Assembly (NCBI GenBank): GCA_030680805.1
Contig: JAUXUK010000003.1
Span: 1-64,000, forward strand
Direction of reading: 5' to 3'
DNA from: Sulfuritalea sp.
GTDB lineage: Bacteria > Pseudomonadota > Gammaproteobacteria > Burkholderiales > Rhodocyclaceae
DNA length: 64,000 bases
This document shows, one piece after another, positions 1 to 64,000 of the stretch. A program made the translations under genes and the position numbers. Below the pieces are notes generated by a model. It was given only the letters and a program-made list of their open reading frames with translations, was not told where the DNA came from and did no database searches. Each line of letters begins with the position of its first letter. Within the stretch, counting starts at the first letter, position 1.

Positions 1-1896
1 AACTCCGGTCGCGCCACCAAGGGCAGCGACATCGAGGAAACGGCACTGCGCACCAACTGCGAAGCCGCCGACGAAATCGCCCGCCAGCTGCGCCTGCGCG
101 ACCTGGGCGGCCTGATCGTGATCGACTTCATCGACATGGAATCGACCAAGAACCAGCGCGAAGTCGAAAATCGCCTGCGCGACGCCCTGCACTTCGATCG
201 CGCCCGCGTCCAGACCGGCAAGATCAGCCGCTTTGGCCTGCTCGAGCTCTCGCGCCAGCGCCTGCGTCCGGCACTCGCCGAAACGAGCTACATCACCTGC
301 CCGCGCTGCACCGGCACCGGCCACATCCGCAGCACCGAATCCGCCGCGCTGCATATCCTGCGCATCCTCGAAGAGGAAGCCATGAAGGAAAATACCGGCG
401 CCCTGCACTGCCAGGTGCCGGTGGATGTCGGTACTTTCCTGCTCAACGAAAAGCGCGTCGACATTTCCCGCATCGAGATGCGTCACCGCGTCAATCTGGT
501 GATCGTGCCCAACCGCCATCTCGAAACGCCGGCACACGAAATCATTCGCCTGCGCCACGACCAGTTGAACGCCGAAGGCGCGGTGCTCGCCAGCTACCAG
601 ATGGCCGAGAAGCCGGTGGAAGAAGCCTATCAGCCGCCGTCTGCCGCGGATGCAAAACCCGCCAAGATCGAAGCCGCGGTGAGGGGCATCACTCCCGACC
701 AGCCGGCGCCGATCGTCGAGCCGAAAGCCGTTGCGCCCGTCGTGCAGGCGGCTCCTGCGGGCAATGGCGGCTTCTTCAGCAAGATCATGTCCTTTTTCTC
801 GGGTAGTACGCCGGTGCCGGCCCCGGCCGCGCCCGCCGAGAAGACCGAGAGGCCGCCGCGCCGTGATGGCGGACGCGACCGCGGCCGCGATGGCAATCGT
901 GAAGGTGGCCGTGGTGGTCGTGACCGCAACGGTCGCGGCAACCGCGACGGCAGCGAACGCAAGGAACGTAGCGATCAAGCGCCGCGCCCGCAAGGCAAGC
1001 GCGATGAGGTGCAAGGCGAAGGCGGTAACCGTCGCCCGCGCAACGAGCCGCGCGACCCGAAGGAAGTTCGCGAACCCCGGGAGGCGCGTGAACCGCGTCC
1101 GCCGCGCGAGCCCAAAGAGCCCAGAGAACCGAGAGAACCGCGCGCTCCCCGTGGCGATGCCAGCGGCGCACAAGGCGCCGTAGCGTCAGCGCCGTCCGCA
1201 GGGGATACCGCCTCTGGCGTCGCCAGAGGCATAACTCCCGGCAACGCCGGTGGTCAGGGCGCAGACCAGGACGGCGAAGCCCGCAGCGGACGCAGAAGTC
1301 GCGGTCGCGGTCGTGGCCGCGGTCGTGGCGAGGAAGGCAGCACGCAGGAAGCCACGGCAGCCGGATTCGCCGCCACCCAGGCCAGCGAGTTCGCCCCGGC
1401 CGCAACCGAAGCCGCAGCCCCGCAGCCAGCTCAGATGCAAGCCTTCGAGCCCATTCCGGTCCTCCAGGCGGCACCCGTCGTCGAGGCTGTCGTCATACCT
1501 GCCGCTGCAGCCGAGCCAGTGGTACAAGAGGTCGTCGTGCAGGCAGCACCGGTCGTCACCACCGCGGTGACGGTTGCCGAACCGGTGCCGCTGCCGGTCG
1601 CCGTGCCGACCCCGGTTGTGGCTGCCGAGGAACCTGCCCCGCGGATCGTCGCGGCACCGCCACAAGCCGTGGCGCCGGTGGCCGATCCGATCATTGTTCC
1701 GCCGGCGCCGAAGCCCGCTCCGGTGGATCTGTCAGGATCGCTGCAGCAGGCCGGTCTGGTCATGATCGAAACCAGCCATGCCGCGCCATCTCCCGCCGAC
1801 ACGTTCGCGCCGGCCCAGCCGCTGGGCCGCAAGCCCAAGCCGGCGGCAGTGATCGTCAACGAGCCGCTGCAAATGGTGGAAACCAAGAACAACTGA
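1..1896 (+). CDS. rne: Ribonuclease E/G, C-terminal part (5' truncated by window edge)
   Basis: Open from base 1 in frame ([46 protein letters not shown]...); CPRCTGTG Zn-link motif; long Arg/Pro/Ala-rich C-terminal scaffold typical of RNase E. Confidence 0.93.
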
Positions 1897-1916
1897 GCTT
1901 CGCCATAAGCAACAGA

Positions 1917-1953
1917 AAAGGGCGCCTTGCCTTGCGGCAAGACGCCCTTTTTC
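1917..1953 (+). terminator. Rho-independent terminator after rne
   Basis: aaaagggcg-cc-ttgccttgcggcaa-ga-cgcccttttt hairpin followed by T tract. Confidence 0.8.
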
Positions 1954-2423
1954 TATCTGGCGCTCAGCGTCCGAATGAGCTGGGCCGCAGCGTCTTCCAC
2001 CAGATCGAGCACCTGCTCGAAGCCCTGTGCGCCGCCGTAGTACGGGTCGGGGACCTCGTCCTCGTCGAAGGCCTGGCGGTACTCGAGGAACAGTCCCAGC
2101 TTGTTGTGATGCAACCGCGGACAGGCGCGCTGCAGCAACTCCAGATGTTCGCGATCCATCGCCAGCACATGGTCGAAGCGAACAAAATCAAACTCCGTCA
2201 CCCGCCGTGCGCGCAAGGGCGACAAATCGTAGCCGCGCCGCGCCGCGGCCGCGACGGTGCGCGGATCGGGCGGATCGCCGACGTGGTAGCCGTGAGTGCC
2301 GGCCGAATCGAACTCGAACAAGTGATCCACGCCCTGCTTCGTCGCCAGGCCGCGCGCCACGCCTTCCGCCGTCGGCGAACGACAGATGTTTCCCGTACAG
2401 ACAAAAAGAATCTTGTGAGCCAT
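1953..2423 (-). CDS. Low-molecular-weight protein-tyrosine phosphatase
   Basis: N-terminal P-loop CTGNICRSP and C-terminal DPYYGG motif. Confidence 0.93.
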   Translation of the reverse strand: MAHKILFVCTGNICRSPTAEGVARGLATKQGVDHLFEFDSAGTHGYHVGDPPDPRTVAAAARRGYDLSPLRARRVTEFDFVRFDHVLAMDREHLELLQRACPRLHHNKLGLFLEYRQAFDEDEVPDPYYGGAQGFEQVLDLVEDAAAQLIRTLSAR

Positions 2424-4513
2424 CAGGCAGCATCCCCGGGCGCGTCGTGTGCCTCACCGCCAAACGCCAGCCTCTGGATGCGGAACAGTTCATCGCGCGC
2501 CGCCGCCGCTTCCTCGAATTCCAGATTTTTCGCATGCTCGTGCATGGCTTTCTCCAGACGCCTGATCTCGCGCGACAGATCCTTTTCGCTCATCACTTCG
2601 TAGCGCGCCGCTTCCTGCGCTGCCTTGAGCTCGCGCACCGCGGATTCCGAATCATATACGCCATCAATCATGTCCTTGATGCGCTTCTTGACGCCGATCG
2701 GGGTGATGCCCATGGCTTCGTTGTGCGCCAGTTGCTTGGCCCGCCTGCGAGCCGTTTCGCCCATCGCCCGCTGCATCGAATCGGTGACCCTGTCCGCATA
2801 GAGTATGGCCGTGCCATTGAGGTGGCGCGCGGCGCGGCCCATGGTCTGAATCAGCGAACGCGTCGAGCGCAGGAAGCCTTCCTTGTCGGCATCGAGGATC
2901 GCCACCAGCGACACCTCTGGAATGTCCAGGCCTTCGCGCAGCAGGTTGATGCCGACCAGTACGTCGAACTCGCCCAGGCGCAGGTCACGGATGATCTCGA
3001 CCCGCTCCACCGTATCGATGTCGGAATGCAGGTAGCGCACCTTGATGCCATTGTCGTTGAGGTATTCGGTGAGCTGTTCGGCGAGGCGCTTGGTCAGCGT
3101 CGTGACCAGCACCCGTTCGCCCAGCGCGATGCGCTTCTTGCATTCGGTAAGCAGGTCATCGACCTGAGTACTGGCCGGCCTCACCTCGACCACCGGGTCG
3201 ACTAGGCCAGTCGGCCGCACCAGTTGCTCGACCACCTGACCCTGATGCTTTTCCTCGTAGTCGGCCGGCGTCGCCGAAACGAACACGGTTTGCGGCATCA
3301 GTTTCTCGAATTCCTCGAACTTCAGCGGCCGGTTGTCCAGCGCCGAGGGCAGGCGGAAGCCGTAATCGACCAGGTTTTCCTTGCGCGAGCGGTCGCCCTT
3401 GTACATGCCGCCGACTTGCGGAATCGTCACGTGCGATTCATCGACGAACATGATTGCATCATTGGGCAGGTAGTCGTAGAGCGTCGGCGGCGGCTCGCCG
3501 GGCTGGCGCCCCGACAGGTGCCGCGAGTAGTTCTCGATGCCCTTGCAGAAGCCCAACTGGTCGAGCATTTCAAGGTCGAAGCGGGTGCGCTGCTCGATGC
3601 GCTGGCATTCGACCAGTTTCTGATTCGCCTGAAAGAACTCGATGCGCTGGCGCAGCTCTTCCTTGATCGCCTCGACCGCCTTCAGCACCGTCGCACGCGG
3701 CGTGACGTAGTGGCTGGACGGAAACACCGTGAAACGGCCGAGCTTCTGCCGCGTGTGCCCGGTTAGCGGATCGAACAGCGTCAGCGCTTCGACTTCGTCG
3801 TCGAACAGCGTGATGCGCACCGCGCTCTCGGCGTTTTCCGCCGGAAAGACATCGATCACGTCGCCGCGCACGCGATACACGCCGCGCTTGAAATCCATCT
3901 CGTTGCGCTCGTACTGCATTTCCGTCAGGCGGCGGATGATCTCGCGCTGGCCGATCTTCTCGCCGGTGCGCAGGTGCAGGATCATGCTGTGGTAATCGAC
4001 CGGATCGCCGATGCCGTAGATCGCCGACACCGTGCAAACGATGACCACGTCGCGGCGTTCGAGCAGGCTCTTGGTCGCCGAAAGGCGCATCTGTTCGATA
4101 TGCTCGTTGATCGACGAATCCTTCTCGATGAACAGGTCGCGCGAAGGCACGTAGGCCTCGGGCTGGTAGTAGTCGTAGTACGAAACGAAATACTCGACCG
4201 CGTTCTCGGGAAAAAACTCGCGGAATTCCGAATACAACTGCGCCGCCAGCGTCTTGTTCGGCGCCAGCACCAGGGCCGGACGACCGAGACGGGCGATCAC
4301 GTTGGCCATGGTGTAGGTCTTGCCCGAGCCCGTCACGCCGAGCAGGGTCTGGAAGGAAAGCCCGTCCGCTATGCCCTCGGTCAGCAGGCGAATCGCCTCG
4401 GGCTGGTCGCCGGCCGGCAGAAACGGCTGGTGCAGGCGCCACGGGCTGCCCGCAAACTCGACCACCCTGCCCTTCAGCTCATGAACTTCGGCCACACGAA
4501 CACCCTGTTTCAC
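2423..4513 (-). CDS. uvrB: Excinuclease ABC subunit B
   Basis: [15 protein letters not shown] Walker A, beta-hairpin [12 protein letters not shown], helicase motifs, C-terminal UVR domain. Confidence 0.97.
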
Positions 4514-4591
4514 TTATGGAATACCGACAAAATCCTGATCGAAGCCGGACTGCCGATGCGTTATTATTGCTTGCTTTGCGCTGCAACATAA

Positions 4592-4620
4592 TATCGCCGT
4601 AGCGCCAGCGCCGACTTTTA
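4592..4620 (+). repeat. Copy of the GCCGTATCGCCAGCGCCGACTTTT family between uvrB and tyrB
   Basis: tatcgccgtagcgccagcgccgactttta. Confidence 0.8.
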
Positions 4621-4645
4621 AACCCTTCCAGCATCCGGAGTACTC

Positions 4646-5845
4646 ATGAGCTCAATCTTCGCCGCCGTTGAAATGGCACCCCGCGACCCCATCCTTGGCC
4701 TCACCGAAGGCTTCAACGCCGACAAAAACCCCAGCAAGGTCAACCTCGGCGTCGGCGTCTATTTCGGCGACGACGGCAAGATTCCGCTGCTGGGCGCGGT
4801 CAAGGCCGCCGAGAAGGCCCGCCTCGAAGCCCAACCGCCACGCGGCTACCAGCCGATCGAGGGTACCCCCGCCTACAACGGCGCGGTGCAGAACCTGCTC
4901 TTCGGCAAGGATTCCGAACTGCTCGCCGCCGGCCGTGCCATCACCTGCCAGTGCCTGGGCGGCACCGGCGCGCTCAAGGTCGGCGCCGATTACCTGAAGC
5001 GCCTGCTGCCCGGTTCTTCGGTTTATATCAGCGACCCGAGCTGGGAAAACCACCGCGCGCTGTTCGAAGGCGCCGGCTTCACGGTCGAGAATTACGCCTA
5101 CTACGATGCCGCCACGCGCGGCGTCAATTTCGCCGGCATGAAGGCAGCTCTGGCCGCGATGCCCGCCAAATCCATCGTCGTGCTGCACGCCTGCTGCCAC
5201 AACCCCACCGGCGCAGATCTAACCGCCGCCCAGTGGGCCGAAGTGGTCGCCGCGATCAAGGCGCGCGACCTGGTTGCTTTCATCGACATGGCCTACCAGG
5301 GCTTCGCCGACGGCATCAAGCCCGACGCCGTGGCGCTCGACCTGTTTGCCGCCTCCGACCTGCAGTTCGTGGTTTCGAGCAGCTTCAGCAAGTCCTTCTC
5401 GCTCTATGGCGAGCGCGTCGGCGCCCTGACCATCGTCACCGCCGGCAAGGACGAATCCGCGCGCGTGCTGTCGCAACTCAAGCGCGTGATCCGCACCAAC
5501 TATTCCAACCCGCCTACCCACGGCGGCGCCGTGGTGGCCGCGGTGCTCGCCAGCCCCGAACTGCGCCAGCAATGGGAGGACGAACTGGCCGGCATGCGCG
5601 ACCGCATTCGGGCCATGCGCGGCAGCCTCGCCGAAAAGCTCAAGGCCGCCGGCGCCCCCGGCTTCGACTTCATCACCGTCCAGCGCGGCATGTTCTCCTA
5701 CACCGGCCTCACCGCCGAGCAAGTGGAAAGGCTGCGTGCCGAGTTCGGCATCTACGCCGTCAGCACCGGCCGCATCTGCGTCGCCGCGCTCAACACGCGC
5801 AACATCGATTACGTCGCCAAGGCCATCGCCACGGTACTGAAGTAA
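4646..5845 (+). CDS. tyrB: Aromatic amino acid / aspartate aminotransferase
   Basis: Full-length class I aminotransferase (MSSIFAAVEMAPRDPILGLTEGFNAD...; SSSFSKSFSLYGERVG PLP lysine region). Confidence 0.9.
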   Translation: MSSIFAAVEMAPRDPILGLTEGFNADKNPSKVNLGVGVYFGDDGKIPLLGAVKAAEKARLEAQPPRGYQPIEGTPAYNGAVQNLLFGKDSELLAAGRAITCQCLGGTGALKVGADYLKRLLPGSSVYISDPSWENHRALFEGAGFTVENYAYYDAATRGVNFAGMKAALAAMPAKSIVVLHACCHNPTGADLTAAQWAEVVAAIKARDLVAFIDMAYQGFADGIKPDAVALDLFAASDLQFVVSSSFSKSFSLYGERVGALTIVTAGKDESARVLSQLKRVIRTNYSNPPTHGGAVVAAVLASPELRQQWEDELAGMRDRIRAMRGSLAEKLKAAGAPGFDFITVQRGMFSYTGLTAEQVERLRAEFGIYAVSTGRICVAALNTRNIDYVAKAIATVLK

Positions 5846-5902
5846 TAACAAAGCTGTTGCGAGCAAAAACAGGCGCGGCTATAATCCGCGCCTCTTGAAT
5901 AT

Positions 5903-5978
5903 TCCTCGATAGCTCAGTTGGTAGAGCGCCGGACTGTTAATCCGTAGGTCCCTGGTTCGAGCCCAGGTCGAGGAGCCA
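5903..5978 (+). tRNA. tRNA-Asn (anticodon GTT)
   Basis: 76-nt cloverleaf: acceptor TCCTCGA/TCGAGGA, D-loop AGCTCAGTTGGTAGAGC, anticodon loop CTGTTAA, T-arm GGTTCGAGCCC, encoded CCA. Confidence 0.97.
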
Positions 5979-6005
5979 GAATTTTTGTTGTGGTATCTTG
6001 CATTT

Positions 6006-6033
6006 AGCCCAGCCATCGTGGTTGGGCTTTTTG
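6006..6033 (+). terminator. Rho-independent terminator downstream of tRNA-Asn
   Basis: agcccagccatcgtggttgggcttttt stem-loop with T run. Confidence 0.75.
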
Positions 6034-6063
6034 CATTTTGGCCATTTTTTTGATCGAGTCCGT

Positions 6064-6255
6064 ATGACAGCCCGCCCAACCCTTCACCGCATCAAATTCA
6101 GCGAAGTTGCACTTGGCCAGCGCTTCTACGACCCCATCAGCGCGGAATACTTCGTCAAGCAAAGCGACACCATGGCTGCCATGGTCACCGGTATCGGCGA
6201 CGGCACGGTGCCTGACGAATTCGAGGCTGACGATATCGTGGGCGTCGACCAGTAG
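6064..6255 (+). CDS. Hypothetical small protein (63 aa)
   Basis: Open frame MTARPTLHRIKFSEVALGQRFYDP...; no family recognised. Confidence 0.5.
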   Translation: MTARPTLHRIKFSEVALGQRFYDPISAEYFVKQSDTMAAMVTGIGDGTVPDEFEADDIVGVDQ

Positions 6256-6272
6256 CACTCGTCGCGCTATCG

Positions 6273-6562
6273 TGCTCAGAAACGCATTCGCCCTGCTCAC
6301 GGGCGCGATCCTCCTGGCGCTGGGCTTCATGTTTTCAGTGATCCTGTTTGCCGTGATCGCCGTTCTCGGCCTGGCGTTATGGGGCTATGTTCGGTGGAAA
6401 ACCCGCAAGTTGCGGCGCGCCATGCAGGAACGGGCTCCCAATGGCAACGTCATCGACGGCGAAGCCGTGGTGGTAGAAGAATATGGCATCACGCCGAATA
6501 GCCTGTTGCCCGGCGGCGCTCCCCAACATCCGTCATCAACTCACACAAAGGAACATCCATGA
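6273..6562 (+). CDS. Hypothetical membrane protein, start uncertain
   Basis: C-terminal part of ORF 6107-6562 contains hydrophobic stretch LRNAFALLTGAILLALGFMFSVILFAVIAVLGLALWGYV; the upstream part overlaps the previous gene, so start is likely a GTG near 6273. Confidence 0.45.
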
Positions 6563-6969
6563 AGACTCTCGCCATCATGTCCGCGGCACTGCTTGCCGCG
6601 CTCTCCCTGCAGGCCTCTGCGGCCGAGCCCAAGGAAGCAAAGACCGCCTCCGGAATCGTGATCACCACCCTCAAGGAGGGAACCGGCGCCGGACCCAAGA
6701 GCAGCGATACCGTCAAGGTCCATTACCGTGGCACGCTGGTCAATGGCAAGGAATTCGACAGTTCCTACGGGCGCGGGCAACCGAGCACTTTCCCGTTGAA
6801 CCGGGTGATCCCATGCTGGACTGAAGGCTTGCAGACGATGAAGATCGGGGGCAAGGCAAAACTGCTTTGTCCGCCGAATCTGGCGTATGGCAGCCGCGGC
6901 ATTCCCGGCACCATTCCCGCGGACGCAGCCCTGGTTTTTGAGGTCGAGCTTCTGGAAATCGTCAAGTAG
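6559..6969 (+). CDS. FKBP-type peptidyl-prolyl cis-trans isomerase, exported
   Basis: Signal peptide then VKVHYRGTLVNGKEFDSSYGRGQPSTFPLNRVIPCWTEGLQTM...IPADAALVFEVELLEI. Confidence 0.93.
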   Translation: MKTLAIMSAALLAALSLQASAAEPKEAKTASGIVITTLKEGTGAGPKSSDTVKVHYRGTLVNGKEFDSSYGRGQPSTFPLNRVIPCWTEGLQTMKIGGKAKLLCPPNLAYGSRGIPGTIPADAALVFEVELLEIVK

Positions 6970-7001
6970 CCGCCTGACGCCGCCACCCGGGGAAGCAAAC
7001 C

Positions 7002-7340
7002 ATGAGCACCCTGCCCACGTGTCCCCGGTGCAGCTCGGAATTCACCTACGAAGACGGCGACAACTACGTCTGCCCGGAATGCGCCCACGAGTGGCCAAAA
7101 CAAGTGACGGCGAGCACCGATGAAGCACGCGTGATCCGCGACTCCAACGGCAACGTGCTGCAGGACGGCGACACCGTAACCGTGATCAAGGACCTGAAGA
7201 TCAAGGGCTCGTCATCGGTGGTCAAGGTCGGCACCAAGGTGAAGAACATCCGCCTGGTCGAGGGCGACCACGACATCGACTGCAAGATCGACGGCATCGG
7301 TGCGATGTCCTTGAAGTCGGAGTTCGTGAAGAAGGCTTAG
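7002..7340 (+). CDS. Zinc ribbon domain-containing PhnA/YjdM family protein
   Basis: [25 protein letters not shown] and [25 protein letters not shown]. Confidence 0.93.
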
Positions 7341-8827
7341 GTTGCCTCGTCGCCGTTCAAGTCGGCGGCAATCAAGCGAAACTGCTCCAGCGCCGCCTCG
7401 AGGTCGTCCACGATCTCCTGCGCAATGATCCCGGGCGCCGGCAGGTTGTCGGAATCGGCCAGCGCATCGTCGCGCAGCCAGAAGATGTCCAGGCTGGCCT
7501 TGTCGCGCGCCGCCAACTCCTCGTAGTCGTAGGCGCGCCAGCGGCCTTCTAGGTTCTCCGGCGACCAGGTCGGCGCGCGTTCGTTGCGCTTCGCCGGGTT
7601 GTAGAGTTCGACGAACTCCATCAGGTCTTCCACGCGCATGGGGTTCGTCTTCAGCGTGAAATGCTGGTTGGTGCGCAGATCGTAGATCCACAGCTTCTTG
7701 GTCCACGGCGTTTCCGAGGCCGGCTTCTTGTCGAAGAAAAGCACATTGGCCTTGACGCCCTGCGCGTAGAACAGCCCCGTCGGCAGGCGCAGCAGCGTAT
7801 GCACTTCGCACTCATGCAGCAGCTTCCTGCGTATGGTCTCGCCGGCGCCGCCCTCGAACAGCACGTTGTCCGGTACCACCACGGCGGCGCGGCCGTGGAT
7901 GCCGAGCAGGGTCTTGATGTGCTGCACGAAGTTGAGCTGCTTGTTCGATGTCGTGGCCCAGAAGTCGTCGCGTTCGATGATGTCCTTTTCGGTGGTGGTA
8001 CGCCCGTCCTCGCCGACGATCACCGTGCTGCTCTTCTTGCCGAAAGGCGGATTGGCCAGCACCACCTCGAAACGCTCGCCGGGGTCGGCCGCCAGTGCGT
8101 CCGTCACCCGCACCGGCACGCTGGTTTCGGAACCGATGCCATGCAGCATCAGGTTCATCGCGCAGACCCGCGCCGTCGCCTGCACCAGCTCCCAGCCGGT
8201 GAAGGCCGCCTCCTTGAGATGGCGCTTTTCCGCGCTGGTCAGGTGCGGGTTCTTTGCCGTGATGTAGTTGTGCGCCATGAACAGGAAGCCGCCCGTACCG
8301 CAGGCCGGGTCGCAAATCCGCTCGCCGGGCTTGGGTGCGATGCAAGTCACCATCGCCTGGATCAGTGCCCGCGGCGTGAAGTACTGCCCCGCCCCGCTCT
8401 TGGTGTCCTGCGCGTTCTTCTCCAGCAGGCCTTCGTAGGCATCGCCCTTCACGTCGACATTGAGCGAGGACCAGTTCTCCGCATCGATCAGGTCGACGAT
8501 CACCCGCGTCAGCTTGGCCGGGTCCTGGAACTTGTTCTGCGCCTTGGCGAAGATCAGGCCCAGCGTGCCCTTCTGCTTGCCGAGTTCGTCGAGCGTGTGG
8601 CGGTAGTGGTCGAACAGCCCGTCGCCACTCTCTGCCAGCAATGTAGGCCAGGCGTACTTCGCCGGCACCAGACTGGGCTGGTTGTAAGGCGGCTTGCTGC
8701 GCTCGTCGGCCATCTTGAGGAACAGCAGGTAAGTGAGTTGCTCGACGTAATCTCCATACGACATGCCGTCGTCGCGCAGTACGTTGCAGTAGTTCCAGAG
8801 TTTCTGGACGAGGGTGGAAGCGTTCAT
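7337..8827 (-). CDS. hsdM: Type I restriction-modification system DNA methyltransferase subunit
   Basis: [66 protein letters not shown] (NPPF motif). Confidence 0.96.
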
Positions 8828-9531
8828 GGGTTTCTCAGTGTGGCAATGTGTTGAAGCCTCGCCGCGACGGTGGCGACACGTTCCGCAAGGGTTTCGTCCT
8901 GGGCCACCAGGCCCGGCAGGTAGTTCATGAAATGCGGCAGCGCGAGCAGGCTTGCGCACCGCTCGGCCAGATAGATTCGCAGTTCGTCCGGCGCGCCGCC
9001 AATCTCATCCGGCAACTCGGATCGGCCGTCAATGACATTGATGATGTCTTCCATGTCGTGGCTGCCCAGCAAATCTTCATTGCCCCGGTCCGCGAACGCC
9101 TCGAACTTGGTGGCAACGAACAGTGGCGCCCGAATCAAGCGGATGGCGATGCCATTTGGCAACCCGACCTTTTCCGCACTGGAGACAGCCAGCGGATACC
9201 AGCGGTTGGCAAAGCCTAGAATTCCGGGATCGGTAGGCATCAGGTCCACTTCCAGATCGCGATAGCGCCAGCGACAGATAGGCGCATCCGGCGAAACGTC
9301 GCGCGTGAAACCCAGCCGGGCAAATTCGGATTCCATCCGATGGTAGCCGTGGAGCGCAGTAACCTCCACCACCAGATCGACATCGTAGGTCACGCGCGCC
9401 ATGGTCGCCGCCGCATCCGTCATCAGCAGGCCTGCCGCACAGCCACCTACAAAGACCAGTTCGTCGCGCAGAGACCCAAGCGCATGCGCTATCAACTCGA
9501 CCTTGGCAAGATTCGGGTCCCCCGGGTTCAA
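8824..9531 (-). CDS. Nucleotidyltransferase (AbiEii-like / MNT-like)
   Basis: FVGGCAAGLL...VTYDVDLVVEV (G-G then D-x-D), and EVDLMPTDPGILGF; overlaps the upstream regulator gene by 4 bp. Confidence 0.65.
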   Translation of the reverse strand: MNPGDPNLAKVELIAHALGSLRDELVFVGGCAAGLLMTDAAATMARVTYDVDLVVEVTALHGYHRMESEFARLGFTRDVSPDAPICRWRYRDLEVDLMPTDPGILGFANRWYPLAVSSAEKVGLPNGIAIRLIRAPLFVATKFEAFADRGNEDLLGSHDMEDIINVIDGRSELPDEIGGAPDELRIYLAERCASLLALPHFMNYLPGLVAQDETLAERVATVAARLQHIATLRNP

Positions 9532-10064
9532 TTGAAATAGGCCTCCAGCAGATCGCGCGCGGCATTGCGTTCCCGCGCTTGGCCCGAACGGATGGCGTCA
9601 AACAGGGTAAGCAGCGCGTAGAGCTTGGCGTCACGCAGAGCGGCGTCCGGGACAGAGGGATACAGCGGCACGAGACTGAGGCCGCGCGCCGAACCCTTGG
9701 CGTGGGGCCAGACGGGCACCGGATCGGCCGAAGGCGCGATGATCGCGTTCAGGGGCGGCGCGGCATAGCCGGTGGGCACCCCGCGACTCATGGCGCCCCA
9801 TACCGGCGGGAAGGAATACTTTGCGCCGCTTAGCAAGAACTCCTTGAGCTGGGGTTTCAGAATTACTGGCCTCCGCTCCTGAAACATCAGCAGGCGCGCA
9901 ACTGCCGCTCGCTTAAGCGCGCCATGCACTGCGGACGCAGCCAACCCGGTTTGCTCCGCCAACTCGGGATAGGTGACACTTCCCTCGCCGCGGCTGAGCA
10001 AGGCCAGCAGGACGTAAAGGTCTTGCGGCTTGAGAGCCAGTTGCCGATTGCTTATCTTGGCCAT
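9528..10064 (-). CDS. Winged-helix/MarR-like regulator, possible antitoxin of the adjacent nucleotidyltransferase
   Basis: HTH region GEGSVTYPELAEQTGLAASAVHGALKRAAVARLL; ATGA overlap with downstream nucleotidyltransferase. Confidence 0.6.
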   Translation of the reverse strand: MAKISNRQLALKPQDLYVLLALLSRGEGSVTYPELAEQTGLAASAVHGALKRAAVARLLMFQERRPVILKPQLKEFLLSGAKYSFPPVWGAMSRGVPTGYAAPPLNAIIAPSADPVPVWPHAKGSARGLSLVPLYPSVPDAALRDAKLYALLTLFDAIRSGQARERNAARDLLEAYFN

Positions 10065-10069
10065 ATTCC

Positions 10070-10158
10070 TATTTCTCGAAATGAGAATTTACGACGGTAA
10101 GGCTAATACACAGCGGAACCACTGTCAACATTCTCATTTCTTGAATTGAGAATTTAGA
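10070..10158. promoter_or_regulatory. Putative operator pair upstream of the HTH/NTase module
   Basis: Two related inverted-repeat sites: ATTTCTCGAAATGAGAATTTA (10070-) and ATTCTCATTTCTTGAATTGAGAATTTA (10132-). Confidence 0.5.
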
Positions 10159-10187
10159 GATGGACGGTGATGCCAAAACAACACCGC

Positions 10188-10211
10188 ATTCGCTATTCGC
10201 GAATAGCGAAT
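10188..10211. repeat. 24-bp perfect palindrome ATTCGCTATTCG/CGAATAGCGAAT
   Basis: Read directly; each 12-nt half is the exact reverse complement of the other. Confidence 0.95.
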
Positions 10212-10289
10212 AGTCGGCGCTTGCCGGCCCGCGAAGCGGAATCCCCGGCAGACAGAGTCCGATACGGCGACCCAACCGCCAAGCCATCG

Positions 10290-11096
10290 TCAGGAAGCCT
10301 GGTCGAGCAAACGTTCCTGAAAGCGCACATACCGGGAAAGGTGCTGGCTTGCCATGGCGACTTCGTCCGGCGCAAGTACAGCCTTTTCGTTCCCCAGCCA
10401 AATCGACAGCGCCTTCGGCTCCAGCACCCAGAGGTCGCGTTTGTTCTGGCGGCTATCGTTGATGAACCAGCCGGGAAACAGCACAACCGGCCGAACCGGG
10501 ACCGCCTTGCCTGTACTGTCCGTCAACAAGCGCTTCAACCACGTCGCCTGCGCCAGCGCCTGGACGATGGGATCGCGGTCCGGCGCGTAACCGCCGACCT
10601 TCAAGGTCTCGCCGTCGAAATCGATTTGCGCCTTGCCGCGCTGCGGCTTGCTGCGGGTCTTGGTTTCGATTGTGAAAACTCCCGCCGGGCCGATCAGGAC
10701 GTGATCCACGTTGAAGTCGTCGCTAATTATGTCGTGGAACACCTGATAGCCCTTCTCGCGCAGTCCTTCGAGAAATTGCCCCACGGCTTTTTCTCCTTCC
10801 TCGGCCAGCTTCAGCGCTCGGATTTGCGGCTGAAAGCGACGGTACTGGAACGCAAAGTAGCCGAGCGCCGCAAGTCCCAACGCCGTCGGTAACCAGGGCA
10901 TTGCCTTGAGCGGGAAGAAATACCGAATCCATTCCATAACCACAACGGCAATCGCCACCGTCACCAACAGCAGCGGCGCCATTAGCTTGTCGAACACGAT
11001 GTCCATTAGTGCCCGACGCACCGACTGACCCGGATTGCGCAGCGGTTTTTCTTTCAACGGAGAACGGTTAACCAGCCCGTCCTTTGCCCTATTCAT
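10290..11096 (-). CDS. NERD domain (nuclease-related) membrane protein
   Basis: Two N-terminal TM segments then GEKAVGQFLEGLREKGYQVFHDIISDDFNVDHVLIGPAGVFTIETKTRS (NERD core). Confidence 0.85.
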   Translation of the reverse strand: MNRAKDGLVNRSPLKEKPLRNPGQSVRRALMDIVFDKLMAPLLLVTVAIAVVVMEWIRYFFPLKAMPWLPTALGLAALGYFAFQYRRFQPQIRALKLAEEGEKAVGQFLEGLREKGYQVFHDIISDDFNVDHVLIGPAGVFTIETKTRSKPQRGKAQIDFDGETLKVGGYAPDRDPIVQALAQATWLKRLLTDSTGKAVPVRPVVLFPGWFINDSRQNKRDLWVLEPKALSIWLGNEKAVLAPDEVAMASQHLSRYVRFQERLLDQAS

Positions 11097-12621
11097 CGCC
11101 CCCTCCCGAAGTGACTTCGTATCCCGCCTCGCGCGCCAGCCAATCGAGACCATCCGATTGAATCTGCATCATGACGTTCTCAAGTCTTTCCGGGCCGGGA
11201 TCGCCATACGCCTTGATCATCATTGGATACAGCCTTCCAGCGCAAAGAATACATAGCCGCGCAAGCTCTTCCGATTGCCGAACAAGACCTCGAATCTCCT
11301 TGCTGCGCGGCGACATTGAGCCATGAAGCAAACCCGAGCGCGCCCTATAGACCTTATCCGCCTTGACTGCAACAATATCTTTCTCGTAACAAGCGAAACC
11401 GACCCATAGCGCCCTTAGTCTCGAAGCAAACTGTTTCGTGGTTTCCCTCTGTCTTGCCCCAAACAATAGACGTTCAATGGCCGACACATACTTGACGATG
11501 CGTGCAGTCGGCTCCGGATCAGCCGCAGCATCCCCATACCAGTTGATCGCATCGAGAAATCGCTGCTGAAGGTGAATAACCGGCGCACAAGCGACAAGAG
11601 CATTCAAAGCAGAACCACAAATCGCGAGTTCGGCACCATTGGACACGGTAAGCCCGTCATACCAGTTTTCAATGCCGACAGGGCCATCTGCATTTGACGA
11701 AATGCTTACATGCACGCACCCTTTGGAGTCCGCCCACATTTTTGCGGTTCGGCGAGGATTGATTGGAAACCAGGCCAATCGCAACCCGTCGGTATAACTG
11801 GCCCCAAGGATCACCCGTATCGAATTAATTGCAAGGGCAACCGCTCGTTCTGCGATTTCGGCGCCTGTCTTGTGATCGCAGTTAGCGACCGATACCGTTG
11901 CCACCCAGGGATAGTTGCGGAACGTCTTGACTGCACTTGCATGCAGATCGCGCACAAGGTGCCTTGAGTCATCCTTTGTTGCGGCTCTTTCGCGGGGGAA
12001 TCCATCCTTAACTGCTCGATCAACATAAGCAACGTGCGACCGCGCGCTTGCCTCAACGCTATCTTTGAACCATTGCCGCCGTGAACGAAAGAAAGATGCA
12101 CGGCGCGAAAATGTCACCGGACCCACACTAAATTCATCGGGCCTTCCATTGCGAAACAGCACGCAAGGCAAGAAATGCTGACTAGCAGCCAGCGACTCTC
12201 TACATTGCGCGCTTACATCTTCAAGAATTGCTTCAACGGTCGCGCAATCCAAGTCCCGTTTTTCAGTGAGCACTCTTAGAACGAATGCGTCGACCACCTT
12301 CTTTCTGGTCTTTGCTGGATCAATACGATCGGACAGGTCGGGCGCATATTCAAACACTAGGCTCGTCACTCGGCTCAAGCGCTGCGACGCTTCGCGTCCG
12401 CAGATCAGGTGGCCCCGGCCGCTTGGATGCGGAATCATGGCTAAAGCATCCTCCTTTCGCTTCGCCATAAGCTTCATTACCTGCTTCGGCGGCATCCGAG
12501 CGAATCTGATCAACTGCCGACAGACAAACTCGAATTCGCGCAGAGCTTTTCGAACAATCTGGCTCCGTGGAATCTGGGACGCCCTACGAGAATCTCGTGG
12601 AGTGCGGGTTACTTCGCCCAT
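11089..12621 (-). CDS. Large hypothetical protein with HEPN/ApeA-like C-terminus
   Basis: C-terminal VKYVSAIERLLFG...ADKVYRARSGLLHGS (R-x4-H, RSGLLH), typical of Apea-like HEPN domains. Confidence 0.5.
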   Translation of the reverse strand: MGEVTRTPRDSRRASQIPRSQIVRKALREFEFVCRQLIRFARMPPKQVMKLMAKRKEDALAMIPHPSGRGHLICGREASQRLSRVTSLVFEYAPDLSDRIDPAKTRKKVVDAFVLRVLTEKRDLDCATVEAILEDVSAQCRESLAASQHFLPCVLFRNGRPDEFSVGPVTFSRRASFFRSRRQWFKDSVEASARSHVAYVDRAVKDGFPRERAATKDDSRHLVRDLHASAVKTFRNYPWVATVSVANCDHKTGAEIAERAVALAINSIRVILGASYTDGLRLAWFPINPRRTAKMWADSKGCVHVSISSNADGPVGIENWYDGLTVSNGAELAICGSALNALVACAPVIHLQQRFLDAINWYGDAAADPEPTARIVKYVSAIERLLFGARQRETTKQFASRLRALWVGFACYEKDIVAVKADKVYRARSGLLHGSMSPRSKEIRGLVRQSEELARLCILCAGRLYPMMIKAYGDPGPERLENVMMQIQSDGLDWLAREAGYEVTSGGGDE

Positions 12622-13511
12622 TCAAGCTCACGGAGAATGAAGCCGATAGCGTGGATGGCAAATTCAGCATCCTCGTCCGTTGGAATTCGATAACCCTTGG
12701 CCTCTTGCACATTAGCCTTACCGCGGGGGTGGAGCAATCGGATTGCCTCTGCAGCATCGCGGGCGGCAGCTTTCTCGAAAGGAGGCTTTCCCAAAGCCTT
12801 GCAAACGTCGTCGAGGTCTTTCGATAATATGTCTTGCGGAGCACCCTTTTGCGCCAGCCACCTAGACAGAACAACGGTTGCCGCGTTCCGGCAATGATCC
12901 ACCACCGATATCGGCGTCTCGCGAAATGCCACATCGACTATTCGTTCCAGCGCTCTATCGACAGCTTGTCTTGCTTCTTGGGAAACCTCAGAGTAATTCA
13001 GTTGCGGAATGATTCCGTAGGCCGTCATCGCCTTTAGTGTGACCAGTACGTCATCCCCAAGTACAAGCTCTGTTTGGACGACGCGCCACAGCGAAATCGA
13101 CTGCCGGTGGCCAATAGCCAGCTTCATTCCAAGCCCTCGATCCGGACGGTTGGCGAACGACTGACATGGCGAATAGGTGAGCAAAGTTATGTTCAACCCA
13201 CCGCTCGCCGCGACCTGCCGTGCTCCTTCGTGATCGAATGGATGAGCGCGAACGGGCCACGTGCGCTTTGGCTGTCCGGAATATGGCTCATACAAACGTC
13301 CACGCCGGATGCGGGTTACTGGATCGAACATGTCCTCCCTGAATATCCAGGCAAGCGCCGTTTGCGGCACACCTCGTGCAAGATCATCCCCTTCGGCCTG
13401 TGACTCGATCAGCTTTGCTTGGCTAAGGGTTGGGCTGGGCCACACCGGGTAACTCGGCACACCCAATCCTTCATAGACATGCCCGGTATTTTCGTCGAAG
13501 CCGATAAGCAT
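12609..13511 (-). CDS. Hypothetical protein (300 aa) in the RM island
   Basis: Clean ORF 7 bp after hsdS; no family recognised; C-terminal LLHPRGKANVQEAKGYRIPTDEDAEFAIHAIGFILRELEWAK. Confidence 0.6.
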   Translation of the reverse strand: MLIGFDENTGHVYEGLGVPSYPVWPSPTLSQAKLIESQAEGDDLARGVPQTALAWIFREDMFDPVTRIRRGRLYEPYSGQPKRTWPVRAHPFDHEGARQVAASGGLNITLLTYSPCQSFANRPDRGLGMKLAIGHRQSISLWRVVQTELVLGDDVLVTLKAMTAYGIIPQLNYSEVSQEARQAVDRALERIVDVAFRETPISVVDHCRNAATVVLSRWLAQKGAPQDILSKDLDDVCKALGKPPFEKAAARDAAEAIRLLHPRGKANVQEAKGYRIPTDEDAEFAIHAIGFILRELEWAK

Positions 13512-13517
13512 GTTCGT

Positions 13518-14885
13518 TCAGCCGGAAAACGCGGCGCCCAAAATTGACTGCCGGAGCGCCTGCGCGCGCTTGAGATTGGTTTCGACTTCGGCCTCTGATT
13601 CACGGGCAATGGAGAGCAGGCGGTCGACTTCGGCGACGATGCGGTGTTGTTCCGGCAACGGTGGGACAGGAAATTCGACGGTAGATAGGCGCCCAAGGCT
13701 CAAGTGGGCAATATTCGTCGTGATGTTGCTTTCATCTACAAACCGACCAGCATGCATGTAGTGACGGAAGACAATTAAAGCGAATTCTGGCAACACGCAA
13801 CGATATGCCTGAAAGCGGATCAACGTATTTGTAAAGCAGACACCAGATATTTCTCCGCGATACATTGCCGGGCGGCCGAGCAGTTCAGGGCTTTGCCCCT
13901 CATTCAGCAGAATGTCTCCCGCGTGCAAAGCAAACCGCTCAAAGTCTGCTTCTGAAAAGTCCATTTCCATTACATCCGAGAGATCGATCCGATCCTCGAA
14001 GACATTCTGGACGCGCAAATAGGGGCGCATGTTCGCACCGCTGTGATACTTGGGAGCCCGCTGCCGACCTAGTTGTAACCTTCCCAACTCCTCGACGCTT
14101 GCCCACGCCCAACCAATCGGCAATTCAGAGAGTCCGGCAGTCTTCGGCGCAATTGCATCGGTCTTTTTTCCTTTTCCGATTCTATGCGCTTGGCGCTCCT
14201 GGATCATTCCTGCGAGCAGTTGGGCGCCGGTTTCGTAGTTGCGGCCTTCACGACGGGCGTGGTCGGCTTCGGTGGGGACGAGACGGCCTTCGACGGCGGC
14301 TTTGAGGATGGCAGCCTTGTAGCGCTTGAGGTTGGCCTTGACGCGCTTGAGGCCGGCGACGGCTTCGTCGAGGCGGGAGAACTGCTTTTCGATTTCGGCG
14401 ACGATGCGATGCTGCTCGTCGAGATTTACGAGAGGAATTTCAAAGTCGAGCAGTGCATTGGTGTCGACTGAAGCGACGGTTGTGCCGTGCTTCGAACACT
14501 CTTTGAGAATACGTCTGCTTGCGCCGCGAACAGCATGGGCAACGTACTTCGGGGAGATGCCCGGCTTTGGGGTCAGCGCTTTCAAGTCTTGATTGATCGT
14601 AACCGCCAGCTTGGTAACCGCAACCGGAAATGTGTGCGCCAGGATGCCGCTGCGGGTGACGAACAATACCGAGCCCTCGGAAATCAAAGACACTCGCCCA
14701 TCGGCGAGCGCGGTATTCGTTATGTGATCCTCGGACGAGACAATCTCGTCGACTTTCATGTCTTTTGGCGATACCCAAGGCACAGTTCCACCCGTCCAGT
14801 AAGCCGTATTTGCTTTTGATGGCGTATTGCCACCAGACCATGTACCAAGATCGCGAAGGCGAGTCACCGTGCCCTTGCTCATCAC
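13518..14885 (-). CDS. hsdS: Type I restriction-modification specificity subunit
   Basis: Two target recognition domains with conserved linkers (PLVNLDEQHRIVAEIEKQFSRLDEAVAGLKR and PPLPEQHRIVAEVDRLLSIARESEAEVETNLKRAQALRQSILGAAFSG). Confidence 0.95.
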   Translation of the reverse strand: MMSKGTVTRLRDLGTWSGGNTPSKANTAYWTGGTVPWVSPKDMKVDEIVSSEDHITNTALADGRVSLISEGSVLFVTRSGILAHTFPVAVTKLAVTINQDLKALTPKPGISPKYVAHAVRGASRRILKECSKHGTTVASVDTNALLDFEIPLVNLDEQHRIVAEIEKQFSRLDEAVAGLKRVKANLKRYKAAILKAAVEGRLVPTEADHARREGRNYETGAQLLAGMIQERQAHRIGKGKKTDAIAPKTAGLSELPIGWAWASVEELGRLQLGRQRAPKYHSGANMRPYLRVQNVFEDRIDLSDVMEMDFSEADFERFALHAGDILLNEGQSPELLGRPAMYRGEISGVCFTNTLIRFQAYRCVLPEFALIVFRHYMHAGRFVDESNITTNIAHLSLGRLSTVEFPVPPLPEQHRIVAEVDRLLSIARESEAEVETNLKRAQALRQSILGAAFSG

Positions 14886-15160
14886 CCATACACCTCGTCA
14901 TGGCTGCCAATATCGATCAGCAGAATCTCGTGCGCTGTGATTTGCAGTGTCAGTACGAGGCGGAAACTGTAGGTGATGCTCACCGCCTGCAGCCCTTGCA
15001 GCTTGCCGCCGAGGGCGTGCAGTTTCAGGCCGGGCTCGAAGGGGTCGGCGGCGAGTTGGGTGAGGGTTGCGGCGAGACGGGTACGCAGGTCGGGGTGGCG
15101 GCTCAGGAATTTTCGCGCACGGCGGTCGAAGGCGGCCGTGGTGACGATGGCCCAGGTCAT
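14882..15160 (-). CDS. RelE/ParE-family toxin
   Basis: FDRRARKFLSRHPDLRTRLAATLTQLAADPFEPGLKLHALGGKLQGLQAVSITYSFRLVLTL... RelE-like fold signature. Confidence 0.8.
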   Translation of the reverse strand: MTWAIVTTAAFDRRARKFLSRHPDLRTRLAATLTQLAADPFEPGLKLHALGGKLQGLQAVSITYSFRLVLTLQITAHEILLIDIGSHDEVYG

Positions 15161-15426
15161 TCGCCCGGCTGCTGCAGATGGCGCATGAGGGCTTCCACGC
15201 TGTCGTGGCGGGTAATGCGGCCGGCGGCGGCATCTTCCAGCGAGGCCTTGATACGCGCCAGCGCGGTTTCCTGCTGGGCTTCGAGCAGTTCCTGGTAGCT
15301 GTCTTCGGTCAGCACCACGTACTGCGGACGGTTGTTCTTGACCACATGCACCGGGCCTTGGGCGAGGGCGTCATCGACGGCGGCCATGCCGCGACGCTTG
15401 ATTTCCTGGGCGGGAACGATGTTCAT
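15157..15426 (-). CDS. Phd/YefM-family antitoxin
   Basis: NIVPAQEIKRRGMAAVDDALAQGPVHVVKNNRPQYVVLTEDSYQELLEAQ; 4-bp overlap with toxin. Confidence 0.85.
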   Translation of the reverse strand: MNIVPAQEIKRRGMAAVDDALAQGPVHVVKNNRPQYVVLTEDSYQELLEAQQETALARIKASLEDAAAGRITRHDSVEALMRHLQQPGE

Positions 15427-15489
15427 ACTAAGCTCCTATACTTGATTTGGTACCCATTACAGCACTAATATGGGTATATATCAATCCGC

Positions 15490-18291
15490 TCACGCCACCA
15501 ACTCCCGATTCAATTCCTCAATCACCTTCGGCAGTTGCTCGCCGAAAAGCTGATGCACGCGGCCGAGGCCGCCTTCGGTGTTGAAGGGCGCGTATTCGAA
15601 GTCGTCGATGGCGATGCCGAGGTTGGCGGCGATGTGGTCGCGGATCATTTCAAGCCAGTGTTGTTGTTCGGGGGTAAAAGGCTCTGGATTCCCGCTTTCG
15701 CGGGAATGACGGGTGGTCTGCGCCAGCCAGGCCTTGAAGTTGGCGGCGACGCGTTCGGGGTAGGGGACGAGTTCGTTTTCCTGATGCATGGCAAAGCGCA
15801 CGAGGCTGACGAGGTCGGTGAGGATACGCGCCGTGCCGCCACCGCCGACTTTTGATTTGTCGAGCGTGGCGTAGGCTTGCCAGAGCGCCGATTCGGTCAG
15901 CAGATACGGCGGCGCGTGCAGGGTGTCGGCCAGGGCCTTGATGTCGTCGAACTTGAGCGGGGCTTTGACCGGGCGGTTGTAGAGGATTTGCAGGGCAGTG
16001 ATTTCGTCTTTGTGCTGAGCGATGAAGGCTTCAAAGGTTTGGATGAGGCTTTTGGCGCGTTCGGTGGCGGCGGCGGAGAAGCCGGCTTCGATAAGGGTGT
16101 CTTGGGTGACGATGTCGATGATCTGGTCGGCTTGTTGGCGGAGTTGGAGGAGGAGGTTGCGTAGGGCGGGGTTGGCTAGGGGTTTTACGGCTTCGACGAG
16201 GGCGGACTGGATTCCGGCGTTCGCCGGAATGACGGTGGTGGGATCGGTGCGCAGGGCGTTGACGATGTTGCGGGCGAGGCTCTTGAGGTCGTGGCCGCCG
16301 CTGGCTTCGATGACTTTGGCCTTGTCGGTGTCGTTGAGGTCGCGCTCCAGGCGGGCCAGTCTTGCGGCGACGGACGAGAGGACTTCGGGTTCGACGTTGC
16401 CCAGCGCTACGGCTTGCAGCAGCTTGTCGAAGGGCACGGCTTTCTTCGTGTCCATCGGCCGGCTGTCGGTCTTGTCGCGCTCGCAGACGCCGACCGCGTC
16501 GACGATGACGAAATGGTCCTTGACCACGTGCTCGCCGGGATTCACCGCGCGCAGGTCGGCGCGCTCGATGATGCGCACGCCGCGGCCCTTCATCTGCTCG
16601 AAGAAGCTGCGGCTTTTCACGCTGCGCAGGAAGACGACGATTTCGACGGGCTTGATGTCGGTGCCGGTGGCAACCATGTCCACGGTGACGGCGATGCGCG
16701 GGTAGTAGCTGCTGCGGAAGGCGCGGATCAGGTTTTCCGGGGTGTCGCCAGTGCTGCGGTAGGTGATCTTCTGCGCGAACTCGTTGCCGCGGCCGAATTC
16801 CTCGCGGATGATCTGGACGATGGCTTCGGCGTGGTTGTCGTCCTTGGCGAAGACCAGGGTCTTGGGCAGCTCGGTGCGTTGAGGGAACATCTCGGCCTGC
16901 CAGCGGTCGCGGAAGGTTTGCACCACAGTGCGGATCTGGTCGGGTGTCTGCACCGCGCGGTCGAGTTCGGCGGGGTCGTAGTCGAAATCCTCGTCGAGCT
17001 GCCAGTCGCTGCGGCGGCGCGTGTCGCGTTCCATCACCTGTACCCAGTAGCCGGCCTCGACCTTGCTGCCGGCTTCGGTGACTTCGGTGCGGATGCGATA
17101 GACGTCGTAATTGACATTGACGCCATCGGCCACCGCCTGCTCGTGGCCGTATTCCATGACCAGGTTCTGGTTGAAGAAGCCGAAGGTCTGCTTGTTCGGC
17201 GTGGCGGTGAGGCCGATGAGATACGCGTCGAAGTAGTCGAGCACCTGGCGCCACAGCTTGTAGATCGAACGATGGGCTTCGTCGGTGACGACGATGTCGA
17301 AGCTCTCGATCGGGATGGCCGGGTTGTAATCGATCGGCGGCGCGTCGGCGAACAGCGATTCGACGCCCTCCGCGGAATGCTCGTCTTCCTCCTCGGGCAG
17401 CTCGCGGCCCTTGAGCATCGAGTACATGCGCTGGATGGTGCAGATGACGACGCGGGCGCTCTTGTCGAGGTTGTTGCTGGTCAGGTGCTGGACGATGTAT
17501 TCCTCGCCGAACTTGAAGTTGTTGTAGGGCGAGAGGTATTGGTCGAATTCCTTCTTGGTCTGGCGGCCGAGGTTGCCGCGATCGACGAGGAACAGCACGC
17601 GCCGCGCGCCGCCGAACTTGATCAGGCGGTAGATGAAGCTGATGGAGGTGAAGGTCTTGCCGCTGCCGGTGGCCATCTGGATCAGCGCGCGCGGCTTGTT
17701 GGCTTTGATGCTGGCTTCGAGGTTTTTCACCGCTGTAACCTGTGCGGGCCAGAGGCCGTCCTCGATCAGCACGGGTAGCTCGCGCATGCGAGCCAGAAAA
17801 GTCGGCGCTGGCGATGCGGCGATATTGGGGCCGGTGGCGCTTTCCCGGATGTAGCGCAGCCACTCACCGAGCATCTCGGGCGTGTGGAAGGCGAAGACAG
17901 GACGGGCGCGCGGCTCGGGATCGAGGCCGTTGGTGAAGTGGGTTTCGATGCCGGTCGATTCGTAGAGGAAGGGCAGCGGCCGGCGCCAGGCCGGAAGGCT
18001 GGCGGGCAGGCCTTGCGCGTAGCGGCCCGACTGGAACTCGACGCCGGAGAGCGTGGCGCCCTGCTTCTTGGCTTCGATGACCCCGGCGGCCTTGCCTTCC
18101 ACATAGAGCAGGTAGTCGGCGAAGCCGAAACCGGTTTCGAGCGGAAATTCGCGGATGGCGACGCCGCGCGCGGCGTGGATGTTGGCATCAGCCAGATCGC
18201 AAACACGCCAGCCGGCTGCGGCGAGCAGCCGGTCGATTTCCTGCCGGGCTTGTTGTTCCGGTTGCGCCACGCTCTCCCCTGCTCCGCCCAT
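15490..18291 (-). CDS. hsdR: Type I restriction endonuclease subunit R (carries in-frame repeat insertions)
   Basis: N-terminal nuclease FADYLLYVEGKAAGVIEAKKQG, ATGSGKTFTSISFIYRL, VTDEAHRSIYKLWRQVLDYFDAYLIGLTATP. Confidence 0.96.
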   Translation of the reverse strand: MGGAGESVAQPEQQARQEIDRLLAAAGWRVCDLADANIHAARGVAIREFPLETGFGFADYLLYVEGKAAGVIEAKKQGATLSGVEFQSGRYAQGLPASLPAWRRPLPFLYESTGIETHFTNGLDPEPRARPVFAFHTPEMLGEWLRYIRESATGPNIAASPAPTFLARMRELPVLIEDGLWPAQVTAVKNLEASIKANKPRALIQMATGSGKTFTSISFIYRLIKFGGARRVLFLVDRGNLGRQTKKEFDQYLSPYNNFKFGEEYIVQHLTSNNLDKSARVVICTIQRMYSMLKGRELPEEEDEHSAEGVESLFADAPPIDYNPAIPIESFDIVVTDEAHRSIYKLWRQVLDYFDAYLIGLTATPNKQTFGFFNQNLVMEYGHEQAVADGVNVNYDVYRIRTEVTEAGSKVEAGYWVQVMERDTRRRSDWQLDEDFDYDPAELDRAVQTPDQIRTVVQTFRDRWQAEMFPQRTELPKTLVFAKDDNHAEAIVQIIREEFGRGNEFAQKITYRSTGDTPENLIRAFRSSYYPRIAVTVDMVATGTDIKPVEIVVFLRSVKSRSFFEQMKGRGVRIIERADLRAVNPGEHVVKDHFVIVDAVGVCERDKTDSRPMDTKKAVPFDKLLQAVALGNVEPEVLSSVAARLARLERDLNDTDKAKVIEASGGHDLKSLARNIVNALRTDPTTVIPANAGIQSALVEAVKPLANPALRNLLLQLRQQADQIIDIVTQDTLIEAGFSAAATERAKSLIQTFEAFIAQHKDEITALQILYNRPVKAPLKFDDIKALADTLHAPPYLLTESALWQAYATLDKSKVGGGGTARILTDLVSLVRFAMHQENELVPYPERVAANFKAWLAQTTRHSRESGNPEPFTPEQQHWLEMIRDHIAANLGIAIDDFEYAPFNTEGGLGRVHQLFGEQLPKVIEELNRELVA
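15686..15711 (+). repeat. Dispersed inverted repeat (ATTCCCGC-TTTC-GCGGGAAT) inside hsdR
   Basis: ggattcccgctttcgcgggaatgacg; translates on the minus strand as RHSRESGNPE. Confidence 0.9.
15829..15855 (+). repeat. Copy of the GCCGTATCGCCAGCGCCGACTTTT family inside hsdR (divergent)
   Basis: gccgtgccgccaccgccgactttt; encodes SKVGGGGTAR on the minus strand. Confidence 0.5.
16209..16233 (+). repeat. Dispersed inverted repeat (ATTCCGGCG-TT-CGCCGGAAT) inside hsdR
   Basis: ggattccggcgttcgccggaatgac; translates on the minus strand as TVIPANAGIQS. Confidence 0.9.
17796..17823 (-). repeat. Copy of the GCCGTATCGCCAGCGCCGACTTTT family inside hsdR
   Basis: Reverse complement reads atcgccgcatcgccagcgccgacttttct; encodes IAASPAPTF. 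Confidence 0.7.
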
Positions 18292-18406
18292 GGGTCAATG
18301 ACAACGGCAATGCTAGCACGGCTGGAGTGCCTCGCCCCGGGCGAAGACGCGCCAGGCAAACTTGGTCTACCATGGCCGTCTGACCTCTACCGCGACAGGA
18401 AAAATC

Positions 18407-18988
18407 ATGCGCTTCCACCTCACCCGCCTAAACATCGTTGCCGCGTTTGCTGTGCTGGCCATTCTTTGCGGCCATGCCGGTGCGAGCTTTGCCGCCTCTG
18501 TGGAAGAGCAGCGCGGCGAAATCCGCAAGATGCGCCAGCAAACCCTCACGCATCTTTACAAGGTGCATCCGGCGGCCAGGGCGCACATCCAGAAGGCGGC
18601 GGGCTATGCGGTATTCAGCAACGTCGGCATCAACCTGATTTTCCTTTCGGCGGCCGGCGGTTCGGGCGTGGCCCATGACAACAAGACCGGCCGCGATGTC
18701 TTCATGAAAATGATTTCGGGCGGCGTGGGCATCGGCCTCGGCGTCAAGGACTTCCGTGGCGTCTTTGTCTTCTCCAATCCGGATGGATTGAAGACATTCA
18801 TCAACAGCGGCTGGGAAGCCAGCGCGCAGGCGGATGCGGCGGCCAAGGCGGGCTCGAAAGGCGGCGCGGCGGCGGGCGCGATTACGGTGGCGCCCGGCGT
18901 GGACCTTTATCAACTCACGGAAAACGGGCTGGCCCTGCAAGCGACCATTCAGGGGACCAAGTATTACAAGAACGACGACCTGAACTAG
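18407..18988 (+). CDS. Exported SYLF/YSC84-domain lipid-binding protein
   Basis: Signal peptide, then HIQKAAGYAVFSNVGINLIFLSAAGGSGVAHDN...GVGIGLGVKDFRGVFVF. Confidence 0.85.
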   Translation: MRFHLTRLNIVAAFAVLAILCGHAGASFAASVEEQRGEIRKMRQQTLTHLYKVHPAARAHIQKAAGYAVFSNVGINLIFLSAAGGSGVAHDNKTGRDVFMKMISGGVGIGLGVKDFRGVFVFSNPDGLKTFINSGWEASAQADAAAKAGSKGGAAAGAITVAPGVDLYQLTENGLALQATIQGTKYYKNDDLN

Positions 18989-19010
18989 GCGAGGCTGGGC
19001 CGGAAGGCAA

Positions 19011-19043
19011 AAAGCCCCTCGGCGCTTCCGCCAGAAGGGCTTT
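19011..19043 (+). terminator. Terminator-like hairpin after SYLF gene
   Basis: aaagccc...gggcttt arms with short T run. Confidence 0.55.
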
Positions 19044-19395
19044 CTGCTTGCTCTTTAGCAGTACTTGTAATGCGCCCGCAAGCTGACACTCAAATCGGCG
19101 CTGCCCTTTGGGGCTTGAGTCCGGAAGACTCGAGGTAGAACGGTGAAACGCTAGGTCAAGGATAGGCTTTCAGCGCTAAGTTCCTCCTGAGTTTGCCCTC
19201 AAGTCGAACGCGAATTCACTGTATGCCTCGGCGCGCGCAATGTCAAATCCTGTCGTCGCCGATTGGGAGTACCATCGGTCCCGGCCTGCCAGTGTCCGAC
19301 CAGGATGGCAGATCCGGGTGGCTTATTTCCGATTCGACCGCCTTGCAGACTTGGTCGTGTGTGAGGCCCACCCTCGCACTTCAGGGAGAACTCAC

Positions 19396-19530
19396 ATGGC
19401 CAAGGGTCAGATGCGCAGCAATCGCGAACAGAAAAAACCCAAGAAGGACAAGACCAAGCCCGCAGTGCCCGCCTTGCCGTTCGGCGGCGCCAAGGGAAAT
19501 TCGTCCATCCCCACCCCGATCAAGAAATAG
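19396..19530 (+). CDS. Small basic hypothetical protein (44 aa)
   Basis: MAKGQMRSNREQKKPKKDKTKPAVPALPFGGAKGNSSIPTPIKK. Confidence 0.55.
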   Translation: MAKGQMRSNREQKKPKKDKTKPAVPALPFGGAKGNSSIPTPIKK

Positions 19531-19551
19531 CCGCCCCCGGGCGGTCCGCCG

Positions 19552-20445
19552 TCACGGGATCAGCGACTGGCACAGGTCGTGGATGGCGCGGGCGGTGACG
19601 AAATGCTCGTCGAGATAGGGGTTGTATTCGACGATTTCCACGGCCAGCAATTTCTCGTCGCCATGCGCCAGCGCCAGCGCATCGGTCATGTCCGCCCGCA
19701 GCAGACCACCGGGCACCGGCGTGCCGACGCCCGGCCCCTCGACGGGATCGAGCGCATCCAGGTCGATGCTGATGCCATAGCCGCGGGTGTGTTCGCCGAC
19801 CCGCTGCAGTGCCTCGGCAAACACTTCGGACAGACCACGCCGCCGGACTTCGTGCATGAAATAGACACGCACGCCGAGCTGCTTCAGCAGCGCGGCCTCT
19901 TCCGATTCGAAACTGCGCACCCCGATCAGGCAGATATCCTCGGGCAGGAGCTTGGGACCGGCGCCGGCCACGCCGGTCAGGCGTGCATCGCCGTGGCCGA
20001 GCAGGCTGGCCAGCGGCATGCCGTGAACATGCCGGGTCGCACTGGTGGCCACGGTGTGGCTGTCCATGTGGGCGTCGATCCAGACCAGGCCGAGCCGCGC
20101 CTGCGCGCCTAGTGTCCGCTTGACGCCTGACCAGGTGCCGATGGCGCAGGAATGATCGCCGCCGATCACCAGCGGAAAGTCGCCCTGCGCCAGATGCCGG
20201 CCGACGCTGTCCGCCAGTCGCTCCGCCACTCCCTGCACGACGTCGATCGGGTCGGCGGGAACCGGTTGCGGCGCGCGCACCGGCTCGTCCCAGTGCAGGC
20301 CGTCGTCGACCGCTTCGAGGTCGGACAGGAAGCGCAGCGCGCGCACCACTTCCGCTGCGTCCTGACACGCCGGATCGCCGGCTCCGTAGCCGCTGGCAAC
20401 GCCTATCACCGCGATTCTGCGTGCGACCAATTTCCCTGCCTCCAT
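19552..20445 (-). CDS. rocF: Arginase family protein
   Basis: GGDHSCAIGTWSGV, WIDAHMDSHT, SIDLDALDP metal-binding motifs of arginases. Confidence 0.93.
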   Translation of the reverse strand: MEAGKLVARRIAVIGVASGYGAGDPACQDAAEVVRALRFLSDLEAVDDGLHWDEPVRAPQPVPADPIDVVQGVAERLADSVGRHLAQGDFPLVIGGDHSCAIGTWSGVKRTLGAQARLGLVWIDAHMDSHTVATSATRHVHGMPLASLLGHGDARLTGVAGAGPKLLPEDICLIGVRSFESEEAALLKQLGVRVYFMHEVRRRGLSEVFAEALQRVGEHTRGYGISIDLDALDPVEGPGVGTPVPGGLLRADMTDALALAHGDEKLLAVEIVEYNPYLDEHFVTARAIHDLCQSLIP

Positions 20446-20491
20446 GCCGACCGATCTGTAGTCTAATGTGGCCCCGCTCAAGACTCGCACC

Positions 20492-21043
20492 ATGGCCCTC
20501 AAATCGACAATTTTCAAGGTGGAATTGCAGATCGCCGACCTCGATCGCAATTACTACCAGAACCACGCACTGACCGTTGCCCGCCATCCGTCGGAAACCG
20601 ACGAGCGCATGATGGTGCGCGTGCTCGCCTTCGCCCTGTACGCGGATGAGGCGCTGAGCTTCGGCAAGGGCCTGTCGTCCGAAGACGAACCCGATCTGTG
20701 GGCCAGGGACCTGACCGGCGCCATAGAGCGCTGGATCGAAGTCGGCCTGCCCGAGGAAAGACGCATCCGCCGCGCCTGCGGACGTGCGCGGCAGGTCGTG
20801 GTGGTGACCTATGGCGGCCGCGTTGCCGACATGTGGTGGCAGCAGAACAAGGTCGCGCTGCAGAAGCAGGACAATCTCACCATCATCAACCTGGCGGCGG
20901 AGGATTCCCGCGCACTGGCGGCCCTCGCGGCGCGCGGCATGCAACTGCAATGCACGCTGCAGGAAGGTGAACTCTGGTTCATCGTCGACGGCGAGAACAC
21001 GCGCGTCGCGCCGGAAATCAGGCTGGCGCCACCCGCGAAGTAG
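20492..21043 (+). CDS. YaeQ family protein
   Basis: MALKSTIFKVELQIADLDRNYYQNHALTVARHPSETDERMMVRVLAFALYA. Confidence 0.95.
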   Translation: MALKSTIFKVELQIADLDRNYYQNHALTVARHPSETDERMMVRVLAFALYADEALSFGKGLSSEDEPDLWARDLTGAIERWIEVGLPEERRIRRACGRARQVVVVTYGGRVADMWWQQNKVALQKQDNLTIINLAAEDSRALAALAARGMQLQCTLQEGELWFIVDGENTRVAPEIRLAPPAK

Positions 21044-21518
21044 GCCGGGCCAGCGCGCGCAGGGCCGCGTCGATCCCGCCCTGCTCCAGTTGCACCGGCA
21101 CCGCCAGCATCAGGTTCAGCGCCAACCCGAAATCCTCCACGGCCCAGCCTCCGGTGTCGCGGCAATCAGCGCTCGCGCCCAGCCGTTCGCGTATGGGACG
21201 CAAATCATCGGCATAGCCGATCACCGGCTTGCCCAGCGCCAGGGCGTAGCCAACCTCGACGCAGGTTCCCGAATCCGGCTCGCTGCCGCGAAACGGATTG
21301 AGGTTGGCCAGCACCGCGTCGGCTTCGCCGATCAGCCTCAGGTTGTTGCGGTAGATGGCGGCGGCAGTGGCCTGCCTGCCATCGAGCGGGATCAGGGCTT
21401 CGTGGCCTTCCCGGCGGCACCGCGCGCGTACATCCTCCGCCCATTGCAGCGCGTCCGGACGAAACACGTCGGGCCCCGCCAGGTAAAGCTTCACGCGCCG
21501 GTCTTCAAAGCATTTCAT
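21018..21518 (-). CDS. Nucleoside 2-deoxyribosyltransferase family protein
   Basis: VKLYLAGPDVFRPDALQWAEDVRARCRREGHEALIPLDG...DAVLANLNPFRGSEPDSGTCVEVGYALALGKPVIGY. Confidence 0.92.
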   Translation of the reverse strand: MKCFEDRRVKLYLAGPDVFRPDALQWAEDVRARCRREGHEALIPLDGRQATAAAIYRNNLRLIGEADAVLANLNPFRGSEPDSGTCVEVGYALALGKPVIGYADDLRPIRERLGASADCRDTGGWAVEDFGLALNLMLAVPVQLEQGGIDAALRALARPTSRVAPA

Positions 21519-21951
21519 CCTGACCGAGCAGGATCAGTTCCTGGATGTTCTTCGGCGTGCCGGGCAGTTGCGCGATATGCACCGCCGTCAGGCCATCCAC
21601 GCGCATGATTTCCATGTCGGCGCCGACCGCCAGCAGCAGTTCCACCGGCCCGGCCTGGCCGTGGAGGATCGCCGTGATCAGCGGCGTGTTGCCATCCTCG
21701 TCCTGCGCATCGATTTCGCAACCGGCGCTCACCAGCGTCGCCGCGATGCTGGCATGGCCGCCGGCGGCGGCCGCATGCAAGGCGCGTTCGCGCCGCGGGC
21801 CGAGCACTTCGAGATGGGTGCCGGCCTCGGTCATCACGCGCACCGCCGCAACGCAGCCCAGCTTGGCCGCCACATACAGCGGCGGCCCTTCGCGGGCGAG
21901 CAGCGCTTCGGTCAGGCTGACATTGACCCAGTCGGCGGGGGAAAGGTCCAT
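21505..21951 (-). CDS. Ankyrin-repeat protein
   Basis: Repeats such as ALHAAAAGGHASIAATLVSAGCEIDAQDEDGNTPLITAILHGQAGPVELLLAVGAD. Confidence 0.9.
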   Translation of the reverse strand: MDLSPADWVNVSLTEALLAREGPPLYVAAKLGCVAAVRVMTEAGTHLEVLGPRRERALHAAAAGGHASIAATLVSAGCEIDAQDEDGNTPLITAILHGQAGPVELLLAVGADMEIMRVDGLTAVHIAQLPGTPKNIQELILLGQDEML

Positions 21952-21961
21952 GGTCGGTCGA

Positions 21962-22630
21962 TCAGGCTAGATTCTTGGCAAGAAAGGCCAGGGTGCGTTC
22001 CCAGGCCAGCGTGGCGCAGCCCGCATCGTAGACCTCGGGACGCCGCTCGTTGAAGAAGGCATGGTCGGCATCATAGCGGTAGATCTCGGGCGTCGCGCCC
22101 TTCGCGCGCATCGCGGCTTCGAGGGCATCGACTGCGGCCGGCGCGCACCAGTCGTCCTTGCCGCCGAAATGCCCCTGGAACGGAATGCGGATATCGCGAG
22201 GGTCGGCAAATTCCTTCGGCGGAATGCCGTAGAAGCACACCGCGGCGGCGAGCTTGGGCACATGCACGGCGGCGGCGATGGTCAGCGCGCCGCCCATGCA
22301 AAAGCCCATGGCCGCCACCTTGCCGCCGCCCATGCCACACAGATGGTCGACCGCGCCGCGAATATCCTGGTGTGTCGCGCCGGGAAAATCGAGGCCGTTC
22401 ATCAGATGGCTGGCTTCATCGGGCTTCTGGGTAACCCGGCCCTGGAACAGGTCGGGCGCCAGCGCGTTGAAGCCGGCGCGGCCAAAGCGATCGGCGATGC
22501 CGCAGATCTGCTCGTTGAGCCCCCACCACTCCTGGATCACCACCACGCCCGGGGCGCCCTGCCCGGCGTTGGCCAGATAGCCGCGACAGACGCTGCCGTC
22601 CGGTCGCTTGAAGTCGATCATTTGTCCCAT
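21962..22630 (-). CDS. Dienelactone hydrolase family protein
   Basis: VVVIQEWWGLNEQICGIADRFGRAGFNALAPDLFQG...MGFCMGGALTI...FGGKDDWC. Confidence 0.92.
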   Translation of the reverse strand: MGQMIDFKRPDGSVCRGYLANAGQGAPGVVVIQEWWGLNEQICGIADRFGRAGFNALAPDLFQGRVTQKPDEASHLMNGLDFPGATHQDIRGAVDHLCGMGGGKVAAMGFCMGGALTIAAAVHVPKLAAAVCFYGIPPKEFADPRDIRIPFQGHFGGKDDWCAPAAVDALEAAMRAKGATPEIYRYDADHAFFNERRPEVYDAGCATLAWERTLAFLAKNLA

Positions 22631-22826
22631 GGCTACTCCTCGGCTGATGCAGGGATGGTAATTTACCGGAATTCAGCGGGCATCGACGAGCGGAGGCCTC
22701 TCGTATAATGCCTCTCCTTGCGCTCGTCCATCCGTGCGGGTGGATGCACAGAGACAGGACAAGGTTGCGACCAACGATCTGCTGCGCGACTAAACACACA
22801 ATGCAACACGCCGAGGAGGCAAATAC

Positions 22827-24029
22827 ATGGGAACGATGCAGAGACTGTTCAGCTTGATGGCGGAGAAGAAGGCCTCGGACCTTTTTCTCTCGGTCGGTGC
22901 TCCGATCACCATCAAACTGCTGGGCAATTCGGTGCCGATCAATCCTGCCATCCTCGATCCAGCGACAGTGAAGAACCTGCTCGCTGAAGTCCTCAACGCG
23001 GAACAACTGGCGGAGTTCGAACGCGAGAAGGAACTGCAGACCCGCGTCGTGGCGCCGGACGTGGGAGTTTTTCGCCTCTCGTGTTTCTTCCAGCGCGGCA
23101 CGCCGGCCATGGTAGCGCGCTACATTCCGGTGGACATCCCCAACTTCGATTCCCTCGGGCTGCCGCCGATCCTGAAAGACGTGATCATGGAAAAGCGCGG
23201 GCTGATCCTGATGGTCGGCGCCACCGGTTCCGGCAAGTCAACGACGCTGACGTCGATGATCGACCACCGCAACGAGCACGCCTCGGGCCACATCCTGACG
23301 CTGGAAGATCCGCTCGAGTTCCTGTTCAAGAACAAGAAGTCCATCGTCAATCAGCGCGAAGTCGGCACCGACACCAAGGCCTACCAGATTGCACTGAAGA
23401 ATGCCTTGCGCCAGGCGCCGGACGTGATCTTCATCGGCGAAATCCGCGACAAGGACACCATGAGCCAGGCCATTGCCTACGCCCAGTCCGGCCACCTGTG
23501 CATGGCCACGCTGCACGCCAACAACAGCTATCACGCGATGAGCCGGATCATCAGCTTTTATCCGCTGGAAAACCGCCCGTCGCTGCTCGCCGACCTGTCG
23601 GTCACGCTCAAGTGCGTGATCTCCCAGCGCCTGGTCAAGACGCCCAGCGGCGGCCGCGTGGCGGTGGTGGAAGTGCTGCTCAACTCGCGGCACATTGCCG
23701 AGCTGATTGAAAAGGGCGACCTCGCCGAGATCAAGGACGCCATGGAAAACAGCATGGTGCCCGGCAGCCAGACCTTCGAGCAGGGACTGTTCCAACTCTA
23801 CAAGAGCGGCGCCATCTCGCTCGACGAAGCGCTGGCCAACGCCGACTCGGCCAACAACCTGCAGCAGGTGATCAACAATGCGGCGACGGTGGTGCCCGGC
23901 AGCGCCGGGGCGCCGGCCGCAGCCCCCGCAAAAGCTCCGGCGGAAGGCGACAAGCCAGCCGCGCCCGACTACACCAAGTCGGCCGCGCCCGGATCCTTCA
24001 GCGACTTCAAACTGGACATGGACAGCTGA
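22827..24029 (+). CDS. pilU: Type IV pilus retraction ATPase PilU
   Basis: [78 protein letters not shown]. Confidence 0.93.
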
Positions 24030-25189
24030 TGCCGGTGCTCGAAAAGGCGCGGGCACTGATCGCCCGCCCTTCGATCACCCCCGAGGATGCCGGCTGCCTC
24101 GATCTGATCGCTTTCTGGCTGATGCCGCTGGGCTTCAGCATCGAGCGCATCGATACCGGCGGCGTATCGAATCTCTGGGCGCGCCGCGGAACCACCGGCC
24201 GCGTGATCTGCTTCGCCGGCCACACCGACGTGGTGCCCACCGGCCCGCTCGAGCAATGGACGTCGCCGCCCTTCGAACCGACGGTACGCGACGGCTATCT
24301 CTACGGTCGCGGCGCGGCCGACATGAAAAGCTCCATCGCCGCCTGCGTCGTCGCCATGGAACGCCTTGCCAATCGCCGTCCCACGAGCGCCGAGTTTTCC
24401 CTGGCCCTGCTGCTCACCTCCGACGAGGAAGGCGATGCGGTGGACGGCACGGTACGCGTGGTGGAAGCGCTGCGGGCGCGCAATGAAGCCATCGACTACT
24501 GCATCGTCGGCGAACCCACCTGCGTCAGCCGGCTCGGCGACACCATGAAGAACGGCCGCCGCGGTTCGCTCTCGGCCAGCCTCGTCATCAAGGGCGTGCA
24601 AGGCCATGTTGCCTATCCGCACTTGGTGAAGAACCCGGTGCACCTCGCGGCCCCTGCACTGGCGGAACTTGCCGCCACCACCTGGGACAACGGCAACGAA
24701 CATTTCCCGCCCACCAGCTTTCAGATTTCCAACGCCCACGCCGGCACCGGCGCCGGCAATGTGGTGCCCGGCACATTCGAAATCTCCTTCAATTTCCGCT
24801 TCTCGACCGCCAGCACGGTGGAAGGGCTGCAGTCCCGCGTGCATGCCCTGCTCGACCGCCACGGGTTCGAATACGACATCCGCTGGACGCTGGGCGCGAA
24901 GCCTTTCCTGACGCCGCGCGGCGAGCTCTGCGCGGCGCTGACCGATGCAATCGCCACCGAGCTTGGCATTGCCGCCGAACTATCGACCACCGGCGGCACC
25001 TCGGATGGCCGCTTCATCGCCGACATCTGCCCGCAACTGGTGGAGTTCGGCCCGATCAACGCCAGCATCCACAAGATCGACGAATGCATCGCCGTCGCCG
25101 ATCTCGAACCGCTGGCGCGCATCTACGAACTGACTTTCGAGCGCCTGCTTTTCTCCCGCGCCTCCCCCAATGACAAGAAAGCAATTTAA
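24029..25189 (+). CDS. dapE: Succinyl-diaminopimelate desuccinylase
   Basis: [52 protein letters not shown]...[12 protein letters not shown]. Confidence 0.97.
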
Positions 25190-25206
25190 TCGCCCCCACC
25201 CCCCAA

Positions 25207-25224
25207 CCCCCGCCCGGGCGGGGG
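25207..25224. repeat. 18-bp perfect GC palindrome CCCCCGCCC/GGGCGGGGG
   Basis: Read directly between dapE and prmB. Confidence 0.85.
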
Positions 25225-25294
25225 TGACTGTCAGCTCGCTGCGCTCGACGGGCGCTGGTCGCTTCGTCCGCCGCGCCGGAGGCCCTTCACGCTC

Positions 25295-26194
25295 ATGATC
25301 AACAGCGCCACCGATGAACTCGTCACCGTCCGCGACTGGCTGCGCTGGGCGGTCAGCCGCTTCAACGAGAGCGGACTGTCCTACGGCCACGGCACCGAAA
25401 ATGCCTGGGACGAGGCCGTCTGGCTGGTGCTCGCCACGCTGCATCTGCCGCACGACACGCTCGAACCCTGGCTCGACGCCCACCTGACCAGGAGCGAACG
25501 CCTGGGGCTGCTCAACAACCTGCAGCAGCGCGTGGTGCATCGCATGCCCACCGCCTACCTGGTGCAGGAAGCCTGGCTCGGGCCCTTCCGCTTTTATGTG
25601 GACCAGCGCGTCATCATCCCGCGCTCCTACTTCGCCGAGCTGCTGCAAAACGGCTTCGCGCCGTGGATCGAGGACCCCGACTCCGTCGGCGCGGCGCTCG
25701 ACCTGTGCACCGGCTCGGGCTGCCTCGCGATCCTGATGGCCCATGCCTTCCCCAATGCCGGCGTCGATGCCATCGACATCTCGGCCGACGCCCTCGTGGT
25801 GGCCTGCCGCAACATCGCCGACTACCAGCTCGACGACCGCGTGCATGCCATCGAGTCCGACCTGTTCGCCGCCGTGAAGGGCAAGCGCTACGACCTGATC
25901 CTGAGCAACCCGCCCTACGTCACCAGCGAGGCCATGGCCGCCCTGCCCGCCGAGTACCGCCACGAACCCGCGCTGGCGCTGGCCGCCGGCGCCGACGGCC
26001 TCGACGTGGTGCGCCGCATCCTTGCCGCAGCCCGCGAACACCTCAACCCCGGCGGCCTGCTCGCCATCGAAGTCGGCCACAACCAGCACCTGGTCGAAGC
26101 CGCCTTTCCCGACTTGCCCATGGTCTGGCTCGATACCGAGCACGCCGAGGGCAAGGTTTTCCTCGTCACCCGTGAGGACCTTCCCGCATCATGA
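25295..26194 (+). CDS. prmB: 50S ribosomal protein L3 N(5)-glutamine methyltransferase
   Basis: YLVQEAWLGPFRFYVDQRVIIPRSYFAELL; DLCTGSGCLAIL; LILSNPPYV. Confidence 0.95.
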   Translation: MINSATDELVTVRDWLRWAVSRFNESGLSYGHGTENAWDEAVWLVLATLHLPHDTLEPWLDAHLTRSERLGLLNNLQQRVVHRMPTAYLVQEAWLGPFRFYVDQRVIIPRSYFAELLQNGFAPWIEDPDSVGAALDLCTGSGCLAILMAHAFPNAGVDAIDISADALVVACRNIADYQLDDRVHAIESDLFAAVKGKRYDLILSNPPYVTSEAMAALPAEYRHEPALALAAGADGLDVVRRILAAAREHLNPGGLLAIEVGHNQHLVEAAFPDLPMVWLDTEHAEGKVFLVTREDLPAS

Positions 26195-26505
26195 CCACCA
26201 TCACCTTCATCCTCAAGGACGGCACCCGCCAGTCGATCGACGCCAATGGCGAAGAGAACCTGATGCAGGTAGCGACCTTCAACAACGTGCGCGGCATCGA
26301 AGGCGCCTGCGGCGGCTTTTGCTCCTGCGCCACCTGCCATGTCCATGTCGAGGGCAGCCACGCCCTGCCGCCGATCGCGGCGGACGAGGAAAGCATGCTG
26401 GCGGGCACCGCCGCCAAGCGCGACAGGAACAGCCGCCTCGCCTGCCAGATAAAGATCACGCCGGCAATCGACGGCCTCGTCGTGCGCATGCCCGACCGGC
26501 AATAA
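26191..26505 (+). CDS. 2Fe-2S ferredoxin
   Basis: GACGGFCSCATCHVHV... and SRLACQIKI. Confidence 0.93.
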   Translation: MTTITFILKDGTRQSIDANGEENLMQVATFNNVRGIEGACGGFCSCATCHVHVEGSHALPPIAADEESMLAGTAAKRDRNSRLACQIKITPAIDGLVVRMPDRQ

Positions 26506-26514
26506 GGCCGCGCC

Positions 26515-27036
26515 TTACCCGCCGCGCCAACGCGGGCCAGGCTTTCCCGGCCGCTCGCACTTGCCCAGCCAGCAACTCACCAGAAACGCCGCGCGAGCGT
26601 CGCCACCGGCGCGCATCAAGACCGCATAGGCCAGTTCGTCGGCCTCGATTTCCTGTTGGGCCGGCTTTTCCCACAGCGCGGTGACGCCGCTGCCCGGCAC
26701 GCCCCGATGCTGCAGGGACACATGCGCCATCTCATGCGCCACCACCGCACGCGCCAGCACCTCGTCCGCGCACAGGCGAGACGGCCGCAGCCGGATCGTG
26801 CCGCCGGGCGACGCATCACCCAGCGTGCTCTCCCCCTTGCGAAAACCGCGGCCATCTGCCAATTCCTCATCCAGACGCAGATACACGTCCGGCCGGTGGC
26901 CCAGCGCGGCAAAGGCCGGCCGCAAGTTCGCCGCATGCGCCTCCATGCGCGCCAGGCACGCGGCCAACTCGGGCCCTGGCGGCGCCGTGGCGCAAGCGCC
27001 GAGCAGGATGGATAAGATAATCACCACGCGAGTCAT
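26515..27036 (-). CDS. Lipoprotein with HExxH metallopeptidase motif
   Basis: Lipobox-like LLGACAT; VVAHEMAHVSLQHRG. Confidence 0.6.
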   Translation of the reverse strand: MTRVVIILSILLGACATAPPGPELAACLARMEAHAANLRPAFAALGHRPDVYLRLDEELADGRGFRKGESTLGDASPGGTIRLRPSRLCADEVLARAVVAHEMAHVSLQHRGVPGSGVTALWEKPAQQEIEADELAYAVLMRAGGDARAAFLVSCWLGKCERPGKPGPRWRGG

Positions 27037-27278
27037 GCAGCGAGTATCGCCGATTTGCATCAGTCGCGCCGCACAAACCGGGCTACGGCCGCAGTCTTGC
27101 CAACGGCATGAAACGTCGCTATCCTCGCCGGCATCCGGTGGGTGGCCACCGCTGCCGCGCAGGGAGACCCGCAGTGCCCGCCAAGGAACTTTGATTCAAC
27201 CGGTGAATGCAACAGATTGGCTGAATCGTTCAGCGGGCGTTTCGATAGTCGTTCGTCTCGCTACTCGAAGGAGAGTTC

Positions 27279-27962
27279 ATGTCATATCAGATCCTTCAAG
27301 GAAAGCGCGTGCTTATCACGCACGCCGACGCGTTCATGGGGCCGGTCTTGTGCGAGGTATTCGCGAATCACGGTGCCACGGTTATCCCGAATAGCGACCC
27401 TCTCATGCGTGCTGATGCGCCGATCGCCATCGTTGCCGAGGCCGGGCACGTAGATATCCTCGTTGCCAACTTGGCGATACCTGCACCGACCACAGCAGCC
27501 GCGGAAGTGTCAGACGAGGAGTGGAATGACACATTCGCTGCCCTTGTTCATCCCCTGCAACGACTGTTCCGCGCAGTCTTGCCATCGATGATCGAGCGAC
27601 GCTCGGGCAAGATTCTCGTCATGGGCAGCGCATCAGCACTTCGTGGGATGAAGCGCACCTCGACCTACAGCGCTGCCCGTGGTGCCCAACTCGCCTACGT
27701 GCAGGCCGTCGGCGTGGAGGTGGCCCCGCACAATGTTCAAGTGAACGCAATCGCGCAGAACTTCGTTGATAACCCAACCTACTTTCCACCGGAGGTCCAG
27801 AGCAATCCAAGGTTTCAGGAGCGCCTGAAGCGTGAGGTTCCACTTGGACGCCTCGTAGGAGCAAGAGAAGATGCTGAGTTTGCTGCTTACCTTTGTAGCG
27901 AACCTGCAAGTTGCTTTGTCGGGCAAATCTTTCCCGTTTGCGGCGGCTGGGTGGTGCGCTAA
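27279..27962 (+). CDS. Halohydrin dehalogenase-like short-chain dehydrogenase/reductase
   Basis: T-x4-F-x-G (THADAFMG) replaces the SDR glycine-rich loop; S-x12-Y-x3-R (SASALRGMKRTSTYSAAR) instead of Y-x3-K; NPTYFP and VPLGRL downstream. Confidence 0.72.
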   Translation: MSYQILQGKRVLITHADAFMGPVLCEVFANHGATVIPNSDPLMRADAPIAIVAEAGHVDILVANLAIPAPTTAAAEVSDEEWNDTFAALVHPLQRLFRAVLPSMIERRSGKILVMGSASALRGMKRTSTYSAARGAQLAYVQAVGVEVAPHNVQVNAIAQNFVDNPTYFPPEVQSNPRFQERLKREVPLGRLVGAREDAEFAAYLCSEPASCFVGQIFPVCGGWVVR

Positions 27963-28013
27963 TGCAATCAGCACCCAACCCGACGCTCGACGCCGTTCGC
28001 TCCGCTCTCTGGA

Positions 28014-28039
28014 CGCTGCGCGATAAATGCCGCGCAGCG
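28014..28039. repeat. Inverted repeat CGCTGCGCG-N8-CGCGCAGCG downstream of the HHDH-like gene
   Basis: Perfect 9-bp arms read directly. Confidence 0.85.
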
Positions 28040-28137
28040 CTGGTGACCTCCACGTAAGGCGGCCTACAATTCAGTCGCAAGTAGGGGTTCACCGGCATTC
28101 AACCAGCCAACGTGCTCAACCAATAGGAGACACAGCA

Positions 28138-28530
28138 ATGTTCAGCCACGTAATGCTCGGAACCAATGACATCGAGCGCTCAAAGCGGTTCTATGACGCC
28201 GTTCTCGGCGTTCTTGGCGGGGGACAGGCGCTGCGGAATCAGAACAGTACGGGACAAACCCGCCTCTTCTACCGGCATGATGGCAGTACGTTCTGTGTCA
28301 GCGAACCTATCGACGGTGAGCCAGCAACATTCGCCAATGGCGGCACCATCGGCTTCAAATGCCAATCGCCGGAGCAGGTTCAGCAGTTTCATGACGTCGC
28401 TGTTGCTCAAGGCGGCACTTCGATTGAGGAGCCGCCAGGTCTGCGTGAAGGCCAGCTTGGCGCGCTGTACCTGGCGTACGTGCGGGACCCGGATGGCAAC
28501 AAGCTCTGCGCCCTTTATCGGCCAACGTAG
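28138..28530 (+). CDS. VOC (glyoxalase/bleomycin resistance) family protein
   Basis: MFSHVMLGTNDIERSKRFYDAVLGVLG...YVRDPDGNKLCALYRP. Confidence 0.92.
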   Translation: MFSHVMLGTNDIERSKRFYDAVLGVLGGGQALRNQNSTGQTRLFYRHDGSTFCVSEPIDGEPATFANGGTIGFKCQSPEQVQQFHDVAVAQGGTSIEEPPGLREGQLGALYLAYVRDPDGNKLCALYRPT

Positions 28531-28687
28531 GAATCCGCTCGCTTCAATACGGGCCGCGCCGCTTCGCAGACGTGCCGCCTGACTTGTCGGTCAACCGGAG
28601 GCGCCGCGACAGGCCACCTTGCCCCGGTTACCTCGACGTTGAAGCTGTAGAAAAGTCCCAATTCAAGCGCCTTCCGGCGCAAAAATA

Positions 28688-28711
28688 GCGCGGCTTCGAC
28701 CGCGCCTTTTT
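28688..28711. terminator. Terminator-like hairpin
   Basis: gcgcgg-cttcga-ccgcgc followed by cttttt. Confidence 0.65.
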
Positions 28712-28726
28712 GTATCCGTATCAGAT

Positions 28727-28752
28727 TCGCCGTATCGCCAGCGCCGACTTTT
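28727..28752 (+). repeat. Copy of the GCCGTATCGCCAGCGCCGACTTTT family (intergenic)
   Basis: ttcgccgtatcgccagcgccgacttt. Confidence 0.85.
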
Positions 28753-28904
28753 CGCGTAGCGCGCCGCCGCGTCACCCTTGTTTCTGCTGCCCATGCCGAT
28801 GATGCGCCAGCTTCTCGATGTTGCGCGCCAGGCAGAAGCGCTTCCACTGCCCATCGACCGTCCTTTTCCCGCGCAAGGTGAAGCGGTCCAACCCCGTGTT
28901 GTAC

Positions 28905-30554
28905 TCAGGGGGTGCCCGGCGCCACCCAGGCAAATCCGACGCGCATGTAGTCGGCACCCTCTTCGATCAGTTCCATCAGCCGTACGTGACGGGTATGTTC
29001 TCCGGCCATGATTTCGTAGAGTTCGCCGATCCAGATGTTCTGCCGTTCGATCAGCATCACCGGACGGTCGTGCGCCTTGACGCCATCCGGCAGCAACAGC
29101 GCGCGCAGATAGGAGTATTTGAAGCCGCCGCTCGACGTCTCCCAGTTCGCCAACTGGTGGGTCTCGTTGCCGATCACGCGCAGGTGCGTGGCGATCGGGC
29201 GCTTGGACATGATCCACAGGCCGCAGCGCATGCGACCGAATTCGGAGGCTTCGACGCTGCGAATGATGCCGACCCACCACGGTGACGCCTCGCTGTCACG
29301 ACCACCGCACAGAACGCCCGGCTCTGCCCAGGCGCCCAGACGTTGCGGAATTTCGACGCCGAGCCCCCATTCGCTGCGATCACGCGTGGTCCAGACCTCC
29401 GGCTCCGAATCCGGCGCTTCCGCCGTGAGTTGTACATCCGAGCGTTTTCGCTGCTCGACGTTAAGGTTGTCGTCAATCGCCGCTCCCGATCCCGCATCCA
29501 GTGTCGTCACGCACGGGGAGATCGCCGTAAAACCGTGGATGATCGTGACCGGCGCGGTCACGACCGTACGCGGGAAGCGACGCTGCGGAGGATTCGGCCC
29601 GAGATAGACAAGCAGGTGGCGAATCACGCTGAAGATTTGCGCCTGCGAGAACTCCGGGCCGAAGCGGGCCTCTTCGGCGAGCAGGTCCTTCTCCACCAGC
29701 CCCCCGATTTCCTCCAGCTTCGGCAGGGCCGGCCCGCCGCCGAAAAAGCGCTTGGCAGGCGATGCCGCCTCGTCGGGGCGTCGTTGCCGGGGCGCTGCGC
29801 CCTCGGCCAGGTCGAGCACGAAATTGCAGTCGGCCGACGGCTCTGTCGACCACGCAAAGGAAACGGCAAAGCGTTCAAGTATGCGGCCGGCAAGCTCCAC
29901 CTGTTCCGGCGGCAGTTCGTGCAGTGCGGCGAGGCTCATGGCCGCCATCCGTAGCAGCTCGGCGCGCACGGTCGAATGCACTTCGCGCTCGTGGACGACG
30001 ATCGAGACATGATCGACTTCCATTTTCTCGGCATAAGCGAACAGCCGGCAGGGCGATTTCCAGAGTTCGGCGCCGGACCCGATATAGCGCAGCTGGCTCA
30101 TCCTCTCGGCATGTTCGCCGGCGCGAATGGCGCGCGCAACGGCAATCGCGAGATGCTGGGTGAGCCGGGTCGCGCCGGATTCGCCTGCTTCGTGATCGAC
30201 GACGCAACGCTCGTAGGCCGCGGCCACGGCGGACCAGTAGCCGTGAAGCGACTCATAGAGCGTGCGCTGCTCCTGATCCCGCTTGTGAATGTGTCGCAGA
30301 TACTCCTGAAACACCTCTCCGACGACACGCCCGCCGCTCGACTCGATCTCGGCAACGATCAGGAAGCGGTCGTCGCACGCGAATCCGTCGGTTCCGGCGA
30401 GGGAATTGGCCCACCCTTCGACCTGGATGAGCGCCTCGACCGGACCTGGCTTTGGCTTTGACTCATCCAGTTTCTTCAGTATTTTGCGTGCGGCCGCGAC
30501 CGAGTTCATCGGATGATCGGGCTTGTGCGAGAACAGCTTTCCAATTTCTAGCAT
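28905..30554 (-). CDS. Conserved-looking hypothetical protein (549 aa)
   Basis: Single uninterrupted frame with convincing protein composition; no family recognised. Confidence 0.65.
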   Translation of the reverse strand: MLEIGKLFSHKPDHPMNSVAAARKILKKLDESKPKPGPVEALIQVEGWANSLAGTDGFACDDRFLIVAEIESSGGRVVGEVFQEYLRHIHKRDQEQRTLYESLHGYWSAVAAAYERCVVDHEAGESGATRLTQHLAIAVARAIRAGEHAERMSQLRYIGSGAELWKSPCRLFAYAEKMEVDHVSIVVHEREVHSTVRAELLRMAAMSLAALHELPPEQVELAGRILERFAVSFAWSTEPSADCNFVLDLAEGAAPRQRRPDEAASPAKRFFGGGPALPKLEEIGGLVEKDLLAEEARFGPEFSQAQIFSVIRHLLVYLGPNPPQRRFPRTVVTAPVTIIHGFTAISPCVTTLDAGSGAAIDDNLNVEQRKRSDVQLTAEAPDSEPEVWTTRDRSEWGLGVEIPQRLGAWAEPGVLCGGRDSEASPWWVGIIRSVEASEFGRMRCGLWIMSKRPIATHLRVIGNETHQLANWETSSGGFKYSYLRALLLPDGVKAHDRPVMLIERQNIWIGELYEIMAGEHTRHVRLMELIEEGADYMRVGFAWVAPGTP

Positions 30555-30623
30555 CAGGCTTTCCTGTGCGGGCGATCCGGTCGCGCCATTCTAGCCTCAT
30601 GCGACGAGGAGCCAGTCAGGACT

Positions 30624-31091
30624 CTATTTCGGTGGGAGGCTGATCTCGTCGCGGTGGCCGAAGCCCTTGCTGTTGTCGATGAAATAGAAGCGCTCGGGAA
30701 CCAACCTGAACCAACACACTTTCGCCAGCGCCCTGGCGATGGCCGGCGGTATGCTCGCCAGCGGGCCGACGATGGGAAACTTTTCGCCGTAAAGCTTCTG
30801 GGCCCGCATTTCTTCTTCTCCATGCAGCTCGCTGACCCGCCCTTCGAGCTGGATGCCCTTGATCTGCGCCCAGTCGCGGTAGTCTTCCTGGATGGTCGCG
30901 GCGCAGCGGGCGTCCTGCGCGAGGTTGAGGCAGTGCCGGCTGGCGGGTGACGACAGGAAGATCAGCGAGCAGCCGTCGCCGGCATAGAACACGGCCGCCG
31001 CCCAGGGCCCTGCTTCACCCTGCGTGGCAAGGGTCATGACATGGTGGCCGGCGAGATAGTCGACCACCGGCTGCGGCACTATGACTGGCAT
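30624..31091 (-). CDS. Pyridoxamine 5'-phosphate oxidase-like FMN-binding protein
   Basis: HHVMTLATQGEAGPWAAAVFYAGDGCSLIFLSSPASRHCLNL...IQLEGRVSEL. Confidence 0.85.
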   Translation of the reverse strand: MPVIVPQPVVDYLAGHHVMTLATQGEAGPWAAAVFYAGDGCSLIFLSSPASRHCLNLAQDARCAATIQEDYRDWAQIKGIQLEGRVSELHGEEEMRAQKLYGEKFPIVGPLASIPPAIARALAKVCWFRLVPERFYFIDNSKGFGHRDEISLPPK

Positions 31092-31241
31092 CTGCGTGTC
31101 CTTCCGAAACGACCGTCAAAGTCGGCCATTATGCAACTCGCGCCCGTCGGCGTGAAACAGCAGCCTGACAAACGCCGCCAGGAGTGGAAGAATGTGCGTA
31201 CCATGACGCTGGCAGCAAAACCCTGGAACAAGGATGAGAGC

Positions 31242-31829
31242 ATGAAACTGGTTGTCGGAATCTCGGGCGCAAGCGGCGCCATCTACGGGCTGCGGATTCT
31301 GCACGTGCTGAAGCAGGTCGGGGTGGAGACGCACCTGGTGATGTCGGATTCGGCCAAGCGCACGATTGCCTACGAGACGGACTACACGATCGACGCCGTC
31401 AAGAGCCTGGCGACCCATGTGCATGACATCAACGACATCGGCGCCAGCATCGCCTCCGGCTCCTTCAGGCACAACGGCATGGTGATCGCACCGTGTTCGA
31501 TCAAGACGCTGTCGGCCGTGGCCAATTGCTTTGCCACCAACCTGCTGATCCGCGCCGCCGATGTAACGCTGAAGGAACGGCGCCGGCTGGTGCTGATGGT
31601 GCGCGAAACGCCCCTGCACCTGGGCCACCTGCGGCTGATGACTCAGGTGGTCGAAGCCGGCGCCGTGCTGGTGCCGCCGATGCCGGCTTTTTATCATCAG
31701 CCGAAGACCCTCGACGACATCATCGACCAGTCGGTGAGCAAGGCGCTCGACATGTTCGACCTCGATGTGGAACTTGATCTGTTCAAGCGCTGGACGGGCA
31801 CCGAGGAACGCGAGCGCGCCAAGTCGTAG
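31242..31829 (+). CDS. ubiX: UbiX-family flavin prenyltransferase
   Basis: MKLVVGISGASGAIYGLRILHVL; MVIAPCSIKTLSAVANCFATNLLIRAADVTLKERRRLVLMVRETPLHLGHLRLM. Confidence 0.95.
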   Translation: MKLVVGISGASGAIYGLRILHVLKQVGVETHLVMSDSAKRTIAYETDYTIDAVKSLATHVHDINDIGASIASGSFRHNGMVIAPCSIKTLSAVANCFATNLLIRAADVTLKERRRLVLMVRETPLHLGHLRLMTQVVEAGAVLVPPMPAFYHQPKTLDDIIDQSVSKALDMFDLDVELDLFKRWTGTEERERAKS

Positions 31830-32042
31830 CAAGGGGCGGCGCGTGACAGACGCACCGTACGCGCATTGATGCGGCGCGACATCGGCGACCGATGGACTCT
31901 GAATGATTGGAGCTCCAACACATTGCGCGATCAATTGTATATACTCCGGTAGGGTTTCTTGGCTGACTGGCGTGCGGCAGCGTCCGTACCCCAACGCGTC
32001 AGCCTTCTCGAAATCCTTCCGCCAAACCATGGTGATCGCCCA

Positions 32043-33359
32043 ATGACCTATTTCGACGAAGCAACCGAGACGCTGCCGCGCGAACAGCTGGCCGACCTGC
32101 AGTTCAGCAAACTGCAAGCGATGATGGCGGAGCTGTGGAACCGGAACCGCTTCTATACCGACAAGTGGAAAGCCGCGGGCGTGCAGCCGTCTGACATCAA
32201 GTCGCTGGCCGACCTGACCCGGCTGCCCCTGACAAAAAAGAACGAACTGGTCGACGACCAGGCCGCCCACGGGCCGTTCGGCACCAACCTGACCTACCCG
32301 CAGGAAGCCTACGTCCGCATGCACCAGACCTCAGGGACCACCGGCGTGCCATTGAAGGTGATGGACACGCACGAGTCGTGGGACTGGTGGGGCCGCTGCT
32401 GGGGGCATGTGCTGGCCGGCGCCGGCATCACGGCCTCCGACCGCCTGTTCATGGCCTTCGCCTTCGGTCCCTTCATCGGCTTCTGGGCGGCCGTCGAAGG
32501 CGCGCGCAAGATCGGCGCCCTGATGATTCCGGGAGGCGGCCGCGATTCGCAGCAGCGCCTGGAATTGATGCGCGACGCCGGAGCCACCGTCCTGTGCTGC
32601 ACGCCGAGCTATGCCCTGCGGCTGGCGGAGATTTCACGCGAAATCGGCTTCGACATCGGATCGATCCCGATGAAAGCCACGGTGCACGCCGGCGAACCCG
32701 GCGCCAACGTGCCGGCGACCAAGCAGCGCATCGAAGCGGAATGGACCGCCCAGTGTTTCGACCACGCCGGCGCCTCGGAAGTCGGCGCGCATTCCTTCGA
32801 ATGCCGGGTCCAGCCCGGCGGCACGCACCTGATCGAAAGCGAATACATCGCCGAGGTGCTCAACCCGCTGACAGGCGAACCGGTTGCAACGGGTGAACGC
32901 GGCGAACTGGTGATCACCAACCTGGGACGCTGGGGCTTTCCGGTGATCCGCTATCGCACCGGCGACCTGGTGCGGATGAACCTCGACCGTTGCGACTGCG
33001 GGCGCACCTTCCTGCGATTCGAAGGCGGCATCCTGGGACGTGCCGACGACATGGTGACGGTGCGCGGCGTCAACGTCTTTCCGGCGGCCGTGGAAAACAT
33101 CATCCGCGCGTTTTCCGAGGTTGATGAATTCCGCATCACCGTGAACAAGGTCAGGCAGATGGACGAGATGGACATCGAGGTGGAGTTGTGCGAAGGCGCC
33201 GACCCCGCGGTGATCCATGAAATCGCCATCAAGCTCGACTCCATGCTGGCCTTTCGCCCCCGCGTGCACCACGCGACCCGCCACTCCCTGCCGCGCTTCG
33301 ACATGAAGGCCAAGCGCTTCCATGTGAAACACGACGAGCAAGGCACCGGCCCGGCCTGA
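32043..33359 (+). CDS. Phenylacetate-CoA ligase-like (PaaK family) AMP-forming ligase
   Basis: RMHQTSGTTGVPLKVMDT; RYRTGDLVRMN...GRADDMVTVRGVNVFPAAVENII. Confidence 0.88.
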   Translation: MTYFDEATETLPREQLADLQFSKLQAMMAELWNRNRFYTDKWKAAGVQPSDIKSLADLTRLPLTKKNELVDDQAAHGPFGTNLTYPQEAYVRMHQTSGTTGVPLKVMDTHESWDWWGRCWGHVLAGAGITASDRLFMAFAFGPFIGFWAAVEGARKIGALMIPGGGRDSQQRLELMRDAGATVLCCTPSYALRLAEISREIGFDIGSIPMKATVHAGEPGANVPATKQRIEAEWTAQCFDHAGASEVGAHSFECRVQPGGTHLIESEYIAEVLNPLTGEPVATGERGELVITNLGRWGFPVIRYRTGDLVRMNLDRCDCGRTFLRFEGGILGRADDMVTVRGVNVFPAAVENIIRAFSEVDEFRITVNKVRQMDEMDIEVELCEGADPAVIHEIAIKLDSMLAFRPRVHHATRHSLPRFDMKAKRFHVKHDEQGTGPA

Positions 33360-33387
33360 TAAAATCCCCACGCCGATTCCGGTTGTT

Positions 33388-33873
33388 TTGACGCACACTG
33401 ACAAGACCATGCCCCCGACCGCCGCATCCAAGACCAAGCCCGAGATCAACTATGGAATGCTGCCGGAGCTTGTCGGCTACCAGTTGCGCATGGCGCAAAT
33501 CGCCCTGTTCCGCGACTTCGCCCAGGGGCCGGGGGGGCTCGACGTCACGCCCGGCCTGTTCGGCGTGCTGGTGATCATCGAAGCCAACCCCGACCTGAAA
33601 CAGAGCGACCTCGCCCGCGCCACCCACCTTGACCGCTCGACGGTGGTCACCGTCATCGACAACCTGGAACGGCGAGGCCTGGTCGACCGACGCGCATCGC
33701 CGCATGACCGGCGTTCGAACGCCCTGCGACTGACCGCCGAGGGGACCGCACTGCTGCGCAAGTTGAAGCGCCAGGTCAGCCAGCACGAAAAGCGCCTGCT
33801 GGGAAATTTCAGCGAGACCGAGCGCCAGGCGCTGTTCAAGCTCCTGCAAAAAGTATTCCCCGAGCACCGCTAA
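33388..33873 (+). CDS. MarR family transcriptional regulator
   Basis: LKQSDLARATHLDRSTVVTVIDNLERRGLVDRRASPHDRRSNALRLTAEG. Confidence 0.93.
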   Translation: MTHTDKTMPPTAASKTKPEINYGMLPELVGYQLRMAQIALFRDFAQGPGGLDVTPGLFGVLVIIEANPDLKQSDLARATHLDRSTVVTVIDNLERRGLVDRRASPHDRRSNALRLTAEGTALLRKLKRQVSQHEKRLLGNFSETERQALFKLLQKVFPEHR

Positions 33874-33988
33874 GCCCTGGCCTGCCGGCAGCCTGTCCGG
33901 CCGTTCTTTCGCCAAAATTGATGGACATCCAACAATTGGTATAGTATATTAACCATCATTGCCGAATTGACTTGATGGAGGCTGGGCC

Positions 33989-36313
33989 ATGAGTGTCAGG
34001 ACCAAGGTGGATCTCTTGTGCGCGCGCATGCACGATGCGCCGCAGTACCCCACGCAGGGCGCCGTGCTGTTCGTCGACCTGGAGCGCCGCGAAACCCGCA
34101 GCAAGTACCTGCCGGCGGACATCATGCGCAGCTTCCTCGGCGGCCGCGGCGCCAACATGGTGCTGCTCTACAACCTGCTGGACGAGGAAAAGGACGCCCT
34201 CGATCCCGAGGTGCCGCTGATCTTCGGCGCCGGCACCCTGACCGGCAGCATGCCCTCGGCCACGCGAGGCAACTTCACCAGCCGCTCGCCCGACAGCTAC
34301 GCCTTTCTCGATGCCAGCGCGGGTGACTATTTTCCGGCCTTCACCAAGCGCCTCGGCTACGACCATATCGTGCTCTACGGCCTGGCCGCGCAATGGACCT
34401 TGCTGAAAATCGCCCATGAGTCGATCGAATTCCTCGACGCGACGCCGTATGTCGGGCTCGACAATCTGGATACCGCCGCCGCCGTCGAGCGCGATTTCCA
34501 CTGCACCGAGCGCAAGGACATGGCGCTGGCGCGCATCACCACGGCCGGCGAGAACCTGGTGCTGTGCAGCGGCATCATGGGCGGCATCAAGTCGATCTGG
34601 GCGCGCGGCGGCGGCGGCGCCAAGATGGGCGCGCTGCGCCTGAAGGCCATCATGATCCAGGGCAAGCCCGCCGAGGCGCCGATGGTGAAAGAACTCAAGG
34701 CGCACAACAAGATCATCGGCCGCAAGATCACCTCGACCTCGGTGATCAAGAACGCCTTGAAGCAGGTGGGCACACCCTTCCTCTACAAGCCTTCGCGGGT
34801 CCTCGGCGCACTGGGCACGCTCAACAACCAGACCACCGCCTGGCATGAATCGCTCGATGCCGACAATTTCGATCCCTACCGGCCCGGCATGGACGGCTGT
34901 TTCAAGTGCCCGGTGCAATGCCGCAACCAGAACGACATGACGCCGGAAGGCAAAGGCGGCTGGGGTTCGGCCGCGCTGATGGGGCTCAAGGGCAATGCCA
35001 GCTACGACAAGGCCCAGGCCGACATCGACCACCACAAGCTGCGCACCTACAACGGCATCAAGGGCGACGGCCATTTCGACAAGTACGACAAGGGTGATGG
35101 CCCCGAATACGTGACGGTGGGCAAGTTCGGCCCGATGATCGGCCTGCGCGAGCCGGAGCAGGTGCTGCGCCTCAACAACATCCTCAACGACCTCGGCCTC
35201 GACTCGGCCTCGACCGGCAGTGCCATTTCCTGGGCCATGGAACTGTGGCAGCGCGGCATCATCGATGCCAGCCATACCGGCGGCCTCGACCTGTCCTGGG
35301 GCAACTACGAGACGATCGAAAAGCTGTTGTTCATGACCGCCAAACGCGAAGGCTTCGGCGACACCATCGCCGACTCGGCACGCGCGGTCGACAAGGGAAA
35401 GTACCCGGCGGCGGCGCTCGATTACCGCATGGCGGTGAAGGGCCTGTTTCAGTCCGACCCCCACGATTCGCGTATCCTCAAGGCCTTCGCCCTCGGCCTC
35501 TCGGTCGCCACGCGCGGCATGGATCATTTGCGCAATCGGGTCACGCTGGAAATCAACGCCCGCATCAACGACGATGCGGCGTTCAAGGCCCAGCTCTATG
35601 GCGGCACCGTGGCGCCCCAGCCGAACAGTTATGAGGGCAAGGAAGTGGCGGTGCGCCGTTGCGAAAACACCTTTGCCGTCGGCGACTCGATCGGCATGTG
35701 CCGCTTCAATACCAAACTGTTCAACTCGCCCACCCTGCCCGACTGCGGCGATTTCGCGATCCAGCTCAGCACGCTGACCGGGCAGCCGGTCAGCGCCGAG
35801 CAACTGGACGAGATCGGCCGCAACATCACGGGACTCGAACACCTGCTGAATTTCCGCCTCGGACTGCGCGCCAGGGACGACACCCTGCCCCGCCGCTGGT
35901 TCGACGAATCGATCGACACCGGTCCGTTCAAGGGCGAGAAGATCGACCGTACCCAGTTCGACGCCATGAAGGCGCGCTTCTACGAACTGACCGGCTTCAA
36001 CAGCGAAGGCGTGCCGCGCGCCGACTGGCACCAGCAACTGGCGCTGGTCGCCACGGGGTTTGCGCTGCGCGTCGAATTGCCGAAGCCGCTGCCCGGCGCG
36101 CCGGAAAAGTCCATTGTCATCGACACGCCGGTGGCCAACGTCGCCGAGTTTCGCCGCGCGTTGCGACGACACCTGCCGGAAGCCGGTTCCGCGCTGGATG
36201 ATCCAAGCTGGAACATCACGGTCAATGGCGAAATGCTGTTGTCCGGCGAGATGACGAAGATGCTGCACAGCGGCGACCGGGTACAACTGGTGCCGATCAT
36301 CGCCGGCGGATAA
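33989..36313 (+). CDS. Aldehyde:ferredoxin oxidoreductase family protein with C-terminal MoaD/ThiS-like domain
   Basis: AOR N-terminus (RSFLGGRGANMVLLYNLL...ATRGNFTSRSP), FeS motif CFKCPVQC; the C-terminal approx. 70 aa (FRRALRRHLPEAGSALDDPSWNITVNGEMLLSGEMTKMLHSGDRVQLVPIIAGG) resembles a MoaD/ThiS beta-grasp with terminal GG. Confidence 0.88.
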   Translation: MSVRTKVDLLCARMHDAPQYPTQGAVLFVDLERRETRSKYLPADIMRSFLGGRGANMVLLYNLLDEEKDALDPEVPLIFGAGTLTGSMPSATRGNFTSRSPDSYAFLDASAGDYFPAFTKRLGYDHIVLYGLAAQWTLLKIAHESIEFLDATPYVGLDNLDTAAAVERDFHCTERKDMALARITTAGENLVLCSGIMGGIKSIWARGGGGAKMGALRLKAIMIQGKPAEAPMVKELKAHNKIIGRKITSTSVIKNALKQVGTPFLYKPSRVLGALGTLNNQTTAWHESLDADNFDPYRPGMDGCFKCPVQCRNQNDMTPEGKGGWGSAALMGLKGNASYDKAQADIDHHKLRTYNGIKGDGHFDKYDKGDGPEYVTVGKFGPMIGLREPEQVLRLNNILNDLGLDSASTGSAISWAMELWQRGIIDASHTGGLDLSWGNYETIEKLLFMTAKREGFGDTIADSARAVDKGKYPAAALDYRMAVKGLFQSDPHDSRILKAFALGLSVATRGMDHLRNRVTLEINARINDDAAFKAQLYGGTVAPQPNSYEGKEVAVRRCENTFAVGDSIGMCRFNTKLFNSPTLPDCGDFAIQLSTLTGQPVSAEQLDEIGRNITGLEHLLNFRLGLRARDDTLPRRWFDESIDTGPFKGEKIDRTQFDAMKARFYELTGFNSEGVPRADWHQQLALVATGFALRVELPKPLPGAPEKSIVIDTPVANVAEFRRALRRHLPEAGSALDDPSWNITVNGEMLLSGEMTKMLHSGDRVQLVPIIAGG

Positions 36314-36426
36314 ACGCCGGAAGCCGGAGCCACGAGTAGCGGTTTACCGCGGTTGCAGCCGATTGGACTATGATGGATTTGCTGATTTCAGGAATCGGCT
36401 CAACCACTAGTTCATCGGAGGCAACC

Positions 36427-36654
36427 ATGGCAAAGAAAGCAAAGAACGATAATCCCGTCTACAAGATCGTCGAGGTCGTAGGTTCCAGTTCTGTTTCCTG
36501 GGAAGATGCTGCGAGTTCGGCCATTGCGTCGGCCGCCAAGACCTTGCGCGACCTGCGAGTCGCGGAAGTTACGAAACTGGACATGAAAATCGAGAACGGC
36601 AAGGTGGTCGCCTATCGCGCCCGCGTTTCGATGTCGTTCAAGTACGAAGACTGA
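36427..36654 (+). CDS. Dodecin family protein
   Basis: VYKIVEVVGSSSVSWEDAASSAIASAAKTLRDLRVAEVTKLDMKIENGKVVAYRARVSMSFKYE. Confidence 0.95.
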   Translation: MAKKAKNDNPVYKIVEVVGSSSVSWEDAASSAIASAAKTLRDLRVAEVTKLDMKIENGKVVAYRARVSMSFKYED

Positions 36655-36915
36655 CGCACGCCGCAGTCGAATCATGCAAACGGGGACTGCGGTTCCCGTT
36701 TTCGATTCTCCAGGCGAACGCGATGAGGCGGTATCCCCCGGCGGAACAGGCTGGCATCTCTCCGTTGGCCAGCCACAAGCCCATGTTCTATACTACGCGC
36801 CTCAAACTACGGCGGAATTCCCTGGCTTATGGCAGGACACACCGCTCAACTGGCTCGATGCCGCTTTGTGTTGTAGCGCGCCATGTAGTTTTATCCCGTT
36901 GTATTTATGAATTGT

Positions 36916-36933
36916 GGCCGGATTTTTCCGGCC
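36916..36933. repeat. Perfect hairpin GGCCGGA-TTTT-TCCGGCC in dapL leader
   Basis: 7-bp arms, TTTT loop, about 20 nt upstream of the dapL ATG. Confidence 0.8.
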
Positions 36934-36953
36934 CTGTATGTTTGGGGTGTTGA

Positions 36954-38183
36954 ATGATCAGGATTAACGAGAATTACCAGAGCTTGCAGGCCTCTTACCT
37001 GTTTTCCGATATTGCCAAACGGGTCGCCGCCTTTCAGAAGGCCAATCCCGGCAAGAAATTGATCAAATTGGGCATTGGGGATGTCACCCGGGGCTTGCCC
37101 GATGCCTGTATCAAGGCATTGCATGCCGCCACCGACGAAATGGCCAGTGACAGCACTTTCCGTGGTTACGGACCGGAGCAGGGCTATGATTTCTTGCGCG
37201 AGGCGATCGCCAAACACGATTTCCAGGCCCGGGGCGCCAATGTTCAGCCGGACGAGGTTTTTGTCAGCGATGGCGCCAAGTGCGACACCGGCAATTTCCA
37301 GGAGGTATTGTCGCTTGACTGCAAGGTAGCGGTGACGGATCCCGTCTATCCCGTGTATGTCGACACCAACGTGATGGCCGGTCGCGCCGGCAACTGGAAC
37401 AAGGAGACCGGGCGTTATGACGGTTTGGTCTACCTGGATGGAAACAGGGAGAACGGTTTCATTCCGGCATTGCCGACGCAGCCCGTTGATTTGATTTACC
37501 TCTGCTTTCCCAACAACCCGACCGGGTCGACGGCGACCAAAGCGCAGTTGCAGCAGTGGGTGGCGTATGCCAAGGCCAACAAGGCGCTGATCCTGTTCGA
37601 TGCGGCCTATGAAGCCTTCATCACCGATGACACCCTTCCGCACTCGATCTACGAGATCGAAGGGGCGCGTGAAGTGGCTGTCGAATTCCGCAGCTACTCC
37701 AAGACGGCAGGCTTCACCGGTACCCGCTGCGCCTATACCGTCGTCCCGAAAGAGTGCATGGCCCACACCGGATCAGGTGAGGCGGTTTCCTTGCATGCGT
37801 TGTGGAACCGTCGGCATACCACCAAGTTCAATGGTGTCTCCTACCCCGTTCAACGGGCGGCCGAAGCCATCTACAGTCCGCAGGGGCAGGCACAGATCAA
37901 GCAGCTGATCGCCTACTACCTGAACAACGCCAGATATATCCGTGAAAAGATGACGGCCTTGGGTTATGCCTGCATCGGTGGCGACAATTCACCCTACATC
38001 TGGATCGATGGCAAGAGCGATTCCTGGGCATTTTTCGACAAGCTGCTCAACGAGGCGGCAGTGGTGTGCACCCCCGGCGCCGGTTTCGGCAAGTGCGGCC
38101 AAGGCTATATTCGAATCAGCGCCTTCAACAGTTTCGAAAATGTACAAGAGGCAATGGAGCGCATCAGCGCCGTACTTCGATAG
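36954..38183 (+). CDS. dapL: LL-diaminopimelate aminotransferase
   Basis: [24 protein letters not shown]...[51 protein letters not shown]. Confidence 0.95.
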
Positions 38184-38245
38184 GGCCGATGGCATTTTTT
38201 GCCTGAGCGCCTGATCGCCGTCCAATACCCACGAGTTGAAATACC

Positions 38246-39514
38246 ATGCCCATCGCAAGAGATTTTGAACATCGCCTGACACCCGTGCTGGCTTCCATTG
38301 TCGAGCACTACGGCACCCCCTTTCACATCTATGATGAAAAAGGCATACGCGAAACCGGCGAGGCACTGAACAAGGCCTTTTCCGGTATCGAAGGGTTCCG
38401 TGAGTTCTTTGCGGTAAAAGCCCTGCCCAATCCGCGCATCATGCAGATCATGAAGTCATTGGGCTTTGGCTTCGATTGCAGCTCGGTGGCCGAATTGACG
38501 CTCAGCCGCCAGGCCGGCGTCACCGGTGAGGGAATCATGTTCACCTCCAACAACACCAGCCAGACGGATTTTCAGGCGGCTGCGGCCGATGGGGGTTGCG
38601 TACTCAACCTGGATGACATCTCGCTGGTTGGAAAAGTGCCACGGATGCCGGAGCTGATCTGTTTTCGCTATAACCCCGGGGAGCGCCGCACCGGCAACAG
38701 CATCATCGGCACGCCGGTAGAGGCCAAATACGGTGTCGCCCACGATCAGTTGCTCGACGCCTACCGCCTTGCCAAGGCCCGGGGGGCAAGCCGGTTCGGG
38801 CTCCATACCATGCTGGCTTCCAATGATCTCAACTACAACTACATGGTCGAGACCGCGCGCATGCTGCTGGACCTTGTCACGTGGATTTCCAGCGAACTGG
38901 ATATCCGCTTCGAGTTCATCAATATCGGCGGCGGACTGGGCATACCTTACAAACCGGAAGATGCCCCGCTCGATATTCAGTCGATGGCGACGGAGATCAC
39001 GGCATTGTTCGATGCCTTCAAGGCACAGCACGCTTACGCTCCGAAGCTGTTTGTCGAGAGCGGGCGTTACATGACCGGCCCCCATGGGGTGCTGGTCACC
39101 CGTGCGATCAATCGCAAGGATATCTATCGCACCTATATCGGGGTCGATGCCTGCATGTCTGCGCTCATGCGGCCCGGCATGTATGGGGCCTATCACCACA
39201 TCAGCGTGCTGGGCAAACAGGGGCACGATGAAACGGTGGATGTGACCGGTTCGCTGTGCGAGAACAACGACAAGTTTGCCATCCAGCGCGTACTGCCTCG
39301 CATCGCGGATGGCGATATCCTCTACATCCATGACACCGGCGCCCACGGCCACGCCATGGGCTTCAACTACAACGGCAAGGCGCGCCCCAAGGAGTTGCTG
39401 TTTCGCACGGATGGACGGGTCGAGTTGATCCGACGGGAAGAAACGCTGGACGACCTGTTTGCTACCTTGACCTATGACGAGGATGTTTTGGTAACGGGTC
39501 AGGCACAGGCATAG
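38246..39514 (+). CDS. lysA: Diaminopimelate decarboxylase-like PLP decarboxylase
   Basis: FFAVKALPNPRIMQIMKSLGFGFDCSSVAEL; FEFINIGGGLGIPYKPED; CENNDKFA...HDTGAHGHAMGFNYNGKARPKELL. Confidence 0.9.
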   Translation: MPIARDFEHRLTPVLASIVEHYGTPFHIYDEKGIRETGEALNKAFSGIEGFREFFAVKALPNPRIMQIMKSLGFGFDCSSVAELTLSRQAGVTGEGIMFTSNNTSQTDFQAAAADGGCVLNLDDISLVGKVPRMPELICFRYNPGERRTGNSIIGTPVEAKYGVAHDQLLDAYRLAKARGASRFGLHTMLASNDLNYNYMVETARMLLDLVTWISSELDIRFEFINIGGGLGIPYKPEDAPLDIQSMATEITALFDAFKAQHAYAPKLFVESGRYMTGPHGVLVTRAINRKDIYRTYIGVDACMSALMRPGMYGAYHHISVLGKQGHDETVDVTGSLCENNDKFAIQRVLPRIADGDILYIHDTGAHGHAMGFNYNGKARPKELLFRTDGRVELIRREETLDDLFATLTYDEDVLVTGQAQA

Positions 39515-39597
39515 CAGCAGAGGGCCGGGCCGCCGCCTGATACGCTGCCGTGATAACGGGGCTGGTCTGGACGGCAGCCCCCATTCATGTTGGCCAG

Positions 39598-39623
39598 TTC
39601 GCCGTGTCGCCAACGCCGACTTC
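39598..39623 (+). repeat. Copy of the GCCGTATCGCCAGCGCCGACTTTT family (intergenic)
   Basis: ttcgccgtgtcgccaacgccgacttc. Confidence 0.75.
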
Positions 39624-39639
39624 TGGCTGTCAGGCAGTG

Positions 39640-40059
39640 TCAAGCTTCCAGATAGCGCTCCAGCTTTTCGCGCAGTTCACCATCGATCGGCACCGAACCC
39701 CAGGTCTTCAACGAGGCGAGCACAACCGTAAGCGTGGCCTCGACCCGGGCCACGCCAGCGGAAGCGCCCTGGACATGGAGTTCCAGCGAACTCCGGCCGA
39801 TGCGCTTGATCGACAGCGACAGACGCAAGGTCTCGCCAACCTTGCTGGGTGACAGAAATCTGCACTGGATGCTGCCCATCGGCACGCCGAGCCCCTTTTC
39901 GACGTGAAAGCGCGCGAAGTCGATGCCCAGGCCCTGGTTGAACCAGTCCTCGACGAGTTCGTTGAACAGCACGAAGTACTGGGGATAGAAGACAATTCCC
40001 GCCGGATCGCAATGATGGAAGCGAATCAGCTTGTCGCATTCGAAATGGGCGGTAGTCAC
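39640..40059 (-). CDS. Acyl-CoA thioesterase (4-hydroxybenzoyl-CoA thioesterase/YbgC-like hotdog)
   Basis: CDKLIRFHHCDPAGIVFYPQYFVLFNELVEDWF. Confidence 0.88.
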   Translation of the reverse strand: MTTAHFECDKLIRFHHCDPAGIVFYPQYFVLFNELVEDWFNQGLGIDFARFHVEKGLGVPMGSIQCRFLSPSKVGETLRLSLSIKRIGRSSLELHVQGASAGVARVEATLTVVLASLKTWGSVPIDGELREKLERYLEA

Positions 40060-40092
40060 GGGGTGAGCCTCCTGATGGGTGGCGCCGGACGC

Positions 40093-40872
40093 TCAGGCGT
40101 CGAGACGGTCAACAAAACGGACGATGGCGTCGATGACGGCCTGCGTCTGATCGCGATGCGGCGAGTGCCGGCAATCCGCCAGTTTAAGCAGTTCGACGTC
40201 GGGTGCGGCGGTGGCCTTCGCGGCAATGGCTTCGATCTGCGCCATGGTTCCATATTCGTCATCCTCACCCTGAATTGCCAGGATCGGACAGCGGATGCCA
40301 GCGAGGCAATCCTCGATATTCCATGCGAGAAATTCGGGATCCAGCCAGATGTCGTTCCAGCCGTAACAGGTCCGTTTGACGTCACGGTGATACTTCGCCA
40401 GTTTGGCCGGCAGATTGGTTGTTTCGAACGCTACCTTCGCCGCCTCGATGCTGCGAATGGAAATGTCTTCGACGAAGCAGTGCGGCGCCATGACGACCAG
40501 GCCCGCCACCGTAAAGCGACCGTCACCCGCGTGCAGCAGCGAAATCGAGGCCCCGTCGGAGTGGCCTACCAGCACCGGGTTCTCGATGGTCAGGGCCGCC
40601 AGCAGTTCGGGCAGCGCCTCGCGCGCTTCGCGATGCATGAAATCGGTGCCGAACGGTGCTTGCAGGATATCCGACTCGCCATAGCCGTAACGCGAGTAGA
40701 CCAGCGTGCGGCAACCGGTGGCGGCAGCGAGGCGTGACGGAAAATCGCGCCACATCGCCACCGAGCCCAGCCCCTCATGCAGCAGCACCAGCGTCGGGCG
40801 GTTGATCTGGTGGGCCGGGATCAACTGGTACTCAAGAGTACGACCGCAGGCCATAACGAAGCCGTTGTGCAT
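40093..40872 (-). CDS. Alpha/beta hydrolase
   Basis: LVLLHEGLGSVAMWRDFPSRLA...LVGHSDGASISLLHA. Confidence 0.9.
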   Translation of the reverse strand: MHNGFVMACGRTLEYQLIPAHQINRPTLVLLHEGLGSVAMWRDFPSRLAAATGCRTLVYSRYGYGESDILQAPFGTDFMHREAREALPELLAALTIENPVLVGHSDGASISLLHAGDGRFTVAGLVVMAPHCFVEDISIRSIEAAKVAFETTNLPAKLAKYHRDVKRTCYGWNDIWLDPEFLAWNIEDCLAGIRCPILAIQGEDDEYGTMAQIEAIAAKATAAPDVELLKLADCRHSPHRDQTQAVIDAIVRFVDRLDA

Positions 40873-40875
40873 GCG

Positions 40876-41589
40876 TCAGACGCCGAGGAAGCGGTGCATC
40901 AGTTCCTCATTCTCCGACAGTTCGTTGGAATCTCCGGCAAACACCACCCTGCCCTTCACCAGCACCACGCTGCGATCCGCCAGCGCCATGACCGCGGCGT
41001 AGTTCTTGTCCACGATCACCGTCGCGATGCCCGAAGCGCGGATGGTCTTGATGATGCTCCAGATCTCCCGGGCAATCAGCGGCGCCAGGCCCTCGGTGGC
41101 CTCGTCGAGGATCAGCAGATCAGGGTTGGTCATCAGCGCGCGGCCGATGGTCAGCATCTGCTGTTCGCCGCCGGAAAGCTGCGCGCCGCCATTGTTCAGG
41201 CGCTCGCCGAGGCGCGGGAAGGTGTGGATGACGCGGTCGAAATCCCACTCGCGGCGCCCTTCGACACCAGCGCGCGCCGCCATCACCAGGTTCTCTCGGA
41301 CCGACAGATTGGGGAAGATGCCGCGGCCTTCCGGCACATAGGCGATGCCGCGCCGGACGATCTCATGCGTGGCGGCCCGGGTCATGTCCGCGCCGCGCAC
41401 CCTGACCGTTCCGTCGCGCGGACGCACCAGGCCGAGCATGGTCTTCAGCAGCGTGGTCTTGCCCATGCCGTTGCGCCCCATGAGGCCGATCGTCTCGCCG
41501 CGGCGCACGGAAAAATCGACGCCGTGCAAAATGTGGCTGACGCCGTAAAAGGTGTGCAGGCCCGTTGCCTCCAGCAGCGCGTCAGTCAT
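40876..41589 (-). CDS. Branched-chain/aromatic acid ABC transporter ATP-binding protein (LivF type)
   Basis: GLMGRNGMGKTTLLKTMLGL, LSGGEQQMLTIGRALMTNPDLLILDEATEGLAP. Confidence 0.95.
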   Translation of the reverse strand: MTDALLEATGLHTFYGVSHILHGVDFSVRRGETIGLMGRNGMGKTTLLKTMLGLVRPRDGTVRVRGADMTRAATHEIVRRGIAYVPEGRGIFPNLSVRENLVMAARAGVEGRREWDFDRVIHTFPRLGERLNNGGAQLSGGEQQMLTIGRALMTNPDLLILDEATEGLAPLIAREIWSIIKTIRASGIATVIVDKNYAAVMALADRSVVLVKGRVVFAGDSNELSENEELMHRFLGV

Positions 41590-42343
41590 GCAGCAACTCC
41601 TCGCCACCGAGATAGGCCAGTTGCACCGCCGGACTGGAACGTACCTCATCGGGCGTGCCGGATTCCAGCACTTCGCCGTTGACCATGACCGTGAGCCGGT
41701 TCGCCAGCGCAAATACCGCATCCATGTCGTGTTCGATCAGCATGATGGCGTGGCCTGCGGTAAGCCCCTTGATCAATTCCACCATGCGCTGCGATTCATG
41801 CGGCCCCATGCCGGCCAGCGGTTCGTCGAGCAGCAGCAGGCGCGGCTTCGTCGCCAGGCACATGGCGATTTCCAACTGGCGCTGCTCTCCGTGCGACAGC
41901 GTGGCGGCAATGCGCTGCGCGCGATGGGCGAGACCGGCCGCCGCCATTGCCTCCTCCGCCCGCCCGTTGATGTCGGCGTATCCTTCGGCCCGCTGAAAAA
42001 CCTGCAAGGCATGCGGCGTGCGCGATTGCGCCGCCAGCCGACAATTCTCGAAGACCGTGAAGGGCAGGAAGATATTGGTCTTCTGATAGCTGCGCCCGAT
42101 GCCCAGGCGTGAAATCTGGTCGGATGCATGGCCGGCGATATTCCTGCCTGCGAACAGCACCTCGCCCGAGGTCGGCGGCAAGTCGCCGGACAACAGGTTG
42201 GTCAGGGTCGTCTTGCCGGCGCCGTTGGGACCGATCACGACGTGGATTTCACCGACGAACAGATCGAGCGACACATCGCTCACCGCGACCAATCCGCCGA
42301 AGCGTTTGGTCAGACCCCTGGTGCGCAGGATCGGCTCACTCAT
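41582..42343 (-). CDS. ABC transporter ATP-binding protein (LivG type)
   Basis: GPNGAGKTTLTNLLSGDLPPTSGEVLF; LSHGEQRQLEIAMCLATKPRLLLLDEPLAGM. Confidence 0.95.
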   Translation of the reverse strand: MSEPILRTRGLTKRFGGLVAVSDVSLDLFVGEIHVVIGPNGAGKTTLTNLLSGDLPPTSGEVLFAGRNIAGHASDQISRLGIGRSYQKTNIFLPFTVFENCRLAAQSRTPHALQVFQRAEGYADINGRAEEAMAAAGLAHRAQRIAATLSHGEQRQLEIAMCLATKPRLLLLDEPLAGMGPHESQRMVELIKGLTAGHAIMLIEHDMDAVFALANRLTVMVNGEVLESGTPDEVRSSPAVQLAYLGGEELLHD

Positions 42344-43322
42344 CGGCCGTCTCCGCCGCAGGCTTCCTGCCGAACTTCTGCGCCAGTCCTGCCATGCCTT
42401 GCGGCAGGTACAGCGCCACCAGCATGATGAACAGGCCCATGGCCAGTTGCCAATGCTTGGCCGAAGCGCCGAACCATGCCTGGTTGGACAACACTTCCTG
42501 CAGCAGCACGAAGGCAAAGGCGCCGATCACCGCACCGTGGAGCGTGCCCATGCCGCCCAGGATCACCATCATGAGCACGGCACCGGACTGGTGCCAGGAC
42601 AGGATTTCCGGATTGACAAAGCCGTACTGAACCGCCGCCAGGTAGCCGGCCACGCCCGCCAGGGCGCCGGAGAGTACGAAACTGGACAACTGGTAACGGA
42701 ACACCGGAAAGCCCAGCGCGCGCATGCGGTGTTCATTGACCTTGATGCCGACCAGGGCGCGGCCGAAAGTCGAACCGAGCACGCGGCGCAGCAACAGGTA
42801 GGTGGCCGCCATCAGTATCAGCGTCAGCCAGTAGAAGTTTTCCAGTTTCTCCAGATTGAGGACGTCGACATCGCCGAGTTTCATCGTCGGTTTGGCGTAG
42901 ATGTAGATGCCGTCCGAACCGCCGCCGAGCTTGGTGTCGTGGAAAATGAAGAACAGCATCTGGGCGAAGGCCAGCGTGACCATGATGAAGTAGATGCCGC
43001 GCGTGCGCAGCACCAGCATGCCGGTGATCAGCGCGAACAGCGCGCAGACGCCGATTGCCGCCGGCAGCGACCACCACAGGTTGACCACCTCGTACTTCGG
43101 CGCCATCAGCGCCAGCGCATAACCGGCCAGGCCGAAATAGGCGGCGTGGCCGAAGCTGACGAGCCCCGTGTAACCGACCAGCAGATCGAGGCTCATGGCG
43201 AAGATGGCCATGATCAGGACCTTGGTCAGCAACTGCATGTAAAAGGTGCTCTCGAGCAAGGGAAACAGCGCGAGCAGGCCGACCACCAGCCAGGGCAGGA
43301 AGTTGATCAGGCGGGAGTACAT
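42336..43322 (-). CDS. ABC transporter permease (LivM type)
   Basis: AIFAMSLDLLVGYTGLVSFGHAAYFGLAGY. Confidence 0.93.
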   Translation of the reverse strand: MYSRLINFLPWLVVGLLALFPLLESTFYMQLLTKVLIMAIFAMSLDLLVGYTGLVSFGHAAYFGLAGYALALMAPKYEVVNLWWSLPAAIGVCALFALITGMLVLRTRGIYFIMVTLAFAQMLFFIFHDTKLGGGSDGIYIYAKPTMKLGDVDVLNLEKLENFYWLTLILMAATYLLLRRVLGSTFGRALVGIKVNEHRMRALGFPVFRYQLSSFVLSGALAGVAGYLAAVQYGFVNPEILSWHQSGAVLMMVILGGMGTLHGAVIGAFAFVLLQEVLSNQAWFGASAKHWQLAMGLFIMLVALYLPQGMAGLAQKFGRKPAAETADE

Positions 43323-43323
43323 T

Positions 43324-44190
43324 TCAGGTTTTCCCGAACAGGCCTTCCGGCCGCCAGACAAGCACGATCGCCATCAGCACATAGACGATCATCCCCGCCA
43401 CTTCCGGCACCAGCACCTGGCCGAAGGTCTCGGCCAGGCCGATGATCAGCGAGGCCGCCATGGCGCCCTTGACCGAGCCGATGCCGCCGATGACCACCAC
43501 CACGAAGCAGATGATCAGCACCTGGCCGCCCATGTTGGGAAACACCGAAGACAGCGGCGCATTGATCATGCCGGCGAAGGCAGCCAGTGCGATGCCGAGG
43601 GCGAAGACCAGCGTGTAGATCAGCTTGATGTCGATGCCCAGCGACTGCACCATTTCGCGATTGCTGGCACCGGCGCGGATCATCATGCCCAGCCTCGTCT
43701 TCTGGATCAGGAAGTAGAGTCCGGCCGCCAGCAACAGGCAGACGCCGGAGATGGCCAGGCGGTAGACCGGATAGGAAAGGTTGTCGGTCAGCGGAATCGA
43801 GGCGTTGAGCAAAGCGGGCACCGCGACGCCATGCACGTCATCGCCCCAGATCAGGCTGCGCAACTCTTCGAAAACCAGAATCAGGCCGTAGGTCAGCAGC
43901 ACCTGGTAGAGATGGTCGCGCTGATACAGATGGCGGAACAACAGGCGTTCGAGCGCCATGCCGAGGATCACGGTCAGCGGGATGGCCAGCAGGATGGCCG
44001 CCGTCAGGCTTCCGGTCAGGCTGGCCAGCGACCAGGCCAGATAGGCGCCAACCATGTAGAAGCTGCCGTGCGCCAGGTTGATGATGCCCATGATGCCGAA
44101 GATCAGCGTCAGGCCGCTGGCGACCAGGAACAGCAACAGGCCGTATTGCAGGCCGTTGAGCAACTGGATGAGGAAGAAGGCGAAATCCAT
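43324..44190 (-). CDS. ABC transporter permease (LivH type)
   Basis: LLNGLQYGLLLFLVASGLTLIFGIMGIINLAHGSFYMVGAY. Confidence 0.94.
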   Translation of the reverse strand: MDFAFFLIQLLNGLQYGLLLFLVASGLTLIFGIMGIINLAHGSFYMVGAYLAWSLASLTGSLTAAILLAIPLTVILGMALERLLFRHLYQRDHLYQVLLTYGLILVFEELRSLIWGDDVHGVAVPALLNASIPLTDNLSYPVYRLAISGVCLLLAAGLYFLIQKTRLGMMIRAGASNREMVQSLGIDIKLIYTLVFALGIALAAFAGMINAPLSSVFPNMGGQVLIICFVVVVIGGIGSVKGAMAASLIIGLAETFGQVLVPEVAGMIVYVLMAIVLVWRPEGLFGKT

Positions 44191-44200
44191 CGGGCTTTCA

Positions 44201-44226
44201 AAAAGTCGGCGCTGGCGATACGGCGG
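44201..44226 (-). repeat. Copy of the GCCGTATCGCCAGCGCCGACTTTT family (upstream of livH-type gene)
   Basis: Reverse complement reads cgccgtatcgccagcgccgacttttt. Confidence 0.85.
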
Positions 44227-44232
44227 TCAGAA

Positions 44233-44271
44233 AACAAAAGGGGCGGCTTGGCGGGCCGCCCCTTTGTTTGG
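44233..44271 (-). terminator. Strong GC hairpin between SBP gene and livH-type permease (attenuator candidate)
   Basis: aaacaaaaggggcggc-ttggcgg-gccgcccctttgttt. Confidence 0.75.
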
Positions 44272-44423
44272 AACGCTCAGAGGCAGTGAAGAAATCGTAG
44301 TGAGCGGGCCGCAGCGGGGTGCGGCCGGAGCACAGTTACCGGAACGTATGTCTTTATACGTGAGGATAGCGAGCACCGCCCAAGCCCCGATCCGGCACGC
44401 GCAGTAGATATATTCATTGCCTC

Positions 44424-45632
44424 TCAGGCCTTGCAGCCTCGCGCCGGATCGGCCAGGGCCTTCCAGGCGACGCCCATGTTCTTGTTTTCCTTGCCGACGA
44501 CCTTGCGCAGATACATGTCCTGCACCGGGTTGTGCGACTTGGACAAGGTCCAGGGACCGCGCGGGCTGTCGATCTTGGCCGACTCCATGGCCTTGATCAT
44601 GGCGGCCTTGTCGCCGACATTTCCCTTCACCGCGTCGAGGCCTGCGGCCAGCAACTGGCCGGCGTCATACCCCTGCACCGCATACACGTCCGGCTGCAGC
44701 TTGAAGGTCTTGGCATAGGCGAGGCGGAAGGCCTTGTCTTTCTTGGTGTCGAGGCCGTCTGCATAGTGCAGCGTGGTCTCCACGCCTTCGCCGGCATCGC
44801 CCACGGCATCCAGCACGCCATCGGTGAGGAAGCCCGAGCCATAGAGCGGAATCTTGCCCTTGAGGCCGGCCGCCTGATAGTCCTTGAGGAACTTGGCGGC
44901 GCCGCCGCCGGCGAAAAAGGCCACCACGGCATCCGGCTTGATGCTGGCGATCTCGGTCAACAGCGCCTGGAAATCCACCTGCGGGAAAGGCACATATAGT
45001 TCCTTGGTCAGCTTGCCGCCTTCCTTCTCGAAGCCTTCCTTGAAACCGGCCATCATCTGTTCGCCGGCGGCGTACTTCCAGGTGATGAATACGGCATTCT
45101 TGTGGCCCTTGGCCTTGAGCACCTTGCCGAGGGCATGCGTGGTCTGCCAGTTGGAGAAGGAGGTGCGGAAAATGTTCGGCGCGCACAATGCGCCGGTAAC
45201 TTCGTCGGCTCCGGCGTTCGGATTGATCCACAGCGTGCCCGACTCGCGGATCACTTTGGCCATGCCCATGGCGACGCCGGAATGCACGGTACCGACGACC
45301 ACATCAACCTTGTCGCGTTGCACCAGCTTGTTGGCGTTCTCGGGCGCCTTGGCGGGGTTCGATTCGTCATCCACCGTGAAGTACTCGATTTCCCGGCCGC
45401 CGAGCTTGCCGCCGCGCTCTTCGATCGCCAGCTTGAAACCGTTGGTGATGGCGACACCGAGTTGCGCGAAAGTTCCGGTATAGGGAAGCATCAGGCCGAT
45501 CTTCAGCTTGCCCTGCTGGGCAAGTGCCATGCCGGTCGGCAACAGCGTTCCGATGGCGGTCGCACCGGCAACGGCGGTGGTGCCTTTCAGGAATTCGCGG
45601 CGGTCATAGGGATTTTTCTGGTTCTTTTGCAT
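44424..45632 (-). CDS. ABC transporter substrate-binding protein (LivK type, Tat signal)
   Basis: DRREFLKGTTAVAGATAIGTLLP Tat-like signal; GLMLPYTGTFAQLGVAITNGFKLAIEERGGKLGGREI. Confidence 0.94.
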   Translation of the reverse strand: MQKNQKNPYDRREFLKGTTAVAGATAIGTLLPTGMALAQQGKLKIGLMLPYTGTFAQLGVAITNGFKLAIEERGGKLGGREIEYFTVDDESNPAKAPENANKLVQRDKVDVVVGTVHSGVAMGMAKVIRESGTLWINPNAGADEVTGALCAPNIFRTSFSNWQTTHALGKVLKAKGHKNAVFITWKYAAGEQMMAGFKEGFEKEGGKLTKELYVPFPQVDFQALLTEIASIKPDAVVAFFAGGGAAKFLKDYQAAGLKGKIPLYGSGFLTDGVLDAVGDAGEGVETTLHYADGLDTKKDKAFRLAYAKTFKLQPDVYAVQGYDAGQLLAAGLDAVKGNVGDKAAMIKAMESAKIDSPRGPWTLSKSHNPVQDMYLRKVVGKENKNMGVAWKALADPARGCKA

Positions 45633-45768
45633 GGTCTCGCTCCTCGCTTAAAACTGTCGGCCGGCGGGGCTTCGGGTTTGCCTCTGCCGTCAAAAATGAA
45701 GCCCAATCTCAACACTTCCCTGCCGGTGCGTCAAGCCAATTGATGCCTCGAGTCCCGCGCCCCGACTC

Positions 45769-47352
45769 TCAGCGCAGTTTGAAGCGCTGGATCTTGCCGG
45801 TGGCGGTCTTCGGCAATTCGGCGACGAATTCAAGCCAGCGCGGGTACTTGTAGGGGGCCAGCTTTTCCTTGACGTGCTGTTTGAGCAAATCCGCCAGCGC
45901 ATCGGAGGGCTGGATGCCGGCCTTGAGCACCACATAGGCTTTGGGCTTGACCAGTTGATCCGTGTCGGCATGCGCCACCACGGCCGCCTCCAGCACCGAT
46001 TCATGCGTCATCAATGCGCCTTCCACCTCGAAGGGCGAGACGTAGATTCCGCCCACTTTCAGCATGTCGTCGGAACGGCCGCAATACTGGAAGTAGCCAT
46101 CGGCGGATTCGATGTACTTGTCGCCGCTGCGCGTCCACTCGCCCATGAAGGTGTGGCGCGATTTCTCGCGGCTGTTCCAGTACATGACGGCCGCACTCGG
46201 GCCATTGATCTGCAGTTCACCGATTTCACCGGGCGGCACCGGATTGCCATCTTCCCCGATCAAGCGCACCGCATAACCCGGGACCGGTTTTCCGGTGGTG
46301 CCGTAGCGCACTTCACCGCGCCGGTTGGAAAGAAAGATGTGCAGCATTTCGGTCGAGCCGATGCCGTCGAGGATCTCGACGCCGAGCGTTTCAGTCCAGC
46401 GCCGACCGATGTCCGCCGGCAGTGCTTCTCCGGCGGATGTACACACGCGAAGGGGCGGGATCTCGCCGCGTTTGAGCATGTCCGGACTGGCAAGCAGCGC
46501 CGCATAGAGCGTCGGTACGCCATAGAAGATCGTCGGCCGGTGCTCGCGCAGGCGCTGAAAAACCGCCTGCGGCGTCGGCCGCTCGGCCATCAGTACCGTG
46601 GTCGCGCCTACCGACAGTGGAAACGTGAGCCCGTTGCCGAGGCCGTAGGCAAAGAACAGCTTGGCCGCGGAGAACACCAGGTCGTCCTCGCGAATGCCGA
46701 GGATCGCCTTGCCGTAGAGTTCGGCGGTCTGGATCAGGTGCGAATGCAGATGCACGGTGCCTTTCGGCGTGCCGGTCGATCCCGAGGAATACAGCCAGAA
46801 GCAGAAGTCGTCGCAGGTGGTCGGCGCGGGATCAAAGTAGGGACTGACGCCTTTCATCAGGTCGCCGAGGCACGGGTAGCCCTTGCCGTCCTTGCCGGAA
46901 ATGATGACGTGCTTGAGCGTGTGGTGGTGCTTGCCGACGATGGGCGCGAACTGGGGCCATAGCGCCTCCGAAACAACCAGCGCCCTGGCCCGCGAATCGC
47001 CCAGCATGAAGTCGTAGTCGGCGGTCGTCAACAGCGTATTGGCGGCGATCGGGACGATGCCGGCCTGGATGCTGCCGAGAAACGCCGAGGGGAAATCGAT
47101 GGTGTCGAGCAGGCAGAGCATCACCCGGTCTTCCGCTTCGAGGCCGATGCCGGCCAGCACGTTGCCGAAGCGGTTCACCCGCTCGGCGAGGTCGCCGTAG
47201 GAATAGCTGCCGTGATCGTCGATGTAGGCGATCTTGCCCGATCGTCCGGCCTGCAGATTTCTCTGGATCAGATCCCATGCCGCGTTGTACTGGCGTGGAA
47301 TCGATACTCGCGGTGGCGATGTACCGTGATCGGCAGTGCTCAGTTCTGGCAT
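45769..47352 (-). CDS. bzdA: Benzoate-CoA ligase
   Basis: FWLYSSGSTGTPKGTVHLHSHLIQTAELYGKAILG; FFAYGLGNGLTFPLSVGATTVLM; C-terminal PKTATGKIQRFKLR. Confidence 0.93.
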   Translation of the reverse strand: MPELSTADHGTSPPRVSIPRQYNAAWDLIQRNLQAGRSGKIAYIDDHGSYSYGDLAERVNRFGNVLAGIGLEAEDRVMLCLLDTIDFPSAFLGSIQAGIVPIAANTLLTTADYDFMLGDSRARALVVSEALWPQFAPIVGKHHHTLKHVIISGKDGKGYPCLGDLMKGVSPYFDPAPTTCDDFCFWLYSSGSTGTPKGTVHLHSHLIQTAELYGKAILGIREDDLVFSAAKLFFAYGLGNGLTFPLSVGATTVLMAERPTPQAVFQRLREHRPTIFYGVPTLYAALLASPDMLKRGEIPPLRVCTSAGEALPADIGRRWTETLGVEILDGIGSTEMLHIFLSNRRGEVRYGTTGKPVPGYAVRLIGEDGNPVPPGEIGELQINGPSAAVMYWNSREKSRHTFMGEWTRSGDKYIESADGYFQYCGRSDDMLKVGGIYVSPFEVEGALMTHESVLEAAVVAHADTDQLVKPKAYVVLKAGIQPSDALADLLKQHVKEKLAPYKYPRWLEFVAELPKTATGKIQRFKLR

Positions 47353-47422
47353 GGTGCTCTCCTCCTCCGCTCTGTGGCGGGTGACTCAAAAGCGCCGTAA
47401 CTATCGGCAATGTTGTTCGCTG

Positions 47423-48610
47423 CTAGACGCTGAAAGCCTGAATCCCCGTCTGTGCGCGCCCGAGGATCAGCGCATGAATGTCGTGCGTGCCTTCGTAGGT
47501 GTTGACCACTTCCAGATTCACCACGTGGCGGATCACACCGAACTCGTCGGAAATGCCGTTGCCGCCGAGCATGTCACGCGCCATGCGGGCAATCTCCAGC
47601 GATTTGCCGCAGGAATTGCGCTTCATGATCGAGGTGATCTCGACCGCGGCCGTGCCCTCATCCTTCATACGACCGAGGCGCAGGCAACCTTGCAGGGCCA
47701 TGGTGATCTCGGTCTGCATGTTGGCCAGCTTCAACTGGATCAGTTGGTTGGCAGCCAGCGGACGGCCGAACTGCTTGCGATCGAGCGTGTATTGGCGCGC
47801 CGCATGCCAGCAGTATTCGGCGGCGCCCAGCGCACCCCAGGCGATGCCGTAGCGCGCCGAATTGAGGCAGGTGAACGGGCCCTTGAGACCACGCACATCG
47901 GGAAAAGCATTCTCTTCCGGGCAGAACACCTCGTCCATCACGATCTCGCCGGTAATCGAGGCGCGCAGGCCCACCTTGCCGTGGATCGCCGGCGCGGAGA
48001 GTCCCTTCCAGCCCTTTTCCAGCACGAAGCCGCGAATCTGGCCGCCGTCGTCCTTGGCCCAGACGACGAAGACGTCGGCGATCGGGCTGTTGGTAATCCA
48101 CATCTTGGAACCCGAGATGCTGTAGCCGCCATCGACCGCGCGAGCGCGGGTGATCATGCTGCCGGGGTCGGAACCGTGATTCGGTTCGGTCAGGCCGAAG
48201 CAGCCGATCAACTCGCCCGTCGCCAGCTTGGGCAAATATTTCTTGCGCGTGGCTTCGTTGCCGAACTCGTAGATCGGAACCATGACCAGCGAGCTTTGCA
48301 CGCTCATCATCGAGCGGTAACCGGAATCGACGCGCTCCACTTCCCGCGCGGCCAGGCCGTAGCAGACGTAGTTCATGCCGGCGCCGCCATATTCCTCGGG
48401 AATGGTGGTGCCGAGCAGGCCGAGTTCGCCCATTTCGCGGAAGATCGCCGGGTCGGTCTTTTCGTGGCGGAAGGCTTCGAGTACGCGCGGCGCCAGCTTG
48501 TCCTGTGCATAGGCGGCTGCCGTGTCGCGCACCATGCGCTCGTCTTCCGTCAGTTGCTGATCCATCAGCAACGGGTCTTCCCAGTTGAATCTCGGTTGGC
48601 TGCTCATCAA
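47423..48610 (-). CDS. gcdH: Glutaryl-CoA dehydrogenase
   Basis: [78 protein letters not shown]. Confidence 0.95.
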
Positions 48611-48620
48611 AACTCCAGTA

Positions 48621-49367
48621 TCAATGTATGGTCATGCCGCCGTCGGCGGCGAGAATCTGTCCTGTTACGTAGGCCGATGCGTCCGATGCAAAGAAAAGGA
48701 ACACCGGCGCGATTTCCTCGGGTTCCGCCCAGCGTCCCAGCGGAATGCGGTCGAGGTACTTGTCCTTGAATTTCTCGTCGGTGCGGATCACTTCGGTCAT
48801 CGGCGTCGCGGCACCCGGAGCGATGGCATTGGCGGTGATGTTATAGCGCGCCAGTTCCTTCGCCGTACTTTTGGTCATGCCCAGAATGCCGGCTTTCGCC
48901 GCACTGTAGTTTATCTGACCAATCGTGCCGAGAACGCCCGCTGCCGAGGTTACGTAGATGATGCGGCCGTACTTCCTCTCGATCATGCCGCCGACCACCG
49001 CCTGCAGGCAATTGAAGGCGCCGGTCAGATGCACGCCGATTACCTGCTGCCACTGCTCGATGGTCATCTTGTTGAGCATCGCGGTGCGCGTGATGCCGGC
49101 ATTATTCACCAGGATGTCGATACGCCCCCAGGCGGCGTTGACCCTGGCCGCCATGGCCTCGACCTGTTCGCGATTGGAAACGTCGCAAGTGACGCCAATC
49201 GCCGTACCGCCAGCGCCGACTATTGCTGCGGCGACCTTCTTCGCGGCCTCGCCGTTCATGTCCACCACCGCGACCCGGGCCCCCTCGCGGGCATAGGACT
49301 GCGCCACGGAGGCGCCGATGCCCTGCCCGGCCCCCGTGACGATCGCGACTCTATCCTTGAGTTGCAT
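48621..49367 (-). CDS. bzdZ: Short-chain dehydrogenase (BzdZ-like)
   Basis: [44 protein letters not shown]; position in a bzd cluster. Confidence 0.8.
49198..49223 (+). repeat. Possible copy of the GCCGTATCGCCAGCGCCGACTTTT family inside SDR gene
   Basis: aatcgccgtaccgccagcgccgacta; encodes IVGAGGTAI in the SDR. Confidence 0.45.
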
Positions 49368-49371
49368 CAGC

Positions 49372-50502
49372 TCAGCCCTTGGGCTTGGCCAGCACCTGCT
49401 CGGCGAACTTGTCGTCGAACAACGCGCCTTCCGCCACCAGCTGGCGGAAGCGGACGAAGTCGATGACGTCCTTGCCGGTGACCTTTTTCGCATCGAAGGC
49501 GTTGAAGCCGAGCCAGGCTTCGTGGTTCATGTTGGCGGCGAGCCAATGGCGGTTCGGCAGCTTCATCTGGTCCCAGAAGAACTTCTTCTTGCCGCGGATG
49601 CCGTCGATCGAGTTGATCAGGCAGTTGGGGAACAGGTTGGCGAATTTCCACACCAGTCGATTGACTTCGGCGTCGAGCAGTTCGAAATCGGTCTTGCATT
49701 CCGCGATCAGCGCCTTGGCGGCAGCGATCTTGTCGCCGGCCACGGCTTCGCCATAAACGATCTCGCCGTCATCGACGAAGGTATCGGTGCGCACCAGCGG
49801 GTTGCGTACCCACTGGCCGTCCTTCTTCAGCACCGGCACCACCTTGGTGACGAGGCCCTTGGACTTCATCTTGTAGGCGCTCCACGTTTCGCAGGAGATG
49901 CAGTTGTACATCGCATCTTCCATCGACAGGAACCAGGGCAGGAAGTCGGTCGAACCGCCGACCGGCGCCGAGCCATGCTTGGGACCGGCCTGGCCGTAGA
50001 CCGCGAGGTCGGACGACACCGTGATGTCCGTCGCCATGCCGATTTCCTGGCCGCCCGCGACGCGCATGCCATTGACGCGACAGATGACCGGCTTTTTGCA
50101 GTTGAGGATGCCGTCGACCATGGTGTTGAAGAGGTCCATGTACTCGCCATATTCGTTCGGGCGCTTGGAATAGTAGGAGGAATATTCGGCCGTGTTGCCG
50201 CCGGTGCAGAAGGCCTTGTCGCCAACGGCGGTGAACACCGCGGCGACGATCTTGCGGTCGCTCGACGCGCGCTGGAAGCCGGCAATGACGCCCTTGACCA
50301 TGTCCGTGGTGTAAGAGTTGTACTGGCTCGGGTTGTTGAGCCAGATCCAGGCGGAGAACAAGCCCGGCACCGCGGCGCCTTTGTCGTCCAGCACCGGACG
50401 TTCCTCGTAGATCACCGTCGGCGCTTCGGTGCCAAAGTGGGAGTTGTCGATGAGTTGGTGATCCTTGAGGTCGTTTTCCCTGCGTAGCCATTCCAGTGCC
50501 AT
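49372..50502 (-). CDS. bzdY: 6-oxocyclohex-1-ene-1-carbonyl-CoA hydrolase
   Basis: LFSAWIWLNNPSQYNSYTTDMVKGVIAGFQRASSDRKIVAAVFTAVGDKAFCTGGNTAEYSSYYSKRPNEYGEYMDLFN, characteristic of Oah/BamA/BzdY. Confidence 0.95.
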   Translation of the reverse strand: MALEWLRRENDLKDHQLIDNSHFGTEAPTVIYEERPVLDDKGAAVPGLFSAWIWLNNPSQYNSYTTDMVKGVIAGFQRASSDRKIVAAVFTAVGDKAFCTGGNTAEYSSYYSKRPNEYGEYMDLFNTMVDGILNCKKPVICRVNGMRVAGGQEIGMATDITVSSDLAVYGQAGPKHGSAPVGGSTDFLPWFLSMEDAMYNCISCETWSAYKMKSKGLVTKVVPVLKKDGQWVRNPLVRTDTFVDDGEIVYGEAVAGDKIAAAKALIAECKTDFELLDAEVNRLVWKFANLFPNCLINSIDGIRGKKKFFWDQMKLPNRHWLAANMNHEAWLGFNAFDAKKVTGKDVIDFVRFRQLVAEGALFDDKFAEQVLAKPKG

Positions 50503-50556
50503 GTCATTTCTCCTGATTGAATTCGGTGGGTCGTTCGTCTGTCGTCAAAATCTGTT

Positions 50557-51624
50557 TCAGAAATCCGGGGTCAAAATCACGCGTCGCTTGAGCTTGCCGT
50601 GATGCGCTTCGTCGAAGACCTGTTCGATCTGGCTCATGGGCCGCGTCTCGACAAAGGGTCCGAGTGCGATCCGGCCGTCGACGCACATCTCCAGCACCTT
50701 CGGATAGTACTCGGGCAGGCAACCCCAGGTGCCGATCAGTTCGGCATCAAAGGCCATCAGCCTGGACAGCATGTAGGACGTCTCGTCGCTGCCGTAGCCC
50801 ACCACCACCAGCATGCCGGTGAATGACAGCAGCGAAAGGGCGAGTTCCTGGCCGGGCTTGCTGCCGGTGACCTCGAAGATCTTCCAGCCGTAGTTGGACG
50901 GCACGCCTTTCTCCTTGCAAAAGCCCTTGAACAGCTCCTTGACGTCCTTGGCGCTCTTGTCCCGCGGATCGATGGTGAAATCGGCGCCGTAGCCCTTCAT
51001 GACTTCGAGCTTTTCGGCATTGATGTCGATACCGATCACCGCCGCGGCGCCCAGGCCCTTCGCCATCTGGGTCATGAAGCTGCCGACACCGCCGCCCGCA
51101 CCGATGATGATGACGCGATCTCCCGCCTGCAACCTGGCGCGCATCGCCGCCTGATACGGCGTGGTGACTGCATCCGCAATGACCGACAGATGCTCGAGTG
51201 GAATCTTGCCTCGATTGCCGACGATGCACAGATCCTCGGCCGGCACCGGAATATGGCTGGAGTAACCGCCGTAAATGCCCATTGAATTGCCCGGCATCTT
51301 CTGCGCGAGGCAACGGTTGCCGCGCCCCGTCTTGCATAGCTCGCATTTGTTGCACGGCAGGACCGCCGGGATGATGACTTCCTTGCCCAGCACCCGCGCA
51401 TCGCCCGCCACCACCACGCCGGAGACCTCATGGCCAAGCGACAGGGGAGGCTTCTGCACCGTCGGCACGCCCATGTAGAAATACGACAGATCGGTGTGGC
51501 AGACGCCACAGCCGGCGATCTTCACCAGCGCCTCGCCGGCGGCCAGGGCAGGCGTCGGAATGCGGGTCTTCAGCAGCTTGCCCGGCTCTGTCATCTGCCA
51601 GGTATCGATGAATTCAGGAATCAC
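50557..51624 (-). CDS. bzdX: 6-hydroxycyclohex-1-ene-1-carbonyl-CoA dehydrogenase
   Basis: Zn-ADH (GCGVCHTDLSYFYMGVPT, GHEVSGVVVAG) within the bzd cluster. Confidence 0.92.
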   Translation of the reverse strand: MIPEFIDTWQMTEPGKLLKTRIPTPALAAGEALVKIAGCGVCHTDLSYFYMGVPTVQKPPLSLGHEVSGVVVAGDARVLGKEVIIPAVLPCNKCELCKTGRGNRCLAQKMPGNSMGIYGGYSSHIPVPAEDLCIVGNRGKIPLEHLSVIADAVTTPYQAAMRARLQAGDRVIIIGAGGGVGSFMTQMAKGLGAAAVIGIDINAEKLEVMKGYGADFTIDPRDKSAKDVKELFKGFCKEKGVPSNYGWKIFEVTGSKPGQELALSLLSFTGMLVVVGYGSDETSYMLSRLMAFDAELIGTWGCLPEYYPKVLEMCVDGRIALGPFVETRPMSQIEQVFDEAHHGKLKRRVILTPDF

Positions 51625-51803
51625 TTTTGTCTCCGCAAGTTGTTAACGTGAAATAACTCGTTCGGAGCGACTGGTGATAGTCGAGCTAAGCGAGCCGATC
51701 AGTAGCCCCCCGCGAGGGGGGATGGGGGGGCGGGCCATCAATTTGCCTTTCGCGTGTTTCATCTTCTGTGGGCGGAGCTTGCTGCCATGAGCGTTAGTCT
51801 CGT

Positions 51804-52589
51804 TCAGCGATCGCGCCAAACCGGTTTGCGCTTTTCGAGGAACGCGGCCAGGCCTTCTTTCGCATCGTCGGTGGCCATCAGTTCCTTGAGGTAGATTTCT
51901 TCCGCGACGTCGAGCGCGGCGTCGAAGGGCTTGTCGCTCGCGGCGCGGATCGCCTTGCGCGTGCTGAGCAGCGCGGCACGACTCAGGGCCAGATAGGGAT
52001 CGACGAAGGTCTTGAGGTCGGCAGCGAATGTCTCCTTGGCGAACACGCGATTGACCAGGCCGATGCGCAGCGCCTCGTCGGCATCGATGTTATTGCCGCC
52101 CAGCAGCAGTTCCATCGCCCGTGCCGGCGGCACCAGACGCGGCAACAGCACCGCCGCGATCGGCGGGAACACCGCCAGCTTGATTTCCGGCTGGCCGAAC
52201 TTGGCGCCACCGGCCGCCACCAGCATGTCGCAGGCAATGGCCAGTTCCATGCCGCCACCGAGCGCGGCGCCATTCACCGCCGCCAGCGTCGGCATCGGCA
52301 TCCGGTTCAGCCGGCGAAAGATGCCGTGGAACACTTCGATCATCCGGTCCACCTTGTCCGGCGTATGGTCGGCCACTTCGACACCCGCCGAAAAGGCCTT
52401 CTCGCCGGCGCCGGTGATCATCAGCAGCTTGACGTCGCTTGCCGCGAGGCAGGCGTCCAGCGCGACATTGATTTCCTCCATCATCGGAATGTCGAGCACA
52501 TTGAATGGCGGCTTGTTGAGCGTCAGCGTTGCCAGCCCGCCTGCCACGCCGTAGGTGATGGTTTTGAAGTCGGTCACGAAGTCAGTCAT
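51804..52589 (-). CDS. bzdW: Cyclohexa-1,5-diene-1-carbonyl-CoA hydratase
   Basis: Crotonase fold TLNKPPFNVLDIPMMEEINVALD...AAVNGAALGGGMELAIACDMLVAA; cluster context. Confidence 0.9.
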   Translation of the reverse strand: MTDFVTDFKTITYGVAGGLATLTLNKPPFNVLDIPMMEEINVALDACLAASDVKLLMITGAGEKAFSAGVEVADHTPDKVDRMIEVFHGIFRRLNRMPMPTLAAVNGAALGGGMELAIACDMLVAAGGAKFGQPEIKLAVFPPIAAVLLPRLVPPARAMELLLGGNNIDADEALRIGLVNRVFAKETFAADLKTFVDPYLALSRAALLSTRKAIRAASDKPFDAALDVAEEIYLKELMATDDAKEGLAAFLEKRKPVWRDR

Positions 52590-52597
52590 TTGGGTTC

Positions 52598-55183
52598 CTA
52601 GAACAAGTCGTCCATTTCGTCGGCGCCGACGCCCGGGGGCATGCCGCCGTATTGCTGCATGTAGGCCTGCACCAACTGATTCTCGCGCTGACTGAAGAAG
52701 GGCGCGTCCTCCCAGACGAAGTACTTGGCGATATCCGCCTTGTCGAGCATGCCTTCGAGGCCTTCGCGCAGGTTCTCGACGCCCTTGATCGCCAGCACCT
52801 TCTTGTCGGCGTCGAGCAGTTGGTAGACACCGGATTCGGTCTGCACGCCGGCCACATTTTCGGCGGTCAGTTCCAGCCAGGCTTCGGGCGGCAGCACCAT
52901 ATCCTCGATCTTCGCCGCCAGATTGCATTTCAGGCAGCGCAGGGCTTCGGCACGGGCTGTCGCTTCATCAAAGCCGAGCTCGACCTCATCCCAGTTGTTG
53001 CGTTTCGCCGGATCGATGAAGATCGGATGCAGGCGCTTGCGAGTGTTGAAGCCCTCCTCGCGACCGATATGCGGATCGGTATCCCAGTCCGGCAGCAGCG
53101 TTTCCTCGATGTTGCCGTCGCCACCGAGGAAGGCATCCATCGCCGCGGCCGCCTTGCGGCCCTGCGCCACGGATTCGATCAGCGTCGAGGGGCCGAGCAC
53201 GCAATCGCCGCCGGCGTAGACGCCGGGCCGGCTGGTCAGCATGTTGTCCTCGCGCACCTGAACGCGGTTGTTCTTCGCCAGTTGCACGCCGTAGCCGGAA
53301 ATCTCTTCCGGACGCTGGCCAATGGCGGAGATGACCAGATCGACATCCTCGGTGAACTCGCTGCCGGCGATTTCCACCGGCCGGCGGCGACCCGACGCAT
53401 CCGGCTCGCCCAGTTGCATCTTGACGTAGGTGATCTTCAGCCGCGAACTGCCGCTGTCGTTGAGTTCGATCTTCTTCGGCGCCAGCAGGAAGCGCAGATT
53501 CACCTGTTCTTCGACGCAGCCCTGCACTTCATCGTCGCGGGCAGGCATTTCCTCCTGAGTGCGGCGATACACCATGTCGACCACTTCCGCGCCGAGACGA
53601 TGGGCCGAGCGCGCATTGTCGGTGGCGACGTTGCCGCCGCCGATTACCGCGACGCGCTTGCCGATCACGATCGCCGCATCGCCAGCGCCAGCGCTGTGCG
53701 TCCCGTTGGGAACTTTTCCGATCTTGCCCATGGTCGCGGCGCGCAGGAAGGTCGGGCTGTCGATGACGTTCGGCAGCGTGTCGCCGGGGATACCGAGCGG
53801 ATCACCACTTTGCGCGCCGATGGCAAGGAAGGTCGCATCAAAACCCTGCGCCTTCAGATCATCGACGTTCTCGATGCGTGTGTTGAAGCGGAATTCCACG
53901 CCCAGCTTTTCCACCTCGCTTACTTCCTGGTCGATCACGTCCAGCGGCACGCGGTAGGACGGAATGCCATAGCGCGCCATGCCACCGGCTGCAGGCAGGG
54001 CATCGAACACGGTGACTGCATGGCCCTTCTTGGCCAGGTAGTAGGCAGCAGTCAGCCCACCGGGACCGGCGCCAATCACTGCGGCCTTTTTCCCGGAGGG
54101 CGGCAGCTGCTTCGAATGCTTGCGCCACAGGCCGGTATCGTTGTCGGCGGCGATGCGCTTCAGGCTGCGGATCGACAGCGGATCGTCGAGATCCTTGCGC
54201 CGGCACGCCGACTCGCAGGGGCTGAAACAGGCGCGGCCGAGAATGCCGGGGAAGGGCAGCTTCTCGCGCACCACGGCGACCGCTTCGCCATACATTCCGA
54301 GGCCCACCAACTGCACGTAGCGCGGCACATCGATGCCGGCCGGACAGGTGGCCTTGCAAGGTACTTGCGTCTCTTCCTTGCGTGCCACGTCGAGCGTGCG
54401 ATCCATCAGGGCACCGGTCGGGCAGACGGTCACGCAGGCACTGCAGAACTTGCAGCCCGATTCGAGCAGCGTCGCTGCAATGGTGCCGACCCAGGTGCGG
54501 CCATCGGTATTCTTGACTTCCAGGCAGCCGACCCCGCGCACTTCGTTGCAGGCCACCAGGCAGCGCCGGCAGTCGATGCACAGGTTGTAGTCGCGATCGT
54601 AGAAGGGCTCGTCCTTGATCACCGGCAACTGGACGTGCTTGTAGTTCGGCGTCGTCGGCGGAATGCCGACGTAATCGGACACCTTGCGCAGTTCGCAACT
54701 GTTGAAGATCGAGCAGCAGCGCTGCTCGACCGGATTGCCGAAGGAACACGTGGTGCGGCTGCAGCCCTCGCGCTGCGGACAGGTCAGGCAGACATGGGGA
54801 TGCGTGCCGAGGGTCTTGGCGATGCGTTCCTTGCGCAGCTTGTCGATGGCCGGCGACGTGGTGGTAACGACCATGCCGGCTTCGACCGGAATCGAGCACG
54901 AGGTGCGCATGCCGGTCATGCCGGCAATTTCGACCACGCAGAGATTGCAGCCACTGTCACCGCCGCCGCGCTGGCAACCGGGCGGCAGATCGGGATGGGC
55001 GCACAGGGCCGGAATGTAGATGCCGGCTGCGGTGGCCGCGGACAACAGGGACACGCCCGCGGGCGCCTTGACCGCTTTGCCGTCGATGGTGATGCCGACG
55101 CCGGCCGCCGCGTCCGAATCGGACGCGCCGGGCGACTGGCGGGTTTTGTACCATCTGATTTCGGACGTCTGTACGGCCTGCAT
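52598..55183 (-). CDS. bzdV: Multidomain FeS/FAD NAD(P)H oxidoreductase, BzdV-like (glutamate-synthase small-subunit family)
   Basis: N-terminal 2Fe-2S and NuoG-like FeS domain, 2x[4Fe-4S], then GltD-like AVIGAGPGGLTAAYYLAKKGHAVTVFD and VAVIGGGNVATD. Confidence 0.88.
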   Translation of the reverse strand: MQAVQTSEIRWYKTRQSPGASDSDAAAGVGITIDGKAVKAPAGVSLLSAATAAGIYIPALCAHPDLPPGCQRGGGDSGCNLCVVEIAGMTGMRTSCSIPVEAGMVVTTTSPAIDKLRKERIAKTLGTHPHVCLTCPQREGCSRTTCSFGNPVEQRCCSIFNSCELRKVSDYVGIPPTTPNYKHVQLPVIKDEPFYDRDYNLCIDCRRCLVACNEVRGVGCLEVKNTDGRTWVGTIAATLLESGCKFCSACVTVCPTGALMDRTLDVARKEETQVPCKATCPAGIDVPRYVQLVGLGMYGEAVAVVREKLPFPGILGRACFSPCESACRRKDLDDPLSIRSLKRIAADNDTGLWRKHSKQLPPSGKKAAVIGAGPGGLTAAYYLAKKGHAVTVFDALPAAGGMARYGIPSYRVPLDVIDQEVSEVEKLGVEFRFNTRIENVDDLKAQGFDATFLAIGAQSGDPLGIPGDTLPNVIDSPTFLRAATMGKIGKVPNGTHSAGAGDAAIVIGKRVAVIGGGNVATDNARSAHRLGAEVVDMVYRRTQEEMPARDDEVQGCVEEQVNLRFLLAPKKIELNDSGSSRLKITYVKMQLGEPDASGRRRPVEIAGSEFTEDVDLVISAIGQRPEEISGYGVQLAKNNRVQVREDNMLTSRPGVYAGGDCVLGPSTLIESVAQGRKAAAAMDAFLGGDGNIEETLLPDWDTDPHIGREEGFNTRKRLHPIFIDPAKRNNWDEVELGFDEATARAEALRCLKCNLAAKIEDMVLPPEAWLELTAENVAGVQTESGVYQLLDADKKVLAIKGVENLREGLEGMLDKADIAKYFVWEDAPFFSQRENQLVQAYMQQYGGMPPGVGADEMDDLF
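53669..53695 (+). repeat. Partial copy of the GCCGTATCGCCAGCGCC family inside bzdV
   Basis: gatcgccgcatcgccagcgccagcgct; encodes SAGAGDAAI just before the second Rossmann motif. Confidence 0.45.
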
Positions 55184-55201
55184 AGGTCCCCCTCGATCTC
55201 G

Positions 55202-55831
55202 CTATGACCGGCTGTAGGGCGCGTAGTACGCGCCCCGGCAAGCACCGGCCCTTACTGCCGCAATAAAGCTGTCCATGTCATGCACCGGCTGCGAAAACTC
55301 CGTCGCGCACCGCCCTACCGCCACCACCTTGTGGCAATCGCTGCCACCCAGTGTCGGCAGTCCCAGATGCTGCGACGCCGAAATTGCCAGATCGTTGTCA
55401 CTGTCGGCATTGCCGCCGTTATGCGATTCGACGGCCGCGATGCCCTGCAACTCCAGCAATCCTTCAAGCAGGCTGGACAGCCCGATCTCGCGAAAGGGAT
55501 GGGCGGGTGCGCAGATGCCACCAAGTGAATTGACGCGTTCGATCACTTCCTCCAGCGGCAGATAGCTGTCGCGATTCCATATGTTCCAGCTGTCATCGAC
55601 CACTCCGTACGCCAGCAGGTGCCCTCTATCCGTCGCGATCTCGACGCCACGCAGGACCAGCAGGCCCTCTTCGCGGCCGATGCGCTCTACCGGCTCCGAC
55701 GCCTCGTAGGAATAGTGCTCGGTGATGCAGACGCCATCGAGGCCCAGTTCCTTCGCGCGCCGGATCAGGTCAAGCGGCTCGAGCCAGTTGTCGTACGAGT
55801 GCTTCGTATGGCAATGGGTGTCTATCCACAT
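55202..55831 (-). CDS. PHP-domain metal-dependent phosphoesterase-like protein
   Basis: MWIDTHCHTKHSYDNWLEPLDLIRRAKELGLDGVCITEHY. Confidence 0.9.
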   Translation of the reverse strand: MWIDTHCHTKHSYDNWLEPLDLIRRAKELGLDGVCITEHYSYEASEPVERIGREEGLLVLRGVEIATDRGHLLAYGVVDDSWNIWNRDSYLPLEEVIERVNSLGGICAPAHPFREIGLSSLLEGLLELQGIAAVESHNGGNADSDNDLAISASQHLGLPTLGGSDCHKVVAVGRCATEFSQPVHDMDSFIAAVRAGACRGAYYAPYSRS

Positions 55832-55865
55832 GGCAGCGCCTTGTCCGCGACCTCAAAGCAGGCTC

Positions 55866-56318
55866 TCAGGGCAGCTCATACTCTAGGTTGATGCGCTTCG
55901 AAGGCACAAACTTGTTGCGCGAGAAGAATTTTTCCAGCGCGAAGTCGTCCCAGTTCACCAGCGTATAGACCTTCTTCACCCCGGCGGCCTTCATGTTCAT
56001 CATGAACTGGTCCAGCATTTCGGCGGCGACGCCGAACTTGCGGAAATCCGGATGAACACCCAGCGTGTCGATCGTCGCCGTGGCGTCGGCAATACCGAAT
56101 TCACCGAAGAACACGTAACCCATCACGAAGCCGACCACCTTGCCGTCGATCTCGCAGACGATCGAGGTATTGACGTTGGCATTCTTGTTCAGGATGCCCG
56201 CAATCTTGCGCTCGTAGTACTCGCGGCGCGGCTCGCCGGACGCGAACGCGTCGATGGCGACGATGGCATCCAGATCCCCCAGGCGCAGTACGCGCATTAC
56301 TCTATTTTGATTCGCCAT
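55866..56318 (-). CDS. GNAT family N-acetyltransferase
   Basis: CEIDGKVVGFVMGYVFFGEFGIADATATIDTLGVHPDFRKFGVAAEMLDQFM (Q/RxxGxG/A-like acetyl-CoA loop). Confidence 0.88.
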   Translation of the reverse strand: MANQNRVMRVLRLGDLDAIVAIDAFASGEPRREYYERKIAGILNKNANVNTSIVCEIDGKVVGFVMGYVFFGEFGIADATATIDTLGVHPDFRKFGVAAEMLDQFMMNMKAAGVKKVYTLVNWDDFALEKFFSRNKFVPSKRINLEYELP

Positions 56319-56329
56319 TTCATTCCTCC

Positions 56330-56626
56330 TTAATCAAACAATTCGTCATCGCCGGCCGGCTCGCTGCGCTTGCGCACATACACCGTTCCATACATGAAAC
56401 CCATTCCCTGCCCCGCATCGAAGCAGGTAGTGCAGCCGCTGTCGCCTTCTGTCTTGAACTCCTCGACATGGACCTCGAAGCCCATCGCCTTGTAGTTCTG
56501 CACGATCTCCGACAGGCGCGGCTCGCCGATGGTGGTCTGGCGCACCCAGCCGTCCTTGAGCAAGGCATCCTCGGGACTGATGACCTTGGCCTGGGCGATG
56601 GGAATTACACGCCGCGTTTCTGCCAT
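56330..56626 (-). CDS. Small hypothetical protein in bzd cluster (98 aa)
   Basis: MAETRRVIPIAQAKVISPEDALLKDGWVRQTTIGEPRLSEIVQNYKAMGFEVHVEEF...GCTTCFDAGQG; one CxxC. Confidence 0.75.
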   Translation of the reverse strand: MAETRRVIPIAQAKVISPEDALLKDGWVRQTTIGEPRLSEIVQNYKAMGFEVHVEEFKTEGDSGCTTCFDAGQGMGFMYGTVYVRKRSEPAGDDELFD

Positions 56627-56642
56627 CGGAATCACTCCGTGC

Positions 56643-56927
56643 CTACCACGAATGCTTGATCGCGCCCGGCGTGCAGGCAGCGATGCAGGGCAGGCTGCTG
56701 TAGCCGCCCGCGGGCTTGCACTCGGAGCAGTCGTAGGCGAGCGTGCGGCAGTTGGGCTTTTTGATCCAGGCCACTTCGTCGTCGTAGTCGTCGGTGATGA
56801 TTTCAAACATCTGCTTCGGACACGCCGTCAGGCAGGCGCGCTCGGCCGTGCAGCCGATGCACTTGTCGGTATCGATGCTGATGTAGTACTCACCGGAACC
56901 GTCTTTGTAACCGTAGTTGGCGATCAT
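56643..56927 (-). CDS. bzdM: Ferredoxin of the benzoyl-CoA reductase system
   Basis: CIGCTAERACLTACPKQMF and CRTLAYDCSECKPAGGYSSLPCIAACTPGAI. Confidence 0.88.
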   Translation of the reverse strand: MIANYGYKDGSGEYYISIDTDKCIGCTAERACLTACPKQMFEIITDDYDDEVAWIKKPNCRTLAYDCSECKPAGGYSSLPCIAACTPGAIKHSW

Positions 56928-56962
56928 GTCTTGCTCCTTCTCTCAGGGCACGCGGGAGGCTA

Positions 56963-57868
56963 TCAGGCAGCAGCAGCTTTCTTCGACATCAGCGTGTAGC
57001 CGAACAGCGCGGCGCCCAGGGCGCCGGCGATCTGGCTGTCGATCTTGGTTTCCATCGCCTTGATGCCGAGCAGCTTTTCGATGCGCTTGACGACGCCAGG
57101 ATTCTTGGCGATGCCGCCGGTGATGAAGAAGCCTTCCTCGACGTTGATCCGCTCCAGCAGGGACACTACGCGCTCGGCCATGGCCTGGCAATACGCCGCG
57201 ATCACCTTGTTCTTGGTGTAGCCGGCCTTGAGCAGGCCCAGCGCCTCGGACTTGGCGAACACCACGCAGACCGACGACACGGCATCCGGCTCGACATCGA
57301 CGTCGAAGGAACGCGGGCCGAGTTCGGCGATCGGTATCTGCATGAGGTCGGAGATGACTTCCATGCCGCGACCGGTGCCGGCCGCGCATTTATCGTTCAT
57401 CAGGAAGTTGGTGACCTTGCCTTTTTCGTCGCAATGGATGGCCTTGCAGTCCTGGCCGCCCATGTCGAGGATGGTGCGCACGCTGTTGCCGCCCATGTAG
57501 TTGGCGCCGCGGGCATGGCAGGCGATTTCGGTAATCGCCTTGTGCGCAAAGGGCACGTTGACGCGACCGTAGCCGGTGCCGACGACGTAGTGGATGTCTT
57601 CCAGCTTCATGCCGCACTTGTCCATCACGCCTTGCAGGGCGTTGGTCGCCGAATCCGGCGAATTGTTGCCGGTGCGCATGCTGTTGAAGCCGTACAGCTC
57701 TCCATCGACCACCAGCACCGCCTGCGACGACACCGAACCAACGTCAATGCCGCAGGTGATGATCTTGGCGGTCTTCCAGTCCTTGGTCTCGTCGACCCAA
57801 GTGTTTTCCTGCCAGCGCCAGAATTCCTTCTTCTCCGGTACGGTTTCAGCTACCACTTCTGCATTCAT
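56963..57868 (-). CDS. bzdQ: Benzoyl-CoA reductase ATPase subunit (BzdQ-like)
   Basis: ITCGIDVGSVSSQAVLVVDGELYGF; DMGGQDCKAIHCDEKGKVTNFLMNDKCAAGTGRGMEV. Confidence 0.93.
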   Translation of the reverse strand: MNAEVVAETVPEKKEFWRWQENTWVDETKDWKTAKIITCGIDVGSVSSQAVLVVDGELYGFNSMRTGNNSPDSATNALQGVMDKCGMKLEDIHYVVGTGYGRVNVPFAHKAITEIACHARGANYMGGNSVRTILDMGGQDCKAIHCDEKGKVTNFLMNDKCAAGTGRGMEVISDLMQIPIAELGPRSFDVDVEPDAVSSVCVVFAKSEALGLLKAGYTKNKVIAAYCQAMAERVVSLLERINVEEGFFITGGIAKNPGVVKRIEKLLGIKAMETKIDSQIAGALGAALFGYTLMSKKAAAA

Positions 57869-57893
57869 GTTTTCGCTCCTATTCCGTAGGGGT

Positions 57894-58703
57894 TCAATGC
57901 TGGCGCTCGGCGGCAATCATCGCGCAACCCAGCGCGCTGATGTACTCCGGCATGTCAGGCAGGGAAATCGTGTCGACGCCCATGGCGCCCTTCAGGGACT
58001 GAACAAAGCCGGCGTTATGCACCATGCCACCGATCAGCACCACTTCGCCTTCGATGCCGACGCGGCGCACCATGGCGCAGACCCGGCTGGCGACGGCATC
58101 GAGCACGGCCTTGGCGATGTCGTTCTTCGGCGTCGCCGAATGGATCAGCGATACCACCTCGGACTCGGCGAACACCGTGCACTGCGCATTCATCGGGATC
58201 GACTTGTCGGACTTGAGACTCGCCTCGCCGAACTCCTTGAGCGTCATCTGCAAAGCACGCGACATCGCCTCGGCGAATGAACCCGCGCCGGCAGCGCACT
58301 TCTCGTTGCCGGCAAAGTCGATCGCGCGACCTTCGGCATCGGTCTTCATGCCGCGACCTTCCTCGGCGCCGACATCGACCACGGTGCGCGCCTGCGGATA
58401 CATGAATACCGCGCCCTTGGCACCGGCTGTCATTTCAGTGATGCCTTCGGCGGCGAATGCCACCTGCTTGCGGCCGGCACCGGTAGCAAATACAACCTTG
58501 ACGTCGTCACGCTTCAGACCGGCCCCAGCCAGGGCTTCGTTGTAGGCTTTGTCGGCGGCGACGTCCTGATCGAGGTCGCCCGGCATCATGATGTGCACTT
58601 TCTTCACGCCGTACTTCAGCTGCGGCGCACCATCCACATTGAGCTCCTCGAGCAGCACCACCTTGATGCTGCGGGACCCCATATCGATTCCAGCGGTAAT
58701 CAT
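57894..58703 (-). CDS. bzdP: Benzoyl-CoA reductase ATPase subunit (BzdP-like)
   Basis: MITAGIDMGSRSIKVVLLEE; VDVGAEEGRGMKTDAEGRAIDFAGNEKCAAGAGSFAEAMSRAL. Confidence 0.93.
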   Translation of the reverse strand: MITAGIDMGSRSIKVVLLEELNVDGAPQLKYGVKKVHIMMPGDLDQDVAADKAYNEALAGAGLKRDDVKVVFATGAGRKQVAFAAEGITEMTAGAKGAVFMYPQARTVVDVGAEEGRGMKTDAEGRAIDFAGNEKCAAGAGSFAEAMSRALQMTLKEFGEASLKSDKSIPMNAQCTVFAESEVVSLIHSATPKNDIAKAVLDAVASRVCAMVRRVGIEGEVVLIGGMVHNAGFVQSLKGAMGVDTISLPDMPEYISALGCAMIAAERQH

Positions 58704-58730
58704 TGTTGATTCCTCCTGTAGATTCAGTTT

Positions 58731-58803
58731 GTCATTCCGGCGGAAGCCGGAATCCAGCAAGCCGACCGAAAACCTCCTGGATTCCGGCTTTCGCCGGAAT
58801 GAC
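58731..58803. repeat. Composite inverted element: two opposed copies of the ATTCCGGC..GCCGGAAT repeat
   Basis: gtcattccggcggaagccggaatcca ... tggattccggctttcgccggaatgac; outer arms are reverse complements over 26 nt with 1 mismatch. Confidence 0.92.
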
Positions 58804-58876
58804 GGATTGGGATGGCGGCTGCCAGCTGAGTTTCGTGGTCAATCATGCTTGCCAAATAAGTCAGTGGTTATAACAG

Positions 58877-60187
58877 TTACGCAGCCTGACGACGCAAGCC
58901 AAGCTGTTCCATGAAGGCATCGACCCGTGCCTGCGTGCGCACTTCGTCGAACTCGCGTTCGTCGCCCATGTTGCCTTCGAAGGTCATGATCGGAACACCG
59001 GCCTTGGCGATGCCGCCGCGGTTTTCCATGATGCCGAGACTCAGGCCTTCGCAGCCGCGGTTCAGGTGCAGCATGACGCCGTCGACCTGCCATTCCTTGA
59101 CGATGCGCAGCATCATCTCGGTTTTCAGGCGCGGATCGAAGAAGTGCTGCCACTGCGGCTTGGACAGGTTCCAGTCGGCGTAGAGGCGCAGGATCTGATC
59201 GCGGGTATTCATCTCGATGCCCTTTTCCCAAGGCAGCGAACGACCGCCCCAGCTGCCGTCCGGCTTGTCTTCCCAGATGCCTTCCAACGCAAAGGTGTAG
59301 AGCGAGCCGATCGACACCGCACCGTAGGTTTCGAGGTAGCGGAAGATCTTGAGGAAGGACCAGGGCGGCTGCGTATCGGACATCATGCGGCACTTCTCGT
59401 TCGGCACGGCGGCGATACCGCGCGCGACGCGATCCTTGACCTCGTCGTAAAGCTCGTCGTAGAAGTCGGCGCACCACTGCGATGACTTCGACAGCGTAGC
59501 CAGCACGTACAGCGAGTACATGGTCTTCTCGTCGAGCGGCGCCGGCTTGACCTTGTTCAGGGCGCAGATGTCGGCCCAGCGGCTGGTCGAACGCATCTCG
59601 TTCTTGACCGCCTTGAGGAACTTCTCGTCGTCGAAGGTGCGGCCTGTCGACTTCTCGAGGAACTCGATGCCGTCGTGCAACTGGTTGGTGACGTAGTCGA
59701 GGCGCGCCGCGTTCATGTCCTTGTAGGGACCGACGCCGACGTCCAGGTAAAACTGCGGTATCTGTTCTTCCTTGGCGACGTGCTGGTACCACTTGGAGTG
59801 GGAGCAGCAGATCTGCGTCTGGAAAATGAAGTCGGCCTTGGGGAACTTGCCGCCATACAGATACTTGTCGAGGTGCATGCCACCCCAGTAGATGCGCATG
59901 TAGGAGCACAGGTCGCGGGCAAAGCCCACTGACTCGGCGGCATCCATGCATTCCTTGGCGAATTTCTTGTCGTGCGCAACAGCGGCGGCGTAAGGCTCGC
60001 CGGTCAGCGAATAGACGTCGTCGCCGAGGCCGGCCGGCAGCGCGTCCAGCGCCCAGGCCGAGCCGGACCAGCGCAGGCCGCCGTTGTCCTTGGCCGTCGC
60101 GTAGTTCTTGTAGTACTGCTCACGCAGTTGCTTGGCCTTGCCCCACAGCTTGAGGGATTCGGTCGGATACTTGTTCGGTGCATTCAT
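58877..60187 (-). CDS. bzdO: Benzoyl-CoA reductase subunit (BzdO-like)
   Basis: 436 aa; [64 protein letters not shown]...[21 protein letters not shown]. Confidence 0.93.
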
Positions 60188-60205
60188 CGTTCTCTCCCGT
60201 CAGTT

Positions 60206-61345
60206 TCAGAACAGCTCTTCGTCGCTCATCGTTTCGAGGAATGCCTCGATACGAATGCGGAAGGGGCCGATGGGGTTGGTAATGTCGAATTCGAGGAACA
60301 GCGTCGGGATGCCGTTCTTTTCGAGGTGTTCCTTGAGGTCCGGATAGTCGCCCTCGTGCGGATCGCAGAACTTCTGCTGCAGGAAGATCGCGGCGCGCGC
60401 ATTGAATTCCTTGGCCAGGCCGAGCACATGGTCGAAACGCGTGTGGTTCGGGTAATCCTTGGTCGGACAGGCCGGGCGGTCGCAGTAGCGATCGGCGATG
60501 GCCTTGATCACGTCATCTTCGGGCTTCGACTCGTTCCAGAAGTAGCGGGTGCCGGAACACTGGTCGTCGATGACAATGGTCGAACCAACCGACTCGACCA
60601 TGGCCATGAACGCGAGGTCGTCGTTTTCCGAGCCGATGGTCATGAAGCGCACGCCTTCCTTGCGATTCAACTGACGCGACGGCAGCGCGGCGAGCACCTT
60701 TTTCAACATCTCGTTGTGCTCGCGCTTATCCACGAACTGGGCCGTGATCGAGGCGTAGAGCGCCTCGACACCCGTAACCTGCGGGTTTTCGGCCTTGCGG
60801 TATTCAAACAACTGACGCAGCAGGCGGCGATTTTCGTCAACCACCGCCAGCGCCTCCTTCAACATCGCATCCGTCAATTCCTTGCCGGTCAATGCCTGCA
60901 GGAAGGTACGGAAGGACTGGAGTTCGGCGTGGTGTGCCTTGCGTGCATGCGGCGACTGGACGTCGTTGGGCATCGGCACGTAGTAGTCCCACTGTACGCT
61001 GGGCACATTGCTGCGCCACGAACTGAAGGTCTGCCGATACTGGATGCAGGACTGGGTGAGCGTCACGCCCTCGCAGTAATCGAAGCGACCGAGCAGGCCC
61101 TGGGCCAGGGAATCGCGGCAGAACGGACAGAACATGCCGAAAATGTGCGGCTCGGTCACGTTCTGCGGTTCATGTGCGCCAAGCACCCGAACCGGCAGCA
61201 TGCCGGCGGCAATCAGCAACTCCTCCGCCGTATACGTGCACATCGTCGCCACAACCTGTCCGCCGGTGCGCTTCTTCCAGTCACGTGCGTAATCGTGGCG
61301 ATTCTCATACCAGCCCTTGAACTGGTCGAACAAACCATCAGCCAT
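60206..61345 (-). CDS. bzdN: Benzoyl-CoA reductase subunit (BzdN-like)
   Basis: 379 aa from MADGLFDQFKGWYENRHDYARDWKK; FGMFCPFCRDSLAQGLLGRFDYCEGVTLTQSC; QQKFCDPHEGDYPDLKEHLEKNGIPTLFLEFD. Confidence 0.93.
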   Translation of the reverse strand: MADGLFDQFKGWYENRHDYARDWKKRTGGQVVATMCTYTAEELLIAAGMLPVRVLGAHEPQNVTEPHIFGMFCPFCRDSLAQGLLGRFDYCEGVTLTQSCIQYRQTFSSWRSNVPSVQWDYYVPMPNDVQSPHARKAHHAELQSFRTFLQALTGKELTDAMLKEALAVVDENRRLLRQLFEYRKAENPQVTGVEALYASITAQFVDKREHNEMLKKVLAALPSRQLNRKEGVRFMTIGSENDDLAFMAMVESVGSTIVIDDQCSGTRYFWNESKPEDDVIKAIADRYCDRPACPTKDYPNHTRFDHVLGLAKEFNARAAIFLQQKFCDPHEGDYPDLKEHLEKNGIPTLFLEFDITNPIGPFRIRIEAFLETMSDEELF

Positions 61346-61437
61346 TGGTGCCTCCTTGTTGGCGATCCACCGCACCGGGGTGCTCTGGACGCGGCATTCA
61401 TTAGACTCGGAACTATTGTTCCCTAGATGAATCATAC

Positions 61438-61624
61438 TGCACATTCTGAGCGAAGTATGCGTGAGGAAATCCGGCCCGTCAAGACGCTTATGCAATATTT
61501 TGCAGCACTGCTTAAATCACTTTTTATTGTATTACTACAAGCTATTACGCTTCTTTTTGACGGAATGACGAACGATAAAACAAAATAGTTTTTGACTTAT
61601 ATCAAATTCATGTACTATAGTGCA
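61438..61624. promoter_or_regulatory. bzdN-regulator divergent promoter region with four TGCA motifs
   Basis: TGCA at 61438, 61491, 61501 and 61621; the middle pair forms TGCAA-tatt-TTGCA. TGCA repeats are the described BzdR operator core. Confidence 0.6.
61592..61605. promoter_or_regulatory. FNR/AcpR-like box
   Basis: TTGACttatATCAA, 9 of 10 match to TTGAT-N4-ATCAA. Confidence 0.65.
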
Positions 61625-61662
61625 TCTTCCAAGGCAGGGCAGCCAAGAGGTGACAGCACATC

Positions 61663-62574
61663 ATGGTACCGATCGAAAAATCCGCTCTACCCGTCGCTGC
61701 GCGCTTCGTCGATGAAGCCGCAGACACGGAATTCCTTCAGGCCCTGGGCGTCCGCGTGCGCGAGTCGCGTGCGCGGCGCGGCATGTCGCGCAAGGCCCTC
61801 GCCATCAATGCCGATGTCTCGGAGCGCTATCTGGCCCAAGTCGAGAGCGGCGAGACCAATCCGTCCATCATGGTGTTGCGCCATGTCGCCCATGCACTGG
61901 GAATTTCACTGATCGAACTGCTGGAGCCGCAGCACAGTTCGCCGGAATACCGGCTGATCTCGCGCTTCCTCGAACAGCTCTCGCCCAACCGGCTCGAAGA
62001 CGCCCTGCTGCGCCTGATGCGCGACTTCGGCAACGAAGACGCCTCGCGCCGCAAGCGCATCGCGCTGGTCGGCCTGCGCGGCGCGGGCAAATCCACCCTC
62101 GGTCGCGCACTGGCCAGCGAGTTGTCGCTGCCCTTCGTCGAACTCAACAGCGCCATCGAGGCCGAGGCCGGGATGAGCCTCAACGAAGTGTTCTCGCTCT
62201 ATGGCCAGCCCGGCTTTCGGCGCCTTGAGCGACGCTGCCTTGACAAATTCATCACGGAGCACGAAGGCGCCGTGATCACCGTTGGCGGCGGCATTGTTTC
62301 CGAAGCGGAAACCTTCAATATGCTGCTGATGAACTGCTACACCGTCTGGGTCAAGGCCAGCCCGGAAGAACACATGTCGCGCGTCGTGGCCCAAGGTGAC
62401 TTCCGCCCCATGGAGGGCAACAGCGAAGCCATGGAAGACATGCGCCGCATCCTCGTCGCCCGCGAACCGCTTTACTCGAAAGCCGATTTCATCCTCGACA
62501 CCACCGGGTGCGAACCCAAAGTGTGTCTCAAGAAACTGCGCCAAGCAGTCACCCCAATCCCTGAAGCGCCATAA
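61663..62574 (+). CDS. XRE-family HTH regulator fused to shikimate-kinase-like domain (BzdR/BoxR family)
   Basis: VRVRESRARRGMSRKALAINADVSERYLAQVESGETNPSIMVLRHVAHAL, then IALVGLRGAGKSTLGRALASELSLPFVELNSAIEAEAGMSLNEVFSLYGQPGFRRLERRCL. Confidence 0.95.
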   Translation: MVPIEKSALPVAARFVDEAADTEFLQALGVRVRESRARRGMSRKALAINADVSERYLAQVESGETNPSIMVLRHVAHALGISLIELLEPQHSSPEYRLISRFLEQLSPNRLEDALLRLMRDFGNEDASRRKRIALVGLRGAGKSTLGRALASELSLPFVELNSAIEAEAGMSLNEVFSLYGQPGFRRLERRCLDKFITEHEGAVITVGGGIVSEAETFNMLLMNCYTVWVKASPEEHMSRVVAQGDFRPMEGNSEAMEDMRRILVAREPLYSKADFILDTTGCEPKVCLKKLRQAVTPIPEAP

Positions 62575-62594
62575 AACCCAAAACGGAGAATTCC

Positions 62595-64000
62595 ATGAAC
62601 AGCCCCGATGCCCCCCGGCAGAGCATCACCTACGACACGCATCCCGACCACTACAAACACTGGCGCCTGAGCTGCGACGGCGCGGTCGCCACGCTGACCC
62701 TCGACATCAATGAGGACGGCGGCATCAAGCCCGGCTACAAGCTGAAGCTGAATTCCTACGACCTCGGTGTCGACATCGAACTCTACGACGCCTTGCAGCG
62801 CATCCGCTTCGAGCATCCGGAAGTGCGCAGCGTGGTCGTCACCTCCGGCCGCGATCGCATTTTCTGTTCCGGCGCCAACATCTTCATGCTGGGCGTTTCC
62901 ACCCACGCCTGGAAAGTGAATTTCTGCAAATTCACCAACGAGACGCGCAACGGTATCGAGGATTCCAGCCGTCACTCCGGCCTCAAGTTCATCGCCGCCT
63001 GCAACGGCACCACGGCCGGCGGCGGCTATGAACTGGCCCTGGCCTGCGACGAAATCATCCTGGTCGATGACCGTTCCTCCGCCGTCAGCCTGCCCGAAGT
63101 ACCCCTGCTCGGCGTACTGCCTGGCACCGGTGGCCTCACCCGCGTCACCGACAAGCGACGCGTCCGCCGCGATCACGCCGACATCTTCTGCACCCTGACC
63201 GAAGGCGTGCGCGCCCAGCGTGCCAAGGAATGGCGGCTGATCGACGACTACGCCAAGCCACAGCAGTTTGCCGAAAAGGTGAAGCAGCGCGCCGAGCAGC
63301 TCGCGGCGCAGAGCGACCGCCCGGCCAATGCCAAAGGTGTCGCCCTGCCGCCCCTCAAGCGAACCATCGACGAGACCGGCTACCACTACGAAACCGTCGA
63401 TGTGGCCATCGACCGCAAGGCACGGCGCGCGACGCTGACCGTCGCCGCTCCGTCTGCCGCGGCAGCCAGCAGCCTTGACGGCATCGTCGCCGCGGGCGCT
63501 GCCTGGTGGCCGCTGCTGATGGCGCGCGAACTCGATGACGCAATCCTGATGCTGCGCACCAATGATCTGGAGATCGGCACCTGGGTGATGAAGACCAGCG
63601 GCGACGCACAACTCGTCCTTGATGCCGATGCCGCGCTGGCGAAGCACCAGAGCCACTGGTTCGTCCGCGAGGTGATCGGCATGCTGCGACGGACGTTGGC
63701 CCGCCTCGACGTCACCTCGCGCACCCTGATTGCGCTGGTCGGCCGCGACACCTGCTTCGCCGGCACGCTGGCGGAACTGCTGCTTGCCGCCGACCGCGGC
63801 TATATGCTCGCCCTGCCGGACGATCCGGCGCAAGAGCCGAAGATCGCGCTATCCGAAATGAATTTCGGCAGCTATCCGATGGTCAACAGCCAGTACCGCA
63901 TCGCCGCCCGCTTCTATGGCGAGGAGGCTCCGATCGCCGCCGCGAAGGCGTCCATCGGCAAGCCCCAAGGCGCCGCCGCCGCGCTTGAGCTGGGTCTGGT
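62595..64000 (+). CDS. boxC: Benzoyl-CoA-dihydrodiol lyase / 2,3-epoxybenzoyl-CoA dihydrolase (3' truncated by window edge)
   Basis: Hand translation: MNSPDAPRQSITYDTHPDHYKHWRLSCDGAVATLTLDINEDGGIKPGYKLKLNSYDLGVDIELYDALQRIRFEHPEVRSVVVTSGRDRIFCSGANIFMLGVSTHAWKVNFCKFTNETRNGIEDSSRHSG... Not listed in the ORF track because it runs off the end. Confidence 0.92.
   Translation, partial: MNSPDAPRQSITYDTHPDHYKHWRLSCDGAVATLTLDINEDGGIKPGYKLKLNSYDLGVDIELYDALQRIRFEHPEVRSVVVTSGRDRIFCSGANIFMLGVSTHAWKVNFCKFTNETRNGIEDSSRHSGLKFIAACNGTTAGGGYELALACDEIILVDDRSSAVSLPEVPLLGVLPGTGGLTRVTDKRRVRRDHADIFCTLTEGVRAQRAKEWRLIDDYAKPQQFAEKVKQRAEQLAAQSDRPANAKGVALPPLKRTIDETGYHYETVDVAIDRKARRATLTVAAPSAAAASSLDGIVAAGAAWWPLLMARELDDAILMLRTNDLEIGTWVMKTSGDAQLVLDADAALAKHQSHWFVREVIGMLRRTLARLDVTSRTLIALVGRDTCFAGTLAELLLAADRGYMLALPDDPAQEPKIALSEMNFGSYPMVNSQYRIAARFYGEEAPIAAAKASIGKPQGAAAALELGL

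Follow-up and report, generated by a model that had tools for sequence, protein, structure and literature searches.

A predicted D-type halohydrin dehalogenase (HHDH) gene, hheD, lies in the window (the whole 64,000-nucleotide stretch of Sulfuritalea sp. DNA that was analysed), and very probably arrived there as an integron gene cassette that now forms part of an integrase-less two-cassette array trapped between insertion sequence (IS) remnants. The encoded protein belongs to the HHDH family; attC sites follow hheD in the window and recur with it in other genomes, and the genome itself carries integron integrases and further attC sites. The excision and insertion of the cassette in the past would have been carried out by IntI.

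The hheD gene and its product

hheD (27279..27962, + strand) begins with an ATG, and its frame runs to a stop codon after 227 residues; it is preceded by the 5′ leader of the cassette (27250..27278, + strand), which contains the ribosome-binding site AAGGAGAG. The published definitions of the two HHDH motifs, T-x4-F/Y-x-G and S-x12-Y-x3-R, are in agreement (PMC11976700, PMC4989007). The first-pass annotation had proposed the protein as an HHDH candidate on account of both, and both were confirmed: THADAFMG occupies residues 14–21 (T14-x4-F19-x-G21), replacing TGxxxG/AxG, and the second motif is S117-x12-Y130-x3-R134. When the protein sequence was shuffled, the two co-occurred by chance in 112 of 200,000 cases. 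The first motif was conserved in 80 of 81 orthologues and the second in all 81, and residues T14, F19, G21, S117, Y130 and R134 were invariant in a 31-row alignment. Pairwise dN/dS values of ∼0.04–0.10 with respect to close orthologues, at a dS near saturation, show the frame to be under purifying selection.

In a phmmer comparison with solved chains, the product scored 335 bits against HheD2 (7b73), 319 against 8xxb, 193 against HheB (4zd6) and 88 against E. coli FabG. A Foldseek search with an AlphaFold model as the query (pLDDT 83) gave 7b73 (68% identity), 8xxb (65%) and HheB (46%) as the top matches. Entry 7b73 is HheD2, an HHDH (PMC9629495), and the title of 8xxb describes an HheD8 triple mutant with chloride. 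In the phylogeny that had been proposed as a check on the candidate, the protein fell outside the SDR clades, the HHDHs being split from the genome's own SDRs with a support of 99/94. The motifs, the nearest solved relatives, the tree and the fold search all support its reading as an HHDH. That it might be a classical NAD(P)H-dependent SDR oxidoreductase is extremely improbable: the product does match Pfam adh_short_C2 and FabG-like NCBIfam models, the latter with scores that fall short of the curated cut-offs in every case (NCBIfam yielded no model specific to HHDHs), but THADAFMG stands where an SDR has the TGxxxGxG cofactor motif, an Arg takes the place of the catalytic Lys, and HHDHs are both its nearest relatives and its neighbours in the tree.

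The sequence assigns the protein to subtype D, and not to an HheA-like type, since in the maximum-likelihood tree it clusters with HheB and D-type sequences (99/98) and not with HheA2 or HheC. The A/C and D/B clades were separated with supports of 99/95 and 99/98 in this tree, in which the rows for HheC, HheA2 and HheB were PDB alignment sequences and types E, F and G were left out. The NPTYFP and VPLGRL segments, earlier taken as HheA-like, are indeed present, and HheA2 (1zmo) also has them (as NNPTYFP and VPLGRL); they are no pointer to type A, however, because HheD2 and the HheD8 variant have them just as well. Enzymes HheD19 to HheD38 show 57–95% identity to verified ones (PMC4989007), a range that includes the values obtained here for HheD2 and the HheD8 variant. 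With these two the product shares both motifs, length and fold, and at two positions, A69 and M124, it has the HheD8 residues that the title of 8xxb lists as mutated; about one-third of its residues differ from theirs. HheB, the next closest HHDH type by structural alignment, is a distinct subtype with Tyr for Phe in its motif 1 and a bit score far below that of HheD2. HheA2 and HheC (1pwx) are of the same family and mechanism but make up the separate A/C clade. As an enzyme, the hheD product is an ordinary additional member of the HHDH family.

The attC sites of the window and the integrons of the genome

What follows hheD falls outside 27279–27962 and was absent from the first-pass annotation. 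A palindromic 82-bp repeat starts about 10 bp 3′ of the hheD stop codon and recurs in the same genome, its copies displaying the attC core sites RYYYAAC and GTTRRRY. The alignment of 18 copies folds with R″/R′ and L″/L′ pairs, and shows compensatory changes in L″/L′ and in one R″/R′ pair. A covariance model trained on these copies, none of which lies beside any hheD, detected two strong attC sites in the 64-kb window, each 3′ of one of two consecutive genes; the next match was noise (E 0.7, the E-values of this model being rough). The attC of the hheD cassette (27973..28060, + strand; 50.1 bits, E 1.3e-13) begins 10 bp past the stop codon, in the orientation of the gene and with paired R″/R′ and L″/L′ sites; its R″ core is ACCCAAC, and its degenerate R′ core, GTAAGGC, departs from GTTRRRY. 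The second cassette contains a gene for a VOC/glyoxalase-fold protein of 130 residues (PF00903; 28138..28530, + strand), with an attC (28577..28644, + strand; 33.1 bits, E 5.1e-8) lying 46 bp past its stop codon. The idea that the odd R′ core of the first site marked a secondary-site junction was dropped once this second attC was found.

Three integron integrases scored above the curated cut-off in the genome, on contigs C72, C90 and C36 (for that on C72, 487 bits in TIGR02249 versus a cut-off of 265), and 23 attC matches were obtained genome-wide among 150 pre-filtered candidates, a list on which the second attC of the window did not appear. Contig C72 contains several same-strand copies of the repeat between small ORFs, adjoining the integrase. 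All three integrases are complete and, like the attC arrays, belong to a single MAG of 3.1 Mb.

These data bear on the possibility that hheD is an ordinary chromosomal D-type HHDH gene, the downstream repeat being an unrelated dispersed palindrome (REP-like or a terminator) and no cassette being involved. Such a reading, which we regard as very unlikely, would fit the lack of an adjacent integrase, the degenerate R′ core and the failure to detect an attC with most hheD relatives. Against it, the repeat is found in this genome in same-strand arrays of small ORFs beside an integron integrase, its paired sites show compensatory changes, its distance to the hheD stop codon is fixed at 9–12 bp in seven loci, and the VOC gene, the next one in the window, likewise ends in an attC. 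On the cassette reading, hheD and its attC would have reached the genome together, and the present state would be an array of hheD-attC and VOC-attC, lacking an integrase of its own, between IS remnants.

A published procedure calls such clusters from at least two attC sites that score at least 20 bits with its own models and lie no more than 3 kb apart (PMC9892861); the array of the window reaches an analogous standard of at least two attC sites, with the model built here in place of the published ones. Since no intI was found near the array and three are present elsewhere in the genome, it was classed as a CALIN (a cluster of attC sites that lacks an integrase) and not as a complete integron. 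As in known integron cassettes and CALINs, each ORF is followed by an attC in the same orientation, the two attC sites lie within 0.7 kb and no integrase is nearby; arrays in related genomes (such as locus L013, below) moreover contain toxin-antitoxin-type cassettes. It differs from them in its HHDH cargo, which was absent from the literature searched (no open paper was found that mentions both halohydrin dehalogenase and integron), in the degenerate R′ core of its first attC and in the IS remnants at both borders. In the window the region upstream of hheD has no remaining attC; given this, the degenerate R′ core and the absence of a nearby integrase, the hheD copy of the window may have lost its mobility.

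VOC-fold genes were also seen close to hheD elsewhere: one (43% identical) precedes hheD by 27 bp in Pseudomonas sp. N040 (L068:7512-7973), and another (80% identical) lies ∼4 kb from hheD at L047:3356-3754. This recurrence is a weak hint of a functional link.

On its left side the array is bordered by a terminal remnant of an IS30-family element (27175..27249), 89% identical to the end of an intact copy on contig C55, which abuts the hheD leader; where the two join, a short stretch is alike in the IS30 end and the leader. A clean integration into the IS30 remnant by an integrase was therefore weighed but rejected, the left junction being without the expected TTRRRY. On the right, directly after the second attC, there is a remnant of a DDE transposase (28645..28903, − strand) with a PF13751-type C-terminus, a type seen in a copy on contig C92. 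Chromosomal synteny with congener G001 resumes at 28903, the far edge of this remnant; in G001 the ferredoxin gene and a gene for a 549-residue protein are 18 bp apart, and the hheD region is wholly missing between them. With an IS30 remnant upstream, no attC on that side and a transposase remnant downstream, the hheD copy of the window may have been fossilised in place between IS remnants.

Two further observations were made on repeats and insertions. The R′ core of an attC is directly followed by a CTGTAGAAAAA-CCC type sequence in the window (28638-28700), in L110 (near 3190) and in L013 (near 2480), and a PF13751 transposase remnant lies near two of these three sites, a pattern that suggests an insertion sequence targeting attC sites. 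A short GC-rich intergenic repeat (25178-25275), located between the dapE-like and prmB-like genes, recurs widely in congeners.

Association of hheD with attC sites in other genomes

An attC starting 9–12 bp after the hheD stop codon was found in seven loci, namely the window, L010, L013, L014, L021, L026 and L034; the downstream matches were weak in L010 (E 0.002) and L021 (E 0.07), the latter being cut by the contig end. Six such coincidences were counted against 0.09 expected from a rough Poisson calculation, a figure that is only indicative because arrays are clustered and the match count was rounded by hand. In L009 and L013 an attC ends 40 bp upstream of the hheD start codon, and the leader that directly follows it is near-identical to that of the window. 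The array of L013 reads BrnT toxin, attC, hheD, attC, RelE-like gene, attC, with canonical attC sites on both sides of hheD. Five copies of another attC-like repeat are present in L028; they immediately flank hheD on both sides and also follow further genes. In L012 the contig with hheD bears a partial match to an integrase and five attC sites upstream of the gene, and in L019:1-7608 (a MAG labelled Alphaproteobacteria) a run of ∼14 attC sites ends 392 bp before hheD.

Loci L009, L011, L013 and L014 have different attC-like sequences upstream of hheD, yet most of them share a similar hheD leader, as expected for one cassette moving between arrays. The combination of hheD and attC was found beside different attC sites or arrays in L009, L010, L013, L014, L021, L026, L028 and L034, several of the supporting loci being short MAG contigs that are possibly mis-binned. 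About 70 of the 81 hheD loci had no attC under the covariance model, so that cassette carriage concerns only part of the hheD family.

In L010 (a MAG labelled Deltaproteobacteria) hheD is 91% identical to that of the window and has a GC content of 57.5%, versus 46% in its flanks; this composition is consistent with a recent transfer. On another attC-bearing contig, a gene for a TIR-domain protein lies directly upstream of hheD (L011:5279-6289).

Distribution, proposed catalysis and role

A single scan of a GTDB-wide collection of genome contigs confirmed 389 relatives of hheD. With this number, and with hheD present in 25 of 200 genomes of the family (16 of 68 genera), the rarity earlier ascribed to HHDHs holds only in a relative sense. 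The best 80 of the 389 relatives are 70–93% identical and come mostly from Betaproteobacteria, the other hosts among them being MAGs labelled Gamma-, Alpha- and Deltaproteobacteria, Acidobacteriota and Bacteroidota. The gene was found in 27 of 399 genomes of the order and, by DNA search, in 6 of 20 congeners, in none of them at the site it occupies in the window; its distribution is patchy in the family and non-syntenic in the genus. A conserved hheD operon was rejected: at most 6 of the 81 loci share any one gene family within 4 kb of hheD, and the cases of up to six shared neighbours are close relatives. No Pfam family was common among the immediate same-strand neighbours. Carriage by plasmids or viruses was likewise rejected, since among 72,556 plasmids only one distant match was obtained (45%), and none was found among the viral sequences of IMG/VR.

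In HHDHs, a Tyr whose pKa is lowered by an Arg acts as the base, a Ser holds the oxygen of the substrate, and a pocket in place of the nicotinamide site takes up the departing halide. By analogy, the hheD product would be a cofactor-independent enzyme in which Tyr130, tuned by Arg134 and aided by Ser117, would deprotonate a vicinal halohydrin; the resulting alkoxide would expel the halide into the T14-F19-G21 pocket, yielding an epoxide. In the reverse reaction the epoxide would be opened with halide, azide, cyanide or nitrite. We infer this activity, and any physiological role, from the sequence.

The protein could, however, be an HHDH look-alike whose natural reaction differs (for instance, addition or elimination on a CoA thioester or other electrophile) and for which dehalogenation is promiscuous. 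We consider this unlikely, albeit less so than the alternatives discussed above. It draws on five loci (L018, L020, L025, L041 and L044; e.g. L041:5873-9680) that resemble leucine-degradation operons, where hheD lies, in the same direction, between the gene for a biotin carboxylase subunit with the Pfam methylcrotonyl-CoA carboxylase BT domain and that for HMG-CoA lyase. These copies may represent one lineage: their independent recruitment to the operon was unsupported, a single clade not being rejected (AU test, P = 0.55). The review by Schallmey states that other physiological functions of HHDHs cannot be excluded, and no epoxide hydrolase with an EHN domain was found in the whole genome. 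Against a look-alike, all 19 of 19 motif-selected candidates in the literature showed HHDH activity, and HheD8 was crystallised with chloride. The leucine-operon copies of hheD are a separate lead on its physiological role. The genome also encodes a type II haloacid dehalogenase (TIGR01428, 219 bits, above the cut-off) at C103:22232-22819.

HHDHs are biocatalysts in use whose natural role and spread are unclear; according to a review, only two known HHDH genes share an operon with an epoxide hydrolase (PMC4989007). The scattering of hheD across unrelated bacteria would be explained by mobile cassette carriage. It is likely that hheD is natural integron cargo that moves between the integrons of unrelated freshwater and wastewater bacteria (Rhodocyclales, Competibacteraceae and MAGs labelled Deltaproteobacteria), which would account for its patchy, context-free spread and point to a stand-alone, conditional role such as halohydrin or epoxide detoxification. 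Cassette carriage would provide a concrete route for the spread of HHDHs and predicts a function able to work alone in many hosts; attC-primed cassette amplicons from polluted water may also be a new hunting ground for these enzymes.
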